From Mariprofundaceae bacterium (GTDB lineage: Bacteria > Pseudomonadota > Zetaproteobacteria > Mariprofundales > Mariprofundaceae): a stretch of 64,000 bases of DNA. Under the pieces are notes generated by a model that searched no databases, was not told where the DNA came from, and saw nothing but the letters and a program-made list of their open reading frames with translations. Of this stretch, positions 1 through 64,000 are shown one piece after another (position 1 is the stretch's first letter; each line of letters opens with the position of its first letter). Both the position numbers and the translations under genes were made by a program. The stretch is from assembly GCA_021772895.1 (NCBI GenBank), contig JAJFLC010000015.1, positions 186,001-250,000 of the forward strand. Direction: 5' to 3'.

Positions 1-33
1 CCTCTTCGTATTCAAGTGGTATGGTAAAACCGC

Positions 34-471
34 TTACCACACCACCTTATCAATTTCGACCTGGGCCAAGGCTGGATCGGCAGTAAGAGCTGGATCAGCA
101 GCAATCACAGCCAGAGCCGAGGATAAATCCAAGCATCCATGCCGTACCGTTCCATGTGTGGTGTGGTGCAGGTAGTGGAGTAGCAGTGAGTGTTGAAGGT
201 AAAATACCAATGTTAGTATGTTCTTCCGGTGAGCCATCCGTAGCATAAACGGTGCCTCGGTGATCTTCTTTTTTTACCCATTTTTTGTTCAATTCATTGA
301 ACACTGTAACCTTTCCCACTCCGATGGTCGCAGGTGGTGTCACATCGGTTACGTGGGCTGGAACCAACGATTTTTTTTTCAACAGGATCAAGATCAAAGA
401 CATCGGTACCCAATAATTCAAACGTGACCGGATGATAGTGGAAAATAGGAATGTTGTTAGTTGTCATTGGC
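34..471 (-). pseudogene. Decayed second copy of tail-fibre assembly/chaperone-like gene
   Basis: Split over two ORFs (95..421 and 34..246). Both match the intact paralog at 1413..2132 (VPAHVTDV..., EDHRGTVYA.DGSP.EH, LPSTL..TP, HHTWNGTAW; C-term ALAVIAADPAL.ADPALAQVEIDKVVW). The middle ~90 aa is missing and the N-terminal frame is broken at a T9 tract. Confidence 0.75.
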
Positions 472-485
472 ATCTGAATATCTCC

Positions 486-1367
486 TTAATATTTAACTAG
501 AAACTGAACTGCGCGATTGCGGGGGCGGGTTTCAGAGCCAACATTGACACCTGTTGGATACACCCATGAGCTAAGACCATTGTTATCAACTGTAGAGGAT
601 GATGGGGATAATGTGTAAGCACCTCCAGCACTAGAGCCTCTAGGCTCCAGATGTTTGTGATCCTGAAACTGGTCGCCCTGCCCAGAGCCGAGAGCTCGGC
701 CACTATCGATGCCTCGAGCATCATCCCAGCCACGTAAAAATTCGCCGCGTGTTTCAATCACGTTAAATGTGGTCGCGCCATCACCAACGCCGTGAGGAGC
801 AACCACAATAGGCACGGCGGATGCGGTGGCTGTGGCATTGATACTGAGCGTGATAGATGTGCCTGAATCGATGCTTAAAACGGTAGTGGCAGCGGGGATT
901 CCCGGGCCGGATATGGGCATTCCTGTAGCCATCTTGCTCGTGTCAGCAATATTGATAACACTTGGAGAAGCTATCGTAGTATCTCCAATGTCCTGAATGG
1001 TGGTTTTGTTAAACAACGCCGCATAAGTTGCGCGCGAAATTGCAGCACCGTTTCCCTTGAGATAGCCCGGTGCCACATCAATACCCGTGTAAGGAATGAG
1101 CCCTCCGACAGGAACCACCGAACTGGATGATACAATCAATGCGGATACAGCATCACGCACCTGCGTAAGATTTGTATGAGCCGGAGTAAGCCCTGCTGAT
1201 GTAATCAGGTTATGTAGCTCCTCTGTGATCATGTGATACCAATAATCCCCCAGAATTGTTGGCGGCACACCCGTCGCCGGGTCACCATTGCTGGCATAAC
1301 CTGTCGAAGGCGATACTGGAGGCGTAGGGGCAGATACAACAGCGCCTGATTCAAACTTTCTATCCAT
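486..1367 (-). CDS. Phage tail fibre / tail-collar domain protein (distal paralog)
   Basis: MDRKFESGA..., VPVGGLIPYTG, GAAISRATYAALF, TRGEFLRGWDDARG, ETRPRNRAVQFLVKY; paralog of 2145..2816. Confidence 0.8.
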   Translation of the reverse strand: MDRKFESGAVVSAPTPPVSPSTGYASNGDPATGVPPTILGDYWYHMITEELHNLITSAGLTPAHTNLTQVRDAVSALIVSSSSVVPVGGLIPYTGIDVAPGYLKGNGAAISRATYAALFNKTTIQDIGDTTIASPSVINIADTSKMATGMPISGPGIPAATTVLSIDSGTSITLSINATATASAVPIVVAPHGVGDGATTFNVIETRGEFLRGWDDARGIDSGRALGSGQGDQFQDHKHLEPRGSSAGGAYTLSPSSSTVDNNGLSSWVYPTGVNVGSETRPRNRAVQFLVKY

Positions 1368-1412
1368 GATAAATCTCCTTATCCCTTTTCCTGTCTATTG
1401 TGATGTTTTTCA

Positions 1413-2132
1413 TCACCACACCACCTTATCAATTTCGACCTGGGCAAGGGCTGGATCGGCAGCAAGCGTTGGGTCAGCAGCAATCACAGCCAGAGCATCG
1501 TCCAGTGCCAAACGTTTACCAAGAATGGTGCCTGCGCTGGCTGCATAGGCATCAGCTTTGGCGATAATCGAAGCTGCAATCACCGCAACGCTTAAGCCTC
1601 TGGCGGTTGCTATCGCCGATAACAACGGTGTGATAGATGCAGGGTCGGCAATCACAGCTCGGGCCTCTGCCTCCTGCTTGTTCCATGTATCCATTTCGGT
1701 TTGTGAGTAAGCGCCTCTAATGACAAAAACGGCCTGCTCGTAAGCTGTGCTGATTTCCATCTTTTTGGCATCCAGAGCTGAAACAAAATCAAACAACCAG
1801 GCTGTGCCATCCCATGTGTGATGCGCACCCGGTGGCGGCGTCACACTCAGTGTAGAAGGCAAAACACCAGGCATATCATGCTCTACCGGTGAACCATCCA
1901 CAGCATAAACGGTACCACGATGGTCTTCTGTTTCCGTCCATTTTCGAGCCGTTTCATCAAACACCTGCACCATGCCTGTCGCCACCGTAGCTGATGGCAT
2001 CACATCCGTTGCATGGGCCGGAATGAGTGGATTCTTTTCAATGGGATCCAGGTCGGCCACATCTTCATTAAGCAACTCAAACGTGACCGGGTCATAATGA
2101 TAAATTGGAACTTCTTTTTCTGTGATTGCCAT
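1413..2132 (-). CDS. Tail-fibre assembly/chaperone-like protein
   Basis: Directly downstream of the fibre gene; N-term YHYDPVTFELL, C-term repeats of Ala/Asp; paralog of the decayed copy at 34..471. Confidence 0.6.
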   Translation of the reverse strand: MAITEKEVPIYHYDPVTFELLNEDVADLDPIEKNPLIPAHATDVMPSATVATGMVQVFDETARKWTETEDHRGTVYAVDGSPVEHDMPGVLPSTLSVTPPPGAHHTWDGTAWLFDFVSALDAKKMEISTAYEQAVFVIRGAYSQTEMDTWNKQEAEARAVIADPASITPLLSAIATARGLSVAVIAASIIAKADAYAASAGTILGKRLALDDALAVIAADPTLAADPALAQVEIDKVVW

Positions 2133-2144
2133 TTGAATCTCTCC

Positions 2145-2816
2145 TTAATATTTGATCAGGAATTGAACTGCGAGGTTGCGGGGGCGGGTTTCTATTCCAC
2201 CAGTAGCACTTGTCGGCCCTGCATCATCAGGAATGGGTGTAACAGCCCCATAAAAAGCTGTGCCATAAGCGGCTCCGGCAAAACTAGGTGCCGTAATATG
2301 GGTATGCGACTTAAAGTCATCCCCCTGAAAACCACCGAGCGGACGACCTGGGTCAACGCCTCTCGCATCATCCCAGCCACGTAAAAACTCACCGCGAAGA
2401 TCGGGCAGATTAAAAGTTGTGGACCCATTACCAGCACCATAAATTATACCAATTTCTGCAAAGAGAGCCGCATATGTGGTGCGAGAGATGCCAGCGCCGT
2501 TACACTTCAAAAAGCCATTGTGTACAGTGCCACCTGCAAAAGGAACCAAACCACCAACAGGGACAGAGATACTGCCTGCTGCGATCATCGCCGCTACGGC
2601 ATCATACACCTGCGTGAGCGTTGCATGGGCAGGTGTAAGCCCGGCCGACACAACCAGATGACGCAGCTCCTCTGTGACCATGTGATACCAATACTCTCCG
2701 GGTACAGTCGCTTGAATTGCCGTAGCTGGGTCTCCATTTGTAGCATACCCTGTCGAAGGTGCCGCCGGCACAGTTGGTACTGATAAAGAGGCCCCTGATT
2801 CAAACTTTCTATCCAT
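2145..2816 (-). CDS. Phage tail fibre / tail-collar domain protein (proximal paralog)
   Basis: Collar motif GSTTFNLPDLRGEFLRGWDDARGVDPGR and C-term ETRPRNLAVQFLIKY. Confidence 0.85.
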   Translation of the reverse strand: MDRKFESGASLSVPTVPAAPSTGYATNGDPATAIQATVPGEYWYHMVTEELRHLVVSAGLTPAHATLTQVYDAVAAMIAAGSISVPVGGLVPFAGGTVHNGFLKCNGAGISRTTYAALFAEIGIIYGAGNGSTTFNLPDLRGEFLRGWDDARGVDPGRPLGGFQGDDFKSHTHITAPSFAGAAYGTAFYGAVTPIPDDAGPTSATGGIETRPRNLAVQFLIKY

Positions 2817-2827
2817 GATAAATCTCC

Positions 2828-3409
2828 TTATCCATATGCATATAATACTTTCGTGTGCGCCGGTTTATCTTCATTGATAGCGCACTCAAGCAGTTCATAA
2901 CCCCACGACCTCAGAGATTCATCAACACCGGATTGAACCGTGCCATCTCTCACCGTGGCGGATGGTGCATTGACCTGAAATACAAAACACCAATCAGCGT
3001 TACAAAGGGGTGCATTCACAGCGCTGCCAACATGATGCACCTTAAATTCTGTGATGGTGATGCTGTAATTGAGACGTGCTGCCAGGTTGATATAATATCG
3101 GGCTGACTGTCCGCCACGCTCAGTTAATTTAGCGTGCACAGCAGATTGTCGTTCTCCCAGCCCTTGGTCTGTTGGAGAGCACGCTGATGGTAACCCGCAT
3201 ATCCGCTCCCAATCTGGTAACAATTCGTAAGTGCTGCGCGGATCCATCTCATCAAACAACTGCTCCGATCTTGCATCGGCACGGCTAAACTCTTCAGCAA
3301 TAGAACCCATAAGCTTTGCCAGATTACTATCCGGGTCACGTGGCCATGCCCGGCCCGGTGGCAAAAGTGCCTGTAGTTGCTGGTGATAGGCTTCTACGCT
3401 CACACCCAT
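2828..3409 (-). CDS. Mu gp48-like (YmfQ/DUF2313) baseplate protein
   Basis: LLPPGRAWPRDPDSNLAKLMGSIAEEFSRADAR...DELLPDWE-type motif; position after gp47. Confidence 0.85.
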   Translation of the reverse strand: MGVSVEAYHQQLQALLPPGRAWPRDPDSNLAKLMGSIAEEFSRADARSEQLFDEMDPRSTYELLPDWERICGLPSACSPTDQGLGERQSAVHAKLTERGGQSARYYINLAARLNYSITITEFKVHHVGSAVNAPLCNADWCFVFQVNAPSATVRDGTVQSGVDESLRSWGYELLECAINEDKPAHTKVLYAYG

Positions 3410-4467
3410 GTGATGATACCCATAACAGGAATTTCACCTGTTCCGCTGACAACATCCGCTGAAGGTAGTGTCAACACATGATCAGCCTCACCTGCTGCAA
3501 TCGAAATCGCTTCGTTAATGTGGCTAAGAAGGACCTTCCCTGCAGGCAATGATTCGCGACGAATCATATCTGTTAACTCAGCTTCAACAGCTGTCTTAAC
3601 GGTTGCCAGAGACGTGCCATTGCCTGGCGTCAGCGCGATAGTGAAATGGATCGGATTTGCTATCGGTGCCACAACAGTCACATCTGAAGTGACAGGTCGC
3701 AATGCATCGATATGACTTTTCACCTTGTCCACATCAGGCTGCGTTGGAATACCATCGACATAGGTCTCATCCATCATAAACCGGACGCTTACCGTGCCGA
3801 TACCCAGCTCCTGTGGAGAACACCAGGCCCGGGTGACACCCGGCATTTGCAGTGCCCACACGACATAATCATCTCGATTGCCTCCATGAGGAGGATGTTG
3901 AATACGGTCGAGAAGTCTTGCGAGTAGTGCTGCATCGTCCTCTGTATCGACGCCACCTGTCAGTCCAACCCCATCCACCGTCGCGCTGGCATCAATACCG
4001 ACCACGGGAGAAATGAGTGAGAGTGAAGTAGCAGCAACAGTGTTTCCGCCGACACCTGCATCCATAGCCGTAACGCCAATGAGAGCAGTGCCTGACACAA
4101 TTGTGCCCGGAGCATCTGTAACAAACTGGGCACCATCTGCCCTTTGAATGGTCGTTCCGGCTGCAATAGTCGGGCCATCCAAACCTGTAAAGGTAACGTT
4201 ACCAAAAGCTTTAGTTGCCACCTTGCGAGAGAGGCCCCATATCGATGCCCATCGTTCCAGAATATCAGCCTCGGCTGTATCATAGATGAGTTGTTTGGAT
4301 AGCCACTCCAGATTACCATAAACGCCATGGAAAGCGCCTGTCAGCGCCTTGGCAAGCGCATAAGATAGCTGCCGACGAATACCGACATCAAGACCGGGGA
4401 AAGCAGCCTCCATGTCAGCCTGAATACGATCACGAATAGTTATTAGGTCAGGACGATTAAATGGCAT
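3400..4467 (-). CDS. Baseplate J / Mu gp47-like protein
   Basis: FNRPDLITIRDRIQADMEAAFPG...; VATKAFGNVTFTG; baseplate J architecture, order conserved. Confidence 0.9.
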   Translation of the reverse strand: MPFNRPDLITIRDRIQADMEAAFPGLDVGIRRQLSYALAKALTGAFHGVYGNLEWLSKQLIYDTAEADILERWASIWGLSRKVATKAFGNVTFTGLDGPTIAAGTTIQRADGAQFVTDAPGTIVSGTALIGVTAMDAGVGGNTVAATSLSLISPVVGIDASATVDGVGLTGGVDTEDDAALLARLLDRIQHPPHGGNRDDYVVWALQMPGVTRAWCSPQELGIGTVSVRFMMDETYVDGIPTQPDVDKVKSHIDALRPVTSDVTVVAPIANPIHFTIALTPGNGTSLATVKTAVEAELTDMIRRESLPAGKVLLSHINEAISIAAGEADHVLTLPSADVVSGTGEIPVMGIITWV

Positions 4468-7400
4468 CAGATGGCCTCCCAGATATTGTCAAAGCGATAG
4501 CTTTCGGAATTACTGTCAGGACGGACAATCTCAATCGATAAACTGAGCATGCCGGTGCGCACCCATTCAGCAGCAACGTTGACAGACTCGGCAACGCCAT
4601 CTTCAATCATCCACTGTAGCGCCTCTTCAGCATATTCACGGGCGCGATTTAATGTTTGTGGTGTCTGTTTTTCCCGATCCAGAAGCCAGAGGCGAGAACC
4701 AATCTGGTCACCTTCGACATCAGCAATCGCATCACCCCAAAAACCACGACGATCTCCTGAACCATCCGGAATCAGATCACCCGGCTCTGCCCACCGATCA
4801 GTGAACAGACTCATAATCACAGCCGTTTGTAATCCATATTCAATGGCCAGCCCCGCAGAAATCATCCTGGAGGATTGCTGTAGCAACGTGACTGGCTCAT
4901 AATCATTAGGCGCATGCATCAAGGGTGGAGAGACCTGAGCAATGGCTACACCGGCAGCATCAGAATCAACTGACGATACCACACGCCTCACAACACCATT
5001 AAATGAGATGCTATTACCGGGCTGTAACACACTGCTACGAGATGGCCAGAAGCCTGCCAGCGGGATAGTATCGCCAGCCGCCAGTTCCGCATCAGTCACA
5101 TAGCGCGGCCAGATGCGGAGTGCGCCCTGGTGGCTGTTGATGTGTCCTGAAGTACCTCCGAGAGATCCCAAATATAAGGCTAGCGTCGGCTGCGCTATGG
5201 CGCTCGTAACAGTGTGGCGCACCACCCCATCCACCAATAGCTCCGTAGTGGTTCCGTTGGTGCGAAGCGCATACTTATGCACCAGCTCGTTCGGGATGAT
5301 TGACGAGTACATCGCGACCCCGCCCAAAAATGCCTCGATTTGCCCCGTAGCTGTCCGGCGGATAAGGGTGTGGGCCCCCGCCTCCCAGAGGCCTAGCGCG
5401 TAATGACTACCCCCATCATTTGGGATAGCCGCCTCTATCTCCAGAGTAAAGCCGTCCGTTAGATTAGTCATAGCCGTATTGGGCAGGCTCACCATGTCTG
5501 CTGCACGGGTTACGGCCGCAGTGGTGGTCGGGATGTAGCTTGTAGCGCGGGGCTGCTCCTCAAGCTGTGCGCCCCACACGTATAAATTGGCTTGGGCGGT
5601 CAGTGTCGATCCGATAAAGAAACTTGGCGTCGTATCCCCTATAATGGTTGTTAGGGTCATGCTTACTCTGTACCAACCGCTACCCACGCTTTCCATGCTC
5701 GCGCTGTCCACTGATATAGTCCCAGTGTCGGAGCCTAACGTCCCTGTTGTCACATCAAAAAATTGTCTCGCATGCCCAGACGTGACATTTACTTGTATGA
5801 AGCTGTCCGTAGCTGATGCCGAGTTCTTCACGTAGCAACTGACTGTTAACTGAGTGGCCTCCGTAACTGTTATGATGCTATACACAAGTGTTACATCTGC
5901 GCTTAACGACACGATTTCATCGGCCGTTGTCGTCCCGTCCGGTGCTACCGTAGCGTCGGCGGTTACCGTCGCATTTGTGGGAGCCCACGAGGTTGTTAGG
6001 TCTTGCGATTGCGGGCACAGGTTCGTACTCGCCCCCTCAATCAACGCCCGCACCACGCCGTCGACAGGATCCCGCTCGTAGCGAAGCGCATCGATGCCTG
6101 CCGTGGTCAGCAGACCGGTAGTGGCATCGATAAACGTGCCAGTCGTAGCACGGGATACTGTGGAGCCTGCCAGCGGAACGGTCTCGGCAGCCTGCCCGAC
6201 TCCCTCAACAACAATACCGCCAAGATGCGAGCCTGCTTTTGCTTCGTCAGCCAGCTCCGTCTCTGACAACGCCCTGTTAAAAATACGTATGTTTTTGATG
6301 TGTCCGTAATAGTTCGCACTTCCAATTTTGATGCCTGTCGGTATCCCGGTTGCTCCCGTTGTCGCTGTTGGCAAACCTTGCAGCACCCCATTGGTAAACA
6401 GGCGTAAATTGGCAGCATCATAAGTATAACCTGCCCTGTAACTGCCACGCACCAGATTGGCATCTCCTGTGATAGCCCCGGTTATGCCATTTTTAATGGT
6501 GAGCAGTCCATTTCCATTGCCTGCGATGATGGTTCTCAGCACCTCGCCTTCTACCCCGAAGATGGTTTGCGCCACTCCTGGATAAACAGCTTTCCAATCA
6601 AAATCCATAGCAATTGAATGCGGCAGGTTAGATGTTGGAAGATTGTCTGCCACCTGATATGTCAGAGAGTCAGCAGCCCTGGTCACCGCCACGGTGGTGG
6701 TTGGAATGTATGAGGATACAAATGGAAGTGCTTCAACCTGGCTTCCCCAGATAACAATAGAACCCTGTGCTGATGGCGTTTGTGCCCATGAAGCAGAGGC
6801 ACCAAGTGCAGGGTAAATGACAATGGTAAGTCCTGTGTTCGCAACATCTTGCGATGTTATGCTAAAAGATACCCTCCAGTATTCGCCGATAAGTTCTGAA
6901 AATGCTGTTGCAGATGGATCTGTCGTAACACTTATATTTATCTCACCCGTTAATGTATCAATACCCAATGTATTGTATTCAATTGTTGAGCCACTGAATT
7001 GCATCTGTAATCCTGCAAATCTTGTGGCACGCCCTATAGCATCTTTTTTGATGTATATAGATGCTGTATGGGTTAATGTGGTTATAGCAGTAGCTTGAAC
7101 TATTGCTTCCCATGTTACAGCATCATTATCCTGAATGGTATCCGCCGTAAGCGTGCCATCCGGTGCAACATCAGTGTTGGCTGTTACTACAGGTATCCCA
7201 AGTGGAGCCCACATAGCATACTCTGATGTATGGGTAAGAAGATTTGTACTTGCACCCTCAACCAGCATGCCATTTTTTTCAAAACGAGGTTCATCCATCG
7301 CTGCTGTTTTGAGTAGGCCCGTAGCACTATCCCAATAGGTAGCAGATGTAAGACGGGTAAAAAGACCCATTTCACCTGTAACTTTATTGATAAGATCTCG

Positions 7401-7559
7401 GGTTAAAGGGATCTCAGCCAGCATCCCCGATATAGCAGGTGCAACATCAGCAAAAGCTGTAGGAACCAGACCAGGTTCAGCCTCCTGCTCTAGCGCAATA
7501 TCGAATCGAGGCGACTCATTTGGAGAGCCTGAAACCTGAATCAGTGCAAAATCAGTCAT
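4467..7559 (-). CDS. Composite Mu gp46-like baseplate protein with two N-terminal tandem LamG-like modules
   Basis: C-term LQTAVIMSLFTDRWAEPGDLIPDGSGDRRGFWGD (gp46 signature) behind two similar ~370-aa modules (EGASTNL..., YIPTTT.AVTRAAD, LamG-like tails). Confidence 0.8.
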   Translation of the reverse strand: MTDFALIQVSGSPNESPRFDIALEQEAEPGLVPTAFADVAPAISGMLAEIPLTRDLINKVTGEMGLFTRLTSATYWDSATGLLKTAAMDEPRFEKNGMLVEGASTNLLTHTSEYAMWAPLGIPVVTANTDVAPDGTLTADTIQDNDAVTWEAIVQATAITTLTHTASIYIKKDAIGRATRFAGLQMQFSGSTIEYNTLGIDTLTGEINISVTTDPSATAFSELIGEYWRVSFSITSQDVANTGLTIVIYPALGASASWAQTPSAQGSIVIWGSQVEALPFVSSYIPTTTVAVTRAADSLTYQVADNLPTSNLPHSIAMDFDWKAVYPGVAQTIFGVEGEVLRTIIAGNGNGLLTIKNGITGAITGDANLVRGSYRAGYTYDAANLRLFTNGVLQGLPTATTGATGIPTGIKIGSANYYGHIKNIRIFNRALSETELADEAKAGSHLGGIVVEGVGQAAETVPLAGSTVSRATTGTFIDATTGLLTTAGIDALRYERDPVDGVVRALIEGASTNLCPQSQDLTTSWAPTNATVTADATVAPDGTTTADEIVSLSADVTLVYSIITVTEATQLTVSCYVKNSASATDSFIQVNVTSGHARQFFDVTTGTLGSDTGTISVDSASMESVGSGWYRVSMTLTTIIGDTTPSFFIGSTLTAQANLYVWGAQLEEQPRATSYIPTTTAAVTRAADMVSLPNTAMTNLTDGFTLEIEAAIPNDGGSHYALGLWEAGAHTLIRRTATGQIEAFLGGVAMYSSIIPNELVHKYALRTNGTTTELLVDGVVRHTVTSAIAQPTLALYLGSLGGTSGHINSHQGALRIWPRYVTDAELAAGDTIPLAGFWPSRSSVLQPGNSISFNGVVRRVVSSVDSDAAGVAIAQVSPPLMHAPNDYEPVTLLQQSSRMISAGLAIEYGLQTAVIMSLFTDRWAEPGDLIPDGSGDRRGFWGDAIADVEGDQIGSRLWLLDREKQTPQTLNRAREYAEEALQWMIEDGVAESVNVAAEWVRTGMLSLSIEIVRPDSNSESYRFDNIWEAI

Positions 7560-8125
7560 TGCGGGCCTCCCGTTGTTCCTGCGGACGAACCGGTGGTGAT
7601 CTGATGAGTGTGATTATTCATATTGACACCAGCCAATGTCAGTGTGCCTGTAACCGTTGTATTACCATTCACAGTCAGATTACCATTCACAGTCAGATTA
7701 CCGTTGTGGGTTGAGTCGTTCGGTGCATCAATCACGATGCCGCTACGTAACAGCTTCACGGCCTGATTCAGGTCGTCATAGATAGCCACTTCGCCTTCAG
7801 CCAGATGCAAACGATAGCGTCGATCATCCACCGCAATCACAATCGGGTGTGAGCGGTTGGCCCCAACATTAAGAATAAGACAATCCGATTCCGGGTGTGG
7901 ATGGGCGGTAAATCCATACTGTTGAATTCGTTCCACACCATCAAGGAGCTCACCGGCCAGCGCCGTAATCTGCAACTCCTGCATTTTTCTTGCATCATTG
8001 ACCACTTTCACCACGCCACGGGTGACCAATAGCTTCATCCGCCGCTTGACCGGCGCGAGCATCTTCTCAACAAGCCTTATCATAACCTTGCTCCATCTAT
8101 ATCGCCTTTCAGCCGGAAAGAGCAT
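7556..8125 (-). CDS. Mu gp45-like baseplate assembly/spike protein (gpV family)
   Basis: NDARKMQELQITALAGELLDGVERIQQYGFTAHP; repetitive LTVNGN tip and HTH motif near C-term; start could be Met at 8086. Confidence 0.85.
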   Translation of the reverse strand: MLFPAERRYRWSKVMIRLVEKMLAPVKRRMKLLVTRGVVKVVNDARKMQELQITALAGELLDGVERIQQYGFTAHPHPESDCLILNVGANRSHPIVIAVDDRRYRLHLAEGEVAIYDDLNQAVKLLRSGIVIDAPNDSTHNGNLTVNGNLTVNGNTTVTGTLTLAGVNMNNHTHQITTGSSAGTTGGPQ

Positions 8126-8150
8126 GTGAATTTACTTTCCTGTAAATTTA

Positions 8151-9188
8151 TCATGCTGCGTCCCCATCTTTTTCCGGCGTGAGCAATACGTCAAAAGCAC
8201 TTCGCTTCATCACTGTCAGTTCACTGTGTGTGCCCTGCTCATCTCGGATATAAGAAACGCTAGAGATAAGTAGCGGTGTATGATCAAGTGGAGGTTCCAG
8301 ATTTGGGTCCGTAACAGACACAATGGTATTGGGCTGCCATAGACTCATCTCGTCAGGGCCCCATCCTGTAACGGTGTACACAACTGAACGGGCCCGCCCG
8401 GCGCGTACATTGCGTTCAAAATCAGCTGTCTTTTTCAGATCAGCACCATTTTCGGCAAGGATGGTAAGCGGACGATGCCGTTTTCCAAAGCTGGCATCTT
8501 CGCTGACATATTCACTCTGCGTAGGCCTCTTTCCGGAATCGGAATCGTTTTGTGGACCTTGATTTTTTACCGTGATCTTCGAATAGAGATCACGCATCGA
8601 ATCATTCGCACTACAAGTCAATACATTTTTCCCGAATACAATGCTGCCACCCGAAGGCTTATCACTCGCCTTGGTGATGATCAGGTTGCCCAGCGCATCG
8701 GAAACGAGTAACACGCCACAATCCGCAGCCAGCATGGATAAAACCTCAAAAACAGTTTGTCCCGGTGCAATATTACTTTTGCCAAACGGCTTGCCAACAT
8801 CAGTCTCAGCACGCACCTTGATGCCAAATGGCTTACATAGTTTGGTGGCGATTTCGAGCAGGTTGCTACCCTTAAGATCCGTTTCAATAGCCGAGCAATC
8901 CACCAGATCACCCGTGGCATCACGGCCACTGATCGTGATATCATGACTCTCCTTACCATAACTCACACTACGATCATCTACAGCCCCACCGATCACCTGT
9001 TCACCATCGATCAGCAATTGGCAGAGTGCCCCTTTTTTAATTGGTCGGGTAATGTTTTCGCCTGACCAATTATCGCTCACAGTTAACTCAAAAGAGCCGG
9101 AAATGGATTCGATAGAGCGTGTAATACGCATCGACGTCCAGCCACCGTAATCGATGTCGTCCACCTTGAGCTGAACCTCAGTCTGCAC
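8151..9188 (-). CDS. Mu gp44-like (gpP) baseplate hub protein
   Basis: VDDIDYGGWTSMRITRSIESISGSFELTVSDNW; FGIKV motif; gene order. Confidence 0.85.
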   Translation of the reverse strand: MQTEVQLKVDDIDYGGWTSMRITRSIESISGSFELTVSDNWSGENITRPIKKGALCQLLIDGEQVIGGAVDDRSVSYGKESHDITISGRDATGDLVDCSAIETDLKGSNLLEIATKLCKPFGIKVRAETDVGKPFGKSNIAPGQTVFEVLSMLAADCGVLLVSDALGNLIITKASDKPSGGSIVFGKNVLTCSANDSMRDLYSKITVKNQGPQNDSDSGKRPTQSEYVSEDASFGKRHRPLTILAENGADLKKTADFERNVRAGRARSVVYTVTGWGPDEMSLWQPNTIVSVTDPNLEPPLDHTPLLISSVSYIRDEQGTHSELTVMKRSAFDVLLTPEKDGDAA

Positions 9189-10362
9189 GGATCACCTCCA
9201 GTGGTGAGCCGCCTGATACAAAGCCGGAATGACTTATATGATTTCGTGCGATGATCTCTACATCACGGTTCGCATCACCATAAATGCGGTGAGCCAGCAC
9301 CAGTGCGGGTAATGTGGTTTTGGGTGTAAATGAACTAAGCTGTGGTGACTTGGCAGCACGGCTGGTTAAATCTTTAATGACTGCTGTCCGCAAATCCACA
9401 AGCGCCAAATAAACATCATCACTGGCTGTTTCAAGCAAGTCTTCTATTTTCTCGGCCAGCGAATCTCTCAATTCAATGGCGGAGCGACTACTTGCCGGTG
9501 TTATCAATGCCGATACTCTGGATTGCTCGATCACCGCCAAACGTTGGATAAGATCAATGCTCGCTTGCTGATTTAACGCCTGTGCCTTACGGGCAACTGT
9601 CGTTAATGGTGGCAACTTCATAGCCGTTCCAAAATCTTCCAGCCGTTGCAGGGCTGACACCGGGTCAGCACTACTGTTTATCACGCTGGTTACGATGCCT
9701 GCCATACCATCGCCAAGATCCGAGGCTGTCTGAAGCAGCGTATTTAACGATGTCTGAAATGCTGCTAAACCACGATTAAAATCTGTGATTTCTAATAAAA
9801 TGCCCGGCACGGATGCCATCGCGGCATGAATGCTATCAAGCGCACCATCTATCACTGCTGAGGCTTCATGAGCCACCCAACCGGGCAGTCCTGACACATT
9901 AAATTTATTGGCAAAGTCTGCGACTATAGATGCTACAGTCAGATCGGCTTTGCTAATAACAACTGCAGATGTATCCACCTTCGCCGATGGGAACTGTTGT
10001 TTACCGGCCTCAGTGAAGGTAACTGAAAAAGTTGCCTTACCACCTTCACTGGTGGTTTCACTCAGGCTATAGGTTTCGACCTGCACCTGCAGACGGCCAA
10101 GCCATGGATGTACCAGCTCTCCAGGACCAACCTGTTCCAGTGCATTAAGCATGGCATCTCGACCGACCATGTAGTCAGCCCCGATGATGTGAAGCTCCAA
10201 CGTATGCGTGCGTGCCTTACGACCCAAATCCTCCGGCCACGGATGATTCCGGCCAGGGTATTCATGCCGGGTTACGCGGCGGCCACCTTCCGTACTCTGA
10301 GATTTCGCCCGAAATGAGACATTTCGAAATTTCCCTTCCTGCATCTGATCACGCCACGACAT
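9178..10362 (-). CDS. Mu gp43-like (gpN) DNA-circularization family protein
   Basis: MSWRDQMQEGKFRNVSFRAKSQSTEGGRRVTRHEYPGRNHPWPEDLGRKARTHTLELHIIGADY. Confidence 0.85.
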   Translation of the reverse strand: MSWRDQMQEGKFRNVSFRAKSQSTEGGRRVTRHEYPGRNHPWPEDLGRKARTHTLELHIIGADYMVGRDAMLNALEQVGPGELVHPWLGRLQVQVETYSLSETTSEGGKATFSVTFTEAGKQQFPSAKVDTSAVVISKADLTVASIVADFANKFNVSGLPGWVAHEASAVIDGALDSIHAAMASVPGILLEITDFNRGLAAFQTSLNTLLQTASDLGDGMAGIVTSVINSSADPVSALQRLEDFGTAMKLPPLTTVARKAQALNQQASIDLIQRLAVIEQSRVSALITPASSRSAIELRDSLAEKIEDLLETASDDVYLALVDLRTAVIKDLTSRAAKSPQLSSFTPKTTLPALVLAHRIYGDANRDVEIIARNHISHSGFVSGGSPLEVIRAD

Positions 10363-11493
10363 TTAACTCCCCCTCCCCACTGACGTATTACCAGTGTCGA
10401 TGCTGGTTTCACCGGCCTGGTCAGTACTCTTTATGGACTTCACTCGGGCAAGCCCGTTTTGGTCAAGCGTCATCTTCACATCAACTTTCGGGTGTGTTAC
10501 ATCGTATATCCATGAACCGATCTTCCCGCCAATAAAAGCTTTTTCAAAAGCCGAACCGAGCTCATAGGCTGTCAAACCTACATTGGCCACGGCACCAATC
10601 GGAGTTACAGCTGCAACCTTTAACGCTGCCTTGGTTAGCGTAGCAGCACCGGCCTGTTTTATTACTCGAGCACCGTTCTTTTTGACGACGTCCAGAACAA
10701 CAGGTCCTATCTTCTTTATAAAAGCGAACGCTTCTCCGAACCTGCCGACTTTACCGGATCCTGTAATTTTGGGTCTGGTATAGCTTCTTATTCTGGGCTT
10801 GGTAGAGCTTCTTATTTTGGACCTTCTAATTTTTTTATCTTTTCTCTTTTTGGAATTTTGGTCGCCTTGACCATAGAACCCACCATCTGTGGATTGAGAG
10901 GAATCAGAAGGAAAATAAGAAAATAGTTCCTGAACCTTTTTATAACTGTTTTGCAAAGATGTGAACATGCCTTTGCCACTTTTATAAGCATCATTTAAGG
11001 CTACAAACACGCCTTTGCCGCTCTTATAAGCCTTGTCTATGGTTGCGAAAACGCCTTTACCACTTTTATAAGCTTTATCCAAAGAAGTAAGTACGCCTTT
11101 GACCTTTTTATAAACCGGAGATACAGGCGCACCTTTGCTTCTGCTACCTTGATACATTTTATCCAGAGCCATGAGTACGCGTTTGCCACTTTGATAAGCT
11201 TTATCCACATTGGAGAGCTCTTTTTTACCGCGATTATAAGTTTTATCCAGTTCAGAGAGTGCCGTTTTACCTCTTTGATAAGCTTTATCCACATTGGAGA
11301 GTACCGCTTTACCTCTTTGATACATTTGATTGCCCGGCTGAGCTCTGGAGGAAGCCCTGCTGCGATTCTGTATATTCCGTATCTTCAAAGCATTACGGTC
11401 ATACGTTTTACCCATGCTGTTGACAGCACGTGAATAACGCAGAGCCTTCTGTTCAAGGTTGCCGATCAGATTGATAACAGTAGCTATTTTCAT
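10363..11493 (-). CDS. Short repeat-rich putative tail tape-measure protein
   Basis: Sits where Mu gp42 (tape measure) lies, between tail chaperone and gp43; ten 14-aa repeats, basic linker, hydrophobic segment. Confidence 0.55.
   Translation of the reverse strand: MKIATVINLIGNLEQKALRYSRAVNSMGKTYDRNALKIRNIQNRSRASSRAQPGNQMYQRGKAVLSNVDKAYQRGKTALSELDKTYNRGKKELSNVDKAYQSGKRVLMALDKMYQGSRSKGAPVSPVYKKVKGVLTSLDKAYKSGKGVFATIDKAYKSGKGVFVALNDAYKSGKGMFTSLQNSYKKVQELFSYFPSDSSQSTDGGFYGQGDQNSKKRKDKKIRRSKIRSSTKPRIRSYTRPKITGSGKVGRFGEAFAFIKKIGPVVLDVVKKNGARVIKQAGAATLTKAALKVAAVTPIGAVANVGLTAYELGSAFEKAFIGGKIGSWIYDVTHPKVDVKMTLDQNGLARVKSIKSTDQAGETSIDTGNTSVGRGS
10906..11325 (-). repeat. Ten tandem 42-bp (14-aa) coding repeats, consensus AYKSGKGVLSSLDK
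   Basis: MYQRGKAVLSNVDK/AYQRGKTALSELDK/TYNRGKKELSNVDK/AYQSGKRVLMALDK/MYQGSRSKGAPVSP/VYKKVKGVLTSLDK/AYKSGKGVFATIDK/AYKSGKGVFVALND/AYKSGKGMFTSLQN/SYKKVQELFSYFPS. Confidence 0.9.
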
Positions 11494-11598
11494 GCATCCG
11501 ACTCCTTGATAACAAGCTTAAGAAGCCTGCTCAGTCGCAGGCTTTCAACTTCATACCTCGACCAGTGTAATATGGTCGAAATGTTGGGTACAAAACGG

Positions 11599-11967
11599 TC
11601 AATCAACGCCCGCGATAGCGGGATCATCTCGCCCCCGGTTGCTGATATCCTCTGCAATGGCATCATCCAGCAACTCAGCTTTCTCCTGTAGAAGAATCAG
11701 GTCATCTTTTGAAAGTTTGCCAATCATCGAGGTAGAGAGCGGGCCGGGGATATCACCGATTTTCTCGATCTGTCGCCCAAGCAGTTCCGTGCCCATCCGG
11801 GCAGGGCTTTGCACCAGTATCGGCCCATCATCTGTCTGAACCATTTTTTCAGAAGCCTCAGCGGCCTCGATAATATCCGCAGCTGTAAGATCGCGAAGAA
11901 CAGCCAGAGTTTGCGGCTTTTCATCAAGCAACAGACCCTTCTGTAATGTGACTTCAACCCGAGCCAT
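11599..11967 (-). CDS. Mu gp41-like tail assembly chaperone
   Basis: ARVEVTLQKGLLLDEKPQTLAVLRDLTAADIIEAAEAS; position between tube and tape measure. Confidence 0.75.
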   Translation of the reverse strand: MARVEVTLQKGLLLDEKPQTLAVLRDLTAADIIEAAEASEKMVQTDDGPILVQSPARMGTELLGRQIEKIGDIPGPLSTSMIGKLSKDDLILLQEKAELLDDAIAEDISNRGRDDPAIAGVD

Positions 11968-12332
11968 CAGGCTTTCACCTCATCACAGCTAATGCCGACA
12001 AACTTCGCTTTTACTTCACCGCCTGAGAGTGTCACGGTATCAACACACCAGGCATTACGTAGCACCCAGTGCCCGCCTGTATCGGTCTCAAAACTGACAT
12101 CTTCACTCTCAATGGCTGCAACCGCCTTCAGGCTGATACCGCTCTTGTGCGTCAGCGTGGCGTCAATCGATGGAGCTGCAGGCTCCGAGGTGAAGCCTGC
12201 AACACCTTGATCATCAATGACCTCAGCGCGCTTAACCCCACCAAAATCGAGGGTGGCCCCCGCTTTGGATCGAAGCACACCCAATGAAGCGGTGGAGATG
12301 GTGATTTTTCCTGTTACCTGATTAGCATTCAT
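11967..12332 (-). CDS. Mu-like tail tube protein
   Basis: NANQVTGKITISTASLGVLRSKAGATLDFGGVKRAEVIDDQGVAGFTSEPAAPSIDATLTHKSGI. Confidence 0.85.
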   Translation of the reverse strand: MNANQVTGKITISTASLGVLRSKAGATLDFGGVKRAEVIDDQGVAGFTSEPAAPSIDATLTHKSGISLKAVAAIESEDVSFETDTGGHWVLRNAWCVDTVTLSGGEVKAKFVGISCDEVKA

Positions 12333-12344
12333 AACTTAATCTCC

Positions 12345-13805
12345 TTAAACTTTAAACTGGACCAGGTTTGCGAAGACACGCAGCTGGTTCACAAGATTTG
12401 GTTGATCAACAACATTGATGCGATTTGGATTGGTCGGATCAATTTCAACAAACAGCGATGCTGCATAACCCTCGAAATCCTCCATCAGACCCTGATCAAC
12501 TTCGCGCTGATAAACCGCCCGCATCGTTGACTCAATATCCTTCGGCCGAGCAAGAGCCTGACCCGGTGACAATGGCTGGCTATCCATCGCCAGCTTATGA
12601 CGTGGATAACGTAGACCAATTTCTGAACGCAGGTTGTAGCGATGTACTTCCAGCGTCTCAGGTGTGTTCACATAGAGATAAGCCACATCATCCACACCGG
12701 CATCATTGACCTGATACTGCGTGATAGCCGCTTCAATACGGCAGGCTCCATCAGGGCTAACCGTAAAGGTTGAGATGCCATCGAACAGCGCCAGGTTGCG
12801 CTCCGTATCACTCCAGCGATCTGCAACCGATGGTGCCAGCATGCCTGTCAGTTCAAGTGTCTGAAGGGGGCGCGCCGGGTCAATGGCCAGTGCCTGTGAA
12901 GCACGAGCGCAGTAGATGGCAGCAGCGATACATGGTTGGGTTGGGCTGTTCTGAACGCCCAACATTGATACATGTGCAGAGTTCCGGGCAGATCCAAAAG
13001 TAACACTTGCAGCATGCGTAGCTTTATAAGCAGAAAATGCTCGTCCGCCCATCTGTTGCATAGCGCCATAGCGCGCATCAAGCTCGGTTTCCAAAACGAC
13101 CAAATTAGTCAAGTCAGTATAAGGCATGGCGACCCAACGGAACCATTCAGTGCTAATAGCTGCCAGAGCGCTGGCGATATCCGGATTGGATGTGCCACCG
13201 GACATGGCGGTGATGACAATACCAACACCGGCAGGGGTCTGTTCGCCGTAATAGTTCAAACGCAGATCGATATCGTTGCCACACGCGCCTTTATGGCGTG
13301 CGGTTGTGGTGACCGTGCCAAGCACGTTGGCAGCAGTTACAGGTAAACGGGTGTCAGCGTTGATGGCTGCTGCAATAGCATCGCCGATCACGGTGGCAGA
13401 ATCGCCGGAAGCCACAGCGGCCTGCACACGTTTGCCACCGACATAAATATTCAATGTGCCTGTCTTTGTGGCAGGACCAGTGATAGCAAGCGTACCAGAA
13501 GCAAAAGCTCCGGCAACGTTATCATCTAATGCAATGGCCCAGGTCTCAGTCCATGGATCAATCTCCATCACATGCGAAGACATTTCAGAAAGCATGGATC
13601 CGCGGCCAAAATAGGTCTCAGCCAAAGCTGAAGATGTGATACGGGTCGGGACGTTTGCAGCGACAGTGCCGGCTGCCAGACGTTGACCAATAATAAGTCG
13701 TTTGAAGCTGGCCTGAGCCAGACCTGCCAGTGATGCATCAAACTCAATATATGCACCGGGAATTCGAAGATTCGCCGGGATTTGTGTAAATGCGATGCCT
13801 GTCAT
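12345..13805 (-). CDS. Mu-like tail sheath protein (gpL)
   Basis: ITFTQIP.NLRIPGAYIEFD, QRLAAGTV, YFGRGSML; C-term LRYPRHKLAMD...FANLVQFKV. Confidence 0.95.
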   Translation of the reverse strand: MTGIAFTQIPANLRIPGAYIEFDASLAGLAQASFKRLIIGQRLAAGTVAANVPTRITSSALAETYFGRGSMLSEMSSHVMEIDPWTETWAIALDDNVAGAFASGTLAITGPATKTGTLNIYVGGKRVQAAVASGDSATVIGDAIAAAINADTRLPVTAANVLGTVTTTARHKGACGNDIDLRLNYYGEQTPAGVGIVITAMSGGTSNPDIASALAAISTEWFRWVAMPYTDLTNLVVLETELDARYGAMQQMGGRAFSAYKATHAASVTFGSARNSAHVSMLGVQNSPTQPCIAAAIYCARASQALAIDPARPLQTLELTGMLAPSVADRWSDTERNLALFDGISTFTVSPDGACRIEAAITQYQVNDAGVDDVAYLYVNTPETLEVHRYNLRSEIGLRYPRHKLAMDSQPLSPGQALARPKDIESTMRAVYQREVDQGLMEDFEGYAASLFVEIDPTNPNRINVVDQPNLVNQLRVFANLVQFKV

Positions 13806-14083
13806 AGGACACCTCCTTCCGTTTTATTTTTTGATGTTTTAGATTTTGGCTTTTTAGCTTTTGATTGTTTAACGGTGGCAGATTTACGGACAGAAACTTC
13901 CACAACATCCCTGTCTGCCAGACGCCGTATCCAGTAAGGGCTGCGCGGCTTCTCTTCACCCTTAGCTGCCAAGGCCTTACGGGTAAGTGGATCACGAACC
14001 GTGACCAATGGGTCTACAGGTTTGATCTTTATGCTGTTCATTTTGTACCTCCGTGTACTCCACCAGGTTGGGTGGAGAAACAT
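13802..14083 (-). CDS. DUF2635-like small tail-region protein
   Basis: IKPVDPLVTVRDPLTRKALAAKGEEKPRSPYWIRRLADRDVV; immediately upstream of sheath, as in Mu-like phages. In-frame start may be the internal MNSIKIKP. Confidence 0.75.
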   Translation of the reverse strand: MFLHPTWWSTRRYKMNSIKIKPVDPLVTVRDPLTRKALAAKGEEKPRSPYWIRRLADRDVVEVSVRKSATVKQSKAKKPKSKTSKNKTEGGVL

Positions 14084-14108
14084 CTAATGTCCCTGGCCTT
14101 ATTCATTG

Positions 14109-14636
14109 TCATAGCGGCAAGGTCTCTTCTGTAACCAGTTCGGCTTCGGCATCTGCATCCAGCTGCGAATCGGCATGGAAAGTAATGAAACTATTTACAG
14201 GGGCAGGCGCTTCACTTTCCATCGTTGAATACGTTACTTCATAAGTTAAGGTGGCATCGCCATGTGGCGGAACACTGATTAAATCAACACTTAAAGATGT
14301 ATCCGTCAAAACAAGATCACTGACAAGGCCACCCAGATCTACAGACTTGTCCATCGCGATTTCAACCTCTGTAGCTATTTGATCTAACGTATCTTCCAAT
14401 AAGGATGTCACTGGGGCACGGCCGCGAATCTCCAGTGTCAATTTACGCCGTTGATCACGCGGGTGCTGTTCTGACTCGTAGCCAACCCGTTCATGGCGCG
14501 TATAGATCAGCAAACAGGGCAAAAATGCCGGGTCCACATCATAAACCTGACCCGGAAAAACATTAGCGCCGGTTGTGACCAGCCCTGTTAACTGTGCAAC
14601 AGCTGCATCACGGATCTGTTTACGTGCGTGTGCCAC
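14109..14636 (-). CDS. Tail terminator / tail completion-like protein
   Basis: ARKQIRDAAVAQLTGLVTTGANVFPGQVY...FLPCLLIYTRHE; start of tail operon. Confidence 0.7.
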   Translation of the reverse strand: MAHARKQIRDAAVAQLTGLVTTGANVFPGQVYDVDPAFLPCLLIYTRHERVGYESEQHPRDQRRKLTLEIRGRAPVTSLLEDTLDQIATEVEIAMDKSVDLGGLVSDLVLTDTSLSVDLISVPPHGDATLTYEVTYSTMESEAPAPVNSFITFHADSQLDADAEAELVTEETLPL

Positions 14637-14661
14637 TAAACTTCCTCAAAAACCACAGTAA

Positions 14662-14784
14662 TCATTTCTGTACTCTGAAATATTCAGAATCAAAAACAGC
14701 TTTGATCAGCGAATCATTCATGGTGATTTTTTCACCTTTGACAGTAAGCATGTCCAGCCTGTCCGCATCAAATTCAAATGCCAT
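14662..14784 (-). CDS. Unlisted 40-aa small protein at the head of the tail operon
   Basis: MAFEFDADRLDMLTVKGEKITMNDSLIKAVFDSEYFRVQK, preceded by GAGAGGAGAG ribosome-binding site; absent from the ORF track (length cut-off). Confidence 0.5.
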   Translation of the reverse strand: MAFEFDADRLDMLTVKGEKITMNDSLIKAVFDSEYFRVQK

Positions 14785-14987
14785 TTTCTCTCCTCTCTTT
14801 CAAAACCGGCTCTTGTTCGTAAAAACAGCAAGGCGGTTTATATTTTTAAGAGCGACCAACTTTCGAGGTGACAAAAGAGGGCCGCTCAACTTTTTTCCAG
14901 TCTGCTTTTCAGGCTCAGCAACATAGTGCTGAAGCGCCGTGGCACGCATCATGACGGACAAAAAAGGAAACGATTAAGACAAGCGTT

Positions 14988-15338
14988 TCACTTTTTATTT
15001 GATTGAATTTTCTTCGCCTCTTCGGCTTTTTGTTGAATAATCTGACGAATGCGACGTGAGCTTAACTTGTAACGTCTGGACAACAGCGCAAGACGCTCAC
15101 CTTTCAAATAATCTCGATAAATCATGCCATCTCTTGCCAGCATTTTATCACGATCAAATTGTGTTTTGCTTATATACGGGCGATCACCACCCCAATCACG
15201 ACGAACCCCAGCCTCAATCAAACGCAGTGTGGTGTGATCAATTTCAGGATGTACATCCTTTATCCGTTTAAGAATATCACAGATCAAATCATCTTTTTCA
15301 CTCACGATCCCCTCCAAACCAGTACCCATTGACCACAA
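14988..15338 (-). CDS. Mor-like transcriptional regulator
   Basis: LRLIEAGVRRDWGGDRPYISK... plus C-term HTH-like LSRRYKLSSRRIRQIIQQ, resembling Mu Mor/C family. Confidence 0.65.
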   Translation of the reverse strand: MWSMGTGLEGIVSEKDDLICDILKRIKDVHPEIDHTTLRLIEAGVRRDWGGDRPYISKTQFDRDKMLARDGMIYRDYLKGERLALLSRRYKLSSRRIRQIIQQKAEEAKKIQSNKK

Positions 15339-15706
15339 ATCACACAGGATTTAGCCCAACCAATCTGTCGGGCAAACTCTGTTGGTAACTCTTTACCCAT
15401 AATCGCAACGTCTTTGCTCATAGCGAAGTCCGTTTGCCTCATTTGTCGGTTCTTTGCTGCATAAAGTTTTTTTAAGACTGTTGCTATCAAAGGTGTTTGC
15501 TCTGTTTTCTTCATTTTCTTATGGTTTCTATATATGCACGAATAAAAACAAGCCTTATCAATGTCGCTTCGCTCTCGCACATGTCTATGAAGAATAGGGC
15601 AAATGAAGAAAATGGAGGAAATGAAAAGCAACATAACGATTTTCAGCATCCGAAATGGAGCATACGATGAAGCCAATGAAGCAAACAAATAGACTGATTT
15701 TATCAT
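15302..15706 (-). CDS. Hypothetical phage-region protein
   Basis: ORF between primase and Mor-like gene; C-term CVICGQWVLVWRG (Cys pair); likely translated from an internal Met. Confidence 0.4.
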   Translation of the reverse strand: MIKSVYLFASLASSYAPFRMLKIVMLLFISSIFFICPILHRHVRERSDIDKACFYSCIYRNHKKMKKTEQTPLIATVLKKLYAAKNRQMRQTDFAMSKDVAIMGKELPTEFARQIGWAKSCVICGQWVLVWRGS

Positions 15707-18100
15707 TTAGAGGCTATCCGTTCCTTCAACTTCTTTGTTGAACTCCCGGATTTTGTCCACCAGCCAACTCACCCAAAGATAACCTTCCGGTTTTTGATCC
15801 GATTTAGGGACTACCACTGTCACAGTCTTTGGTTTTTTACCTGTGGTCATGACAGGCTTTTTCATAACCTCAATGCCATCACACATTCGGATGCGTGATG
15901 AAAATTTAAGTTTTGTATAAGCGCTACGTTCACCCTCAGACCTGCACCATTTTTCATAAAGCCTGTATAGATCAGCCAGCGCGCACGTTTGGCACGCCAC
16001 AGATATCTCATCACGCAGCCATACCTCGATGAAACGATCGGGTGACTCTTTTGATAATTCAATCAACTCAGACTTCGCCCGCGTTTTCAGTGGTTTTGTA
16101 TGCTCGCTGAAATCACCTAGATCGAGTTTCAGAAGGTAGTTATGCAGCGCTTCAATACCACCCGATTTCACCTCAATAGAAGCATCGATGTAAAATTGCG
16201 AAGGCTTTGGATCAGGTGTCCAGACAACCATGAACCTGCGATCGTCTTTTTCCAGTACCAACGGTTGCTTTTCGTTTGACAGAAACACCAGATTGGCATG
16301 ATTCTTTTCCCACATCGATTTCACATAAGGAGCCCGGATACGGATCGTGTCCTCGGTGATCAAACCTTTGATACGATTTTTTGTATGAAACAGCTCCTGT
16401 CTGGCCACAACCTCATTCGCAATCAAATAGAGTTTAGCGGAAAGCCAGTCGGTGAACGTATCTTCTAAGGCATCCTGACCAATGATGAACCCATATTTAC
16501 CATAAATGGCTTTGACAGCCTCAAAAAAAATATTCTTTCCTGCACCCTGCGGACCATGAAATACAATCGCCGTTCGCATCTTTGCACCCGGGTTTTGGAT
16601 AGGATAAGCCAACCAGCGCAGCACCCACCGATAAACTTCGTCCGGCCTCTCTTCACCGCTGCACATATATGCCAGCAGCTCCAACAGCTTTTCACATGAG
16701 TCTTTCTCATTCGGCACAGTTGGCCAGCCATTCCACAGGTTGCAGACAATACCATCATCGGTATCAGTAGGATCAAACCCTACCTGCTCAAGTTTCACAA
16801 TTTTACGATCAGGACGTGTCTTCCACTCCTTCCAACCATGATCAGGCATGATGTCCATCACACATGACTTCGGTACCAGGCATCTCTCCTGATGATCAAA
16901 CATCAGATCCTTCACCCCATAGACAAGTGAATAACGATCACACGCCTCATCGACATTGATAAAAGGTAGTAGAGCTTTCTCTATCACCCTCTTGCGTATT
17001 TCCCGTGTGGGAGGTTTCGCCTTGCCGGCATGAGGAAATTTCAGATCAATAGCAGCCTTCAACTGATCCGCCACACCCAACAACCCTTCTTCAATGTGCA
17101 AATCATTAAAGTCAGTCAGTTTCTGTCCTTCCCTGGCTACAAATTCAGGTTTGATCCACTCGGCAGAATCCACTGACATCGTGGCTTTCATAGCTACGGT
17201 TACACCAGTATTCTGTTTGCCATGTCGCTCTGTACAATGGAAACACAGCTCATTTTCAACCCGTGTTTGTTTTTTGCAATACGGACACCTGCAAAGATAA
17301 TCATCATCGGCAGCAATCAAGAAATACGCCTTCGGGTACTGTTTTTCCAAGTTGAGAATTACTGGAATCATGTTGTTCACTGAAAAGACCACAGCTACCG
17401 CCAAGCCGGTAGCTTCATGCAAACTAACGCCTGTGGCATACCCTTCCGTGATCAGGATAACGCCATTAGGATCAGGTATGTCAATCATATGAAAGTGACC
17501 CTGCATCGCCAGGCCATTCGGCCAGAATCGTTTATCCGATCCGTTGAGACGCCGGACTTTCTCTCTATGAACCGGATTGTCCTTATCCAAAATAAACTGA
17601 AGGCCATGCAACTTGCCGGATGTATCGCACATCGGAACCGCAATAGCCCCATCACGTGTAAAACGAACGCCCTTAGCAACAATCTGTTTACGAATCAAAT
17701 ATCCAGACTCACCAAAATCACTAAGGTCACGCCATTTTCGCAACGCTTCACACGCGGCCTTGGCTTGCTCTTCTTTAAGCTGGTACTGCAAACGTTTTTT
17801 GTTTTCCATGATACGTTTACGAACCAAAGCATTGTCCTCTTTGCTCGCCTTAGCCGCTTTAGGAATCTTTATCTTCTGCAAACCGTTATCATTGCCGTGC
17901 CAAACACCAAAACTACCAACGATAAAAACATCTCCAGAATCAAACGGCATCTCATGCAGCCAATACCAGCCCTTACGTCCACGCTCCCCATCGACAAAAC
18001 AACGGAGCGGTCGCGACGTGCCGACATCAAAGCCAGACGTGTCTAGTCCTGCAGTCTGTAATTGATTAACCACATCACCATAATTTACTGCTGAACTCAT
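15707..18100 (-). CDS. Phage TOPRIM primase / D5-type helicase
   Basis: ILITEGYATGVSLHEATG + IAADDD (TOPRIM), AIVFHGPQGAGKNIFFEAVKAIYG (Walker A), SNEKQPLVLEKDDRRFMVVWTP (D5/DUF5906-type). Confidence 0.9.
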   Translation of the reverse strand: MSSAVNYGDVVNQLQTAGLDTSGFDVGTSRPLRCFVDGERGRKGWYWLHEMPFDSGDVFIVGSFGVWHGNDNGLQKIKIPKAAKASKEDNALVRKRIMENKKRLQYQLKEEQAKAACEALRKWRDLSDFGESGYLIRKQIVAKGVRFTRDGAIAVPMCDTSGKLHGLQFILDKDNPVHREKVRRLNGSDKRFWPNGLAMQGHFHMIDIPDPNGVILITEGYATGVSLHEATGLAVAVVFSVNNMIPVILNLEKQYPKAYFLIAADDDYLCRCPYCKKQTRVENELCFHCTERHGKQNTGVTVAMKATMSVDSAEWIKPEFVAREGQKLTDFNDLHIEEGLLGVADQLKAAIDLKFPHAGKAKPPTREIRKRVIEKALLPFINVDEACDRYSLVYGVKDLMFDHQERCLVPKSCVMDIMPDHGWKEWKTRPDRKIVKLEQVGFDPTDTDDGIVCNLWNGWPTVPNEKDSCEKLLELLAYMCSGEERPDEVYRWVLRWLAYPIQNPGAKMRTAIVFHGPQGAGKNIFFEAVKAIYGKYGFIIGQDALEDTFTDWLSAKLYLIANEVVARQELFHTKNRIKGLITEDTIRIRAPYVKSMWEKNHANLVFLSNEKQPLVLEKDDRRFMVVWTPDPKPSQFYIDASIEVKSGGIEALHNYLLKLDLGDFSEHTKPLKTRAKSELIELSKESPDRFIEVWLRDEISVACQTCALADLYRLYEKWCRSEGERSAYTKLKFSSRIRMCDGIEVMKKPVMTTGKKPKTVTVVVPKSDQKPEGYLWVSWLVDKIREFNKEVEGTDSL

Positions 18101-18363
18101 TTGAATCGCCTGATTACATGTTTCTCCGCCCTGCTAAATTCGATTGGAAACTTTTTTCTAATCCAGAGCCACGTCTGCGCATTGATACAGGCAAATCCTT
18201 TAACGCTTTTTCCGATTCCAACACATAAACGCCTGATGATTTTCATATCACTCATATTTTGAAATGAAGATTGTTTTGAACTTTCAGTTTCTTCCGTCCC
18301 CAATTCCTGCGAAGCGATGCATGGCCCACATCTCAGATCAGCCACGTGACCAAATCGTGACAC
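18097..18363 (-). CDS. Hypothetical small protein upstream of primase
   Basis: ORF overlapping primase start by 4 nt; no family recognised. Confidence 0.35.
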   Translation of the reverse strand: MSRFGHVADLRCGPCIASQELGTEETESSKQSSFQNMSDMKIIRRLCVGIGKSVKGFACINAQTWLWIRKKFPIEFSRAEKHVIRRFK

Positions 18364-18441
18364 AAGCCAAAAACAACATGATGTGTTTTCAACGTATTGT
18401 GATTGTTTAAGGAAATCATTGACGTGTGTAAGTGCCCGAAT

Positions 18442-18512
18442 TATTGTGCGGCGCTCTTTGGTGCAGGATTCTTTTAATCCGTGGGCCCTTGGTTCGAGTC
18501 CAAGGTTTCATA
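18442..18512 (+). pseudogene. tRNA-Lys-derived fragment
   Basis: CTTTTAATCCGT (tRNA-Lys anticodon loop/3' stem) followed at canonical spacing by GGTTCGAGTCC inside a CCTTGG/CCAAGG T-arm; 5' anticodon strand and acceptor stem do not pair. Confidence 0.45.
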
Positions 18513-18575
18513 AAACGATTTATCACACAATTGCAGAATGCTAATGGGTGAATAAATTGTGCCAAACTCACAAGG

Positions 18576-18611
18576 TTGACGCGAGAACATAAGATCATAT
18601 GCTTCGCCGCG
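18576..18611 (+). promoter_or_regulatory. Putative sigma70 promoter for tRNA-Glu with GC-rich discriminator
   Basis: TTGACG - 16 nt - TATGCT followed by TCGCCGCG. Confidence 0.55.
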
Positions 18612-18620
18612 TTATTCTAG

Positions 18621-18697
18621 GTCCCCATCGTCTAGTCGGCCTAGGACACCGCCCTTTCACGGCGGCAACAGGGGTTCGAATCCCCTTGGGGATGCCA
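18621..18697 (+). tRNA. tRNA-Glu (anticodon TTC), CCA encoded
   Basis: GTCCCCATCGTCTAG...CCGCCCTTTCACGGCGG...GGGGTTCGAATCCCC...TGGGGATGCCA cloverleaf. Confidence 0.97.
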
Positions 18698-18701
18698 AAT
18701 G

Positions 18702-18738
18702 AAAAGCTTCCAGCCTCGGCTGGGGGCTTTTATTTTTT
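18702..18738 (+). terminator. Intrinsic terminator after tRNA-Glu
   Basis: AAAGCTTCCAGCC tcg GGCTGGGGGCTTTT then TATTTTTTTA. Confidence 0.75.
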
Positions 18739-19111
18739 TAGCATCTTCTCGCATATGTTCATCCACCATATCCAAAACACAGTATCCTTTTCTGATTAGA
18801 AGACTGAATCATCAGAATCCCACATTATATAACTTGACCACCGCCTCAGCATCATTCACCAGATCGTCCAAATTCATTACAATTCCATCTGTTTCGTTCA
18901 TATTCTCATTCATCTAACGGTTTTAGTACAAAGACACGCGAACTGAGTTAAAAAGACATGTCGGAAGCAGTAGAGAATTATCTCCAATTTCGCTATATTG
19001 CGCCGCCGCTCTCATTGATGCGGAAACGAGTTATACAAAGGATAGTGGCACTCCGCATGGATATATGCATGCACTAACCTTATGGAAAATAAAGATTTTT
19101 GAGGTATTTAC

Positions 19112-22100
19112 ATGAGTCAATTGCCATTGTCAGCACCAAAAAAGCAAGGCCTGTATGACCCTGCCCATGAACATGACGCATGTGGTGTTGGCTTTGTCGC
19201 TCATATTAAAAATCAAAAAAGTCACGATATTGTAGAAAAGGGTTTGGAAATTCTTCATCGCCTGACTCACCGCGGTGCTGCAGGTGCAGATCCACGTGAA
19301 GGTGATGGAGCAGGTATTCTACTTCAAATTCCTGATGCTTTTTTCCGTGCAGTCACCCCGGATTTGGGTATCGAGCTCCCTGCAAAGGGTGAATACGGTG
19401 TCGGTATGGTGTTCATGCCTCAGGATAAATCACACCGCCAGGCATGTGAAAAAATTGTTGAGCAGGTCATTGAAGATGAAGGTCAGGTTTTTCTTGGTTG
19501 GCGTGACGTGCCGTGTGATGCAGTGCGTGCAGACCTGCCGAAGAGTGTGACTATTTGTGAACCTGTCATTCGTCAGGTTTTTGTCGGCCAGGCTAAAAGC
19601 TGTGCCGATCAGGATGCACTGGAGCGTAAACTCTATGTTATTCGTCGTGTTGCCAGAAACCGCATTGATGCACTCGGTTTTGAAGATGAGGCCAATTTCT
19701 ATTTTGCATCGATGTCGAGTCTTACTATTGTATATAAAGGCATGTTTCTTTCGCATCAGGTAGGTGCTTATTATGAAGATTTGCGTGATGCACGCATGAC
19801 CTCAGCACTTGCACTGGTGCATCAGCGTTTTTCCACCAACACCTTCCCTGCATGGGAGCTGGCTCACCCGTTCCGCATGATCGCACATAATGGCGAAATT
19901 AATACCGTACGTGGCAACATCAACTGGATGAATGCACGGCGGCATTCCATGAAGTCCGAACTTCTGGGTGATGATCTGGACAAGCTCTGGCCTGTAATTG
20001 CCGAAGGCCAGTCTGATACTGCCTGCTTTGATAACGCCATTGAACTGCTGACCATGGGTGGTTATTCGTTGGCACATGCCGCGATGTTGTTAGTCCCAGA
20101 GGCATGGGCTGGCAATCAGTCTATGGACGAGACACGCAGAGCATTTTATGAACATCATGCCGCACTGATGGAGCCATGGGATGGCCCGGCTGCTGTTGCC
20201 TTTACCGATGGTCGTCAGATTGGTGCGACACTGGATCGTAATGGTCTTCGCCCTGCGCGTTACCTGATCACCGATGATGATTTGGTGGTAATGGGATCTG
20301 AAATGGGTGTATTGAACATTCCTGAAGAGAAAATCGTGAAAAAATGGCGTCTGCAACCCGGTAAGATGTTCCTGATCGACCTGAAAGAAGGCCGGATCAT
20401 TGATGATGCCGAAATTAAAGAGCAATTATCCAACGAAAAACCTTATCAAAAAATTCTGGCTAAAACCCAAATCCAGCTTGAAACATTGCCTGAAGAAGTC
20501 GCACCCATGGCACCTGAACATGATGCGCTACTCAACAAACAACAGGCCTTTGGTTACTCACAGGAAGATTTGAAATTCCTGATGACACCCATGGCAATAT
20601 CCGGTCAGGAAGCAACGGGTTCCATGGGCAACGATAATCCGCTGGCAGTTCTCTCCAACCGTTCCAAACATCTGAGCAACTATTTCCGCCAACTTTTTGC
20701 ACAGGTCACCAATCCACCGATTGATCCGATCCGTGAAGAGATGGTGATGAGCCTGACCTCCATTATTGGTCCGAATCCAAATCTGTTCAGTCTGGATACA
20801 GATGAACCACAAATGCGTCTGGAAGTGCACCAGCCGATCCTGACCAACATCGATCTTGAAAAAGTTCGTCATATTGAGCGTTACACAGATGGCAAATTCC
20901 GCACCACAACTCTCTCCATGTGTTACACCGCTGATCAGGGCGCCGTGGGAATGGAAAATGCTTTAAATAAGCTTTGTGATGCAGCTGAGAAGGCAGTGAA
21001 TGAACATTATAATATCGTCATTCTTTCCGATCGTGAAGTGGATGCCGATCACATGGCCATCCCTGCCCTGTTGGCCACATCTGCAGTTCATCAGCACCTG
21101 ATCAATAAAGGTTTGCGCACAGAAACCGGCCTGGTGATCGAAACCGGAAGTGCCCGTGAAGTTCATCACTTTGCCACCTTGGCAGGTTATGGTGCCGAAG
21201 CAATTAACCCGTATTTGGCATTTGAAACCCTGTTTGATCTCCAGCGCAATGGTGAATTGCCAGAAGAACTGACACTTGAAGAGATCAAAATCCGTTATGT
21301 CAAAGCTATTGATAAAGGCATCTTCAAGGTGATGTCCAAGATGGGTATTTCAACGTATCAATCTTATTGTGGCGCTCAAATTTTTGAGGCCATTGGTCTG
21401 GCATCCGGTTTTATTGAAAAATACTTCACTGGCACGGCCAGCCAGATTGAGGGTGTGGGGCTTTCAGAAATATCCGAAGAAGCCGCACGCCTGCATCGTG
21501 ATGCCTTTGGCCATGCTCAGGTTTACAAAAATGCGCTGGATGTTGGTGGTGATTATGCATGGCGTGTGCGCGGCGAAGAGCATCTGCTTGGCCCGGAAAC
21601 CATTGCCAAAATTCAACACGCAGTACGTACAAATAATTATGGACTTTATAAAGAGTATGCGGATCATATCAATGATCAGACGGGTCGTTTGACCACCTTA
21701 CGTGGTCTGTTTAAGTTTAACAAAGGCCATTCAATTTCCATCGATGAAGTGGAATCGGCTGAAAATATCGTCAAACGTTTTGCGACCGGGGCCATGTCCT
21801 TCGGTTCGATTTCACACGAAGCACATTCTACATTGGCGATTGCCATGAACCGTCTCGGTGGCAAGTCCAATACGGGTGAAGGTGGTGAAGAGGTCGAACG
21901 TTTCATCCCGATGGCAAATGGTGATTCCATGCGCTCAGCGATCAAACAGGTTGCATCGGGACGTTTTGGCGTGACCACTGAATATCTGGCAAATGCTGAT
22001 CAAATCCAGATCAAGGTTGCGCAAGGTGCAAAACCGGGTGAAGGCGGCCAGCTGCCAGGTCACAAAGTCGATCAACGTATCGGTCGTGTTCGCCATTCCA

Positions 22101-23776
22101 CACCGGGTGTGGGTCTGATCTCTCCGCCTCCACATCATGATATTTATTCCATTGAAGATCTGGCACAGTTGATTTTTGATTTGAAAAACACCAATACCGA
22201 TGCAGACATCTCTGTAAAACTGGTATCAGAAGTGGGGGTTGGCACCATCGCCGCAGGCGTGGTGAAAGCGCATGCCGACCACGTGGTCATTGCAGGCCAC
22301 GATGGTGGTACCGGCGCATCCCCGCTCACCTCGATCAAACATGCAGGTTCCCCGTGGGAGCTTGGCCTTGCCGAAACTCAGCAGACACTTGTACTGAACA
22401 GACTTCGTGGTCGCACACGTCTGCAAGCCGATGGACAGATGCGTACGGGTCGGGATGTGATCATTGCAGGGCTTCTGGGCGCAGATGAAGTGGCCTTTGG
22501 CACCATCGCACTCATTGCTGAAGGTTGTATCATGATGCGTAAATGTCACCTCAACACCTGCCCGGTTGGTGTTGCAACGCAAGACCCTGAACTGCGCAAA
22601 GAGTTTGTTGGCACACCCGAAGATGTGGTCAACTTTTTCATGTTTGTTGCTGAAGAAACACGTGAAATCATGGCCGAACTTGGTTTCCGCACTTTTGATG
22701 AGTTGATCGGACGTACCGATATGCTTGATACCAACGATGCAATCCGCCACTGGAAATCTCAGGGGCTGGATCTATCGCCGATGTTCCATAGGCCTGAAAC
22801 ATCAGGTGGTGCCATTTACCACTGTGAAACACAGGATCATGGTCTTGAGGCTTTGATAGATAATAAACTTATCGAACAAGCCAAACCTGCACTGGAAGAG
22901 AAAAAACCAGTGCTGATTGACATCGATGTCTGCAATGCAGATCGAAGTTTTGGTACCATGTTATCCGGTAAGGTTGCCAAAAAACATGGTATGCAAGGCC
23001 TCCCGGAGGACGCCATCGTCATCAAAGCCAAAGGTACGGCAGGCCAGTCCCTTGGTGCATGGCTGGCACGTGGTGTCACCATTGATTTGGCGGGTGAAGG
23101 TAATGATTATGTGGGTAAAGGCCTCTCCGGTGGCCGCATTTCCATCTACCCACCGAAAGAAACACCGATCAAAGCGGATGAAAATATTATTGTGGGTAAC
23201 ACCGTACTGTTCGGCGCGATTGCCGGTGAATGCTATTTCAATGGCATTGGTGGCGAACGTTTTGCAGTGAGAAACTCCGGTGCAGTTGCCGTCGTTGAAG
23301 GTGTGGGTGACCATGGTTGTGAATATATGACCGGTGGTACCGTTGTGGTACTCGGTGAAACCGGACGCAATTTCGCAGCCGGTATGTCCGGTGGTATCGC
23401 CTATGTACTGGATGAGGCCGGTGATTTTGAGAATCGCTGTAATATGGCTCAAGTGGCCTTGGAACCAATTGCTTCTGAATCAGACGCACTGGAGGCACTT
23501 GATCATCAAGGGGCAGACCTTGAAACCCATGGCCGTGTCGATATCAAACATACCTTGTCTCAGGACGACCAGAAGATTCTACGCACACTGATCGAGCGCC
23601 ATGTGCACTACACCAACTCTGCACGTGGTAAATCAATTCTAGGAAACTGGGATGCATACCTGCCACAGTTCACCAAGGTGATGCCTGTAGATTACAAACG
23701 TGCGCTTGCTGAAATGGAAGCGGAATTGAAAGTAAAACACAATGTTAAAGCAGGCAAGGAGCATGCAAATGGGTAA
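19112..23776 (+). CDS. gltB: Glutamate synthase large subunit
   Basis: [28 protein letters not shown]-type FMN motif, [15 protein letters not shown]; 1554 aa. Confidence 0.98.
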
Positions 23777-25208
23777 GCCAACTGGATTTAAGGAGTACTC
23801 ACGCGAGAACCTGAGCTACGCACCGGTTGCGGATCGTATTGTCCATTATAATGAATTTTCAAAACTACCAACCGATATGGCCACACAAGGTGCACGCTGC
23901 ATGGATTGCGGCATCCCATTTTGTCACAATGGTTGTCCGGTTAACAACATTATCCCGGACTGGAATGATCTTGTGTACCATGGGAAATGGCGTGAAGCAC
24001 TGGATGTATTGCACTCCACCAACAACTTCCCTGAATTCACAGGCCGTATCTGCCCTGCCCCATGCGAAGAGGCATGCACGGTGAATTTGATTGGCGATGC
24101 GGTTTCAATTAAAAATATCGAGCTTTCCATCATTGAAAAAGGCTGGCAGGAAGACTGGATCACGCCACAACCACCGGAACATAAATCAGGCAAGAAGGTT
24201 GCCATTGTTGGTTCCGGCCCTGCAGGTCTGGCGTGTGCCCAGCAACTTGCACGTGTTGGTCACGATGTGGTGGTTTATGAAAAAGAAAATCGTGTTGGCG
24301 GTCTGATGCGTTATGGCATCCCAAACTTCAAATTTGAGAAACATATCATTGATCGCAGAATCGCACAGATGCGTGGCGAGGGTGTGAATTTTATGGCCGA
24401 CACCCATATCGGTATTGATCTCTCCAGCAAAGATCTATTGAATAAATATGATGCGGTCGTATTGACCGGTGGTGCTGAAAAGCCTCGTGATTTGCCCATT
24501 GAAGGCAGGGATGAATACTCCGGCATCCATTACGCCATGGAATTTTTAACCAAAAACACCAAACGTGTATTGGGCGATGAAATTGCCGATCAGAATTTCA
24601 TCTCAGCCAAAGATAAACACGTGGTTGTGATTGGTGGTGGTGATACAGGCTCTGACTGTATCGGTACATCCAACCGCCATGGCGCAGCCAGTGTGACTCA
24701 GCTGGAAATCATGCCTGCGCCACCTGAAACACCAAACAAACTGGTCACATGGCCAAACTGGCCAATGAAGATGCGCACCTCCACCTCACAGGATGAAGGC
24801 TGTGAACGTGACTTTGCAGTCACGACCAAACGTTTTGTTGGTGAAAATGGTAAAGTAACTGCCATTGAATGTGCCCGTGTTGACTGGTCACAGGATGAAA
24901 AAGGTCAATGGCAGATGAAAGAAATTGCAGGTTCCGAGTTCACACTCAAAGCCGACCTGGTTCTACTCGCCATGGGTTTTGTGCATCCGATACACGAAGG
25001 CATGATTGAAGAGTTGGAAGTAGAAAAAGATGTCCGTGGTAATGTAGCAGCCAACACCGAGGACTACAAAACCAGCCTCGACAAGGTCTTTGCTGCTGGC
25101 GATATGCGCCGTGGTCAGTCACTGGTCGTCTGGGCTATCCGTGAAGGCCGTCAGGCTGCCCACGCAGTAGATGAATACCTGATGGGTTCATCCAACTTAC
25201 CTCGTTAA
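23769..25208 (+). CDS. gltD: Glutamate synthase small subunit
   Basis: [55 protein letters not shown] upstream of ATG 23769. Confidence 0.97.
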
Positions 25209-25226
25209 AGCTACAATAAAAAAAGA

Positions 25227-25255
25227 ACAAAGGGCCGCTTGATGTGGCTCTTTGT
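25227..25255 (+). terminator. Hairpin terminator after gltD
   Basis: ACAAAGGGCC gcttgatgt GGCTCTTTGT. Confidence 0.6.
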
Positions 25256-25310
25256 CGTTTCAGTGTACAAATATAAAAGGGGACTAAAAACTGCTTTAGC
25301 AACTTTTTAT

Positions 25311-25991
25311 CTATTTAGCTTCTTTAATATCACCTATAAAATCATGAAGCTGTTTTGCCAACGCAATCGCTTGAACCGGCTTATCCTCTTTTTTAAGTTG
25401 ACCGATAAGTCTATCCCCTTTCATCACCAATGACTTATTATGGAAATTACGAATCAGTTCATTTTTTAAAAGTTGCCAGGTAGCGAACAATTCAATCAAC
25501 CGAACATTCAACATATCCTGATTGGCATTGGCATCTTCCATATTAAGTAACATCACTTCCCGCCCAAGATAATCCAACCATGCAGTTTCGCGTTTTCTGA
25601 CATCAGAAAACTGCGTAAATCGAAAAATTGAACCACTCAATTGATTCGCTCCAATGGCGATGCCTATCCATGATTGCCGTTGTAGATCCATGTTGATCAC
25701 ACGCATCCAGGAAAAGGCCAAAATCAATTCACGCGAACGGCGTTCATCAAAAGAGCCCGCTTGAAAATAATGATGTAATTTGCCAAGTTTAATATTGATT
25801 TGCTGATACAGGCGCTGACAAGCAGGGCCATCTTTGGCAAGTGCTTTTTTTACCAACGCTTCGGTATGGAGCTCCATCGAAGAAAGGAGAGCAGGCATAA
25901 CTTTGGCTGATGTTGCCAATACGGGTAAAGATGTAGATAAAAACAACGCCAACAACGCAACAGCATATAGAAGTGCGTGAGGTAACCTCAT
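25311..25991 (-). CDS. Exported hypothetical protein
   Basis: N-terminal signal-like MRLPHALLYAVALLALFLSTSLPVLA. Confidence 0.55.
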   Translation of the reverse strand: MRLPHALLYAVALLALFLSTSLPVLATSAKVMPALLSSMELHTEALVKKALAKDGPACQRLYQQINIKLGKLHHYFQAGSFDERRSRELILAFSWMRVINMDLQRQSWIGIAIGANQLSGSIFRFTQFSDVRKRETAWLDYLGREVMLLNMEDANANQDMLNVRLIELFATWQLLKNELIRNFHNKSLVMKGDRLIGQLKKEDKPVQAIALAKQLHDFIGDIKEAK

Positions 25992-26276
25992 AGCAAAACC
26001 TCCTCATCTATTCAGATTCAAGAAACCATAGGGTAGCGTAGAGATCAAGGCAAACAGAGTCCGATACCATCTTGTCAGTCAAACATTTTGACCGCGAAAC
26101 TTTCACCTATTTGTTATTTTCGCTAAACTGAGGGGACTTCAACCTTGTATCTTAAGCCATCAACATGACGGCTTAAGCCTGCATTATTCGCACCGATAAA
26201 ATATTAAACACGCCAAAACCGGGGCGCGAACGGAAATGGAATCGCTCGTCTAAAAATATTAAACAAGGATTGTACA

Positions 26277-26645
26277 ATGATCATATACAAAGCTTTGGGT
26301 TTTCTGTTTATCGGTCTGGGTTTTATCGGCATTTTTCTACCGTTGCTTCCCACCACCCCGTTTATCCTTCTGGCCGCCGGATGTTTCGCCAGGTCTTCAG
26401 AGCGATGGTACCACTGGCTACTCTCCAATCGAACTTTCGGACCTATGATTAAAAACTGGCAGGAGCATCAATGCATCTCATGCAATTCAAGACGCATCGC
26501 CGTCTTATCTGTGATTTTCTTCGGTGGCTATTCCGTGTTTTTTGCACTGGCCAATGTCTATATTATCTCCTTCGGCGCAGCACTGATTCTCTTCACACTT
26601 TTCTATCTCTATCGGCAAAATGTATGTGAACAGGAAAATGCATGA
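26277..26645 (+). CDS. YbaN/DUF454 family inner-membrane protein
   Basis: GFLFIGLGFIGIFLPLLPTTPFILLAAGCFARSSERWYHWLL. Confidence 0.9.
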   Translation: MIIYKALGFLFIGLGFIGIFLPLLPTTPFILLAAGCFARSSERWYHWLLSNRTFGPMIKNWQEHQCISCNSRRIAVLSVIFFGGYSVFFALANVYIISFGAALILFTLFYLYRQNVCEQENA

Positions 26646-26751
26646 AACGAGACGGGTTTATCCTTAAACCACCTTTGTATCAGCCCAAAAGGAGCCTCCA
26701 ATCCCGTAGCCTGCCCACACAGTTATAAGTGCCCTTAATAATTGTATCTGC

Positions 26752-27570
26752 TCACTTAATGCCTGCTCCCAACCAGGCATCGGCAGACAGTGAAATTGAC
26801 GTAGTTGGCAATCTGTTTTCCAGATATTCCAATGCCAGAAGCTCTTTCTTGCACCACTGCGTTGCACTCATGCTATTTTTCATCATGGTAATCGGTGCAC
26901 TGCCCCTGACCATACCATCCCAAAATTCACGAATGGACTCTACGGGGAAGTTTTTGGACATTTGTTGAATCCGAACATCCCGGAAACCAGCATCCTGAAG
27001 TTCTTTTTCGAACACTTCGGGATTTTCTAACGACTCGACCGCCATTTGTGGCTCCGGCAGGTCGGGTTTAATCGCGCGCAAGGCGCCAAACATCGCTTGC
27101 ATGGCTGGTGATTGATCTACAGGTGCCCAGCTACTGACAGCAACCCGACCTCCCGGTTTCAATGTCCTATATATCTCTGAGAATCCTTTGCAACGATCCG
27201 GGAAAAACATCAGCCCAAACATGGAAAATGCGGCATCAAATGTATCAGCCTCATAGGGTAACGCCTGACCATCACCGTGGTGTGTCTGAATATTTTCCAA
27301 ACCTGTATCTCTGATTTTCTGATCAAGAATCGAAAGCATGGATTCCGAAAAATCGATGGCATGCACCGAGTCCACCTGATCTGCGATCATCAGCGAAACC
27401 GTGCCCGGCCCGCAAGCCACATCCAAGACTTTCGCATCTGTTTCAAGCTTTGTAGCGGCAACAGCCTCCTCCGCATATTGCGCTAACATCTGCATGGTTG
27501 TTTCAGCATAACCACCGGCTACCAAATCCCATGGCTCGGGCATCGCTAACATATTTGGTTTTTTACTCAC
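26752..27570 (-). CDS. Class I SAM-dependent methyltransferase
   Basis: KVLDVACGPGTVSLMIAD, FDAAFSMFGLMFFPD, LKPGGRVAVSSW. Confidence 0.9.
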   Translation of the reverse strand: MSKKPNMLAMPEPWDLVAGGYAETTMQMLAQYAEEAVAATKLETDAKVLDVACGPGTVSLMIADQVDSVHAIDFSESMLSILDQKIRDTGLENIQTHHGDGQALPYEADTFDAAFSMFGLMFFPDRCKGFSEIYRTLKPGGRVAVSSWAPVDQSPAMQAMFGALRAIKPDLPEPQMAVESLENPEVFEKELQDAGFRDVRIQQMSKNFPVESIREFWDGMVRGSAPITMMKNSMSATQWCKKELLALEYLENRLPTTSISLSADAWLGAGIK

Positions 27571-27655
27571 TGTTCACCTCACATCAAACATGATCATCGC
27601 AATATCCCTGTATGACGGTCAAGCGCTGCTTCAAAAGCTCTTAACATAAACATGC

Positions 27656-28219
27656 TTATAAGTGATTTGCCAGCCATCTCGCTCGATCGATTTTATACAA
27701 CACATGCTCTCGAAGCGGATTGTTTTCAGGAATAATCGGATGTTCGAAATTTCTTCCGGTATTCACCATGTTCAAGCGTTTCATCACAGCTTCAGAGCTT
27801 TTATTTGCAACCGAGGCAAACGAATATATTTCGGATAAGCCCAGCCTGTCAAACCCTGTTTCCAGCGATGCGCTGGCGGCCTCTGTCGCATACCCTTTAC
27901 CCCAATATTTCTTCGCTAAGCGCCATCCAACTTCGACACAAGGCGTTACTGGCAATGCATACGTGGGTTCATGAAGCCCAACAAAACCAATAAATGATTG
28001 ATCGTTCATTAATTCGACAGCCCAAAGTCCCCAGCCTCTTTCTGTGATGCATGATGTTATTTTTTGGGCCATGTGATTGCTCTCTTCCGTGCTTAACACA
28101 TCAGGGTAATATTCCATCACAACCGGATCTGCATTTAAGCTGGCGAAGTCAGGCCAATCTTCTTCACGCCACTGTCTCAGAAAAAGCCGCTCTGTATATA
28201 TCTCAATGATCTTTGTCAT
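27656..28219 (-). CDS. GNAT-family (RimJ/RimL-type) acetyltransferase
   Basis: ERLFLRQWREEDW..., VGWRLAKKYWGKGYATEAA. Confidence 0.92.
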   Translation of the reverse strand: MTKIIEIYTERLFLRQWREEDWPDFASLNADPVVMEYYPDVLSTEESNHMAQKITSCITERGWGLWAVELMNDQSFIGFVGLHEPTYALPVTPCVEVGWRLAKKYWGKGYATEAASASLETGFDRLGLSEIYSFASVANKSSEAVMKRLNMVNTGRNFEHPIIPENNPLREHVLYKIDRARWLANHL

Positions 28220-28359
28220 TTGTAAATCTTCCTACTGAACAGCCTATAAATCAAATATAAAGCAGTTAAAACACATTAAAATATATGTGACTCAAACATA
28301 TCTGACCCCGATGAAAAGTAGATGCTTATCTGAATGGAAAAATCTGACAGTATTGCGCC

Positions 28360-29127
28360 ATGAAAAAATCAGAAAGCCGCTATAAAAAGGATCAACTTTT
28401 TTCCGCACCCAAAGAGAGTGTGGATGCGTTTCGTTTTGATGAAACGGTCACGGAAGTATTCCACGATATGATCCAGCGCTCAGTACCCGGCTATGCAACC
28501 ATACTTCCTTTTATTGGACTGATTGCCACTGAATATGCACAGGACAATACGACCTTGTATGATCTTGGCTGTTCGCTCGGTGCGGCAACCCTCTCCATGC
28601 GCCATCAGGTGACAGCGAAGGCCTGCAACATCGTTGCCGTAGACAATTCCGAAGCGATGGTATCCCGCTGCATTGAAAACATGTCAAAAGATGATACAAG
28701 TTTCCCGGTTTCCGTGCATTGCAAAGATATTCAACAAACGCATATCAACAACGCATCGGTGGTGGTGGTCAATCTGGTTTTGCAATTCATTGCCGTCAAT
28801 GAACGCGCCACACTGTTAAAAAAAATCTATGATGGTATGAATCCAGGCGGTGTGCTGATCCTCTCCGAAAAACTTCATTTTGACGACGATCATCATCAAA
28901 ATGATGAAAACAGTGAAAACCAGATACAGACACATCTTCATCACGCATTCAAACGGGCGCAGGGTTATTCCAATCTGGAGATCAGTCAAAAACGTTCAGC
29001 GCTGGAAAATGTGCTCATTCCTGAATCACTGGATGTACACCTGAGCCGCCTTAAAAAAGCCGGTTTCTCTCAGGCCTTTGTCTGGTTCCAATGTTTCAAC
29101 TTTTCTTCAATCATTGCCATTAAATAA
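28360..29127 (+). CDS. cmoA: Carboxy-SAM synthase
   Basis: F.FDETVTEVFHDMIQRSVPGY, LYDLGCSLGAATLSMR; followed by cmoB. Confidence 0.95.
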   Translation: MKKSESRYKKDQLFSAPKESVDAFRFDETVTEVFHDMIQRSVPGYATILPFIGLIATEYAQDNTTLYDLGCSLGAATLSMRHQVTAKACNIVAVDNSEAMVSRCIENMSKDDTSFPVSVHCKDIQQTHINNASVVVVNLVLQFIAVNERATLLKKIYDGMNPGGVLILSEKLHFDDDHHQNDENSENQIQTHLHHAFKRAQGYSNLEISQKRSALENVLIPESLDVHLSRLKKAGFSQAFVWFQCFNFSSIIAIK

Positions 29128-29135
29128 CTCTTTTC

Positions 29136-30128
29136 ATGAAATCATACAAAAAAGCAGAAGAGAAGAAGCTTAAAGAGGCCATTTCAGACTCAAATATTTC
29201 ATCTTTTTCTGATAATTTAATACGTCTGAATGAACAGGGCTGGGCCAAAATTCTCAAACATGGTGACTTACCACGCTGGAGCAATGGTTTTCATGCGCTG
29301 CCTGATGTTAATCCATCATACATTGATCTCAACACAGGCTGCATACAAATAGGCAGCGCTCATGACTGCTCCCAAAACCATGATGAAATCAAAACAGCAT
29401 TGAAAAAAATGCACCCCTGGCGCAAAGGGCCATTCGATATCTTTGGTGTACATATCGATACCGAATGGCATTCGGACTGGAAATGGGATCGTATCAAAGA
29501 TCACATTTCACCACTCAAAGATCGCACCATTCTCGATGTTGGCTGTGGCTCCGGTTATCATATGTGGCGCATGTTGGGTGCAGGGGCTGAACTTGTGCTT
29601 GGTATTGACCCCACCCCTTTATTCTCCCTCCATTTCGCCACTGTGAAGCGTTACACACCTGACTCAAAAACATTCATCATCCCTGTGGGCATTGATGACA
29701 TGCCTGAGAAAATAGCCGGATTCGACTCTGTTTTTTCGATGGGAATCCTTTATCACAGGCGCTCACCCATTGATCACCTGATCCAACTCAAAGAGCTGCT
29801 CCGTCCCGGTGGTGAACTGGTGCTCGAAACATTGATTGTTGAAGGCAACGAGACTAGCTGCCTGATCCCTGAAGGACGTTATGCCAAGATGCGTAACATC
29901 TGGTTCATTCCCTCTATTGAGATGCTTAAGACGTGGATAAAGCGTGCCGGTTTTGAAAATATCCGTTGTGTTGATGTGAATACCACCACAACGGATGAAC
30001 AACACGCTACCGAATGGATGCAGTTTGAATCTCTACCGAACTTTATTGATTCAAATGACACATCTAAAACAATCGAAGGCTATCCTGCACCTGTTAGAGG
30101 CACAATTATTGCTAGCAAAATGAGTTAA
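29136..30128 (+). CDS. cmoB: tRNA U34 carboxymethyltransferase
   Basis: WRKGPFDIFGVHIDTEWHSDWKWDR, ILDVGCGSGYHMWRMLGAGA. Confidence 0.95.
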   Translation: MKSYKKAEEKKLKEAISDSNISSFSDNLIRLNEQGWAKILKHGDLPRWSNGFHALPDVNPSYIDLNTGCIQIGSAHDCSQNHDEIKTALKKMHPWRKGPFDIFGVHIDTEWHSDWKWDRIKDHISPLKDRTILDVGCGSGYHMWRMLGAGAELVLGIDPTPLFSLHFATVKRYTPDSKTFIIPVGIDDMPEKIAGFDSVFSMGILYHRRSPIDHLIQLKELLRPGGELVLETLIVEGNETSCLIPEGRYAKMRNIWFIPSIEMLKTWIKRAGFENIRCVDVNTTTTDEQHATEWMQFESLPNFIDSNDTSKTIEGYPAPVRGTIIASKMS

Positions 30129-30240
30129 CCCTTTTTGTGTGGTTATTAAGATTGCGATTTTTTACATGTATTTTTAGAAAATCACGTCTATACTCGCTAC
30201 TTGAAATGGGGATATTTCAAACAGGAAGGGAATTTATGCA

Positions 30241-31047
30241 ATGAATAATTGTGAATTTCATCAACGAACCATTGCCAAATGGCACTGCACGGAGTGCAAT
30301 AGCAGCTACTGTGAAGCATGTGTTTTAACAGAAAAGTCTATAGAAACGACCTCTTGCCCGGTTTGTTTATACACGCTTGAACTCAATGCTCCGACTTCAC
30401 AAAGTCCACTCTGGAAGCAGTTAACAAACAGTATAAAGCCGCACATAAAAAGGAAAAAACGTCATGCTACGCCGCTACCCAATGTGTTATATAAGGCGCA
30501 TGTATTTCGAAAGGCTGGAGATATTCCTAAAGCCATTCAACTTCTTAGCAACCACCTTTCCGAAGAGACATTGGTCAATGATGCAAACATTCAAACCAGA
30601 GAACTTTTTCATGAACTTTTGAAACTTGAAAGTAAAAACACTGAAATGCTGGAGCATGCTAAAACATATATCTCCACGTTAATCACCCATGGTTCACCCA
30701 AAAAAGCGTTTCCGGTTTATAGAGATTGCATTAAAACAGAACGTTCTTTCAAACTGGATGATGCAGAAGAAACATTCAGACTTTGTAAGGCTGCCCACGG
30801 TGCCATGGATTATCGTCTATTTTTGGCCGCTTCCAATGGTTTTATAAAACAACACCCTGATTTTCATGGCAATGTAGAATTATACATCATGGTTGCCACA
30901 ACACTCTCTCATGAGTTTCGAAAGGATAAAGAAGCACAGGAAATTTTAAGGTACCTGCTTAAAAAATATCCGTTTCATGAGCTAACGCCTGAAATCGAAA
31001 AACAATTAAAACTCGTCAAAAAAATAGAAACGAGTAATTTTCAGTGA
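30241..31047 (+). CDS. Hypothetical protein with B-box-like zinc finger and helical-repeat region
   Basis: CEFHQRTIAKWHCTECNSSYCEACV...CPVC N-term; TPR-like helices after. Confidence 0.6.
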   Translation: MNNCEFHQRTIAKWHCTECNSSYCEACVLTEKSIETTSCPVCLYTLELNAPTSQSPLWKQLTNSIKPHIKRKKRHATPLPNVLYKAHVFRKAGDIPKAIQLLSNHLSEETLVNDANIQTRELFHELLKLESKNTEMLEHAKTYISTLITHGSPKKAFPVYRDCIKTERSFKLDDAEETFRLCKAAHGAMDYRLFLAASNGFIKQHPDFHGNVELYIMVATTLSHEFRKDKEAQEILRYLLKKYPFHELTPEIEKQLKLVKKIETSNFQ

Positions 31048-31151
31048 TTTCTTTTTCTATAAAATCACCTATAAAACAGATTTATAGTGTTTTTAGAGAT
31101 AAAAATGAAAAAAAGGTATTAAAAACATCTTTTTATAACATCATCCAGAAT

Positions 31152-33728
31152 TCATAGATTTAACAATAGCTTACTGGCCGTGTTTTTAAAATCATCCACC
31201 TGAAAAGGTTTATGGATAAACCCTGTCAATTCCTGCCCATCAAAATCACGAACAGTCTCATCTTTGGAGTAGCCTGAGATAAGGATCACTTTCACATCAG
31301 CATCTATTTTCTGCAACTCAGCACAACATGCTTTACCACCCATAACAGGCATGGTCATATCCAGAATCACGCCGACAATTTCCTGTTTGTATTGGGCAAA
31401 CAACTCGACACCTTCTTTGCCATCACTGGCCAGCAACACATCACAGCCCATCTCTTGCAAGAGAATTTCTGCCATCTCGCGGATTTCTTCTTCATCATCA
31501 ATAAACAGTACCGTGCCCAAAGTTTTTTCAGCCGGTAATTTTTCAACCGATGACTTTTTAACAGGACTCTCTCCCATAGTTTTTTCCATGCCAGAAACTA
31601 TATCAGTAGACGGAACAACGGCTTCATCAACGATTTTCGTTTCAGATTCCATCACAGGAAAACCAATTGTAAACGTTGTTCCAACACCCACTTCAGACCT
31701 TAATTTCATCACGCCAAGATGCCCGTTCACAATGCCTATCACCGCACTCATGCCCAAACCACGACCTGTAAATTTTGTTGTGAAAAACGGATCAAAAATT
31801 TTCCGCATTGTCTCCTCATCCATGCCGTGTCCCGTGTCAGTAACTTCAAGAAATACATAACGTCCATTTTCATTTTCAGGCTGAGAAATAAGCACATTTT
31901 CCCCGGACAGATCAAAATCCCGAACACCCGTGGTGATCGATATTATTTTCTCGTTCCTATCCATCGCCTCCGATGCATTGGTCAGCAGATTGATAATAAT
32001 CTGTCGAATTTGAGTGACGTCGCCTTCAAAGTGAGGAATATTTTCATCCAGATTCAGTTGCAGCTTCACATCTTTGGAAATTGAAATTTCCATTAAAGAG
32101 AGCATATCATCCACCACTTCGGATAGATTGATCGCTTGAATCACAAATTTCCCTTTCCCGGCATAAGCAAGCATCTGTTGACATAAATCTGCGGCCTTGG
32201 CACTGCTTGCCTCAATTCTGCCAATCAAGTCACTCATATGAGAAGTTGGATCAAGTTTTCTTTTAGCCAAATCTGCGTTTCCAACAATACTGGTCAGAAT
32301 GTTATTAAAATCATGCGCAATACCGCCTGCCAACACCCCCAGCGATTCAAGCCTGTCCACGTGCTCCATTTCCCGCTGAAGCGCCCGTTCACGGCTCAAA
32401 TCCCTTGCAACAATGGCGTAATACTCAGGTATTTTGGAATCTTTCCCAAACGACATAAAAACCGCCGATGTTGGAACCTCATGTCCATCGCTGTGTAACA
32501 GTAAACACTCAATTTCAAGTGCCTGTCCGGAAACCGTTTGAGGCAATAATGTTTGAATGATTCGCTGACTTTCCTGTTCACTATGAAAATCTGAAATGTT
32601 CATTTCATCGATATTGCGATCTTCCGGTAAACCCACCATTTTTCGGCCACCACTATTCATATAAACAAGGCCACCGGACGCATCCGTTAACGCAACATAA
32701 TCGCTGGTCAATTCTACAATTGAAGCCAGACGCCTGCGTTCCTCCTCTCCCCTTTTCCTTTCAGTGATGTCCACATGCGTACCGACCAGCCGGACAGGTT
32801 TTTCATTATCTTCACTCCAGACCATGAAACCACGCGAAAGCACATCAATCCAGCCACCTTTTTTATGAGCCATCCGCATCTCAATTTCAAATGAGTGACT
32901 CCTGCCCTCCATATAATCCTGAACCTTCTGTAATACCGAATCTTTTTCATCTGGATGCACAAGCATGCCCCAGGTATCGATGCTCGCTTCCAATTCATCT
33001 TCATCGTAGCCCAGCATACTTTTCCAGCGTGGGGAGTAATAAACTTCATCGGTTTCCAAATTCCAGTCCCATAGACCATCATTCGCCCCACGCATCGCCA
33101 GCGCAAAACGTTCTTCACTTCGTTTTATCTCTATAGAGCCTTCTTCAACCAACCTTTCCAAATTTTCATTTGCATGTCTTAAGGCCTCTTCAGCCTGCTT
33201 GCGTTCACTGATATCACGTAAAATTACCACAAAAAAATTACTCGATTCACGTTTTAACGTTGAAACTGTAAGTTCCACAACAATGTTGGAACCATCTTTT
33301 AGTAAAACCATTACTTCCATCGAGCTATGGGTCGAATGATTTTTTCCATCCGTTAGATACCGGTTTACAGCCTCTGCATATTCACCTTTCGAACCTTCAG
33401 GGAAAAGAATTTCTATGAGTGATTTCCCTATCACCTCACTCTCTTTCCACCCAAACATCAGTTCCGCTCTTGGGTTCCAGTGTGTGATTTTTCCGCAATC
33501 GTTTGTGCCAACAATCGCATCCATGGCATTTTCAACAAGAAGCCGCGACCATTCCTGAACTTCTTTTAATTTTGCTTCCTCTTCTTTAATTCGCTGTTGA
33601 TAGGCTTTAAGCTGCTCCTGAAAATGCGACTGCCTCTCTCCACCCTCAAGCAAAAAAATTCGCCGTTGCAAAGCCCCGATGACCTCCTGAGCGGCCTCCA
33701 ACTCTTCTTTCATATGTTCGGGTTTCAT
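31152..33728 (-). CDS. PAS-containing hybrid sensor histidine kinase with C-terminal receiver
   Basis: PAS motifs, GGIAHDFNNILTSIVGNADLA (H box), GTGLGMSAVIGIV-type G box, LFIDDEEEIREMAE...DMTMPVMGG receiver. Confidence 0.93.
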   Translation of the reverse strand: MKPEHMKEELEAAQEVIGALQRRIFLLEGGERQSHFQEQLKAYQQRIKEEEAKLKEVQEWSRLLVENAMDAIVGTNDCGKITHWNPRAELMFGWKESEVIGKSLIEILFPEGSKGEYAEAVNRYLTDGKNHSTHSSMEVMVLLKDGSNIVVELTVSTLKRESSNFFVVILRDISERKQAEEALRHANENLERLVEEGSIEIKRSEERFALAMRGANDGLWDWNLETDEVYYSPRWKSMLGYDEDELEASIDTWGMLVHPDEKDSVLQKVQDYMEGRSHSFEIEMRMAHKKGGWIDVLSRGFMVWSEDNEKPVRLVGTHVDITERKRGEEERRRLASIVELTSDYVALTDASGGLVYMNSGGRKMVGLPEDRNIDEMNISDFHSEQESQRIIQTLLPQTVSGQALEIECLLLHSDGHEVPTSAVFMSFGKDSKIPEYYAIVARDLSRERALQREMEHVDRLESLGVLAGGIAHDFNNILTSIVGNADLAKRKLDPTSHMSDLIGRIEASSAKAADLCQQMLAYAGKGKFVIQAINLSEVVDDMLSLMEISISKDVKLQLNLDENIPHFEGDVTQIRQIIINLLTNASEAMDRNEKIISITTGVRDFDLSGENVLISQPENENGRYVFLEVTDTGHGMDEETMRKIFDPFFTTKFTGRGLGMSAVIGIVNGHLGVMKLRSEVGVGTTFTIGFPVMESETKIVDEAVVPSTDIVSGMEKTMGESPVKKSSVEKLPAEKTLGTVLFIDDEEEIREMAEILLQEMGCDVLLASDGKEGVELFAQYKQEIVGVILDMTMPVMGGKACCAELQKIDADVKVILISGYSKDETVRDFDGQELTGFIHKPFQVDDFKNTASKLLLNL

Positions 33729-34897
33729 TCGCGCCCCAGTGCCAAAGCAACCAGCGTCTGATTAATATGTAAGCCATTCCAAAGTTCACCGTAGGTATTA
33801 AAACCAATCACATGGCTTGCAACAGTTGCAACATGCCGGGCTAATATCTGACTCTGCGCCTGTCCTTCAGCCTCAAGACTTCTGAATACACAATTACACA
33901 TAAACAGCAACTTGGCTTTTCCTGAGTCATCCACTATTCCTGAAGTGGACTGCTCCAATTCACTGGCCATATCCCGATGTTCACAAAGATTCAGCACCAT
34001 GCCCTCTTCAATCGCACAATAAAATATCAATGAGCCATCATCACCAACACCTTGAATGGATCGCACATACGGTTCACCCCCATAAACATAGATCAGCGGA
34101 TGATCTGAAAAAATCTGAAAATTAAGATCTTCTACTTTCAAGCCCAGCAAACGGGCATAGTACGCTGCTGCCGGCTTTCCATCCAAACGAAGCACTTTAC
34201 GTTCAACTTCATCAGCTTTGCTAATCACCATGTCGATATTCCCCGGCACAAAGTGTTGATGTTTAATGCACTTAAACGGTTCATCACTCTCTGCCAGTAT
34301 AAAAACCGCACCGCCGCTAATCGCTGTACCATTGGCAATCACATAAGTCTTCTCAAATTTCAGGTCATCACCTGCAATACCACCCAGAAACGGCACATTA
34401 CCCAACTCATTTGCCATCGCAGCAACCGCTGCACCATCCAGCCCTGTCATGCCATCAATCAAACCCATGCAAAAATGTCTTTTTGGCGTCAGGTCGCTGC
34501 GCCGCACATCCAGTTTTTTTAATAATGCGTCATAAACATAGCTTGCTGCCACCGCATTAAAATCATCAAGCGATTCGACTGCCTCAAGTGCCCAATGAAT
34601 TTTTGACGATAAAATGCCAGTCAACACCAATGATTGACTCTGATAGTGACCCGTTCGCCATTCACCTGCTGTCGTACAACCGGCAATGATACTGTTTGGA
34701 AAACGTTCACTCAGAATCTGAGCGATTTCCTGTGAATTTTGTTTTGTAGAGTGGAAAACAAAAATAATTTCAGGCTGTTGGGCATCATCAACAGGCCAAT
34801 CTTTTATGGCCTCAGAAACAGCACTTTTAGAATCCGTATCTTCAGAATATCCTTCAAACACTTGCATCGACAACCTCGCTACCACTGAGCCAGCCAC
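33725..34897 (-). CDS. FIST N/C domain sensor protein
   Basis: IIAGCTTAGEW, F.GGIAGDDLKFEKTYVIANG, VIGFNTYGELWNG; overlaps downstream kinase by 4 nt. Confidence 0.9.
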   Translation of the reverse strand: MAGSVVARLSMQVFEGYSEDTDSKSAVSEAIKDWPVDDAQQPEIIFVFHSTKQNSQEIAQILSERFPNSIIAGCTTAGEWRTGHYQSQSLVLTGILSSKIHWALEAVESLDDFNAVAASYVYDALLKKLDVRRSDLTPKRHFCMGLIDGMTGLDGAAVAAMANELGNVPFLGGIAGDDLKFEKTYVIANGTAISGGAVFILAESDEPFKCIKHQHFVPGNIDMVISKADEVERKVLRLDGKPAAAYYARLLGLKVEDLNFQIFSDHPLIYVYGGEPYVRSIQGVGDDGSLIFYCAIEEGMVLNLCEHRDMASELEQSTSGIVDDSGKAKLLFMCNCVFRSLEAEGQAQSQILARHVATVASHVIGFNTYGELWNGLHINQTLVALALGRE

Positions 34898-35045
34898 CCT
34901 TCCTTCTCGTTTAACAATAGCAAGTATATTGCCATATCATTTAGTTATATGAATAAAGTTGCTCTACTCATCCCTGCGTCAAAGCCCGAGACAACCAAGC
35001 GCATCACACGTTCTGACCTGATACGTCATCGATTCAACAAACCGT

Positions 35046-36083
35046 TCAAACACCTTCTTCAAACAACGTACCTGAAGTATTCAGAACCAGTTTTCCTGTT
35101 ATACCACCCTCCGCAATCATTCTATGTGCCCTGGCAGCATCTTCCAGCGGCAACACCTCTGAAACAAAAACAGATAGCCTGTTTTCATCAAAAAGCTGTG
35201 CACACTGTTCCAGAATATTAGCATGATGTTCAGCTCCTTCTTTTAAATCACACACCATGGGTGAAAGCATCAGTTCCTGACTCACACGTACATTTTTGAG
35301 GCGAAGGCTTTTCCAGTCCGTATCCCCCGGCACCTGTAACAGAGTCACAAGATCACTGTAATGTGCCATGGCAGGTATCAGCTGATGAAATGCACTACCA
35401 CCCACCGTATCCAAAGCTACATTCACGCCCGCACCATTTGTCCATTCCAGAAGTGTTTTACTCACATCTTCTTTTTTGTAGTTGATTGCCAAACCAGCTC
35501 CTAATTCACATACCAACGCTGCTTTCTCTTCAGAACTGACTGTTGTTGCAACTTCACAGCCTGCAATTTTTGCCAATTGAATCGCCACATGCCCCACGCC
35601 GCCAGCCCCTGCATGAATGAAAACCTTCTGACCTGTGTGAATTCGAGCACGATCAAACAATGCCTCCCATGCGGTGATTAATACCAGCGGTGCCGCAGCT
35701 GCCTGATCAAAACCAAGTCCCACTGGTTTGAGCGCGACATAACTTTCATCCACAACTGCGTATTCAGCATAATTGCCAATAGAGCTTCCACCACTTTTCT
35801 GACCCAAACCACCATAACAGTAATAAACATGCTCACCCATCTGAAATTGTGTCACACCATCACCGATGGCTTCCACAATACCCGCGCCATCACAACCAAG
35901 CACCGCAGGTAATCCATCTGGAAAATAGAGACCGTTCTCACGCAACTTGCCATCAATTGGGTTGACACCTGCGGCCATCACACGAATAAGCAACTGATTT
36001 GCCTCCGTTATTTCAGGGCGAACAAGATCTGTAGGTTTAAGAACCTCGGGACTTCCCGGTTCAGACATGGTGATAGCGCGCAT
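35046..36083 (-). CDS. Zinc-type alcohol dehydrogenase / quinone oxidoreductase
   Basis: VMAAGVNPIDGKLR, PAVLGCDGAGIVEAIG, VFIHAGAGGVGHVAIQLAK. Confidence 0.93.
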   Translation of the reverse strand: MRAITMSEPGSPEVLKPTDLVRPEITEANQLLIRVMAAGVNPIDGKLRENGLYFPDGLPAVLGCDGAGIVEAIGDGVTQFQMGEHVYYCYGGLGQKSGGSSIGNYAEYAVVDESYVALKPVGLGFDQAAAAPLVLITAWEALFDRARIHTGQKVFIHAGAGGVGHVAIQLAKIAGCEVATTVSSEEKAALVCELGAGLAINYKKEDVSKTLLEWTNGAGVNVALDTVGGSAFHQLIPAMAHYSDLVTLLQVPGDTDWKSLRLKNVRVSQELMLSPMVCDLKEGAEHHANILEQCAQLFDENRLSVFVSEVLPLEDAARAHRMIAEGGITGKLVLNTSGTLFEEGV

Positions 36084-36307
36084 TGCAACTCCTTCAGGAA
36101 TATTTTCAAAAAATAATGGTTGAAAACTTTATCACTTTTGTATATTTTTGACACGCAAGGCTGTACTGAAACTTCGACTTTTATTATCATCAATTGTGAT
36201 CGTTTAGTTGCCTCAGTTTAAGTAATAAAAACACATCATCAGGTTTTTAGAGGATGTCGCTCTCTTATGCGCATCACCGGCAATAAAATAAATACAGGAT
36301 ACTGGCA

Positions 36308-37261
36308 ATGGACGAAGAGAACAAAGGCACACCGGAAATTCAACAACTTATCGATCGAATGAGTGATCCTAAAAAAGTTTTGGAATCCCCAACCGTTATT
36401 TCAGGAAAAAAACTTCTCCGCCTGAGCTATGAACAAGGAAGCTTCCCCTACCCCGAAAAAATGGCATTAAAAGAGTATGAAAGAGAAAAACATCTCCTGC
36501 AAACTGAACTGCTTAAAGTTCAGGCATGGGTCAAAGAGGCAGGGCAAAGAATACTGGGGATTTTTGAAGGCCGTGATGCTGCCGGCAAAGGCGGAACCAT
36601 CAAACGATTCAATGAACATTTAAACCCTCGTGCTGCACATGTTGTCGCACTTGAAAAGCCCAACGAGCGCGAACAGGGGCAGTGGTATTACCAGCGCTAT
36701 ATCAAACACCTGCCAACCAAAGGTGAGATGGTTTTTCTTGATCGCTCCTGGTACAACCGGGCCGGTGTAGAACGTGTGATGGGTTTTTGCACCGATGAAG
36801 AATATTTTGAATTCCTTCGTCAGGCACCTCAGCTGGAACGCATGCTTGTCAATTCCGGTCTGCATCTTTTCAAATACTGGTTTTCAGTAAGCCGACATGA
36901 ACAACTCCGGCGTTTTCACCTGCGCACCCATGATCCACTTAAACACTGGAAATTAAGCTCAATAGACATTCACTCGCTCGACCGGTGGGATGCATATTCT
37001 GAAGCAAAAAATGCGATGTTTTTTCATACCAATACAGCCGATGCCCCATGGACGATTGTAAAATCGGATGATAAAAAACGGGCGCGAATTAATTGCATGC
37101 GCCACTACCTTCATCAGCTTGATTATCCTAACAAGGACAACTCAGTCGCCCATGCACCGGACCCTTTAATTGCAGGCCCGGTCAGCAGCCACCTCGACTA
37201 TTCAAGTGTGGGAAATACAGAAGGCACAGATTCAAGCCCTGACCTGAAAATTGTATCCTAA
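36308..37261 (+). CDS. ppk2: Polyphosphate kinase 2 family protein
   Basis: LGIFEGRDAAGKGGTIKRFNEHLNPR, MVFLDRSWYNRAGVERVMGF, KHWKLSSIDIHSLDRWDAYSEAK. Confidence 0.95.
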   Translation: MDEENKGTPEIQQLIDRMSDPKKVLESPTVISGKKLLRLSYEQGSFPYPEKMALKEYEREKHLLQTELLKVQAWVKEAGQRILGIFEGRDAAGKGGTIKRFNEHLNPRAAHVVALEKPNEREQGQWYYQRYIKHLPTKGEMVFLDRSWYNRAGVERVMGFCTDEEYFEFLRQAPQLERMLVNSGLHLFKYWFSVSRHEQLRRFHLRTHDPLKHWKLSSIDIHSLDRWDAYSEAKNAMFFHTNTADAPWTIVKSDDKKRARINCMRHYLHQLDYPNKDNSVAHAPDPLIAGPVSSHLDYSSVGNTEGTDSSPDLKIVS

Positions 37262-37394
37262 ATGAAAAAAAAGAGACTGTATTAAAACGAAAAACATACA
37301 AAAGAAATGCATAAACTACCGTTTTAAACATCAATATCATAAGTGATTTTGTGCGATTTTAATTTAATTTTGCAACCCATAAAGAGGATATGAC

Positions 37395-38939
37395 GTGAGT
37401 AGCATCGCCATAGGCAAACACATTGCGGCAGTTGATATGGGAACCAACTCATTTCACATGATCATTGCTGAGACAACCGCACATGGAACATTCCGTATTA
37501 TTGATCGCATGAAACACTGGGTTCGCCTCGGTGATGGCATTGATAAACGTGGACGTCTGGATGAAGCAGCCATCAGCCGCATGATTGAAAGCCTCACCTT
37601 TTTCAAACAACTGGCCGAAAGCTACGATGCCCACATTCACTGCATCGCCACATCCGCTATGCGTGATGCCCCCAACCGCAATACGATTGCACGGCGCATC
37701 CGAAAAGAACTCGATCTTGTTGTTGAAGTTGTCAAAGGTGAAGAAGAGGCCCGGCTTGTTTTCCAGGGTGTACGCTCTGAAGGCTATATCAATGATGAAC
37801 CCTCATACATCATCGATATTGGCGGCGGCAGTACAGAAATCATTGTGGGTGATCAAGGTGGGGTGTTGGTTGCTGAAAGCCTTGATATGGGCGCACGCCG
37901 CTATTCCAGACGCTTCTTCTCCAGCCAAAACTATACAACACGTCAACGACATCAGTGCAGCCATGCTGCCGCCAGTAAAATTCAATCCGTTGCATCTGAA
38001 TTCAAGCCATTTGAGGTCAACTCGGTCTATGGCACGTCCGGCACGATTAGAACGCTGGCAGAGATCATTGCACAATTTTATAATCTTGATGATGCAACCC
38101 ATCTTGCCTTGAATCATTTAAAGGCAATGCGTGTAAAACTCATTGAAGCTGTTCAACGTGATCAACTACCGGATAGCATTGAAAAAGAGCGAAGGGCAAC
38201 ACTGGTCGCTGGCGCAACGATTTTGGAAGAAGTGATGAGTGCACTGCATATCCGTTCTTTAAGGGTATGCCCAAGCGCACTGCGTGAAGGTATTATTTAT
38301 GACCGGGTTGAAACATCCGGGCGTCTTCCCTCTCAACCGATCAATGCCTCCGCCAAAACAATCGTGAAACGTTTCAACCTTGACCGTGCACAGATCAAAC
38401 GTGTCACCAGCACCGCAGAGTTGATCTTTCAGACCTATGCAAAACACTTAGGTCTGAATCATGAAGCGCATCGTCTGCTCATGGCTGCATGCCAGCTTCA
38501 TGAGATCGGTCTCACCATCAGCCATAAAAAAATTCATCTGCATGGTGGTTATATCATTGCGCATTCAAACATGACAGGCATCACCCAGCGCCAACAGCAG
38601 ATTCTTGCTGCGATTGTCCGATTTCACCGAAAAGCGAGGCCCAATAAAAAGCATACGGATCTTAAAATCATGCGACAAAAAGATATCAACGTCAGCATTG
38701 TGCTTTCGGCTATTTTACGGCTGGCTGCAGCCTTGAACCGCACCAAAGATGGCGAAGCAGCCATGCCACGCTTTGAAGAAAAAAAAGATGTATGGCACTG
38801 GATATTTGATGACCAAAACTGGTATAATGAACATGAAGTTTGCATCTGGAATGCCACACAGGAGAAACTGCCGTTCAGCAAATTAATTGCTAAACAGATC
38901 CAGCTTAAAAAGGCCCGAAAAAAGAGATTAAAACATTGA
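37395..38939 (+). CDS. ppx: Exopolyphosphatase / GppA family
   Basis: VDMGTNSFHMIIAE, ATSAMRDAPN, YIIDIGGGSTEI. Confidence 0.95.
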   Translation: MSSIAIGKHIAAVDMGTNSFHMIIAETTAHGTFRIIDRMKHWVRLGDGIDKRGRLDEAAISRMIESLTFFKQLAESYDAHIHCIATSAMRDAPNRNTIARRIRKELDLVVEVVKGEEEARLVFQGVRSEGYINDEPSYIIDIGGGSTEIIVGDQGGVLVAESLDMGARRYSRRFFSSQNYTTRQRHQCSHAAASKIQSVASEFKPFEVNSVYGTSGTIRTLAEIIAQFYNLDDATHLALNHLKAMRVKLIEAVQRDQLPDSIEKERRATLVAGATILEEVMSALHIRSLRVCPSALREGIIYDRVETSGRLPSQPINASAKTIVKRFNLDRAQIKRVTSTAELIFQTYAKHLGLNHEAHRLLMAACQLHEIGLTISHKKIHLHGGYIIAHSNMTGITQRQQQILAAIVRFHRKARPNKKHTDLKIMRQKDINVSIVLSAILRLAAALNRTKDGEAAMPRFEEKKDVWHWIFDDQNWYNEHEVCIWNATQEKLPFSKLIAKQIQLKKARKKRLKH

Positions 38940-38974
38940 TAAAGGCAACAAAGCAGACAAAAAAGACAACGCAG

Positions 38975-40597
38975 ATGAACAATAAAAACTCCGATTCACC
39001 GGTTCAAATTTTCGATACCACCCTGCGCGATGGTGGCCAGACGGCGGGCATTAATTTTTCAGCCGAAGATAAAAAACGCATTGCAAACCATCTGGCTGAA
39101 TTTGGTATTCAATGGATCGAGGGTGGCTGGCCCGGAGCCAGCCCAAAAGATGATCTGTTTTTTGAATTGATGCGTGATCGAAAATGGTCCACAAGCAAGC
39201 TGGTTGCCTTTGGTTCCACAGCCAGACCGGGAAACCGTGCCAAATCTGATCCAGGCCTTCAAAAACTGATTCAGAGTGGTGCTGATGCAGCCTGCATCTT
39301 TGGTAAGGCATGGCCTCTGCATGTAAGCAAAGCACTTGGTATTAGCAAAGAAGACAATCTCAAACTGGTATTTGATTCCATTCAATTTCTGAAACAAAAA
39401 TTCGAAACGGTGTTTTTTGATGCCGAACATTTTTTTGATGGTTACAACGCCGATAAATGCTATGCAATCGAAGTTCTTGATGCTGCACACAGGGCCGGTG
39501 CAGACACACTCGTTCTTTGCGATACCAATGGTGGCAACATCCCCTATCGCATTGCAGAAGTAGTCACCGCGATGCTGGCAAAATTCCCTGACAACAGCAT
39601 TGGCATTCATGCCCATAACGATTGTGAACTGGCCGTTGCCAACTCGCTGGCGGCCGCACGAGTCGGTGCCAAACATATTCAAGGCACCATCAATGGTATC
39701 GGTGAGCGCTGCGGCAATGCCAATCTCATTTCGATCATCCCTGATCTGCAACTCAAGATGGAAATCAACTGCGGCATTTCGCCCGAACAACTGCAACAAC
39801 TGGGCGCTCTCTCACGTTTTGTAAATGAAATGGCCAATCGCCTGCCCTGGAAACATCAGCCTTTTGTCGGTCTCAATGCCTTTGCACACAAGGGTGGTAT
39901 CCATGTCTCGGCCATCCGCAAGGCATCTGAACTTTATGAACACATTTCGCCCGATCTTGTTGGCAATCAACAGCAAATACTGCTCTCGGATCAGGCAGGC
40001 AAAAGCAATGTAATCGTAAAGCTCGATACCATGGATCTTGACCATGACATCAATCCCGAAGATCCCGCGATTACTGAAGCGCTCAAACAGGTCAAAGAGC
40101 TCGAAGCACAGGGTTATACCTATGAAGCTGCCGAAGCCTCATTTCAATTGTTGCTGTTAAAGGCCACCGATCAGTTCCAACACTATTTTGAGCTTGAAGC
40201 CTTCCGGGTCATTGACGAAAAACATGGTCATGAAGGTGCTGCTCACTCCGAAGCCAGTGTGCGCATCACGGTTGGTGATAAGTCCGCACACACAGCATCA
40301 CCCGGCAACGGTCCCATCAATGCCATGGATAGCGCGCTGCGCGCTGCGCTAAGCGATTTTTATCCAAATCTTTCAACCCTGCGACTCACTGATTTCAAAG
40401 TGCGCGTACTATCCACCCGCGAAGCCACACGTGCCGGTGTGCGTGTATTGATTGAGTCCACCGATAGCACACGCAAATGGAGTACAGTGGGTGTATCCAC
40501 CAATATGATTGATGCCAGTTATCAGGCATTGGTGGATTCGATTGAATACAAGTTGCTTTTGGATAAAACGCCTTTTCCCAAGACATCACCGCTCTGA
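38975..40597 (+). CDS. cimA: Citramalate synthase (LeuA/CimA-type)
   Basis: IFDTTLRDGGQTAGINFSAEDK, IHAHNDCELAVANSLAA; better ATG at 38975 than TTG 38936. Confidence 0.93.
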   Translation: MNNKNSDSPVQIFDTTLRDGGQTAGINFSAEDKKRIANHLAEFGIQWIEGGWPGASPKDDLFFELMRDRKWSTSKLVAFGSTARPGNRAKSDPGLQKLIQSGADAACIFGKAWPLHVSKALGISKEDNLKLVFDSIQFLKQKFETVFFDAEHFFDGYNADKCYAIEVLDAAHRAGADTLVLCDTNGGNIPYRIAEVVTAMLAKFPDNSIGIHAHNDCELAVANSLAAARVGAKHIQGTINGIGERCGNANLISIIPDLQLKMEINCGISPEQLQQLGALSRFVNEMANRLPWKHQPFVGLNAFAHKGGIHVSAIRKASELYEHISPDLVGNQQQILLSDQAGKSNVIVKLDTMDLDHDINPEDPAITEALKQVKELEAQGYTYEAAEASFQLLLLKATDQFQHYFELEAFRVIDEKHGHEGAAHSEASVRITVGDKSAHTASPGNGPINAMDSALRAALSDFYPNLSTLRLTDFKVRVLSTREATRAGVRVLIESTDSTRKWSTVGVSTNMIDASYQALVDSIEYKLLLDKTPFPKTSPL

Positions 40598-40616
40598 TTC
40601 GTCTATACTAACCCAT

Positions 40617-40952
40617 ATGAGTGAATTAAAAGATAAAAAATGTGTTCCATGCCAAGGTGGAATCCCGCCGTTAACACCCAATGAAGCCCATGCTTTGATG
40701 CATCAGGTGGAGAATTGGGATTTGATCGAGTCCAACACCAAAATCCGCCGCACCTTCACCTTCAAAACATTCATTCTGGCACAGGAATTTGCAGTCAAGG
40801 TCGGTAATCTTGCCGAGTCTGAAAATCATCATCCTGACATCAGTTATGGATGGGGTTATTGCACGGTGCTTTTCTACACCCACAAGATTAAAGGCCTGCA
40901 CGAAAATGATTTCATTCTGGCTGCCAAGGTGAATGTTATCGCATCATCATAA
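40617..40952 (+). CDS. 4a-hydroxytetrahydrobiopterin dehydratase
   Basis: CVPCQGGIPPLTPNEAHALM, ESENHHPDISYGWGYCTV. Confidence 0.95.
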   Translation: MSELKDKKCVPCQGGIPPLTPNEAHALMHQVENWDLIESNTKIRRTFTFKTFILAQEFAVKVGNLAESENHHPDISYGWGYCTVLFYTHKIKGLHENDFILAAKVNVIASS

Positions 40953-40973
40953 GCTGCATACTATTGACTCTAA

Positions 40974-41312
40974 ATGCTCATGGCTAAAATCTATTTCGAA
41001 AAATTATCTGGCCTCATTCATCAATTAAAGATTGAAGATGAAGTAACGCTGCCAATGGAAACCAGACACTTTTTTAGTGGTGCGGCATTTTATGTGAATA
41101 ACAATATTTGTGTTTCATGGTCCCCTGTCGGTCTCGCATTCAAATTACCAGAACAGGATGTGAACAAACTCATCAACACTGGTGAGGCAAAAGTATTAAA
41201 ATATTTCCCAAAAGGTCATGTGAAAAAAGGCTATGCCCTTTTTGAAAATCCGGATGAGAAAAAACCGGACCATTGGAAAAAACACCTTATAACCGCAGCC
41301 AAACAGGTGTAA
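40974..41312 (+). CDS. TfoX N-terminal-domain-like protein
   Basis: HFFSGAAFYVNNNICVSWSPVGLAFKLPEQD...YFPKGHVKKGYALF. Confidence 0.7.
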   Translation: MLMAKIYFEKLSGLIHQLKIEDEVTLPMETRHFFSGAAFYVNNNICVSWSPVGLAFKLPEQDVNKLINTGEAKVLKYFPKGHVKKGYALFENPDEKKPDHWKKHLITAAKQV

Positions 41313-41377
41313 TCTATTTCAAGGTATCATAAACCCCATAAGCCCAAACATTTGCTCCTTCAAAGAGAGGTTCCCCA

Positions 41378-41866
41378 TTGACTGAAAACCTGAAACCCGT
41401 TGCGATCATCGCTGAAGAAGCCCCTTCGCGCAGCAAACGTTCTGTTTATCCGGAGCCGTTTGCATCACGCATCATCGGCAGAGAGAAAAAACGCCTCGGA
41501 GATCTCTTTTCTCTTTCAAATTTTGGTGTAAATCTCACACGCCTTGTGCCGGGAGCACTCTCCGCCTTGCGACATACCCATTCATTACAGGATGAGTTCA
41601 TTTATATTCTCGAAGGCACGCCTATATTGATTACGGACGATGGCGAAACACAGCTGCATTCAGGCATGTGTGCAGGTTTCAAGTCGGGTGCAGACAATGG
41701 GCATCAACTGATGAATCGCTCCAATGAAGATGTTGTCTATCTGGAAGTTGGCGATCGTACAGCCAGCGATGTCGTCACTTATCCTGATGATGATCTTCAG
41801 GCCACGCTGATCAACGGCAACTGGCAATTCAGCCACAAAGATGGGACACCCTATCCAAATACATAA
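41378..41866 (+). CDS. Cupin-domain protein
   Basis: LSALRHTHSLQDEFIYILEGTPILITDDGETQLHSGMCAGFKSG. Confidence 0.9.
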   Translation: MTENLKPVAIIAEEAPSRSKRSVYPEPFASRIIGREKKRLGDLFSLSNFGVNLTRLVPGALSALRHTHSLQDEFIYILEGTPILITDDGETQLHSGMCAGFKSGADNGHQLMNRSNEDVVYLEVGDRTASDVVTYPDDDLQATLINGNWQFSHKDGTPYPNT

Positions 41867-41889
41867 CGGTTTCGGGGGTAGATAGATTT

Positions 41890-41931
41890 AGCCCTATGGA
41901 ATCAGCCCTATAGAGTCAGCACTGTTGAATC
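41890..41931 (+). repeat. Three imperfect 14-bp tandem repeats
   Basis: AGCCCTATGGAATC / AGCCCTATAGAGTC / AGCACTGTTGAATC. Confidence 0.75.
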
Positions 41932-42015
41932 ACAATGGACGCGAATTTTGAAAACCCGGAGTCCTTTGTATCTTTCCTGTTTTGCTTAAATTTATGTCAA
42001 ACAAACAATCGCACC

Positions 42016-42070
42016 TTGACATGATACCAAATGGTACTACATTAACGAAATACCTAAGGGTATCATTTGG
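42016..42070 (+). promoter_or_regulatory. Putative promoter/operator upstream of ArsR-like gene
   Basis: TTGACA at 42016; near-palindrome GATACCAAATGGTAC and reverse-oriented copy GGTATCATTTGG (42059..42070). Confidence 0.45.
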
Positions 42071-42169
42071 AGGAAAATATGCGGATATACACTGATTTAA
42101 ATCATCTATTTACAAAACCAACATAACAATGATTCAATATTTAACTGACTTGCCTGCCCCGAATTTCAA

Positions 42170-42502
42170 ATGAAGCAGGATGTACAAAACTCATTCAGGG
42201 CCTTGGCTGACCCCACGCGTCGTATGATTTTGATGCATTTAAGCACCAAAGATATGACAATTGGAGAAGTCACAGATCATTTTGGCATGACCAGAGCAGC
42301 CGTGAAGAAACACTTAAATATCCTCGAAAGTGGTCAACTCATTTCGGTGCACAGAAACGGGCGTGAGCGAATCAATAGACTAGAGCCAATGGGTTTAAAA
42401 TCAGTAGCTGACTGGATGAGCTATTTTGATGGTTTTTGGAATGAGCGTCTAAACAATTTAAAAACTGCAATCGAAACTGAACAAGGAGATAAAAATGCCT
42501 AA
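42170..42502 (+). CDS. ArsR-family transcriptional regulator
   Basis: FRALADPTRRMILMHLSTKDMTIGEVTDHFGMTRAAVKKHLNILESGQLI. Confidence 0.93.
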   Translation: MKQDVQNSFRALADPTRRMILMHLSTKDMTIGEVTDHFGMTRAAVKKHLNILESGQLISVHRNGRERINRLEPMGLKSVADWMSYFDGFWNERLNNLKTAIETEQGDKNA

Positions 42503-42947
42503 TACAACACTTGTGAAAACATTTATCTTTGCCGCTTCGCGTGAAACGGTCTGGTCTTTCCTGACAGAGAAAGACAAACTCGCTTTATGGTTTCACCCAA
42601 CGACATCCGATCTTGTAGAAGGAGAGGATTATGCTCTGGTCAGAGAAAACGATCATGGTGAACTGATAAAGCAGTGTTGGGGCTCAGTGCTTAAGATGGA
42701 TAAACCTAATTTGTTAGTTTATTCATTCACTGTGGGCCCATTAAATGGTGCGTTAACAACCGTCACATGGACGCTTGAAGAAATACAGGATGGAACAAAG
42801 TTAACACTGCAACATGAGGGCATTGGAGAGGCCTCGGGTGAAGCTGCAATGGGAATGCTTTTAGCTTTGGATAAAGGCTGGGATAAACATCTGGATTCAT
42901 TGAGAGGTTCAATGAGATCGACTTTTAACAGCGAATGCAGTCAATAA
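42495..42947 (+). CDS. SRPBCC/AHSA1-domain protein
   Basis: FIFAASRETVWSFLTEKDKLALWFHPTTSD; overlaps ArsR gene. Confidence 0.9.
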   Translation: MPNTTLVKTFIFAASRETVWSFLTEKDKLALWFHPTTSDLVEGEDYALVRENDHGELIKQCWGSVLKMDKPNLLVYSFTVGPLNGALTTVTWTLEEIQDGTKLTLQHEGIGEASGEAAMGMLLALDKGWDKHLDSLRGSMRSTFNSECSQ

Positions 42948-42984
42948 CACTGATTTTCATAAGTTTATTTTAAAGAGGTTCATC

Positions 42985-43683
42985 ATGGCAACCCACACAG
43001 TGGTCTCACAAACAAAATGGATAAAAGCCAGAAAAGAATTATTAGTGAAAGAAAAAGAATTTACCCGTCTTCGTGATCAATTAAGCGCAGAACGACGTGC
43101 GCTACCTTGGGTAAAAATCGAAAAAGAATATGTTTTTGATGGGTTAGAAGGGCAGCAAAGTCTTTCAGATCTATTCGATAGCAAGAGCCAGCTCATGGTC
43201 TACCATTTTATGTTTGGTCCAGAGTGGGAAGAAGGTTGTCCGAGTTGTTCGTTTTGGGCCGATAACTTTAATGGTCTCGACATTCATCTGGCGCATCGGG
43301 ATATTGCTTTTCTTGCAATATCAAGAGCAGGTTATGAAAAAATTGAAACATATAAACAACGTATGGGCTGGAATTTCAAATGGATCTCATCGCTAAACAA
43401 TGATTTTAATTATGATTTAGGTGTTTCGTTTACACCAGAAGAAAAAGAAGCCAATGAAATAACGTACAATTACCTTAAACAACCATATTTTATCGATGAA
43501 CTTGCTGGTGTAAGTGTGTTTTTTAAAAATGAACAAGGCGATATATTTCATACGTACTCTACCTATTCACGTGGACTCGATATTTTAAATGGTGCTTATA
43601 ACTATATTGATTTGTCACCCAAAGGACGTGATGAAGAAGTCGGAATCATGAAATGGTTGCGTCGTCATGATCAATATGAATGA
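42985..43683 (+). CDS. DUF899 thioredoxin-like protein
   Basis: LVKEKEFTRLRDQLSAERRALPWVKIEKEYVFDG, YHFMFGPEWEEGCPSCSFWADNFNG. Confidence 0.93.
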   Translation: MATHTVVSQTKWIKARKELLVKEKEFTRLRDQLSAERRALPWVKIEKEYVFDGLEGQQSLSDLFDSKSQLMVYHFMFGPEWEEGCPSCSFWADNFNGLDIHLAHRDIAFLAISRAGYEKIETYKQRMGWNFKWISSLNNDFNYDLGVSFTPEEKEANEITYNYLKQPYFIDELAGVSVFFKNEQGDIFHTYSTYSRGLDILNGAYNYIDLSPKGRDEEVGIMKWLRRHDQYE

Positions 43684-43829
43684 CTTACTCAGAATATCAT
43701 TCTAAAAAACACCCACCAGCGCGCCTGTTCACCCACAAAGATGGAGAACCCAATCAAAAGAAATAGCAATTTTGGTCAGGATACATTGATTGTTCGTATG
43801 CAGAATTTGCGCCGTTGAGGTGTTGATAA

Positions 43830-44696
43830 ATGAATGAAACAGCGATAACGGTTTACACAGCCAAAATCAATAAGGTGATGGACTACATTAGTCTTCATTT
43901 GCAGGGTGATTTGTCTGTTGAAGAGCTGAGTCGCGTTGCGAATTTCTCAAAATATCATTTCCACCGGCAATTTTCTGACTTCGCAGGCATCAGTGTTTGG
44001 AAATATATCCAATTGTTGCGGTTAAAACGCGCTTCTTACCAGCTTGTTTTTAATCAACACAGTAAAATCATTGATATCGCAATGGATGCGGGCTTTGAAA
44101 ATCCAGAGTCTTTCTCTCGTGCATTCAAAAAAACGTTTGGGCAAACACCCTCGCAATTTAGAAAAAAGCCTACATGGAAACCTTGGCATGAAAAATATCA
44201 ATTTTCATCAAAAAAGGAGGAACACAACATGCAAGTACAAATCATTGGATTCCCGGAAGAAAAAATCGCAGTGCTGGAGCATCGTGGAGACGTTGAGCTG
44301 CTAAATCATTCAGTCAGCAAATTCATCGAATGGCGAAAAGAAAGCAAGCTTTCACCCGTAAAAAGCAGCAAATCCTATGGCCTCGCGTATGATGACCCTA
44401 AAACAACCAAAACAGAGGACTTCAGGTTTGATATTTGTGGCACAGTCAAAACAGATGTTCCGGCAAACACGCAAGGCATTATTACCAAAGTGATTCCCAG
44501 TGGAAAGTGTGCGTTGCTACGCCACTTCGGCTCTCATGAAAACATGGATAGCAAAGTACATTATCTATACGGCGAATGGCTGCCAGGCAGCGGTGAAACG
44601 TTGCGCGACTTTCCCTGCTTTTTCCATTATCTGAATTTTTTCCCTGAAGTTTCAGAGCATGAATTGATCACCGATATCTATCTGCCATTGAAATAA
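43830..44696 (+). CDS. AraC-family regulator with GyrI-like C-terminal domain
   Basis: LSVEELSRVANFSKYHFHRQFSDFAGISVWKYIQLLRL; C-term GyrI-like. Confidence 0.93.
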   Translation: MNETAITVYTAKINKVMDYISLHLQGDLSVEELSRVANFSKYHFHRQFSDFAGISVWKYIQLLRLKRASYQLVFNQHSKIIDIAMDAGFENPESFSRAFKKTFGQTPSQFRKKPTWKPWHEKYQFSSKKEEHNMQVQIIGFPEEKIAVLEHRGDVELLNHSVSKFIEWRKESKLSPVKSSKSYGLAYDDPKTTKTEDFRFDICGTVKTDVPANTQGIITKVIPSGKCALLRHFGSHENMDSKVHYLYGEWLPGSGETLRDFPCFFHYLNFFPEVSEHELITDIYLPLK

Positions 44697-44769
44697 ATCG
44701 AACACCTGTTAAAAAATGGACTGACCAGAAGCAATCATTAAAACAGCCCCATATTCGAGAGGTTAAACT

Positions 44770-45156
44770 ATGGAAGAAATGGAACTCGCCGTTCAAGCGG
44801 TCAGCACACCCATGGTTCAAATGTGGATAAACTGGATGCTATTCATTTTCATGGCATCAATCCTGTTTGTTTGGAAACATAAATCCGCACGCATTGTGCT
44901 TGCTTCATTTATTTTAACGCTCCCTGTTGCTCTGCTTATTTTCAATCTCACAAAGTCGGCGCATTTAATTGGAGTTGCCCATATCATGATATGGGGTCCC
45001 CTGGCTTATTTTCTCTTTAAGAGCGATTTAAAAGAGCCTTCTTTTCGGCCTAAAAGTACGTACGGCATCTGGGTTATTTTATTACTGATAACCATCGCAA
45101 TCTCACTTGTCTTCGATGTAAGAGATGCCGTATTAATCATGTTCGGCATGAAATAA
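44770..45156 (+). CDS. Small integral membrane protein
   Basis: Four hydrophobic segments; no family assigned. Confidence 0.6.
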   Translation: MEEMELAVQAVSTPMVQMWINWMLFIFMASILFVWKHKSARIVLASFILTLPVALLIFNLTKSAHLIGVAHIMIWGPLAYFLFKSDLKEPSFRPKSTYGIWVILLLITIAISLVFDVRDAVLIMFGMK

Positions 45157-45170
45157 CCTACAAAGAGACC

Positions 45171-46751
45171 CTATGCCAACTTATCATCAGCAATATGATA
45201 ATGAGGGTCTTCTTTAATATTCACTTCAACCAGATCGCCTGCTTTCTCAAGTAACTCTTTACACTCTGAGCTTAGATGACGCAGATGCAGGTTTTTTCCG
45301 GCCTTGGTGTATTTCTCCGCCAGATTATCAATCGCTTCAATGGCTGAATGATCAGCCACACGTGAATGGGCAAAATCGATAATCACTTCATCTGGGTCCT
45401 GCTGAGGATCAAACAATTCACCAAAACGATGTGCAGATGCAAAAAAGAGCGGACCGTGCATTTCATAAACACGTTCACCGCTTTCGAGATCCTTGGGTAC
45501 AACATAGATATGTTTGGCATTTTTCCAGGCAAAAACAAGCGCAGTTGCAATCACACCTACAACGACGGCAATCGCAAGATCAGTTAACACAGTCACTACC
45601 GTTACAAGCACCCCGACAAATGCATCTTCTCGGGGGATTTTGTTGAACAGATTAAAGCTCCCCCACTCAAATGTGCCAATGACCACCATGAACATGACAC
45701 CCACAAGTGCTGCCACCGGAATCATCTCAATGAGTGGTGACGCAAAAAGGATAAAACTAAGGAGAAAAAGCGCTGCTGAAATACCAGAGAGATTACGCAA
45801 ACCACCCGATGAGATATTGATCATGCTCTGCCCAATCATGGCACAACCACCCATGCCACCAAAAAAACCGGTGACAATGTTGGATGTCCCCTGCCCAATA
45901 CAGACCCGGTTACCTTGTCCACGTGTATCGGTCATTTCATCAATCACACTCATCGTCAGTAACGATTCAATCAAACCAATTGCAGCCAAAATGATGGCAT
46001 ACGGAAAGATGATATAGAGCGTTTCAAAAGTCATCGGTACATTCGCAATATGGAATGGCGGAAGTCCACCTCCAATACTGGCAATGTCACCGACTGTTTT
46101 TGTATCAAGACCACCCAAAATCACCACAGCAGCAATACCAACAATCGCCACTAAGCCTGCAGGCACAACACGTGTTAATTTAGGTAGAAAATGCATGATC
46201 AACATGGTGGCAATCACCAAAGATAACATCAGTAACATTTCAGTTGAAACCAACCAATCACCGGATAGCCAGCCCCATTTCCCTTCTGGTGTCGAAGTCT
46301 GAAACTGTGGAATCTGGGCAAGAAAAATCACAATAGCCAAACCATTTACAAAACCCAACATGACGGGAAAAGGTACCATGCGAATAAACTTACCCAGTTT
46401 GCAAAGGCCAAAGATAATTTGAAAAACACCCATCAATACGACGGTTGCAAAAAGATATTCAACACCATGATCAGCGACAAGCGCCACCATCACCACAGCC
46501 AACGCGCCCGTTGCACCGGAGATCATGCCAGGACGACCACCAATCAGTGCCGTAATCAAACCAACCATAAATGCCGCATACAGCCCCACCAGCGGATCGA
46601 CACCTGCTACAAATGCAAAAGCCACAGCTTCTGGCACCAGTGCCAGCGCCACTGTCAGACCCGACAGGACATCATCTTTCACGCCAGCGGCGTGTTTATA
46701 ATAGAGTGCAAACATCAAATAACTCCGGGGATGGTTAAAAAAGGAACGCAA
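45171..46751 (-). CDS. SulP-family anion transporter with C-terminal STAS domain
   Basis: [58 protein letters not shown]. Confidence 0.95.
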
Positions 46752-46787
46752 TCATGCCAAAAAACAGTGTAAATAACACCGAAAAGA

Positions 46788-47630
46788 TCAATGATGTGGC
46801 TGACACGCCTCGCATTTCACTGAAATAATTTCAGGCACTTCGCAATCCAAACGGGCCAGTGTCATCCTGCCACCCCAAACACAACCCGAATCCAAGCCCA
46901 ACACATGGGGCTGATCTGTGACAAGCCCTTTGGCAGCCCAATGACCATAAACCACCCGACATTGATCCCGCCATGCAAGATGTTGATGTGCAAACCATGG
47001 TTTTTCTCTGGATAATGGTGGCTGACCAGAACGAACGCCCCAATCAAACTCACCGTCCTGCGTACAGTAACGGGTTCGGGTCAATACAGCAGCATTAAAC
47101 AATGCCCGTTTTGGATCATCCTTTTCAGGCTCTACACTTGGGAAATTTTGATGGTGTAATTTCTGACAAAATTTCTTCCACCCATCACTTTGCAGCTTTT
47201 TCTCAACCTTTTTTGCCCGCCGTTTGATTTTTTTTAGTTTCCAGGCCGGATGCAAACCCGCATGTACCATACACCAGTTCAATGCTTCATCATGATGAAA
47301 TAGAGGTCTGTGCCTAAGCCACTCTACCAACTCATTTTTATCCGGTGCCTGTAGCAGCTCATCGAGTGTGTCACGTTCATAAGCGCGTTTACCACCTGCT
47401 GCATGCTCCAGCAGATGCAAGTCATGATTGCCCAGCACCGCCACACAGGCATCACCCAATGATTTTAGATAACGGAGAACCTTTAACGAATCCGGCCCCC
47501 GGTTCACCAAATCTCCGACACACCAAAGTTTGTCTTTTGCCGGATCAAATGCGACCTTCTTCAGCACCTTTTTTAAGGGTTTATAACAGCCTTGAATATC
47601 ACCGATCGCGTAGACAGCCATCAACGCCAA
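46788..47630 (-). CDS. apaH: Symmetrical bis(5'-nucleosyl)-tetraphosphatase
   Basis: YAIGDIQGCYKPLKKVLKKV, LWCVGDLVNRGPDSL, LGNHDLHLL; likely start at 47621. Confidence 0.95.
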   Translation of the reverse strand: MALMAVYAIGDIQGCYKPLKKVLKKVAFDPAKDKLWCVGDLVNRGPDSLKVLRYLKSLGDACVAVLGNHDLHLLEHAAGGKRAYERDTLDELLQAPDKNELVEWLRHRPLFHHDEALNWCMVHAGLHPAWKLKKIKRRAKKVEKKLQSDGWKKFCQKLHHQNFPSVEPEKDDPKRALFNAAVLTRTRYCTQDGEFDWGVRSGQPPLSREKPWFAHQHLAWRDQCRVVYGHWAAKGLVTDQPHVLGLDSGCVWGGRMTLARLDCEVPEIISVKCEACQPHH

Positions 47631-47756
47631 ACTTCATTCAAAAAATTCATTTCCATAGCGTATCAAGATGGAGCATGTAATAAAAGTTGAAAGCCTTTTC
47701 ACATCACTGACTTTCAATCCTCATACTTTCCAGTTAATCTATGTTGCTATGGGAAT

Positions 47757-50300
47757 TTGGGTATGCGCATAGAGGCGGAAAAAGAATTGATCCAATCCGG
47801 TATCATTTCTGCCGATGATATTCACACGGCCAAATTAAAAAGCCGTAGTAACCGTGTTTCGATTTTATTAAATTTGTTAGAAAACCGTTCAGCACAAAGC
47901 TGTGATGCCATCGCAGAAAGCTTGGCACAACACTATAAAATACCTCTGCTTTCAATGAAAAAAATCACCCCTCCCCAACACATGATGGAAAAATTCAACC
48001 CCAAACAAGCCAGGAAATTGCACTTTTTGCCTATCTCAGAACATGGCGGTCAGATTGTTATTGGCATGGTAGATCCACTCGACCTCAATTATAACGATGA
48101 AATTTGTGCAATTTTCCAAAAGACCATTCAGCCCGTGTTTATCAGCATGAGTGATTTTGAGCGCAACTATTATCGTTTTTTCAGAAAGGGTGTCTCTCTA
48201 CCCGCAGCAAATCCAACATTAATGGATACGGCCGCATTGAAAAAAGTATTTCTGAATAGTGATGAACCTGAGATCTCCAATGACGAAAAAGCCAGCATCG
48301 CAAAAAAGTTTGCAACCACGATCATTTCCAAGGCCTTGGCGAGCAAGGCATCGAGTTTCTGCATTGAACCACAACATGAGCTCTCGCTTGTAAACCTTTC
48401 ACTCGATGGCACCGATTACAATCTGTTTAAATTTTCTGCTTCGCATCATAAAGCCATGATTGATGCCATGATGCGCATGGCAAAAATTGATCCTCCTAAA
48501 CATGAAGGCATCGACTTGTTCAGTCGTTGCCAGATTAAATATCGGGAACAACAGTACATTCTTGCTTACAATTTTCGCCAAACACCCACAGGCGAACAGG
48601 TCATTGTTCACATCATTGATCCACTGCTAAATAACCTAACCATAGAAGATATGGATTTACCCACTCAAGCGCTCGAGCAACTCAAACAAACGTTGGAACA
48701 ACCCGGGGTTATTCTTGTCACCGGTCCCAGCGGCTCTGGAAAATCCACCAAACTTCAGGCGATAACACGCTACTTAGCCACGCAGGATAAAGATATATTT
48801 ACCATCGAGGATATCGTTGGCTTTAAAATTGAAGGTGTGAGGCAGTTTCAGGTAAAACCTCATGGCCCTTCCAAAACAAAAATTCTGAAAGCCCTACAGG
48901 CAAAAAAAGCCAATGTTATCGTGATTGATGAAGTTGATAGAGAATCACTTCCTGCGGTACTTGATGCGGCTGACGGCGGCGCTCTCGTCCTGCTTTCAAT
49001 CAGCGCGCCTGACATCAATGAAGCTATGTCCACGCTGCTGCGTGCAGGTAGTCCACGCTCAAGGATCGCTGCATCGCTTAAACTGGTCTCGACTTATAAA
49101 GTCATCCGAACACTTTGTCCCGGCTGTAAAACCACAGCCAACATTCACCCGACAACAAAAACGCAATGGCAGATTCCGGAACATTTGAAATTTCAGACAG
49201 GAAACGGCTGTAGTGCATGTGACAACAAAGGTTATCATGGAACACTCAACCTCAGCGAACAGCTTGCGATCAGTGAATCTATTGCGGCACTGATCGAACA
49301 TGGTGCCTCAGGCCCTGAAATATTTGAGGCCGCAAGATCCGAGGGCATGTTAACGCTGATCGAGCAGGGTTTTAACAAAGCCATTGATGGTACAACAGCT
49401 CTGGAGGAAGTGCTTGCCGCAGTGCCATGCCATGAAATGTTTTCACTTAAAGGGCGAATGCGAATGGGCCGTGTCATGCCATTAAATGAGCTTAGAGCCT
49501 CACCGGTTGTAACCCCAAGGCCTTTCAAGGAAAAGAATACACCACCAAAATCAACAGTAGAGAAAGCGCATCTCCCGGCTACCGAAGTGGATCGGCCTAT
49601 TACCTTAACAAACCTGCCTGCGTTTACTGAAAAGAAAGCTGAAATTATCAAAGAGGCAGAAAAACCAGCCCTCCAGCCAACAGAGCTTATAACACGAGCG
49701 CCTGAGCGTAATGACAAAGCCAACATTCTTCTCGTTGATGATTCACATGTCACACTTGAATTCACGCGTCACATTCTTGGAGTATCCGGGTATTTCAATG
49801 TAGATGTCGCCGATACAGCCAAAAAAGCATTGGAGATGTTACAGAACAAACAGTATCACCTTGTGATTACCGATCAGGAGATGCCAGAGCAAACCGGGCA
49901 GGAGTTTATTGATTTTATCCGCAAACACCCATCACTCAACAATGTTGGAACGATCCTGTTAACCGGGAATCTGAATGAAATGTCGGCACTGGAAAGTGGT
50001 GCAGATGGTTATATTGCCAAACCGACGGACCCGGAACTTCTGGTTGCACGTGCCAAATCGATTTCTGATATCTACAAACGTCTATCGAGTACCTCATCAA
50101 AACCTGAGCCTCCAACTTTCATGCAAACACCGGATGCTGCTTCCGGTGATGCTGGTAAAGTGAAATTCACAGAAAAAGACATGGCAAAAATTTCAGGTTT
50201 GGAGTTGGATATTCCTTCGAGTAGTAACCCTGCACCCGCCGTACAGGATGAAGTCGAAGAGGACGATGATTCATCCGAATTCGACAGCCTGTTTAAATAG
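47757..50300 (+). CDS. GspE/PilB-like secretion ATPase fused to a C-terminal receiver domain
   Basis: GspE N-domain; VTGPSGSGKSTKLQAITRYLATQDKDIFTIED; CPGC..CSACDNKGYHG; receiver ILLVDDSHVTLEFTRHIL...VITDQEMPEQTGQEF. Confidence 0.88.
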   Translation: MGMRIEAEKELIQSGIISADDIHTAKLKSRSNRVSILLNLLENRSAQSCDAIAESLAQHYKIPLLSMKKITPPQHMMEKFNPKQARKLHFLPISEHGGQIVIGMVDPLDLNYNDEICAIFQKTIQPVFISMSDFERNYYRFFRKGVSLPAANPTLMDTAALKKVFLNSDEPEISNDEKASIAKKFATTIISKALASKASSFCIEPQHELSLVNLSLDGTDYNLFKFSASHHKAMIDAMMRMAKIDPPKHEGIDLFSRCQIKYREQQYILAYNFRQTPTGEQVIVHIIDPLLNNLTIEDMDLPTQALEQLKQTLEQPGVILVTGPSGSGKSTKLQAITRYLATQDKDIFTIEDIVGFKIEGVRQFQVKPHGPSKTKILKALQAKKANVIVIDEVDRESLPAVLDAADGGALVLLSISAPDINEAMSTLLRAGSPRSRIAASLKLVSTYKVIRTLCPGCKTTANIHPTTKTQWQIPEHLKFQTGNGCSACDNKGYHGTLNLSEQLAISESIAALIEHGASGPEIFEAARSEGMLTLIEQGFNKAIDGTTALEEVLAAVPCHEMFSLKGRMRMGRVMPLNELRASPVVTPRPFKEKNTPPKSTVEKAHLPATEVDRPITLTNLPAFTEKKAEIIKEAEKPALQPTELITRAPERNDKANILLVDDSHVTLEFTRHILGVSGYFNVDVADTAKKALEMLQNKQYHLVITDQEMPEQTGQEFIDFIRKHPSLNNVGTILLTGNLNEMSALESGADGYIAKPTDPELLVARAKSISDIYKRLSSTSSKPEPPTFMQTPDAASGDAGKVKFTEKDMAKISGLELDIPSSSNPAPAVQDEVEEDDDSSEFDSLFK

Positions 50301-52083
50301 TTTTCCCCGTGTCACTGACACATCGCTCACCACCCTGTTCTGCCACTTCTTCCTGCATCACAGACTTATCTTTTCCTTCTGATGTTTCTTCTGACATTCC
50401 TTCGGATCCTGTTTCAATGTCTCTGTCACCCTCTGATCCCTCATCCGTTACAGATGTTTCAAGGGTCACGAGACACTGTGAAAAAGTGTAAAGACTGTTT
50501 TGTCCTTTCACACTGTAATTGACAATACGTTCAATTTTTTTCATCAACTCAACCAATGCAAGCATATGGCGTACAGCCAGTTTCCCGGATGTCCCAGCTC
50601 TTAGAAGTTTTGTTTTCACCTGTTCATAACTGCGTTCCAGATGATCAAGCGTCACGGCTTCCTGAATCAAGGTCTCTTTATCACTTGCCGATTCCTGAAC
50701 ACTCTCCAGAATTGAAATCGCAAGCCGCCTGTTCTCTAGCAGCATCTCATCAACACCTTTCGAAATAGAAGATACTTTTTTACTCTGCTGCTGATCAATA
50801 TCCTGAGCCAGTTCACCTACATCAGAAAAATACCGGGTTGCAGCCATCGAAAGCGGCAATGCTTCTGCCACCTCTTCCGGAAGATCTGAACGTCGTAGTT
50901 CGGAGGCAAAATTAGCCACTGCATCAATCAATTGATCCATAACAAAACGATCAATTTTCAATCTTGGGCTCAGGCTTGCCTCAGTATTGATGGCATCTTC
51001 CGCCATTCGAATTGAAATACTCTGAATACGCTCAAGCTCTTTAATCAGTGCTTCATGTGCCAATGAAGGTGTACCCATCAAGGTACGATCCAGATATTTA
51101 GGTCGTGCCTCATCTTCTTCTGCTGCTCTAAATTGGTTTTTCAGAAAGCTCACCAGCTTTTGGGTCAACGGCCATAGCAGTGCGACCCCAAGCAAGTTAA
51201 ACAGCGTATGAAAAAGTGCCAGAAAAGTCGCGGGTCCTCCCGCCATCGCCATGTTTTGATCGATCCATTCAATCGCAATCAGTATCAATGGCAAAATGAG
51301 CAAAGCAGCCACGCCAGTGACTACATTGAAGATCACATGCGCTGCCGCCACGCGCCGTGCATTCGGTGTTGCGCCGATAGCAGCCAGTGCCGCTGTTGAT
51401 GTGGTTCCAACATTGGCACCAATCACCATGCATGCAGCAGCAGGAAGCGCAATGACACCGCCAGCAGCCGCAGTTAATGTCATCGCAATCGCAGCACTGG
51501 AAGATTGCATAATCAGCGTCATCACAAAGCCTACACCCACAAACACCATCAGCCCCGTGATACCGCCTTCCTGAAGTGCATCCAATACAATCAGATTATC
51601 AAGCCCTGTAAAACCTGATTTCATCAAATCAATACCCAGAAAAAACAATCCAAACCCTGCAATAGCTTTGCCCATCGCCGGATAACGGCCATGTTTGGCA
51701 AACAACGTCATCAGCATACCGATGCCAATCGCAGGCAATGCAAATGTTTTGATATGAAACCCAAATCCGATAATGGCAACCAGCCAACCCGTCATCGTTG
51801 TTCCAAGGTTGCTGCCATAAGCCACTCGAATCGCCTGTTTCAAGTTGAGTAAACCCGCATTCACAAAACCAATCGTTGCTACGGTGACCGCACTGGAGGA
51901 CTGCACCATCGATGTGATCAAAGCACCCGAGAGAATACCGCGCAACGGCGTCCGGGTTGAACGCTTCAGGATTTTGCGCAAAGACTTACCCGCCGATAGT
52001 TTCAGTCCATCGGTCATCATTTGCATACCGAGCAGAAAAAGTCCGATGCCACCGGCAAGACCGGTAAGAACCTGCCAAGTCAA
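50293..52083 (-). CDS. Na/Pi cotransporter family protein with PhoU-like C-terminal region
   Basis: GLFLLGMQMMTDGLKLSAGKSLRKIL, QSSSAVTVATIGFVNAG, QSSSAAIAMTLTAA. Confidence 0.95.
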   Translation of the reverse strand: MTWQVLTGLAGGIGLFLLGMQMMTDGLKLSAGKSLRKILKRSTRTPLRGILSGALITSMVQSSSAVTVATIGFVNAGLLNLKQAIRVAYGSNLGTTMTGWLVAIIGFGFHIKTFALPAIGIGMLMTLFAKHGRYPAMGKAIAGFGLFFLGIDLMKSGFTGLDNLIVLDALQEGGITGLMVFVGVGFVMTLIMQSSSAAIAMTLTAAAGGVIALPAAACMVIGANVGTTSTAALAAIGATPNARRVAAAHVIFNVVTGVAALLILPLILIAIEWIDQNMAMAGGPATFLALFHTLFNLLGVALLWPLTQKLVSFLKNQFRAAEEDEARPKYLDRTLMGTPSLAHEALIKELERIQSISIRMAEDAINTEASLSPRLKIDRFVMDQLIDAVANFASELRRSDLPEEVAEALPLSMAATRYFSDVGELAQDIDQQQSKKVSSISKGVDEMLLENRRLAISILESVQESASDKETLIQEAVTLDHLERSYEQVKTKLLRAGTSGKLAVRHMLALVELMKKIERIVNYSVKGQNSLYTFSQCLVTLETSVTDEGSEGDRDIETGSEGMSEETSEGKDKSVMQEEVAEQGGERCVSDTGKTI

Positions 52084-52305
52084 TCAAGCCTCCTAAAAAG
52101 TAAGTTATAATCAGCCAAAGGACACACTTATAAGTGTAGATTCACTTGCAGCGACAATCAATCTCATTTCAAATCAACATCCTAATAAATGATATGTTTT
52201 TGATAAAATTTGCAGATTATTTTCCTTAGATAAAAACATCCGTGTTCAAAATTCATATCATGAAGCCGCACTTGCATCACCCTTCTTTCTGTCATAGAAG
52301 CCTGC

Positions 52306-52848
52306 ATGGCTATTAAATCAACCATTTTCAAAGCTGATATTCAGATCACTGATCTGGATCGGCATTATTATCAGGATCACGCCCTCACACTCGCCCGCCA
52401 TCCATCAGAGAATGATGAACGTATGATGTTGCGCCTGCTGACCTTTGCCCTGCATGCCAGTGATAGCATGCGCTTCACCAAAGGGCTGAGCAGTGAAGAT
52501 GAACCTGAATTGTGGCAAAAAAGCCTGAGTGATGAAATTGAAATCTGGATTGATCTTGGTCAACCCGATGAAAAACGTATTCGCAAAGCCTGCGGACGGG
52601 CAAAACAGGTTTTCATCTATACCTATCATTATCGCAGTGCCATTGTCTGGTGCCAACAGATTCAAAAAAAACTTGCTCGCTTTAATAATCTATCCATCAT
52701 TGTGATTCCTGATGAATCCATGCAACAGATGGGTGCGTTGTCTCAACGAACCATGCAATTACAATACACCATTCAGGATGCAGAAATCCTGTTAAGCGAC
52801 GGTGAGACTTCTGTCAGCATCGAACCTGAAAAACTGTTCTCCAGTTAA
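52306..52848 (+). CDS. yaeQ: YaeQ family protein
   Basis: TIFKADIQITDLDRHYYQDHALTLARHPSENDERMMLRLLTFAL. Confidence 0.95.
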   Translation: MAIKSTIFKADIQITDLDRHYYQDHALTLARHPSENDERMMLRLLTFALHASDSMRFTKGLSSEDEPELWQKSLSDEIEIWIDLGQPDEKRIRKACGRAKQVFIYTYHYRSAIVWCQQIQKKLARFNNLSIIVIPDESMQQMGALSQRTMQLQYTIQDAEILLSDGETSVSIEPEKLFSS

Positions 52849-52883
52849 ATAACACCTAAATACCTGCCTAAAACGTTTTGATC

Positions 52884-53828
52884 TTATTGCGCCACTTGCG
52901 TTTCAATGTCATCGCGATCAGTCGTATTCAATGCACCCAACACGGCAGGGATAAACCCGGCCAGTTCCGCAGACATCATTGAAAAATCAGCGTCAAACTG
53001 GGCCAGTTGATCACCACCGGCATCGGCTTGTTCCAACAATTCATCATCATAACGAATCCGGCGAATAGAGAGATCATCATGTAATACAAATGAAAGTTTC
53101 TCCTGCCAATTCATGGCCATGCGATGCACCCGCTTACCTGTCGAGAGATGGGCACGGATCTCACTGGATGCGACATCCACATGTTTGCAACGAATAACAC
53201 TGGTGGATTCACCCGCCGCCCGTAATTCACATTCATCTTCAATATCAAAACCTTCCGGAAGGTTCTCTTCGTTCAATAACCATTGAGTCATCGCCGATTC
53301 AGGTGAAATATTGGTCTGCGGTAGCACCACATTCAGTGTGCCAAGCGTTTTACGAAGCAACATGATCAGCTCTTCAGCTTTTTTTGCTGAAGCCGCATTC
53401 ACAATCAACCAGTCATTTTTTGCATCGGACTTGTTTACATCAATATAGGCATAGGTATGGCTCGCTTTGACCAGAGCACGCGGCAACAGCTCGTTCATCA
53501 GCTGATCCTTGATATCAGTACGCTCCTTGCGTCCAACAGGCCGTCCTGCTTCCTGCTCGATCTCAAATGCTTTCTCCTCCACCAACTCACGCACCAGTGA
53601 GGCAGGCAGCACCTTATCTTCACGTCGCAGGCAAATCATTAGCTTGCCATCCGTCTCATGCACAAGCATCTGCCCATCCAAACCCAAAGGTCTGGACCAG
53701 CCTTCACATGAAAGTTCCATCTGCCCACAGCTTCGGGCCTTGCGGCTCTCCAAGGCTTCGTGCAACTGCTGTCCCGTCATTTTGAATGACGCTTCAAAAC
53801 GATAAAAATGAATGTTTTTAAACCACAT
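52884..53828 (-). CDS. rdgC: Recombination-associated protein RdgC
   Basis: MWFKNIHFYRF start within ORF; LPRALVKASHTYAYID, WQEKLSFVLHDDLSIRRIRYDD. Confidence 0.94.
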   Translation of the reverse strand: MWFKNIHFYRFEASFKMTGQQLHEALESRKARSCGQMELSCEGWSRPLGLDGQMLVHETDGKLMICLRREDKVLPASLVRELVEEKAFEIEQEAGRPVGRKERTDIKDQLMNELLPRALVKASHTYAYIDVNKSDAKNDWLIVNAASAKKAEELIMLLRKTLGTLNVVLPQTNISPESAMTQWLLNEENLPEGFDIEDECELRAAGESTSVIRCKHVDVASSEIRAHLSTGKRVHRMAMNWQEKLSFVLHDDLSIRRIRYDDELLEQADAGGDQLAQFDADFSMMSAELAGFIPAVLGALNTTDRDDIETQVAQ

Positions 53829-53866
53829 GGAATGTATATCCTGTAAAAGAGATGAATAACAATAAA

Positions 53867-53888
53867 ACAGGCTCACCAATGAGCCTGT
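53867..53888 (-). promoter_or_regulatory. Perfect 9-bp stem-loop in the rdgC 5' leader
   Basis: ACAGGCTCA ccaa/ttgg TGAGCCTGT; 38 nt upstream of the rdgC ATG. Confidence 0.6.
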
Positions 53889-53978
53889 CCAACGCGGAAT
53901 GTAGCAAAGCATCCGCACAGCACAACTGCTCTTTGTTATTCATTTGAAAAACCACAATAAAAAGAAGCAAACAAAAAA

Positions 53979-54016
53979 TGAGGCCCCTGATAACAATTTC
54001 TTAATCAAGGGCCTCA
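53979..54016 (-). terminator. Terminator after norB
   Basis: TGAGGCCCcTGAT/ATCAaGGGCCTCA stem followed by TTTTTTG on the minus strand. Confidence 0.8.
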
Positions 54017-54040
54017 CTATTTATCGAAGCAAGTTACGAG

Positions 54041-55471
54041 CTAAGCAACAGCCTGAGTCTGCTCTCGCTCCTGTGCAACACGACCTTTACCAATCGTCAG
54101 TAGATCCCAGACAAGTAATACAATACCTACAGAGGTTATAAGTCCGAAAATCATTCGCCACTCCATACCCTGTATAAACCAGGGGTGAGTCTGTGCTGAA
54201 AAATAGCCATACCATGTGGAGCCACCGACTGCCCGTTCAATGAAAGACTGTTCATAACCGGATATCAGCAACGCAACCGTCATTCCGACCACACCCATAT
54301 TGAGTAAACCCAACGACCATTTCCATTTCCAACCGCCATCGGGGAGGTTAGATCCCAAGCCTTTTTGCCCACGCATATAAGGTACTGCGATATAGATCAT
54401 CGCAATAACGATCGTGGCATAAGCACCAAAGAAAGCCAGATGACCATGTGATGCCGACCACTGTGTACCATGCGTATAGAGATTGATCTGCGGCAGTGTG
54501 TGCATAAAACCCCAAACACCTGCGCCAAAGAAATTACCAAAAGCATGCGCAATCAACCATGCCAGTGCAGGATTGTTGTTACCTTTCATATGCCGTGCAC
54601 CCGCGTCATAAACTGCATGCACAACCATTGCCACCAGAGGAATCGGTTCGAGTGCCGAGAAGAAACCACCGATGGTTAACCAGTATTCAGGTGTACCAAT
54701 CCAGAAATAGTGGTGACCCAAGCCAAGAATACCGGAACCAAACATCAGCGCCACTTCAATATAGAGCCATGTCGTGACAATTTTACGATCGACTTTCAAC
54801 ACTTTCATCAGGCCCCAGGCCATCAGACAGCCAACCAAAACTTCCCACGTCGCTTCGACCCAAAGGTGAATGACCCACCACCACCAGTATTGATCCACTG
54901 AAATATTGGGCGTATAAAACATGCCAGCGAGATAAATACCTGCCAGTGCGACGAGATCAAGTGTCAGTACACCAGAAATCCCACTCCATTTTCCCTTCGA
55001 AAACGTTGCTGCCACATTGTAGAAAAATACCAGCATACAAATCACGATACCAATATCTGCCCAACGTGGTGCTTCGATATATTCACGACCTTCATTCACA
55101 AACCAACGTGTAAAGTCGTCTCCTGGACCAGACTGAACCAGTAGAAACACCAAAACCACGACAGCTACGGCAGAAGTTAATACCCAAAAAGCAAGCTGAC
55201 CAAGCTTCAGGCCAACAATCTCAGTTTCACTCTCTTCTTCCAACAGCCAATAGACCGATCCAATAAAACCATACAGCAACCACACCACCATGGCATTGAT
55301 ATGCACGGTGCGCGTCACATTAAAATCCAACATGCCAAACAGAAGTTCAGGGTAAAGGTATTGCATACCAGAGAGCAGCCCAAAAATAATTTGGGCCACA
55401 AACAATGAAATCGCTACGGTATAATATTTAACAGCCAGTTGCTGGCCACCATTCAGATGATCGAGTTTCAT
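54041..55471 (-). CDS. norB: Nitric oxide reductase large subunit (cNorB-type)
   Basis: WWWVIHLWVEATWEVLVG, GLGHHYFWIGTPEYWLTIGGFFSALEPIPL, HGTQWSASHGHLAFFG. Confidence 0.92.
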   Translation of the reverse strand: MKLDHLNGGQQLAVKYYTVAISLFVAQIIFGLLSGMQYLYPELLFGMLDFNVTRTVHINAMVVWLLYGFIGSVYWLLEEESETEIVGLKLGQLAFWVLTSAVAVVVLVFLLVQSGPGDDFTRWFVNEGREYIEAPRWADIGIVICMLVFFYNVAATFSKGKWSGISGVLTLDLVALAGIYLAGMFYTPNISVDQYWWWWVIHLWVEATWEVLVGCLMAWGLMKVLKVDRKIVTTWLYIEVALMFGSGILGLGHHYFWIGTPEYWLTIGGFFSALEPIPLVAMVVHAVYDAGARHMKGNNNPALAWLIAHAFGNFFGAGVWGFMHTLPQINLYTHGTQWSASHGHLAFFGAYATIVIAMIYIAVPYMRGQKGLGSNLPDGGWKWKWSLGLLNMGVVGMTVALLISGYEQSFIERAVGGSTWYGYFSAQTHPWFIQGMEWRMIFGLITSVGIVLLVWDLLTIGKGRVAQEREQTQAVA

Positions 55472-55474
55472 GGC

Positions 55475-56074
55475 TTAGCCCTCCTTATCTATGACTGTAA
55501 AGTTGTATGGAAATCCATTGGTATCGATAGACGACATCCATTTCAGGAATGCAACCACCGCCATCGCTTCCCCCCTGCTTAAGTGAAGGTTTGGCATCAT
55601 TCGGCCCGATCCGAAAGAACGAGCATTTTCTACAGGATCCATAAGAAATGCTATCATCATCTCTTCACGTTCTTCTTCTGAACTCCAGCCCGGATCCAAC
55701 CACGCTTTGGTCAAATCAGGCGCAAAATAAGAACCATTGCCAAGCAGTGTGTGACAACCCATGCAATTTCGTCCCTGAGTGATCTTCTTGCCATATGATA
55801 CCAGTGCTTCTGCTTCTTCTTCACTTAGCATCTTGCCAAACAAAGGATCCTCACCACCAATCAACGGCACCTGAATGTTTCGTTCATCATTAAATTTATA
55901 GTCTATGTGTTTGTTAATCACTGAATAGGCGGGAACACGTTCACTGCCCGCAGTAATTTTAGGGATTGAATCTAAAGTAAGGATAATCAGTACGACAAAC
56001 ATAGAACCTGTTACCCATATTGCTGTTTTTTTCCAGAATACTTCACTGGACCACCAGGGTGTTGCATTATTCAT
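55475..56074 (-). CDS. norC: Nitric oxide reductase cytochrome c subunit
   Basis: GRNCMGCHTLLGNGSYFAPDLTKAWLDPGW. Confidence 0.93.
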   Translation of the reverse strand: MNNATPWWSSEVFWKKTAIWVTGSMFVVLIILTLDSIPKITAGSERVPAYSVINKHIDYKFNDERNIQVPLIGGEDPLFGKMLSEEEAEALVSYGKKITQGRNCMGCHTLLGNGSYFAPDLTKAWLDPGWSSEEEREEMMIAFLMDPVENARSFGSGRMMPNLHLSRGEAMAVVAFLKWMSSIDTNGFPYNFTVIDKEG

Positions 56075-56451
56075 ACGCTCTCCTCCTTAATCGTTTTATT
56101 GATCGGTTGATTGGAACCAGGTTCGAGGTCTTTTTCATCTGCCTCAGGGGCCACGCTGCTTGCATGCGTAGCCACACAAAGATTCCAGATGCCATGAGGT
56201 GCTAACAGATAGCCCACAAGCATGGTGATAACCAGCCACCACCAAAAACCATGCAGATGGGCCGCTGAGCCAAGAACAAGGACTGAAATAAAAAGAATAC
56301 CGTAAGAGGCATAAGCTAAGACCATCATCCAGGGCTTGGATTGGAGACGAGACCAGGCAAAAAGAAGTGCATACAAAGCTCCGGCCATAATGACCATCGC
56401 TCCGGAGAAAAAAACGATGAAAAAATCTTTCAGTTCAACAGGTTCAAGCAC
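56071..56451 (-). CDS. Small membrane protein of the nor operon
   Basis: Overlaps norC by 4 nt; hydrophobic segments. Confidence 0.6.
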   Translation of the reverse strand: MLEPVELKDFFIVFFSGAMVIMAGALYALLFAWSRLQSKPWMMVLAYASYGILFISVLVLGSAAHLHGFWWWLVITMLVGYLLAPHGIWNLCVATHASSVAPEADEKDLEPGSNQPINKTIKEESV

Positions 56452-56545
56452 AGTCCCACCCTATGGAAATCTTGTATCCCTGTTATTCTAGACCATCTGG
56501 AATGAACCGCAACCTTCGATCATAACGCGACCTGCTTTGCATAAT

Positions 56546-57385
56546 TCAGACATGATTAAGACGAATGCCATTGTCCTCAAGTTTAATCAGCTTCTTTTTA
56601 TAGAGTGAACCGATCGCCTTTTTAAACTTAGCCTTACTCACACCAAAAAGTGCTTTGATCTCTTCCGGTGGGCTTTTATCTGTTACTGCAATGAAACCGT
56701 CTTTTTTTCGGAGCTGTTCCATGATCTGACCTCCAACATCAGCTGTCTTTTCAGATGGTAGTTGATGCAAACAGATATCAATTTTTCCATCATTACGGAT
56801 GTGTTTGATAAAACCTTTGAGTTTTTCACCGCGCTTCAAATCCCGCACCACCTCCTGATGATGCAAAAGCCCCCAGTGCGAATTGTTAACGATTAATTTA
56901 TAACCAAGCTCAGACTTGTTAGCGACAAATAAATCAACGGCTTCACCCACTTCAAAATCATCTTCGGATTCATCATAAAGCAGATCATTCAGCCGGGCTG
57001 AAGCGACAATACGGTCGCTGTCTTCATCAAGATAAATGCCCACCACATAGCGTTTATGCTCTTCCATTTTTGGTTTTTGTTCAGCAAAAGGTACGAGCAG
57101 ATCTTTTGGCAGCCCCCAATCAAGAAAAGCTCCATTGCTCGTCACCGAGACTACCTTCAAACAGGCGAATTCACCCAGCATGGCATAAGGTTTTTCGGTG
57201 GTCGCAATAACCCGGTCTTCTGAGTCACGATAAATGAACACCTCGATCTCATCACCTACAACACAATCTTTGGGCACATAACGGACAGGAAGAAGGATTT
57301 CACCCAAAGCACCACCATCAAGGTAAAGGCCAAAATCAACCGCTTTGACCACCTTCATTTTGTTCAATTTACCAATTTCAACCAT
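56546..57385 (-). CDS. S1-domain RNA-binding protein (CvfB-like)
   Basis: NKMKVVKAVDFGLYLDGGALGEILLPVRYVP...; C-term winged-helix KALFGVSKAKFKKAIGSLYKKKLI. Confidence 0.93.
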   Translation of the reverse strand: MVEIGKLNKMKVVKAVDFGLYLDGGALGEILLPVRYVPKDCVVGDEIEVFIYRDSEDRVIATTEKPYAMLGEFACLKVVSVTSNGAFLDWGLPKDLLVPFAEQKPKMEEHKRYVVGIYLDEDSDRIVASARLNDLLYDESEDDFEVGEAVDLFVANKSELGYKLIVNNSHWGLLHHQEVVRDLKRGEKLKGFIKHIRNDGKIDICLHQLPSEKTADVGGQIMEQLRKKDGFIAVTDKSPPEEIKALFGVSKAKFKKAIGSLYKKKLIKLEDNGIRLNHV

Positions 57386-57525
57386 GAAAAGACCTCATAA
57401 AGAAGCCGATACTGCATTCATCGCTTAGCGCTTTATATAATTAATTCAAATGTATTAGGAAAATGGTCAGGACAAGTTTCAAAACATAACTGTTTATTGC
57501 TGAATACCTGATACAACTCGAAAAA

Positions 57526-58296
57526 CTACATCAATACCTGTAAACTAAATTTAAACGGATTCGCCTGATCACCAAAACTCAGTGTGTGATTGCCCATGGT
57601 AAGTGGTACAACGGCATCGGTTTTTCCATGCCCCAAACGCTGCTCATCCAGCTCACAATAATCACCATATTGTGATACCCTCAACTGCAATTCGCCCGCT
57701 TCAGACATCTCAATGATGATGTGTTCCTCGCGCACAAGTTGACTGCACCCTGCCAGTTTCACATCAATATGTTTGGGTTCGCGAAACAGGTCTGTCACAC
57801 TCTGTGGGGGACGAAACGCACCAAAAACCCACGGTAAACGGCACACAATCCGTGGTTGATTACATAACGCCTGCTGAGCAGAATCATTTAACCCTTCAAG
57901 TTTTGCATAAGAAACAAATGTATCATCAAGCTCGTAAGGGTCTTCTTCTGTCAATGTACTTTTCAAACGCGAAAACAGAGCCGCCAACAGCGGTGTCAAA
58001 CGGCTTCCCGGCCCATTCACCAGACGAATCAAAGCACCCCGATCAATCACTTCGACTTCACCATCGGTTAAAGCAATCACCGTTGCAGTTCGCTGCTGGG
58101 ACAACCCTGCAAGGCCCAGTTCACCAACAATTTCACCCGCCTGAAGTGTCGAAACCTCAATTACACCATCACGATTTTTGCGGCGCACTTCAACCCAACC
58201 GGACTTGATCAAATACGCCACCGTATCTTCATCACCCTGCCCTATGAGCGCATCACCCTCTTTGAATGCCATCATGTTTGCCATATCGTCCCTCAC
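57526..58296 (-). CDS. Cyclic-nucleotide-binding-domain protein without obvious HTH
   Basis: FKEGDALIGQGDEDTVAYLIKSGWVEV...LQAGEIVGELGLAGLSQQRTATVIAL; uncharacterised C-term. Confidence 0.8.
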   Translation of the reverse strand: MRDDMANMMAFKEGDALIGQGDEDTVAYLIKSGWVEVRRKNRDGVIEVSTLQAGEIVGELGLAGLSQQRTATVIALTDGEVEVIDRGALIRLVNGPGSRLTPLLAALFSRLKSTLTEEDPYELDDTFVSYAKLEGLNDSAQQALCNQPRIVCRLPWVFGAFRPPQSVTDLFREPKHIDVKLAGCSQLVREEHIIIEMSEAGELQLRVSQYGDYCELDEQRLGHGKTDAVVPLTMGNHTLSFGDQANPFKFSLQVLM

Positions 58297-58509
58297 ACAT
58301 CCACCAGTATGTAAAAAAAATTACATGATTAACCAACAACGTTCTTTATTCTGTGTCAAATGTCACATTGCAATGAGAACCATTCACCTCTGTTCACCAG
58401 CAGACTAAACCCATAAATGGCCAAGTGTTGTATACATATAAAATATACTTAAACTCAACGTCTGATGCAAAGACGCGCCAAATCATACACATAAAAACTG
58501 GAGATCATC

Positions 58510-58827
58510 ATGTCATACCCTACCCCGATTGCCATGCGCAGCTCCCTTAAAGCTGCCCAACTGGAAATTGATTGGGATGATGATCATAAAAGTATTTATT
58601 CACATGAATATCTACGTGTTCACTGTCCATGTGCCGATTGTCGCGGTCATACCCCAGACCAGGCCAAAGTGATTACAGGCAAAGAAAATGTGCACGCTAC
58701 TCATATCGAATTGGCCGGGAATTATGCGATTCGCATCGAGTTTGATGATCAACATGGCACGGGCATCTATGCTTATTCTGAACTTCGAAACAATATGTGT
58801 CAGTGTCCTGAGTGCAAAACCGACTAA
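58510..58827 (+). CDS. DUF971 / gamma-butyrobetaine hydroxylase N-term-like protein
   Basis: LEIDWDDDHKSIYSHEYLRVHCPCADCRG, GNYAIRIEFDDQHGTGIYAYSELR. Confidence 0.93.
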   Translation: MSYPTPIAMRSSLKAAQLEIDWDDDHKSIYSHEYLRVHCPCADCRGHTPDQAKVITGKENVHATHIELAGNYAIRIEFDDQHGTGIYAYSELRNNMCQCPECKTD

Positions 58828-58836
58828 GAAAGTATA

Positions 58837-59184
58837 TTAGACTTTACGCTCGAAACAGTGAACCCAGACCTGTGCATCTTCGTTCCAATCCATGCCTTTA
58901 TGCATACGGAGAATCAACGATTTATACATCGCCAGTGATGGATAACCTTCAGCCCGAGCATCCACATCGCTCATCTCACCAAGACGTTGCCGCTTGAGTG
59001 CAGTCACCACAAAAGAAATTTCATCCAATTCAAACGTTTCGCCCGGATACGCATAAACACCATCACGGCGCTGTTGTGTTTTTTCACCTTTCAGCGCGGC
59101 CATAACCAATTTCGGATGGCGGACAAGTCGATCAATAGCGCAAGTTTTTTCAGGAAAGTCGTTCATATTACCGCCATATATCAA
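58837..59184 (-). CDS. ASCH-domain-like protein
   Basis: AALKGEKTQQRRDGVYAYPGETFELDEISFVVTALKRQRLGEMSDVDARAEGY. Confidence 0.8.
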   Translation of the reverse strand: MIYGGNMNDFPEKTCAIDRLVRHPKLVMAALKGEKTQQRRDGVYAYPGETFELDEISFVVTALKRQRLGEMSDVDARAEGYPSLAMYKSLILRMHKGMDWNEDAQVWVHCFERKV

Positions 59185-59286
59185 TGATTAGATTGCACCA
59201 CATTATCCACACTTCCATAAAGAGTAACAGGGAACTGCGATTTAAAACCTGCATTGCAGCCAATCAAAAGCAGACTGCAATCAACC

Positions 59287-59889
59287 TCATTCTTTTCGCT
59301 CTTCTTCTGAACAAGTCGGTTTAATATCATAGCCCAAGTAATAGTATTCATGCCATAGACGCTTCGAGCCTTGCCGTGCTAAAAAGTGAAGACCTTCAAG
59401 GCTTGCACAACGACTGAACTTGACAGAGTGATTATTAAGATGATTCGTAAGAATTACCTCCTTATCCTCAATTTTTAGCAATACCTCTGATGCGATGACA
59501 GCAACGCCTAATTCTCCTCTTACACTAGCTGCTTGCTCTAGCTGAATATCATAGGAAGTACCATCCAAAAATGCTTCTAACTTACATGGAGTTTCTCGTA
59601 AATTGACAACTTTACCGCGTGTCCACCTTTGAGGATCAAAAACAATGACATGAATGGTCTGGCCCGGTTTCAGCTCTTCACCTTGAAAAGTAACGCACGC
59701 CAAAGAAGGGGAAAACGTCGCAGCAATTCCAAACTGAAATGCTTGATCGTTAGCAAAAGCATTTGAAGTAAACATAATGCTCAATAATGCACATAAAAGA
59801 ATTAGTTTTTTCATGTGTATATTAAGACTGTTTATGATCTTCATAAGATTTCTCTTCCCCCAAGGCGTGGCTATATATAAAAGGTTCAT
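59287..59889 (-). CDS. Exported hypothetical protein
   Basis: Signal-like MKKLILLCALLSIMFTSNAFA at an internal Met; no family recognised. Confidence 0.55.
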   Translation of the reverse strand: MNLLYIATPWGKRNLMKIINSLNIHMKKLILLCALLSIMFTSNAFANDQAFQFGIAATFSPSLACVTFQGEELKPGQTIHVIVFDPQRWTRGKVVNLRETPCKLEAFLDGTSYDIQLEQAASVRGELGVAVIASEVLLKIEDKEVILTNHLNNHSVKFSRCASLEGLHFLARQGSKRLWHEYYYLGYDIKPTCSEEERKE

Positions 59890-59892
59890 GCC

Positions 59893-61686
59893 TTATGCTC
59901 TACTTGTTTGAATACAGTTGAGAAAGACTTCACCAAAACGCTCCAGCTTCACTTGCCCTACGCCATTAATTTCGAGCATCTGGTCGGATGTTGCAGGTTT
60001 AAGCTGAGCCATATGCATCAATGTGGCATCGCCAAATACGATATATGGCGGCACATTCATTTCATCTGCAAGTCTCTTTCGTAACTCTCGCAGCTTATCA
60101 AACAATGCTTCGTCATGCGGTGAATCCATGCGCTGTTTTTTCTTGCGAACCTTTTTGATTTTTGAGCTGATTCTCGGCTTGGCCAGTTCGAGTTCCATCT
60201 CTCCACGCAATAATGGTCTGGCAGATGCCGTAAGTTTCAATACCGAATAGTTTGCAATATCCTGAATCAGAAAACCACGATGAATCAGTTGCCGGAAAAT
60301 GGCAGACCATTCTTCTTCACTTCGCTCTTTCCCAATACCATAAGTTGAGAGCTGATCATGCCGTCTCGTTTGAATACGTTCATTTTCTGAACCACGCAGC
60401 ACATCAATCACATATTTCAGACCAAAACCCTGATCAAGCCTGTAAACGCAGGATAATGCCTTCTGTGCATCCTCTTTGGCATCGAAAGTCTCTGGTGGGT
60501 CGAGACAAATGTCACAGTTACCACACGCGGCATCCATCAACTCATCAAAATAATTAAGCAACACCCGGCGACGGCAGGTGGTTGCTTCGGAAAAGCTGAT
60601 CATCGCATTAAGTTTATGCAGTTCGATTCGTTTTTGATTTTCATTTTCATTCTGCTCAATCATCCGCCGAGCAGCCATCATATCCTGTGTACCTGAGAGT
60701 AAAAATGCTTCGGAAGCAAGACCATCACGCCCGGCTCGCCCGGTCTCCTGATAATAACCTTCGATGTTTTTAGGTAAGTCATAATGCACCACAAAACGGA
60801 CATTGGGTTTATCAATGCCCATGCCAAAAGCAACCGTTGCCACCACAACATTCACCTCATCTCTGAGGAATGCATCCTGCACATGTGCCCGCTGAGCTGC
60901 AGGAAGTCCAGCATGATAAGCTTCTGATTTAATGCCATGCAGCTTCAGTTTTTCAGCCACCTGCTCCACTCGTTTTCGGCTTAAAGCATACACAATGCCC
61001 GACTCTCCCCGGTACTTCTCCAGAAATGTTGTGAGCTGATTGAGCGGTTGATGCTTCTCGATCACAGCATAACGGATATTGGGGCGATCAAAGCTGCTTA
61101 TATGATGGCGTGCCTCGCCAAGCCCTAATACCTGAACGATATCCTTGCGTGTCTGAGCATCTGCTGTCGCCGTTAATGCGATCAACGGTATACGAGGGAA
61201 ATGAACCCGAAGTGCACTTAATCGCTGATATTCCGGCCTGAAATCATGACCCCACTGTGATACACAATGCGCTTCATCAATGGCAAAAAGACTGATATCA
61301 ATCTCTGCCAGCCGTTCCAGAAATTCTTCGGACAGCAAACGTTCCGGCGCAATGTAAAGCAGATCAATTTCATGCGAGTGCAACTTTGCCAGCACCTGCC
61401 GTGCTTCCTGAGACTTCAGTGATGAATTATAAAATTCCGCAGAAACACCATTGGCTTTTAACGCATCCACCTGATCCTTCATCAAAGATATCAACGGCGA
61501 GACCACAATTGCCACACCAGATCGAACCATGGCAGGAATCTGATAACAGAGTGATTTACCACCGCCTGTTGGCATCAGCACAAAGCTGTCACGGCCATCA
61601 ATAAGATCGGTAATCACCGCTTCCTGATTCGGGCGAAATGCCTCATAGCCAAAAGTTTTTTGAAGGATGTTAAGCGCTGAATCGAT
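59893..61686 (-). CDS. recQ: ATP-dependent DNA helicase RecQ (apparent ATC start)
   Basis: FVLMPTGGGKSLCYQIPA, AIDEAHCVSQWGHDFRPEY, GRAGRDG, HRDC; conserved N-term LNILQKTFGYEAFRPNQEAVI lies upstream of the track's GTG start. Confidence 0.92.
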   Translation of the reverse strand: MDSALNILQKTFGYEAFRPNQEAVITDLIDGRDSFVLMPTGGGKSLCYQIPAMVRSGVAIVVSPLISLMKDQVDALKANGVSAEFYNSSLKSQEARQVLAKLHSHEIDLLYIAPERLLSEEFLERLAEIDISLFAIDEAHCVSQWGHDFRPEYQRLSALRVHFPRIPLIALTATADAQTRKDIVQVLGLGEARHHISSFDRPNIRYAVIEKHQPLNQLTTFLEKYRGESGIVYALSRKRVEQVAEKLKLHGIKSEAYHAGLPAAQRAHVQDAFLRDEVNVVVATVAFGMGIDKPNVRFVVHYDLPKNIEGYYQETGRAGRDGLASEAFLLSGTQDMMAARRMIEQNENENQKRIELHKLNAMISFSEATTCRRRVLLNYFDELMDAACGNCDICLDPPETFDAKEDAQKALSCVYRLDQGFGLKYVIDVLRGSENERIQTRRHDQLSTYGIGKERSEEEWSAIFRQLIHRGFLIQDIANYSVLKLTASARPLLRGEMELELAKPRISSKIKKVRKKKQRMDSPHDEALFDKLRELRKRLADEMNVPPYIVFGDATLMHMAQLKPATSDQMLEINGVGQVKLERFGEVFLNCIQTSRA

Positions 61687-61761
61687 GGGAGAACTCCTGT
61701 TTAAATATCAGACTAGCGGATAAAAGAACATGAACAAGCAACCTTTGGAAGGTGTGAAGTT

Positions 61762-61959
61762 TTACAATCCCCAACGCTTTTGGCTGAGTGAAAAAAGAAA
61801 CCGTCGCCGCTCGCTTGTCGGCATCTGTCGCAACACAGCCAAATAAACGGCCTCATCTTCTGATAGCGACTCAGCCAGCGCAATTGCCTCGCGCTGTCCT
61901 TCAGCGTTCAAATGATTAAAAAGACTCAATGTCTCAATACTTAAATTCTCAGGATTCAT
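61762..61959 (-). CDS. Small hypothetical protein
   Basis: 65-aa helical ORF, no family recognised. Confidence 0.4.
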   Translation of the reverse strand: MNPENLSIETLSLFNHLNAEGQREAIALAESLSEDEAVYLAVLRQMPTSERRRFLFSLSQKRWGL

Positions 61960-62143
61960 TGTTCTATGGTTCCATCATAATGCTTTTAATCATCATGCAA
62001 ATCATAGCGCATTCGCCAAACAATAACTTATATATTTATCTTTAAATGTCTCTTTGCATTCATAATCAGTCGGATTTTTAACTTATTCTTGCAAAAACAA
62101 CATCGAAGCCCATCGTTATAGTCATTTAGTAGAGGGAATTCAT

Positions 62144-62854
62144 ATGACAACAGAAATTTATACTTCAGATTCCAGAGGCACGGCAGATCACGGCTGGCTG
62201 AAAAGTCGCCATACGTTCAGCTTTGGCAGTTACCATGATACAGCACGTATGGGCTTTGGTCTGTTGCGGGTCATCAACGATGATATCGTCGAGCCAGCCA
62301 TGGGTTTTGGTACCCATCCGCACGAAAACATGGAAATCATCTCCATTCCTTTAACCGGATCATTGCGACACGAAGATAGCATGGGCAATCAACACGTCAT
62401 CCGTGCCGGAGAAGTACAAATTATGTCTGCGGGTACAGGCATCACCCACTCTGAATACAATCATTCAGACAGTGAGGCGGTTAATTTTTTACAAATATGG
62501 GTATTGCCAAAGAAGATCAATATCACCCCACGCTATGATCAGAAATTATTTGAAAAAGAAGCCCGACATAATCAATTTCAATTGCTGGTTTCACCCACAG
62601 GCAGTGATGCTTCAGTCGCCATCAATCAGGATGCCTGGTTTTCTTTGACAGATCTTGATGAAGGCAAGTCCCTGACATATGCGCAGAATAAAACAGGGAG
62701 TGGCATCTATCTATTCATCCTTAAAGGCAAAACACAGATTGATTCGCACACACTTAACCCACGTGATGCCATCGCGGTCACAGAGATGCCATCCATAAAA
62801 ATCGATGCACTGGAGCCTTCACAGATACTTTGCATGGAAGTCCCCATGTCATAA
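62144..62854 (+). CDS. Pirin family (YhaK-like) protein
   Basis: WLKSRHTFSFGSYHDTARMGFGLLRVINDDIVEPAMGFGTHPHENMEIISIPLTGSLRHEDSMGN. Confidence 0.96.
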   Translation: MTTEIYTSDSRGTADHGWLKSRHTFSFGSYHDTARMGFGLLRVINDDIVEPAMGFGTHPHENMEIISIPLTGSLRHEDSMGNQHVIRAGEVQIMSAGTGITHSEYNHSDSEAVNFLQIWVLPKKINITPRYDQKLFEKEARHNQFQLLVSPTGSDASVAINQDAWFSLTDLDEGKSLTYAQNKTGSGIYLFILKGKTQIDSHTLNPRDAIAVTEMPSIKIDALEPSQILCMEVPMS

Positions 62855-62909
62855 GGTTTTCTTATTTCTTAAATAATTGAAATGCTATTAGGCCACAAGT
62901 TTTTTGGCA

Positions 62910-63257
62910 TTAACGTTTTCCTCTATGGTTTTTCGATGCAAGCTCCCCCATTGGCAGATTGTGCTTAATATCAGGCGAAAGTGTTTTGCCAAACTCCGTT
63001 AACGAGTATTCAACCCGTGGTGGAACCTCCGCATACACTTCGCGATGCACCAGACCATGATCTTCCAGCTCGCGTAACTGCTGAGTCAGCATTTTCTGGG
63101 TGATGTTGGGAATTTTCCTTTTCAACTCACCAAACCGGTACGTTTTGCCTACCAAATAATAAAGAATCGCAACCTTCCATTTGCCGCCAATCACCGCCAA
63201 GGTATGTTGAACAGGGCAATCCAGTATATTTGTATATTTTTCTTCTTTATTTATCAT
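62910..63257 (-). CDS. HxlR-family transcriptional regulator
   Basis: CPVQHTLAVIGGKWKVAILYYLVGKTYRFGELKRKIPNITQKMLTQQLRELEDHGLVHREVY. Confidence 0.96.
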   Translation of the reverse strand: MINKEEKYTNILDCPVQHTLAVIGGKWKVAILYYLVGKTYRFGELKRKIPNITQKMLTQQLRELEDHGLVHREVYAEVPPRVEYSLTEFGKTLSPDIKHNLPMGELASKNHRGKR

Positions 63258-63455
63258 TTTACACCTTTTTTCTCACTTTAATCCATTAGTATCAAAAAAG
63301 TAAGTATAATACAAAATAGTGCGTACTTGCCAAAAAATACGTTAATTTTAAGTTATGCCTGTTTTCAAAATGTGTCAATCACATCGTGAAACAAGAAGTG
63401 GCCCATTGAATGCGCTGCGCCTTGATTATGCCACTTATGAAAAAAGGAGAATATT

Positions 63456-64000
63456 ATGAGATTAAAAAACAAAGTTATCGTTGTGACCGGTGGCAATAGT
63501 GGCATCGGTCTGGCCATTGCTCAGGACTTCAAAAATGAGGGTGCCAAAGGCGTCATTGTGGGCCGCAACAGTGAACGATTAGAAGAAGCATCAAAAGCAT
63601 TGGGTGATGATTTTATCGCAATCAAGGCTGATGTTACCAACATGGATGACCTCAAAAACCTTTTTGAGAAAACCCATGAAAAATTTGGTAACATTGATGT
63701 TGTGGTTGCCAATGCAGGTGGCGGTATTGGTGAAGGAACATTCCTGCCCTTTGCTGATGTCGATGAGAAATCTTTTGATGCCATGGTTGATGTTAATTTT
63801 AAAAGTGCGTTTTTCACCGTGCAAAATGCCCTGCCATTCATGAATGATGGAAGTTCAGTTGTGCTTGTATCTTCCATTGTGACTCACAAAGGCTTCCCGG
63901 GCACATCGGTTTATACAGCAGCCAAGGGTGCTGTCAGAACACTGGCCAGAACACTGTCAGCAGAGTTATTGGATCGAAAGATCAGGGTGAATGTTTTAAG
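63456..64000 (+). CDS. Short-chain dehydrogenase/reductase (runs off window)
   Basis: MRLKNKVIVVTGGNSGIGLAIAQDF...NAGGG...SVYTAAKGAVRTLARTLSAEL; missed by the track because it has no stop in the window. Confidence 0.95.
   Translation, partial: MRLKNKVIVVTGGNSGIGLAIAQDFKNEGAKGVIVGRNSERLEEASKALGDDFIAIKADVTNMDDLKNLFEKTHEKFGNIDVVVANAGGGIGEGTFLPFADVDEKSFDAMVDVNFKSAFFTVQNALPFMNDGSSVVLVSSIVTHKGFPGTSVYTAAKGAVRTLARTLSAELLDRKIRVNVL

Follow-up and report, generated by a model that had tools for sequence, protein, structure and literature searches.

A gp46-family baseplate protein with an internal pair of lectin-like modules, and its counterpart on the other tail of the element

The window analysed here is a stretch of 64,000 nucleotides from a Mariprofundaceae bacterium (GenBank assembly GCA_021772895.1, contig JAJFLC010000015.1, positions 186,001 to 250,000). 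It encodes a 1030-aa protein that is assigned to the gp46 / Mu BW1 sheath-initiator family by its PF07409 profile match, its place in the operon and its N-terminal strand. Sequence comparison located a large insert inside this protein, revealed homology between the two modules of the insert, found the modules absent from the gp46 homologues sampled and detected a corresponding pair on the siphovirus-like hub of the same element. We consider it likely that the protein is an "evolved" sheath-initiator or wedge gp46 presenting up to 12 lectin-like modules, which would bind surface polysaccharide and serve in adsorption.

Site of the insertion in the gp46-family protein

The gp46 ORF (4467-7559, minus strand, 1030 aa) contains no internal stop and lies between a gp45-like (spike) gene and a gp47-like (baseplate J) gene. 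It is translationally coupled to both, its ATG overlapping the gp45 stop (ATGA) and its stop overlapping the gp47 start (TGATG). Pfam GP46 (PF07409) matched residues 910-1017 of the 1030-aa protein with 134.6 bits against a cut-off of 28.6 (E 1.4e-39), phrog_180 "baseplate wedge subunit" matched residues 899-1030, and Mu gp46 (PDB 9ki1) matched the core with an E value of 8e-29. Members of the family usually have about 145 aa and no accessory domains, which is a common and not a defining property, and the window gp46 deviates from this at 1030 aa. Mu gp46 (baseplate wedge 1) resembles it in the N-terminal strand, the entire core and the operon slot between gp45 and gp47, but has only 145 aa, whereas the window protein holds an insert of about 875 aa. 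An initial annotation of this DNA had the coordinates right, with the two halves of the insert at 7364-5085 (residues 66-825). It had confined the gp46 signature to the last ~135 aa; this agrees with the C-terminal core (910-1017 by Pfam, 899-1030 by PHROG) but leaves out residues 1-23, which also belong to gp46.

4467..7559 (-): whole gp46 with internal insertion; 1030 aa, with Pfam, PHROG and PDB matches
7491..7559 (-): gp46 N-terminal strand, residues 1-23 (MTDFALI...FDIAL); spliced-query match, alignment with L069 MTDIAFIPQSAGLNLPGYDIALSG, N-terminus ranking
7374..7490 (-): linker, residues 24-62; no match in family searches (Pfam, PHROG)
6660..7373 (-): module A CBM-like jelly-roll domain, residues 63-300; phrog_1419 / phrog_5939 tail proteins, predicted all-beta, top Foldseek matches E217/Pa193 wedge proteins
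6234..6659 (-): module A LamG-like domain, residues 301-442; Pfam Laminin_G_3 at 5.8e-6, alignment with the LamG termini of viral homologues
6174..6233 (-): inter-module linker, residues 443-462; placed by its position between modules A and B
5460..6173 (-): module B CBM-like domain, residues 463-700; RcGTA head spike fibre 6tb9 at E 4.3e-26 over 468-696, pLDDT about 70-86 over most of it
5079..5459 (-): module B LamG-like domain, residues 701-827; aligned to viral LamG ends, Foldseek matches to laminin LG, pentraxin and galectin folds
4863..5078 (-): spacer, residues 828-899, similar to a portion of a distal-tail family; phrog_1302 over 823-899 at E 1.3e-7 (for the protein), structural model unreliable here
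4470..4862 (-): gp46 core, residues 900-1030; Pfam GP46 at 1.4e-39, PDB 9ki1 at E 8e-29

When residues 26-896 were removed from the query, the remaining 159 aa matched Alteromonadaceae phage B23 gp46 (1-159) in a single piece, and the same spliced query matched Mu gp46 in a single piece over residues 1-152. In the core alignment, the closest relatives on viral contigs, L069 and L070, share 67% and 64% identity with the window protein. Both lack the insert, beginning with MTDIAFIPQSAGLNLPGYDIALSGADLLADNGLKTAV and MADIAFVPISSGGLNLPGYDISLSGADLLAETGLKTAV, respectively, and the window protein reads MTDFALIQVSGSPNESPRFDIALEQ, then the insert, then ISAGLAIEYGLQTAV. Among 6,639 N-termini, with gp46 frames excluded, the window N-terminus ranked second against L069 and first against L070; against a profile built from 142 gp46 N-termini it was second of 6,681 targets. 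The profile score by itself is weak (10.4 bits), and the N-terminal assignment therefore leans on the three ranking results together. The insert runs from residue ~23 to ~900 in the loop preceding the first helix, where homologues vary in length too. Since residues 1-23 are gp46's own N-terminus, about 875 aa separate the first strand from the helix that follows it. As judged from the alignments, the module block is an internal insertion after residue ~23 and not a graft on the N-terminus, as had been described: the spliced query aligns with Mu and B23, and the N-terminus is kept in L069 and L070. With all four of these proteins, a short form aligns at both ends of the long one, which is the pattern of an evolved protein.

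Searches over 500 genomes, together with scans of viral contigs and GTDB genomes, yielded about 185 gp46 frames in the fetched loci; the GTDB-genome scan for gp46 used a narrower alignment, the first one containing no stretch that was conserved enough. A comparable insert was found in none of these homologues, the closest relatives (64-67% identical) included. Alignments with records of the phage collection never reached 80% of the window protein, and among the matches listed for the spliced query, those to gp46 were single pieces. A large N-terminal part is thus not standard among the homologues, and the count of modules in relatives, which the initial annotation had named as a check, came out in its favour. 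Short C-terminal additions were seen in the gp46 of L072 and L076. Several frames that appeared to be "long" gp46 proteins (L095, L193 and similar) were discarded, because their extra residues come from a high-GC open frame upstream of the true start and are not domains. The Mu-like contig L121 was also rejected as a source of a CBM-bearing baseplate protein, its CBM pair being encoded by a separate gene of its own downstream of gp46.

Modules A and B and their relatives

The insert comprises modules A (residues 63-442) and B (463-827), each of about 365-380 aa and each combining a CBM-like and a LamG-like domain. An N-terminal strand region is followed by a CBM-like jelly roll, which closes with WG.Q.E...SYIPTTT, and then by a LamG-like domain with ..ELA at its end. 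BLASTP aligned A with B at 30% identity over 393 columns (115 bits, E 2e-33), and their Smith-Waterman score of 307 lies far above that of 200 shuffles (50 +/- 9, maximum 81). Every motif quoted earlier for the two halves is present in both, confirming their shared motifs and order. The similarity resides mainly in the CBM-like part (282 vs 49 +/- 8). The LamG-like parts alone scored 41 vs 32 +/- 7, which is not significant pairwise, and both align to the same viral intermediates. Pfam Laminin_G_3 matched module A with 27.0 bits (E 5.8e-6), just under the curated cut-off of 27.6. A piece of ~70 aa after module B (823-899), overlooked before, resembles the distal-tail family phrog_1302.

The PHROG matches of the modules are tail proteins (phrog_1419 / phrog_5939 for A), and homologous modules elsewhere are mostly found in tail-fibre genes. 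Among solved structures, the RcGTA head spike fibre Rcc01080 (PDB 6tb9, E 4.3e-26) is the nearest relative of the module B CBM. AlphaFold models of A and B had low mean pLDDT values (56.6 and 55.4), with 70-86 over most of the CBM part of B, and low TM-scores against their fold matches; the fold is therefore assigned mainly by homology. With these low-confidence models, the best two PDB folds for both modules were the wedge proteins of Pa193 (9b45) and E217 (8env), followed by galectins and laminin LG for both and by pentraxins and sialidase for B, and the viral fold matches were ConA-like lectin tail proteins. The structural comparison proposed in the initial annotation thus found wedge, galectin and laminin LG folds common to both halves. 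The E217 gp45 and Pa193 gp46 wedge (triplex) proteins, a part of which matches A and B by fold, also have a weak sequence match (E about 5e-4, residues 227-421). They differ in representing another wedge subunit, which carries the tail-fibre attachment and falls outside the Mu gp46 family. The matching part of 8env_K and 9b45_1 is not described as lectin-like in the accessible portions of the source papers.

The host element and the module pair on its hub

The gp46 gene belongs to an element of 35.9 kb (G000:C7:168605-204504) that is integrated at tRNA-Lys and runs from position 2605 of L066, the upstream flank of the window on the same contig, to window position 18504. Its two ends are marked by identical 34-bp copies of the 3' part of tRNA-Lys, with a tyrosine integrase at one end and a primase at the other. 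It contains a Mu-like contractile tail operon and a siphovirus-like tail operon, both complete, as well as endolysin, repressor-like and late-activator-like genes.

2828..14636 (-): Mu-like contractile tail operon, from family matches: terminator, sheath, tube, chaperone, presumed tape measure, gp43-, gp44- and gp45-like, gp46, gp47, gp48
10363-11493 (-): presumed tape measure, 376 aa, with 28-aa repeats (AYKSGKGVF...); assigned solely from its place in the operon, family searches giving no match
14557..15010 (-): leader that includes a 40-aa ORF, plus the first part of the tail-terminator gene; an 80% identical copy lies ahead of the second tail operon
15707..18100 (-): phage-type primase, right end of the element; phrog_2249 at 2.6e-121
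18471..18504 (no strand): right attachment site, repeating 34 bp from the 3' part of tRNA-Lys exactly; the other copy lies within tRNA-Lys at L066:2605-2638 (G000:C7:168605), beside the integrase

With only 376 aa, the presumed tape measure implies a very short contractile tail. The leader aligned with L066:19168-19675 over 514 BLASTN columns (80% identical, E 1e-132), and this common leader suggests that the two tail operons share late control. No head genes were detected in an ORF survey between the attachment sites, where ORFs of terminase, portal or capsid size have other assigned functions, and four head-gene families (PF03237, PF20441, PF04860 and PF05065) had no match in the whole genome. 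Pseudomonas aeruginosa has dual R-F pyocin clusters in which contractile and flexible tails adjoin, with regulation and lysis genes in common and no head (PMC9810705). The two tail operons, the lysis genes and the lack of detected head genes agree with a dual R/F tailocin, but the tyrosine integrase and the 34-bp att repeats do not, and the element is therefore called tailocin-like only. R-F pyocins lie in the trp region, whereas the present element has an integrase, tRNA attachment sites, a primase and inserted CBMs on both tails. Overall, it resembles a dual R/F tailocin or a headless prophage.

The siphovirus-like hub of this element (L066:11257-14076, minus strand, 939 aa) carries two CBM-like domains, of which the first (A') is 43% identical to A and the second (B') 41-42% identical to B. 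A' precedes B', as in gp46, but the two form separate insertions, and no LamG part was detected in the hub copies, which consist of CBM-like domains only. Relatives of the hub were found among siphophages, and the viral-contig search gave CBM matches only. Oceanospirillum phage GJ44 and Marinomonas phage P12026 have hubs without CBM-like domains; relative to these, A' separates SCTA from CYNT, and B' follows PANY, in the cysteine-containing N-terminal region. These positions indicate that the hub has likewise been altered by insertion, at two sites.

In a tree of the modules, A and A' were sisters (support 98/81, the bootstrap values being not fully settled), and A, B, A' and B' grouped with one sequence from the Mu-like viral contig L121 (87/89, with the same reservation). 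B and B' did not appear as sisters. Within gp46, GC3 is 0.32-0.46 in module A vs 0.59-0.66 in module B. No DNA-level similarity was found between the gp46 modules and the hub modules, which argues against recent copying between the two. The initial annotation had described A and B as tandem duplicated; as a recent event in place, this is rejected on the GC3 contrast and the tree. A duplication in situ following one acquisition would account for the homology of A and B and for their same domain order inside gp46. However, the overall identity of 30%, the very different GC3 and the greater closeness of A to A' (43%) and of B to B' (41%), together with the sister position of A and A', make such an origin distinctly unlikely.

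Proposed role on the baseplate

Each Mu baseplate contains six gp46 subunits, which initiate the sheath (PMC11915804). We propose that two CBM-like plus LamG-like modules, with linkers and a ~70-aa spacer, entered the gp46 loop that joins the first strand to the next helix, and that both gp46 parts would still join at the baseplate, folding back into one protein. Should they do so, six copies with two modules each would add up to 12 lectin-like modules per particle. The modules would most likely bind a surface polysaccharide of the target cell (capsule, exopolysaccharide or LPS) and benefit adsorption alongside the collar-type tail fibres, by analogy with evolved Dits. In the lactococcal skunaviruses, internal CBM insertions in evolved Dits promote adsorption to exopolysaccharide-bearing hosts, and one or two CBMs lie inside a conserved tail-tip protein with both ends still alignable to the short form (PMC10688798), as in the present case. 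Evolved Dits differ in belonging to siphophages of Gram-positive hosts and in having 5E7T-type CBMs, whereas the window carries CBM-LamG modules in a contractile-tail gp46.

A tagged RcGTA spike fibre bound capsule-bearing R. capsulatus better than capsule-free cells (PMC10218006). Rcc01080, the sequence relative of the module B CBM-like domain, differs from the window protein in being a separate capsid protein of a gene transfer agent and not an insertion in a baseplate protein, and it is this homology to a capsule binder that points to glycan binding by the modules. A surface-binding, possibly glycan-binding role had been suggested earlier, along with a broader target recognition, which is a possible consequence. 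The two homologous lectin-like modules, absent from close homologues, bear this out in part; glycan binding would be their most likely role by homology. Two CBMs are also found in a large extra domain of the AlgoCIS baseplate protein Alg11, with a proposed role in attachment (PMC8894135). The gp25-like protein of AlgoCIS is Alg9, and Alg11 is a separate wedge protein, whose likeness to the window gp46 lies in its domain content.

The main rival is a structural role, in which the modules form a collar or cage of the baseplate, or a docking site for tail fibres, without glycan binding. It owes this standing to the E217/Pa193 wedge proteins, the top fold matches, which share the fold and, in the accessible parts of their sources, are described as fibre-attachment or wedge parts without a glycan role: E217 gp45 appears there as the subunit holding the tail fibre, and the Pa193 text, as far as it is accessible, mentions neither lectin nor carbohydrate. 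In AlgoCIS, the CBMs of Alg11 make up a spike cage. No binding to the host was seen with the distal CBM of the A-1(L) neck fibre (PMC10966104), so similar domains need not bind, and the modules could be structural spacers. Considering that the RcGTA spike fibre, which is closest in sequence, serves as a receptor-binding protein and that homologous modules occur mostly in tail-fibre genes, we regard a purely structural role as unlikely. The insertion might also be a non-adaptive accident in a decaying prophage with a nonfunctional gp46, to which the undetected head genes, the remnant fibre-assembly gene at 95-421 and the duplicated fibre genes would be suited. This is very unlikely, because the 1030-codon frame is free of stops, its translational coupling is intact, disrupted genes were found in neither tail operon, and the modules are borne as matching pairs on two unrelated tail proteins, gp46 and the hub.

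CBM insertion in a baseplate protein is already known; what is new is the location in gp46 and the match on a second tail of the same element. The gp46/gp25-like sheath initiators are among the most conserved parts of the baseplate, and no other one seen in this survey bears adhesive domains. The gp46 loop apparently tolerates a very large insert, and an evolved gp46 would extend the evolved-Dit principle to contractile tails. With gp46 and the hub, two tail systems in one element use related binding domains in the same order. Because the hub has the same A/B CBM-like pair, both particles probably attach to one type of glycan. We put forward more tentatively, as a possible reading, a tRNA-integrating headless element with contractile and flexible tails, whose operons would be co-regulated through the duplicated leader and whose two tips would have been fitted independently with the same lectin-like pair. 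If this is true, two distinct particles would carry one common glycan address.

Three further observations concern the element and its genome. The collar-type fibre and fibre-assembly genes are duplicated at window positions 36-2833, with stretches about 69-93% identical, and the outer fibre-assembly copy (95-421) is a remnant. Between the tail operons, at about L066 19650-20000, a transposase-like remnant reading MKKCRLSWYKQDRLIEHF... was recognised by eye only. The genome also encodes a RuBisCO large subunit.
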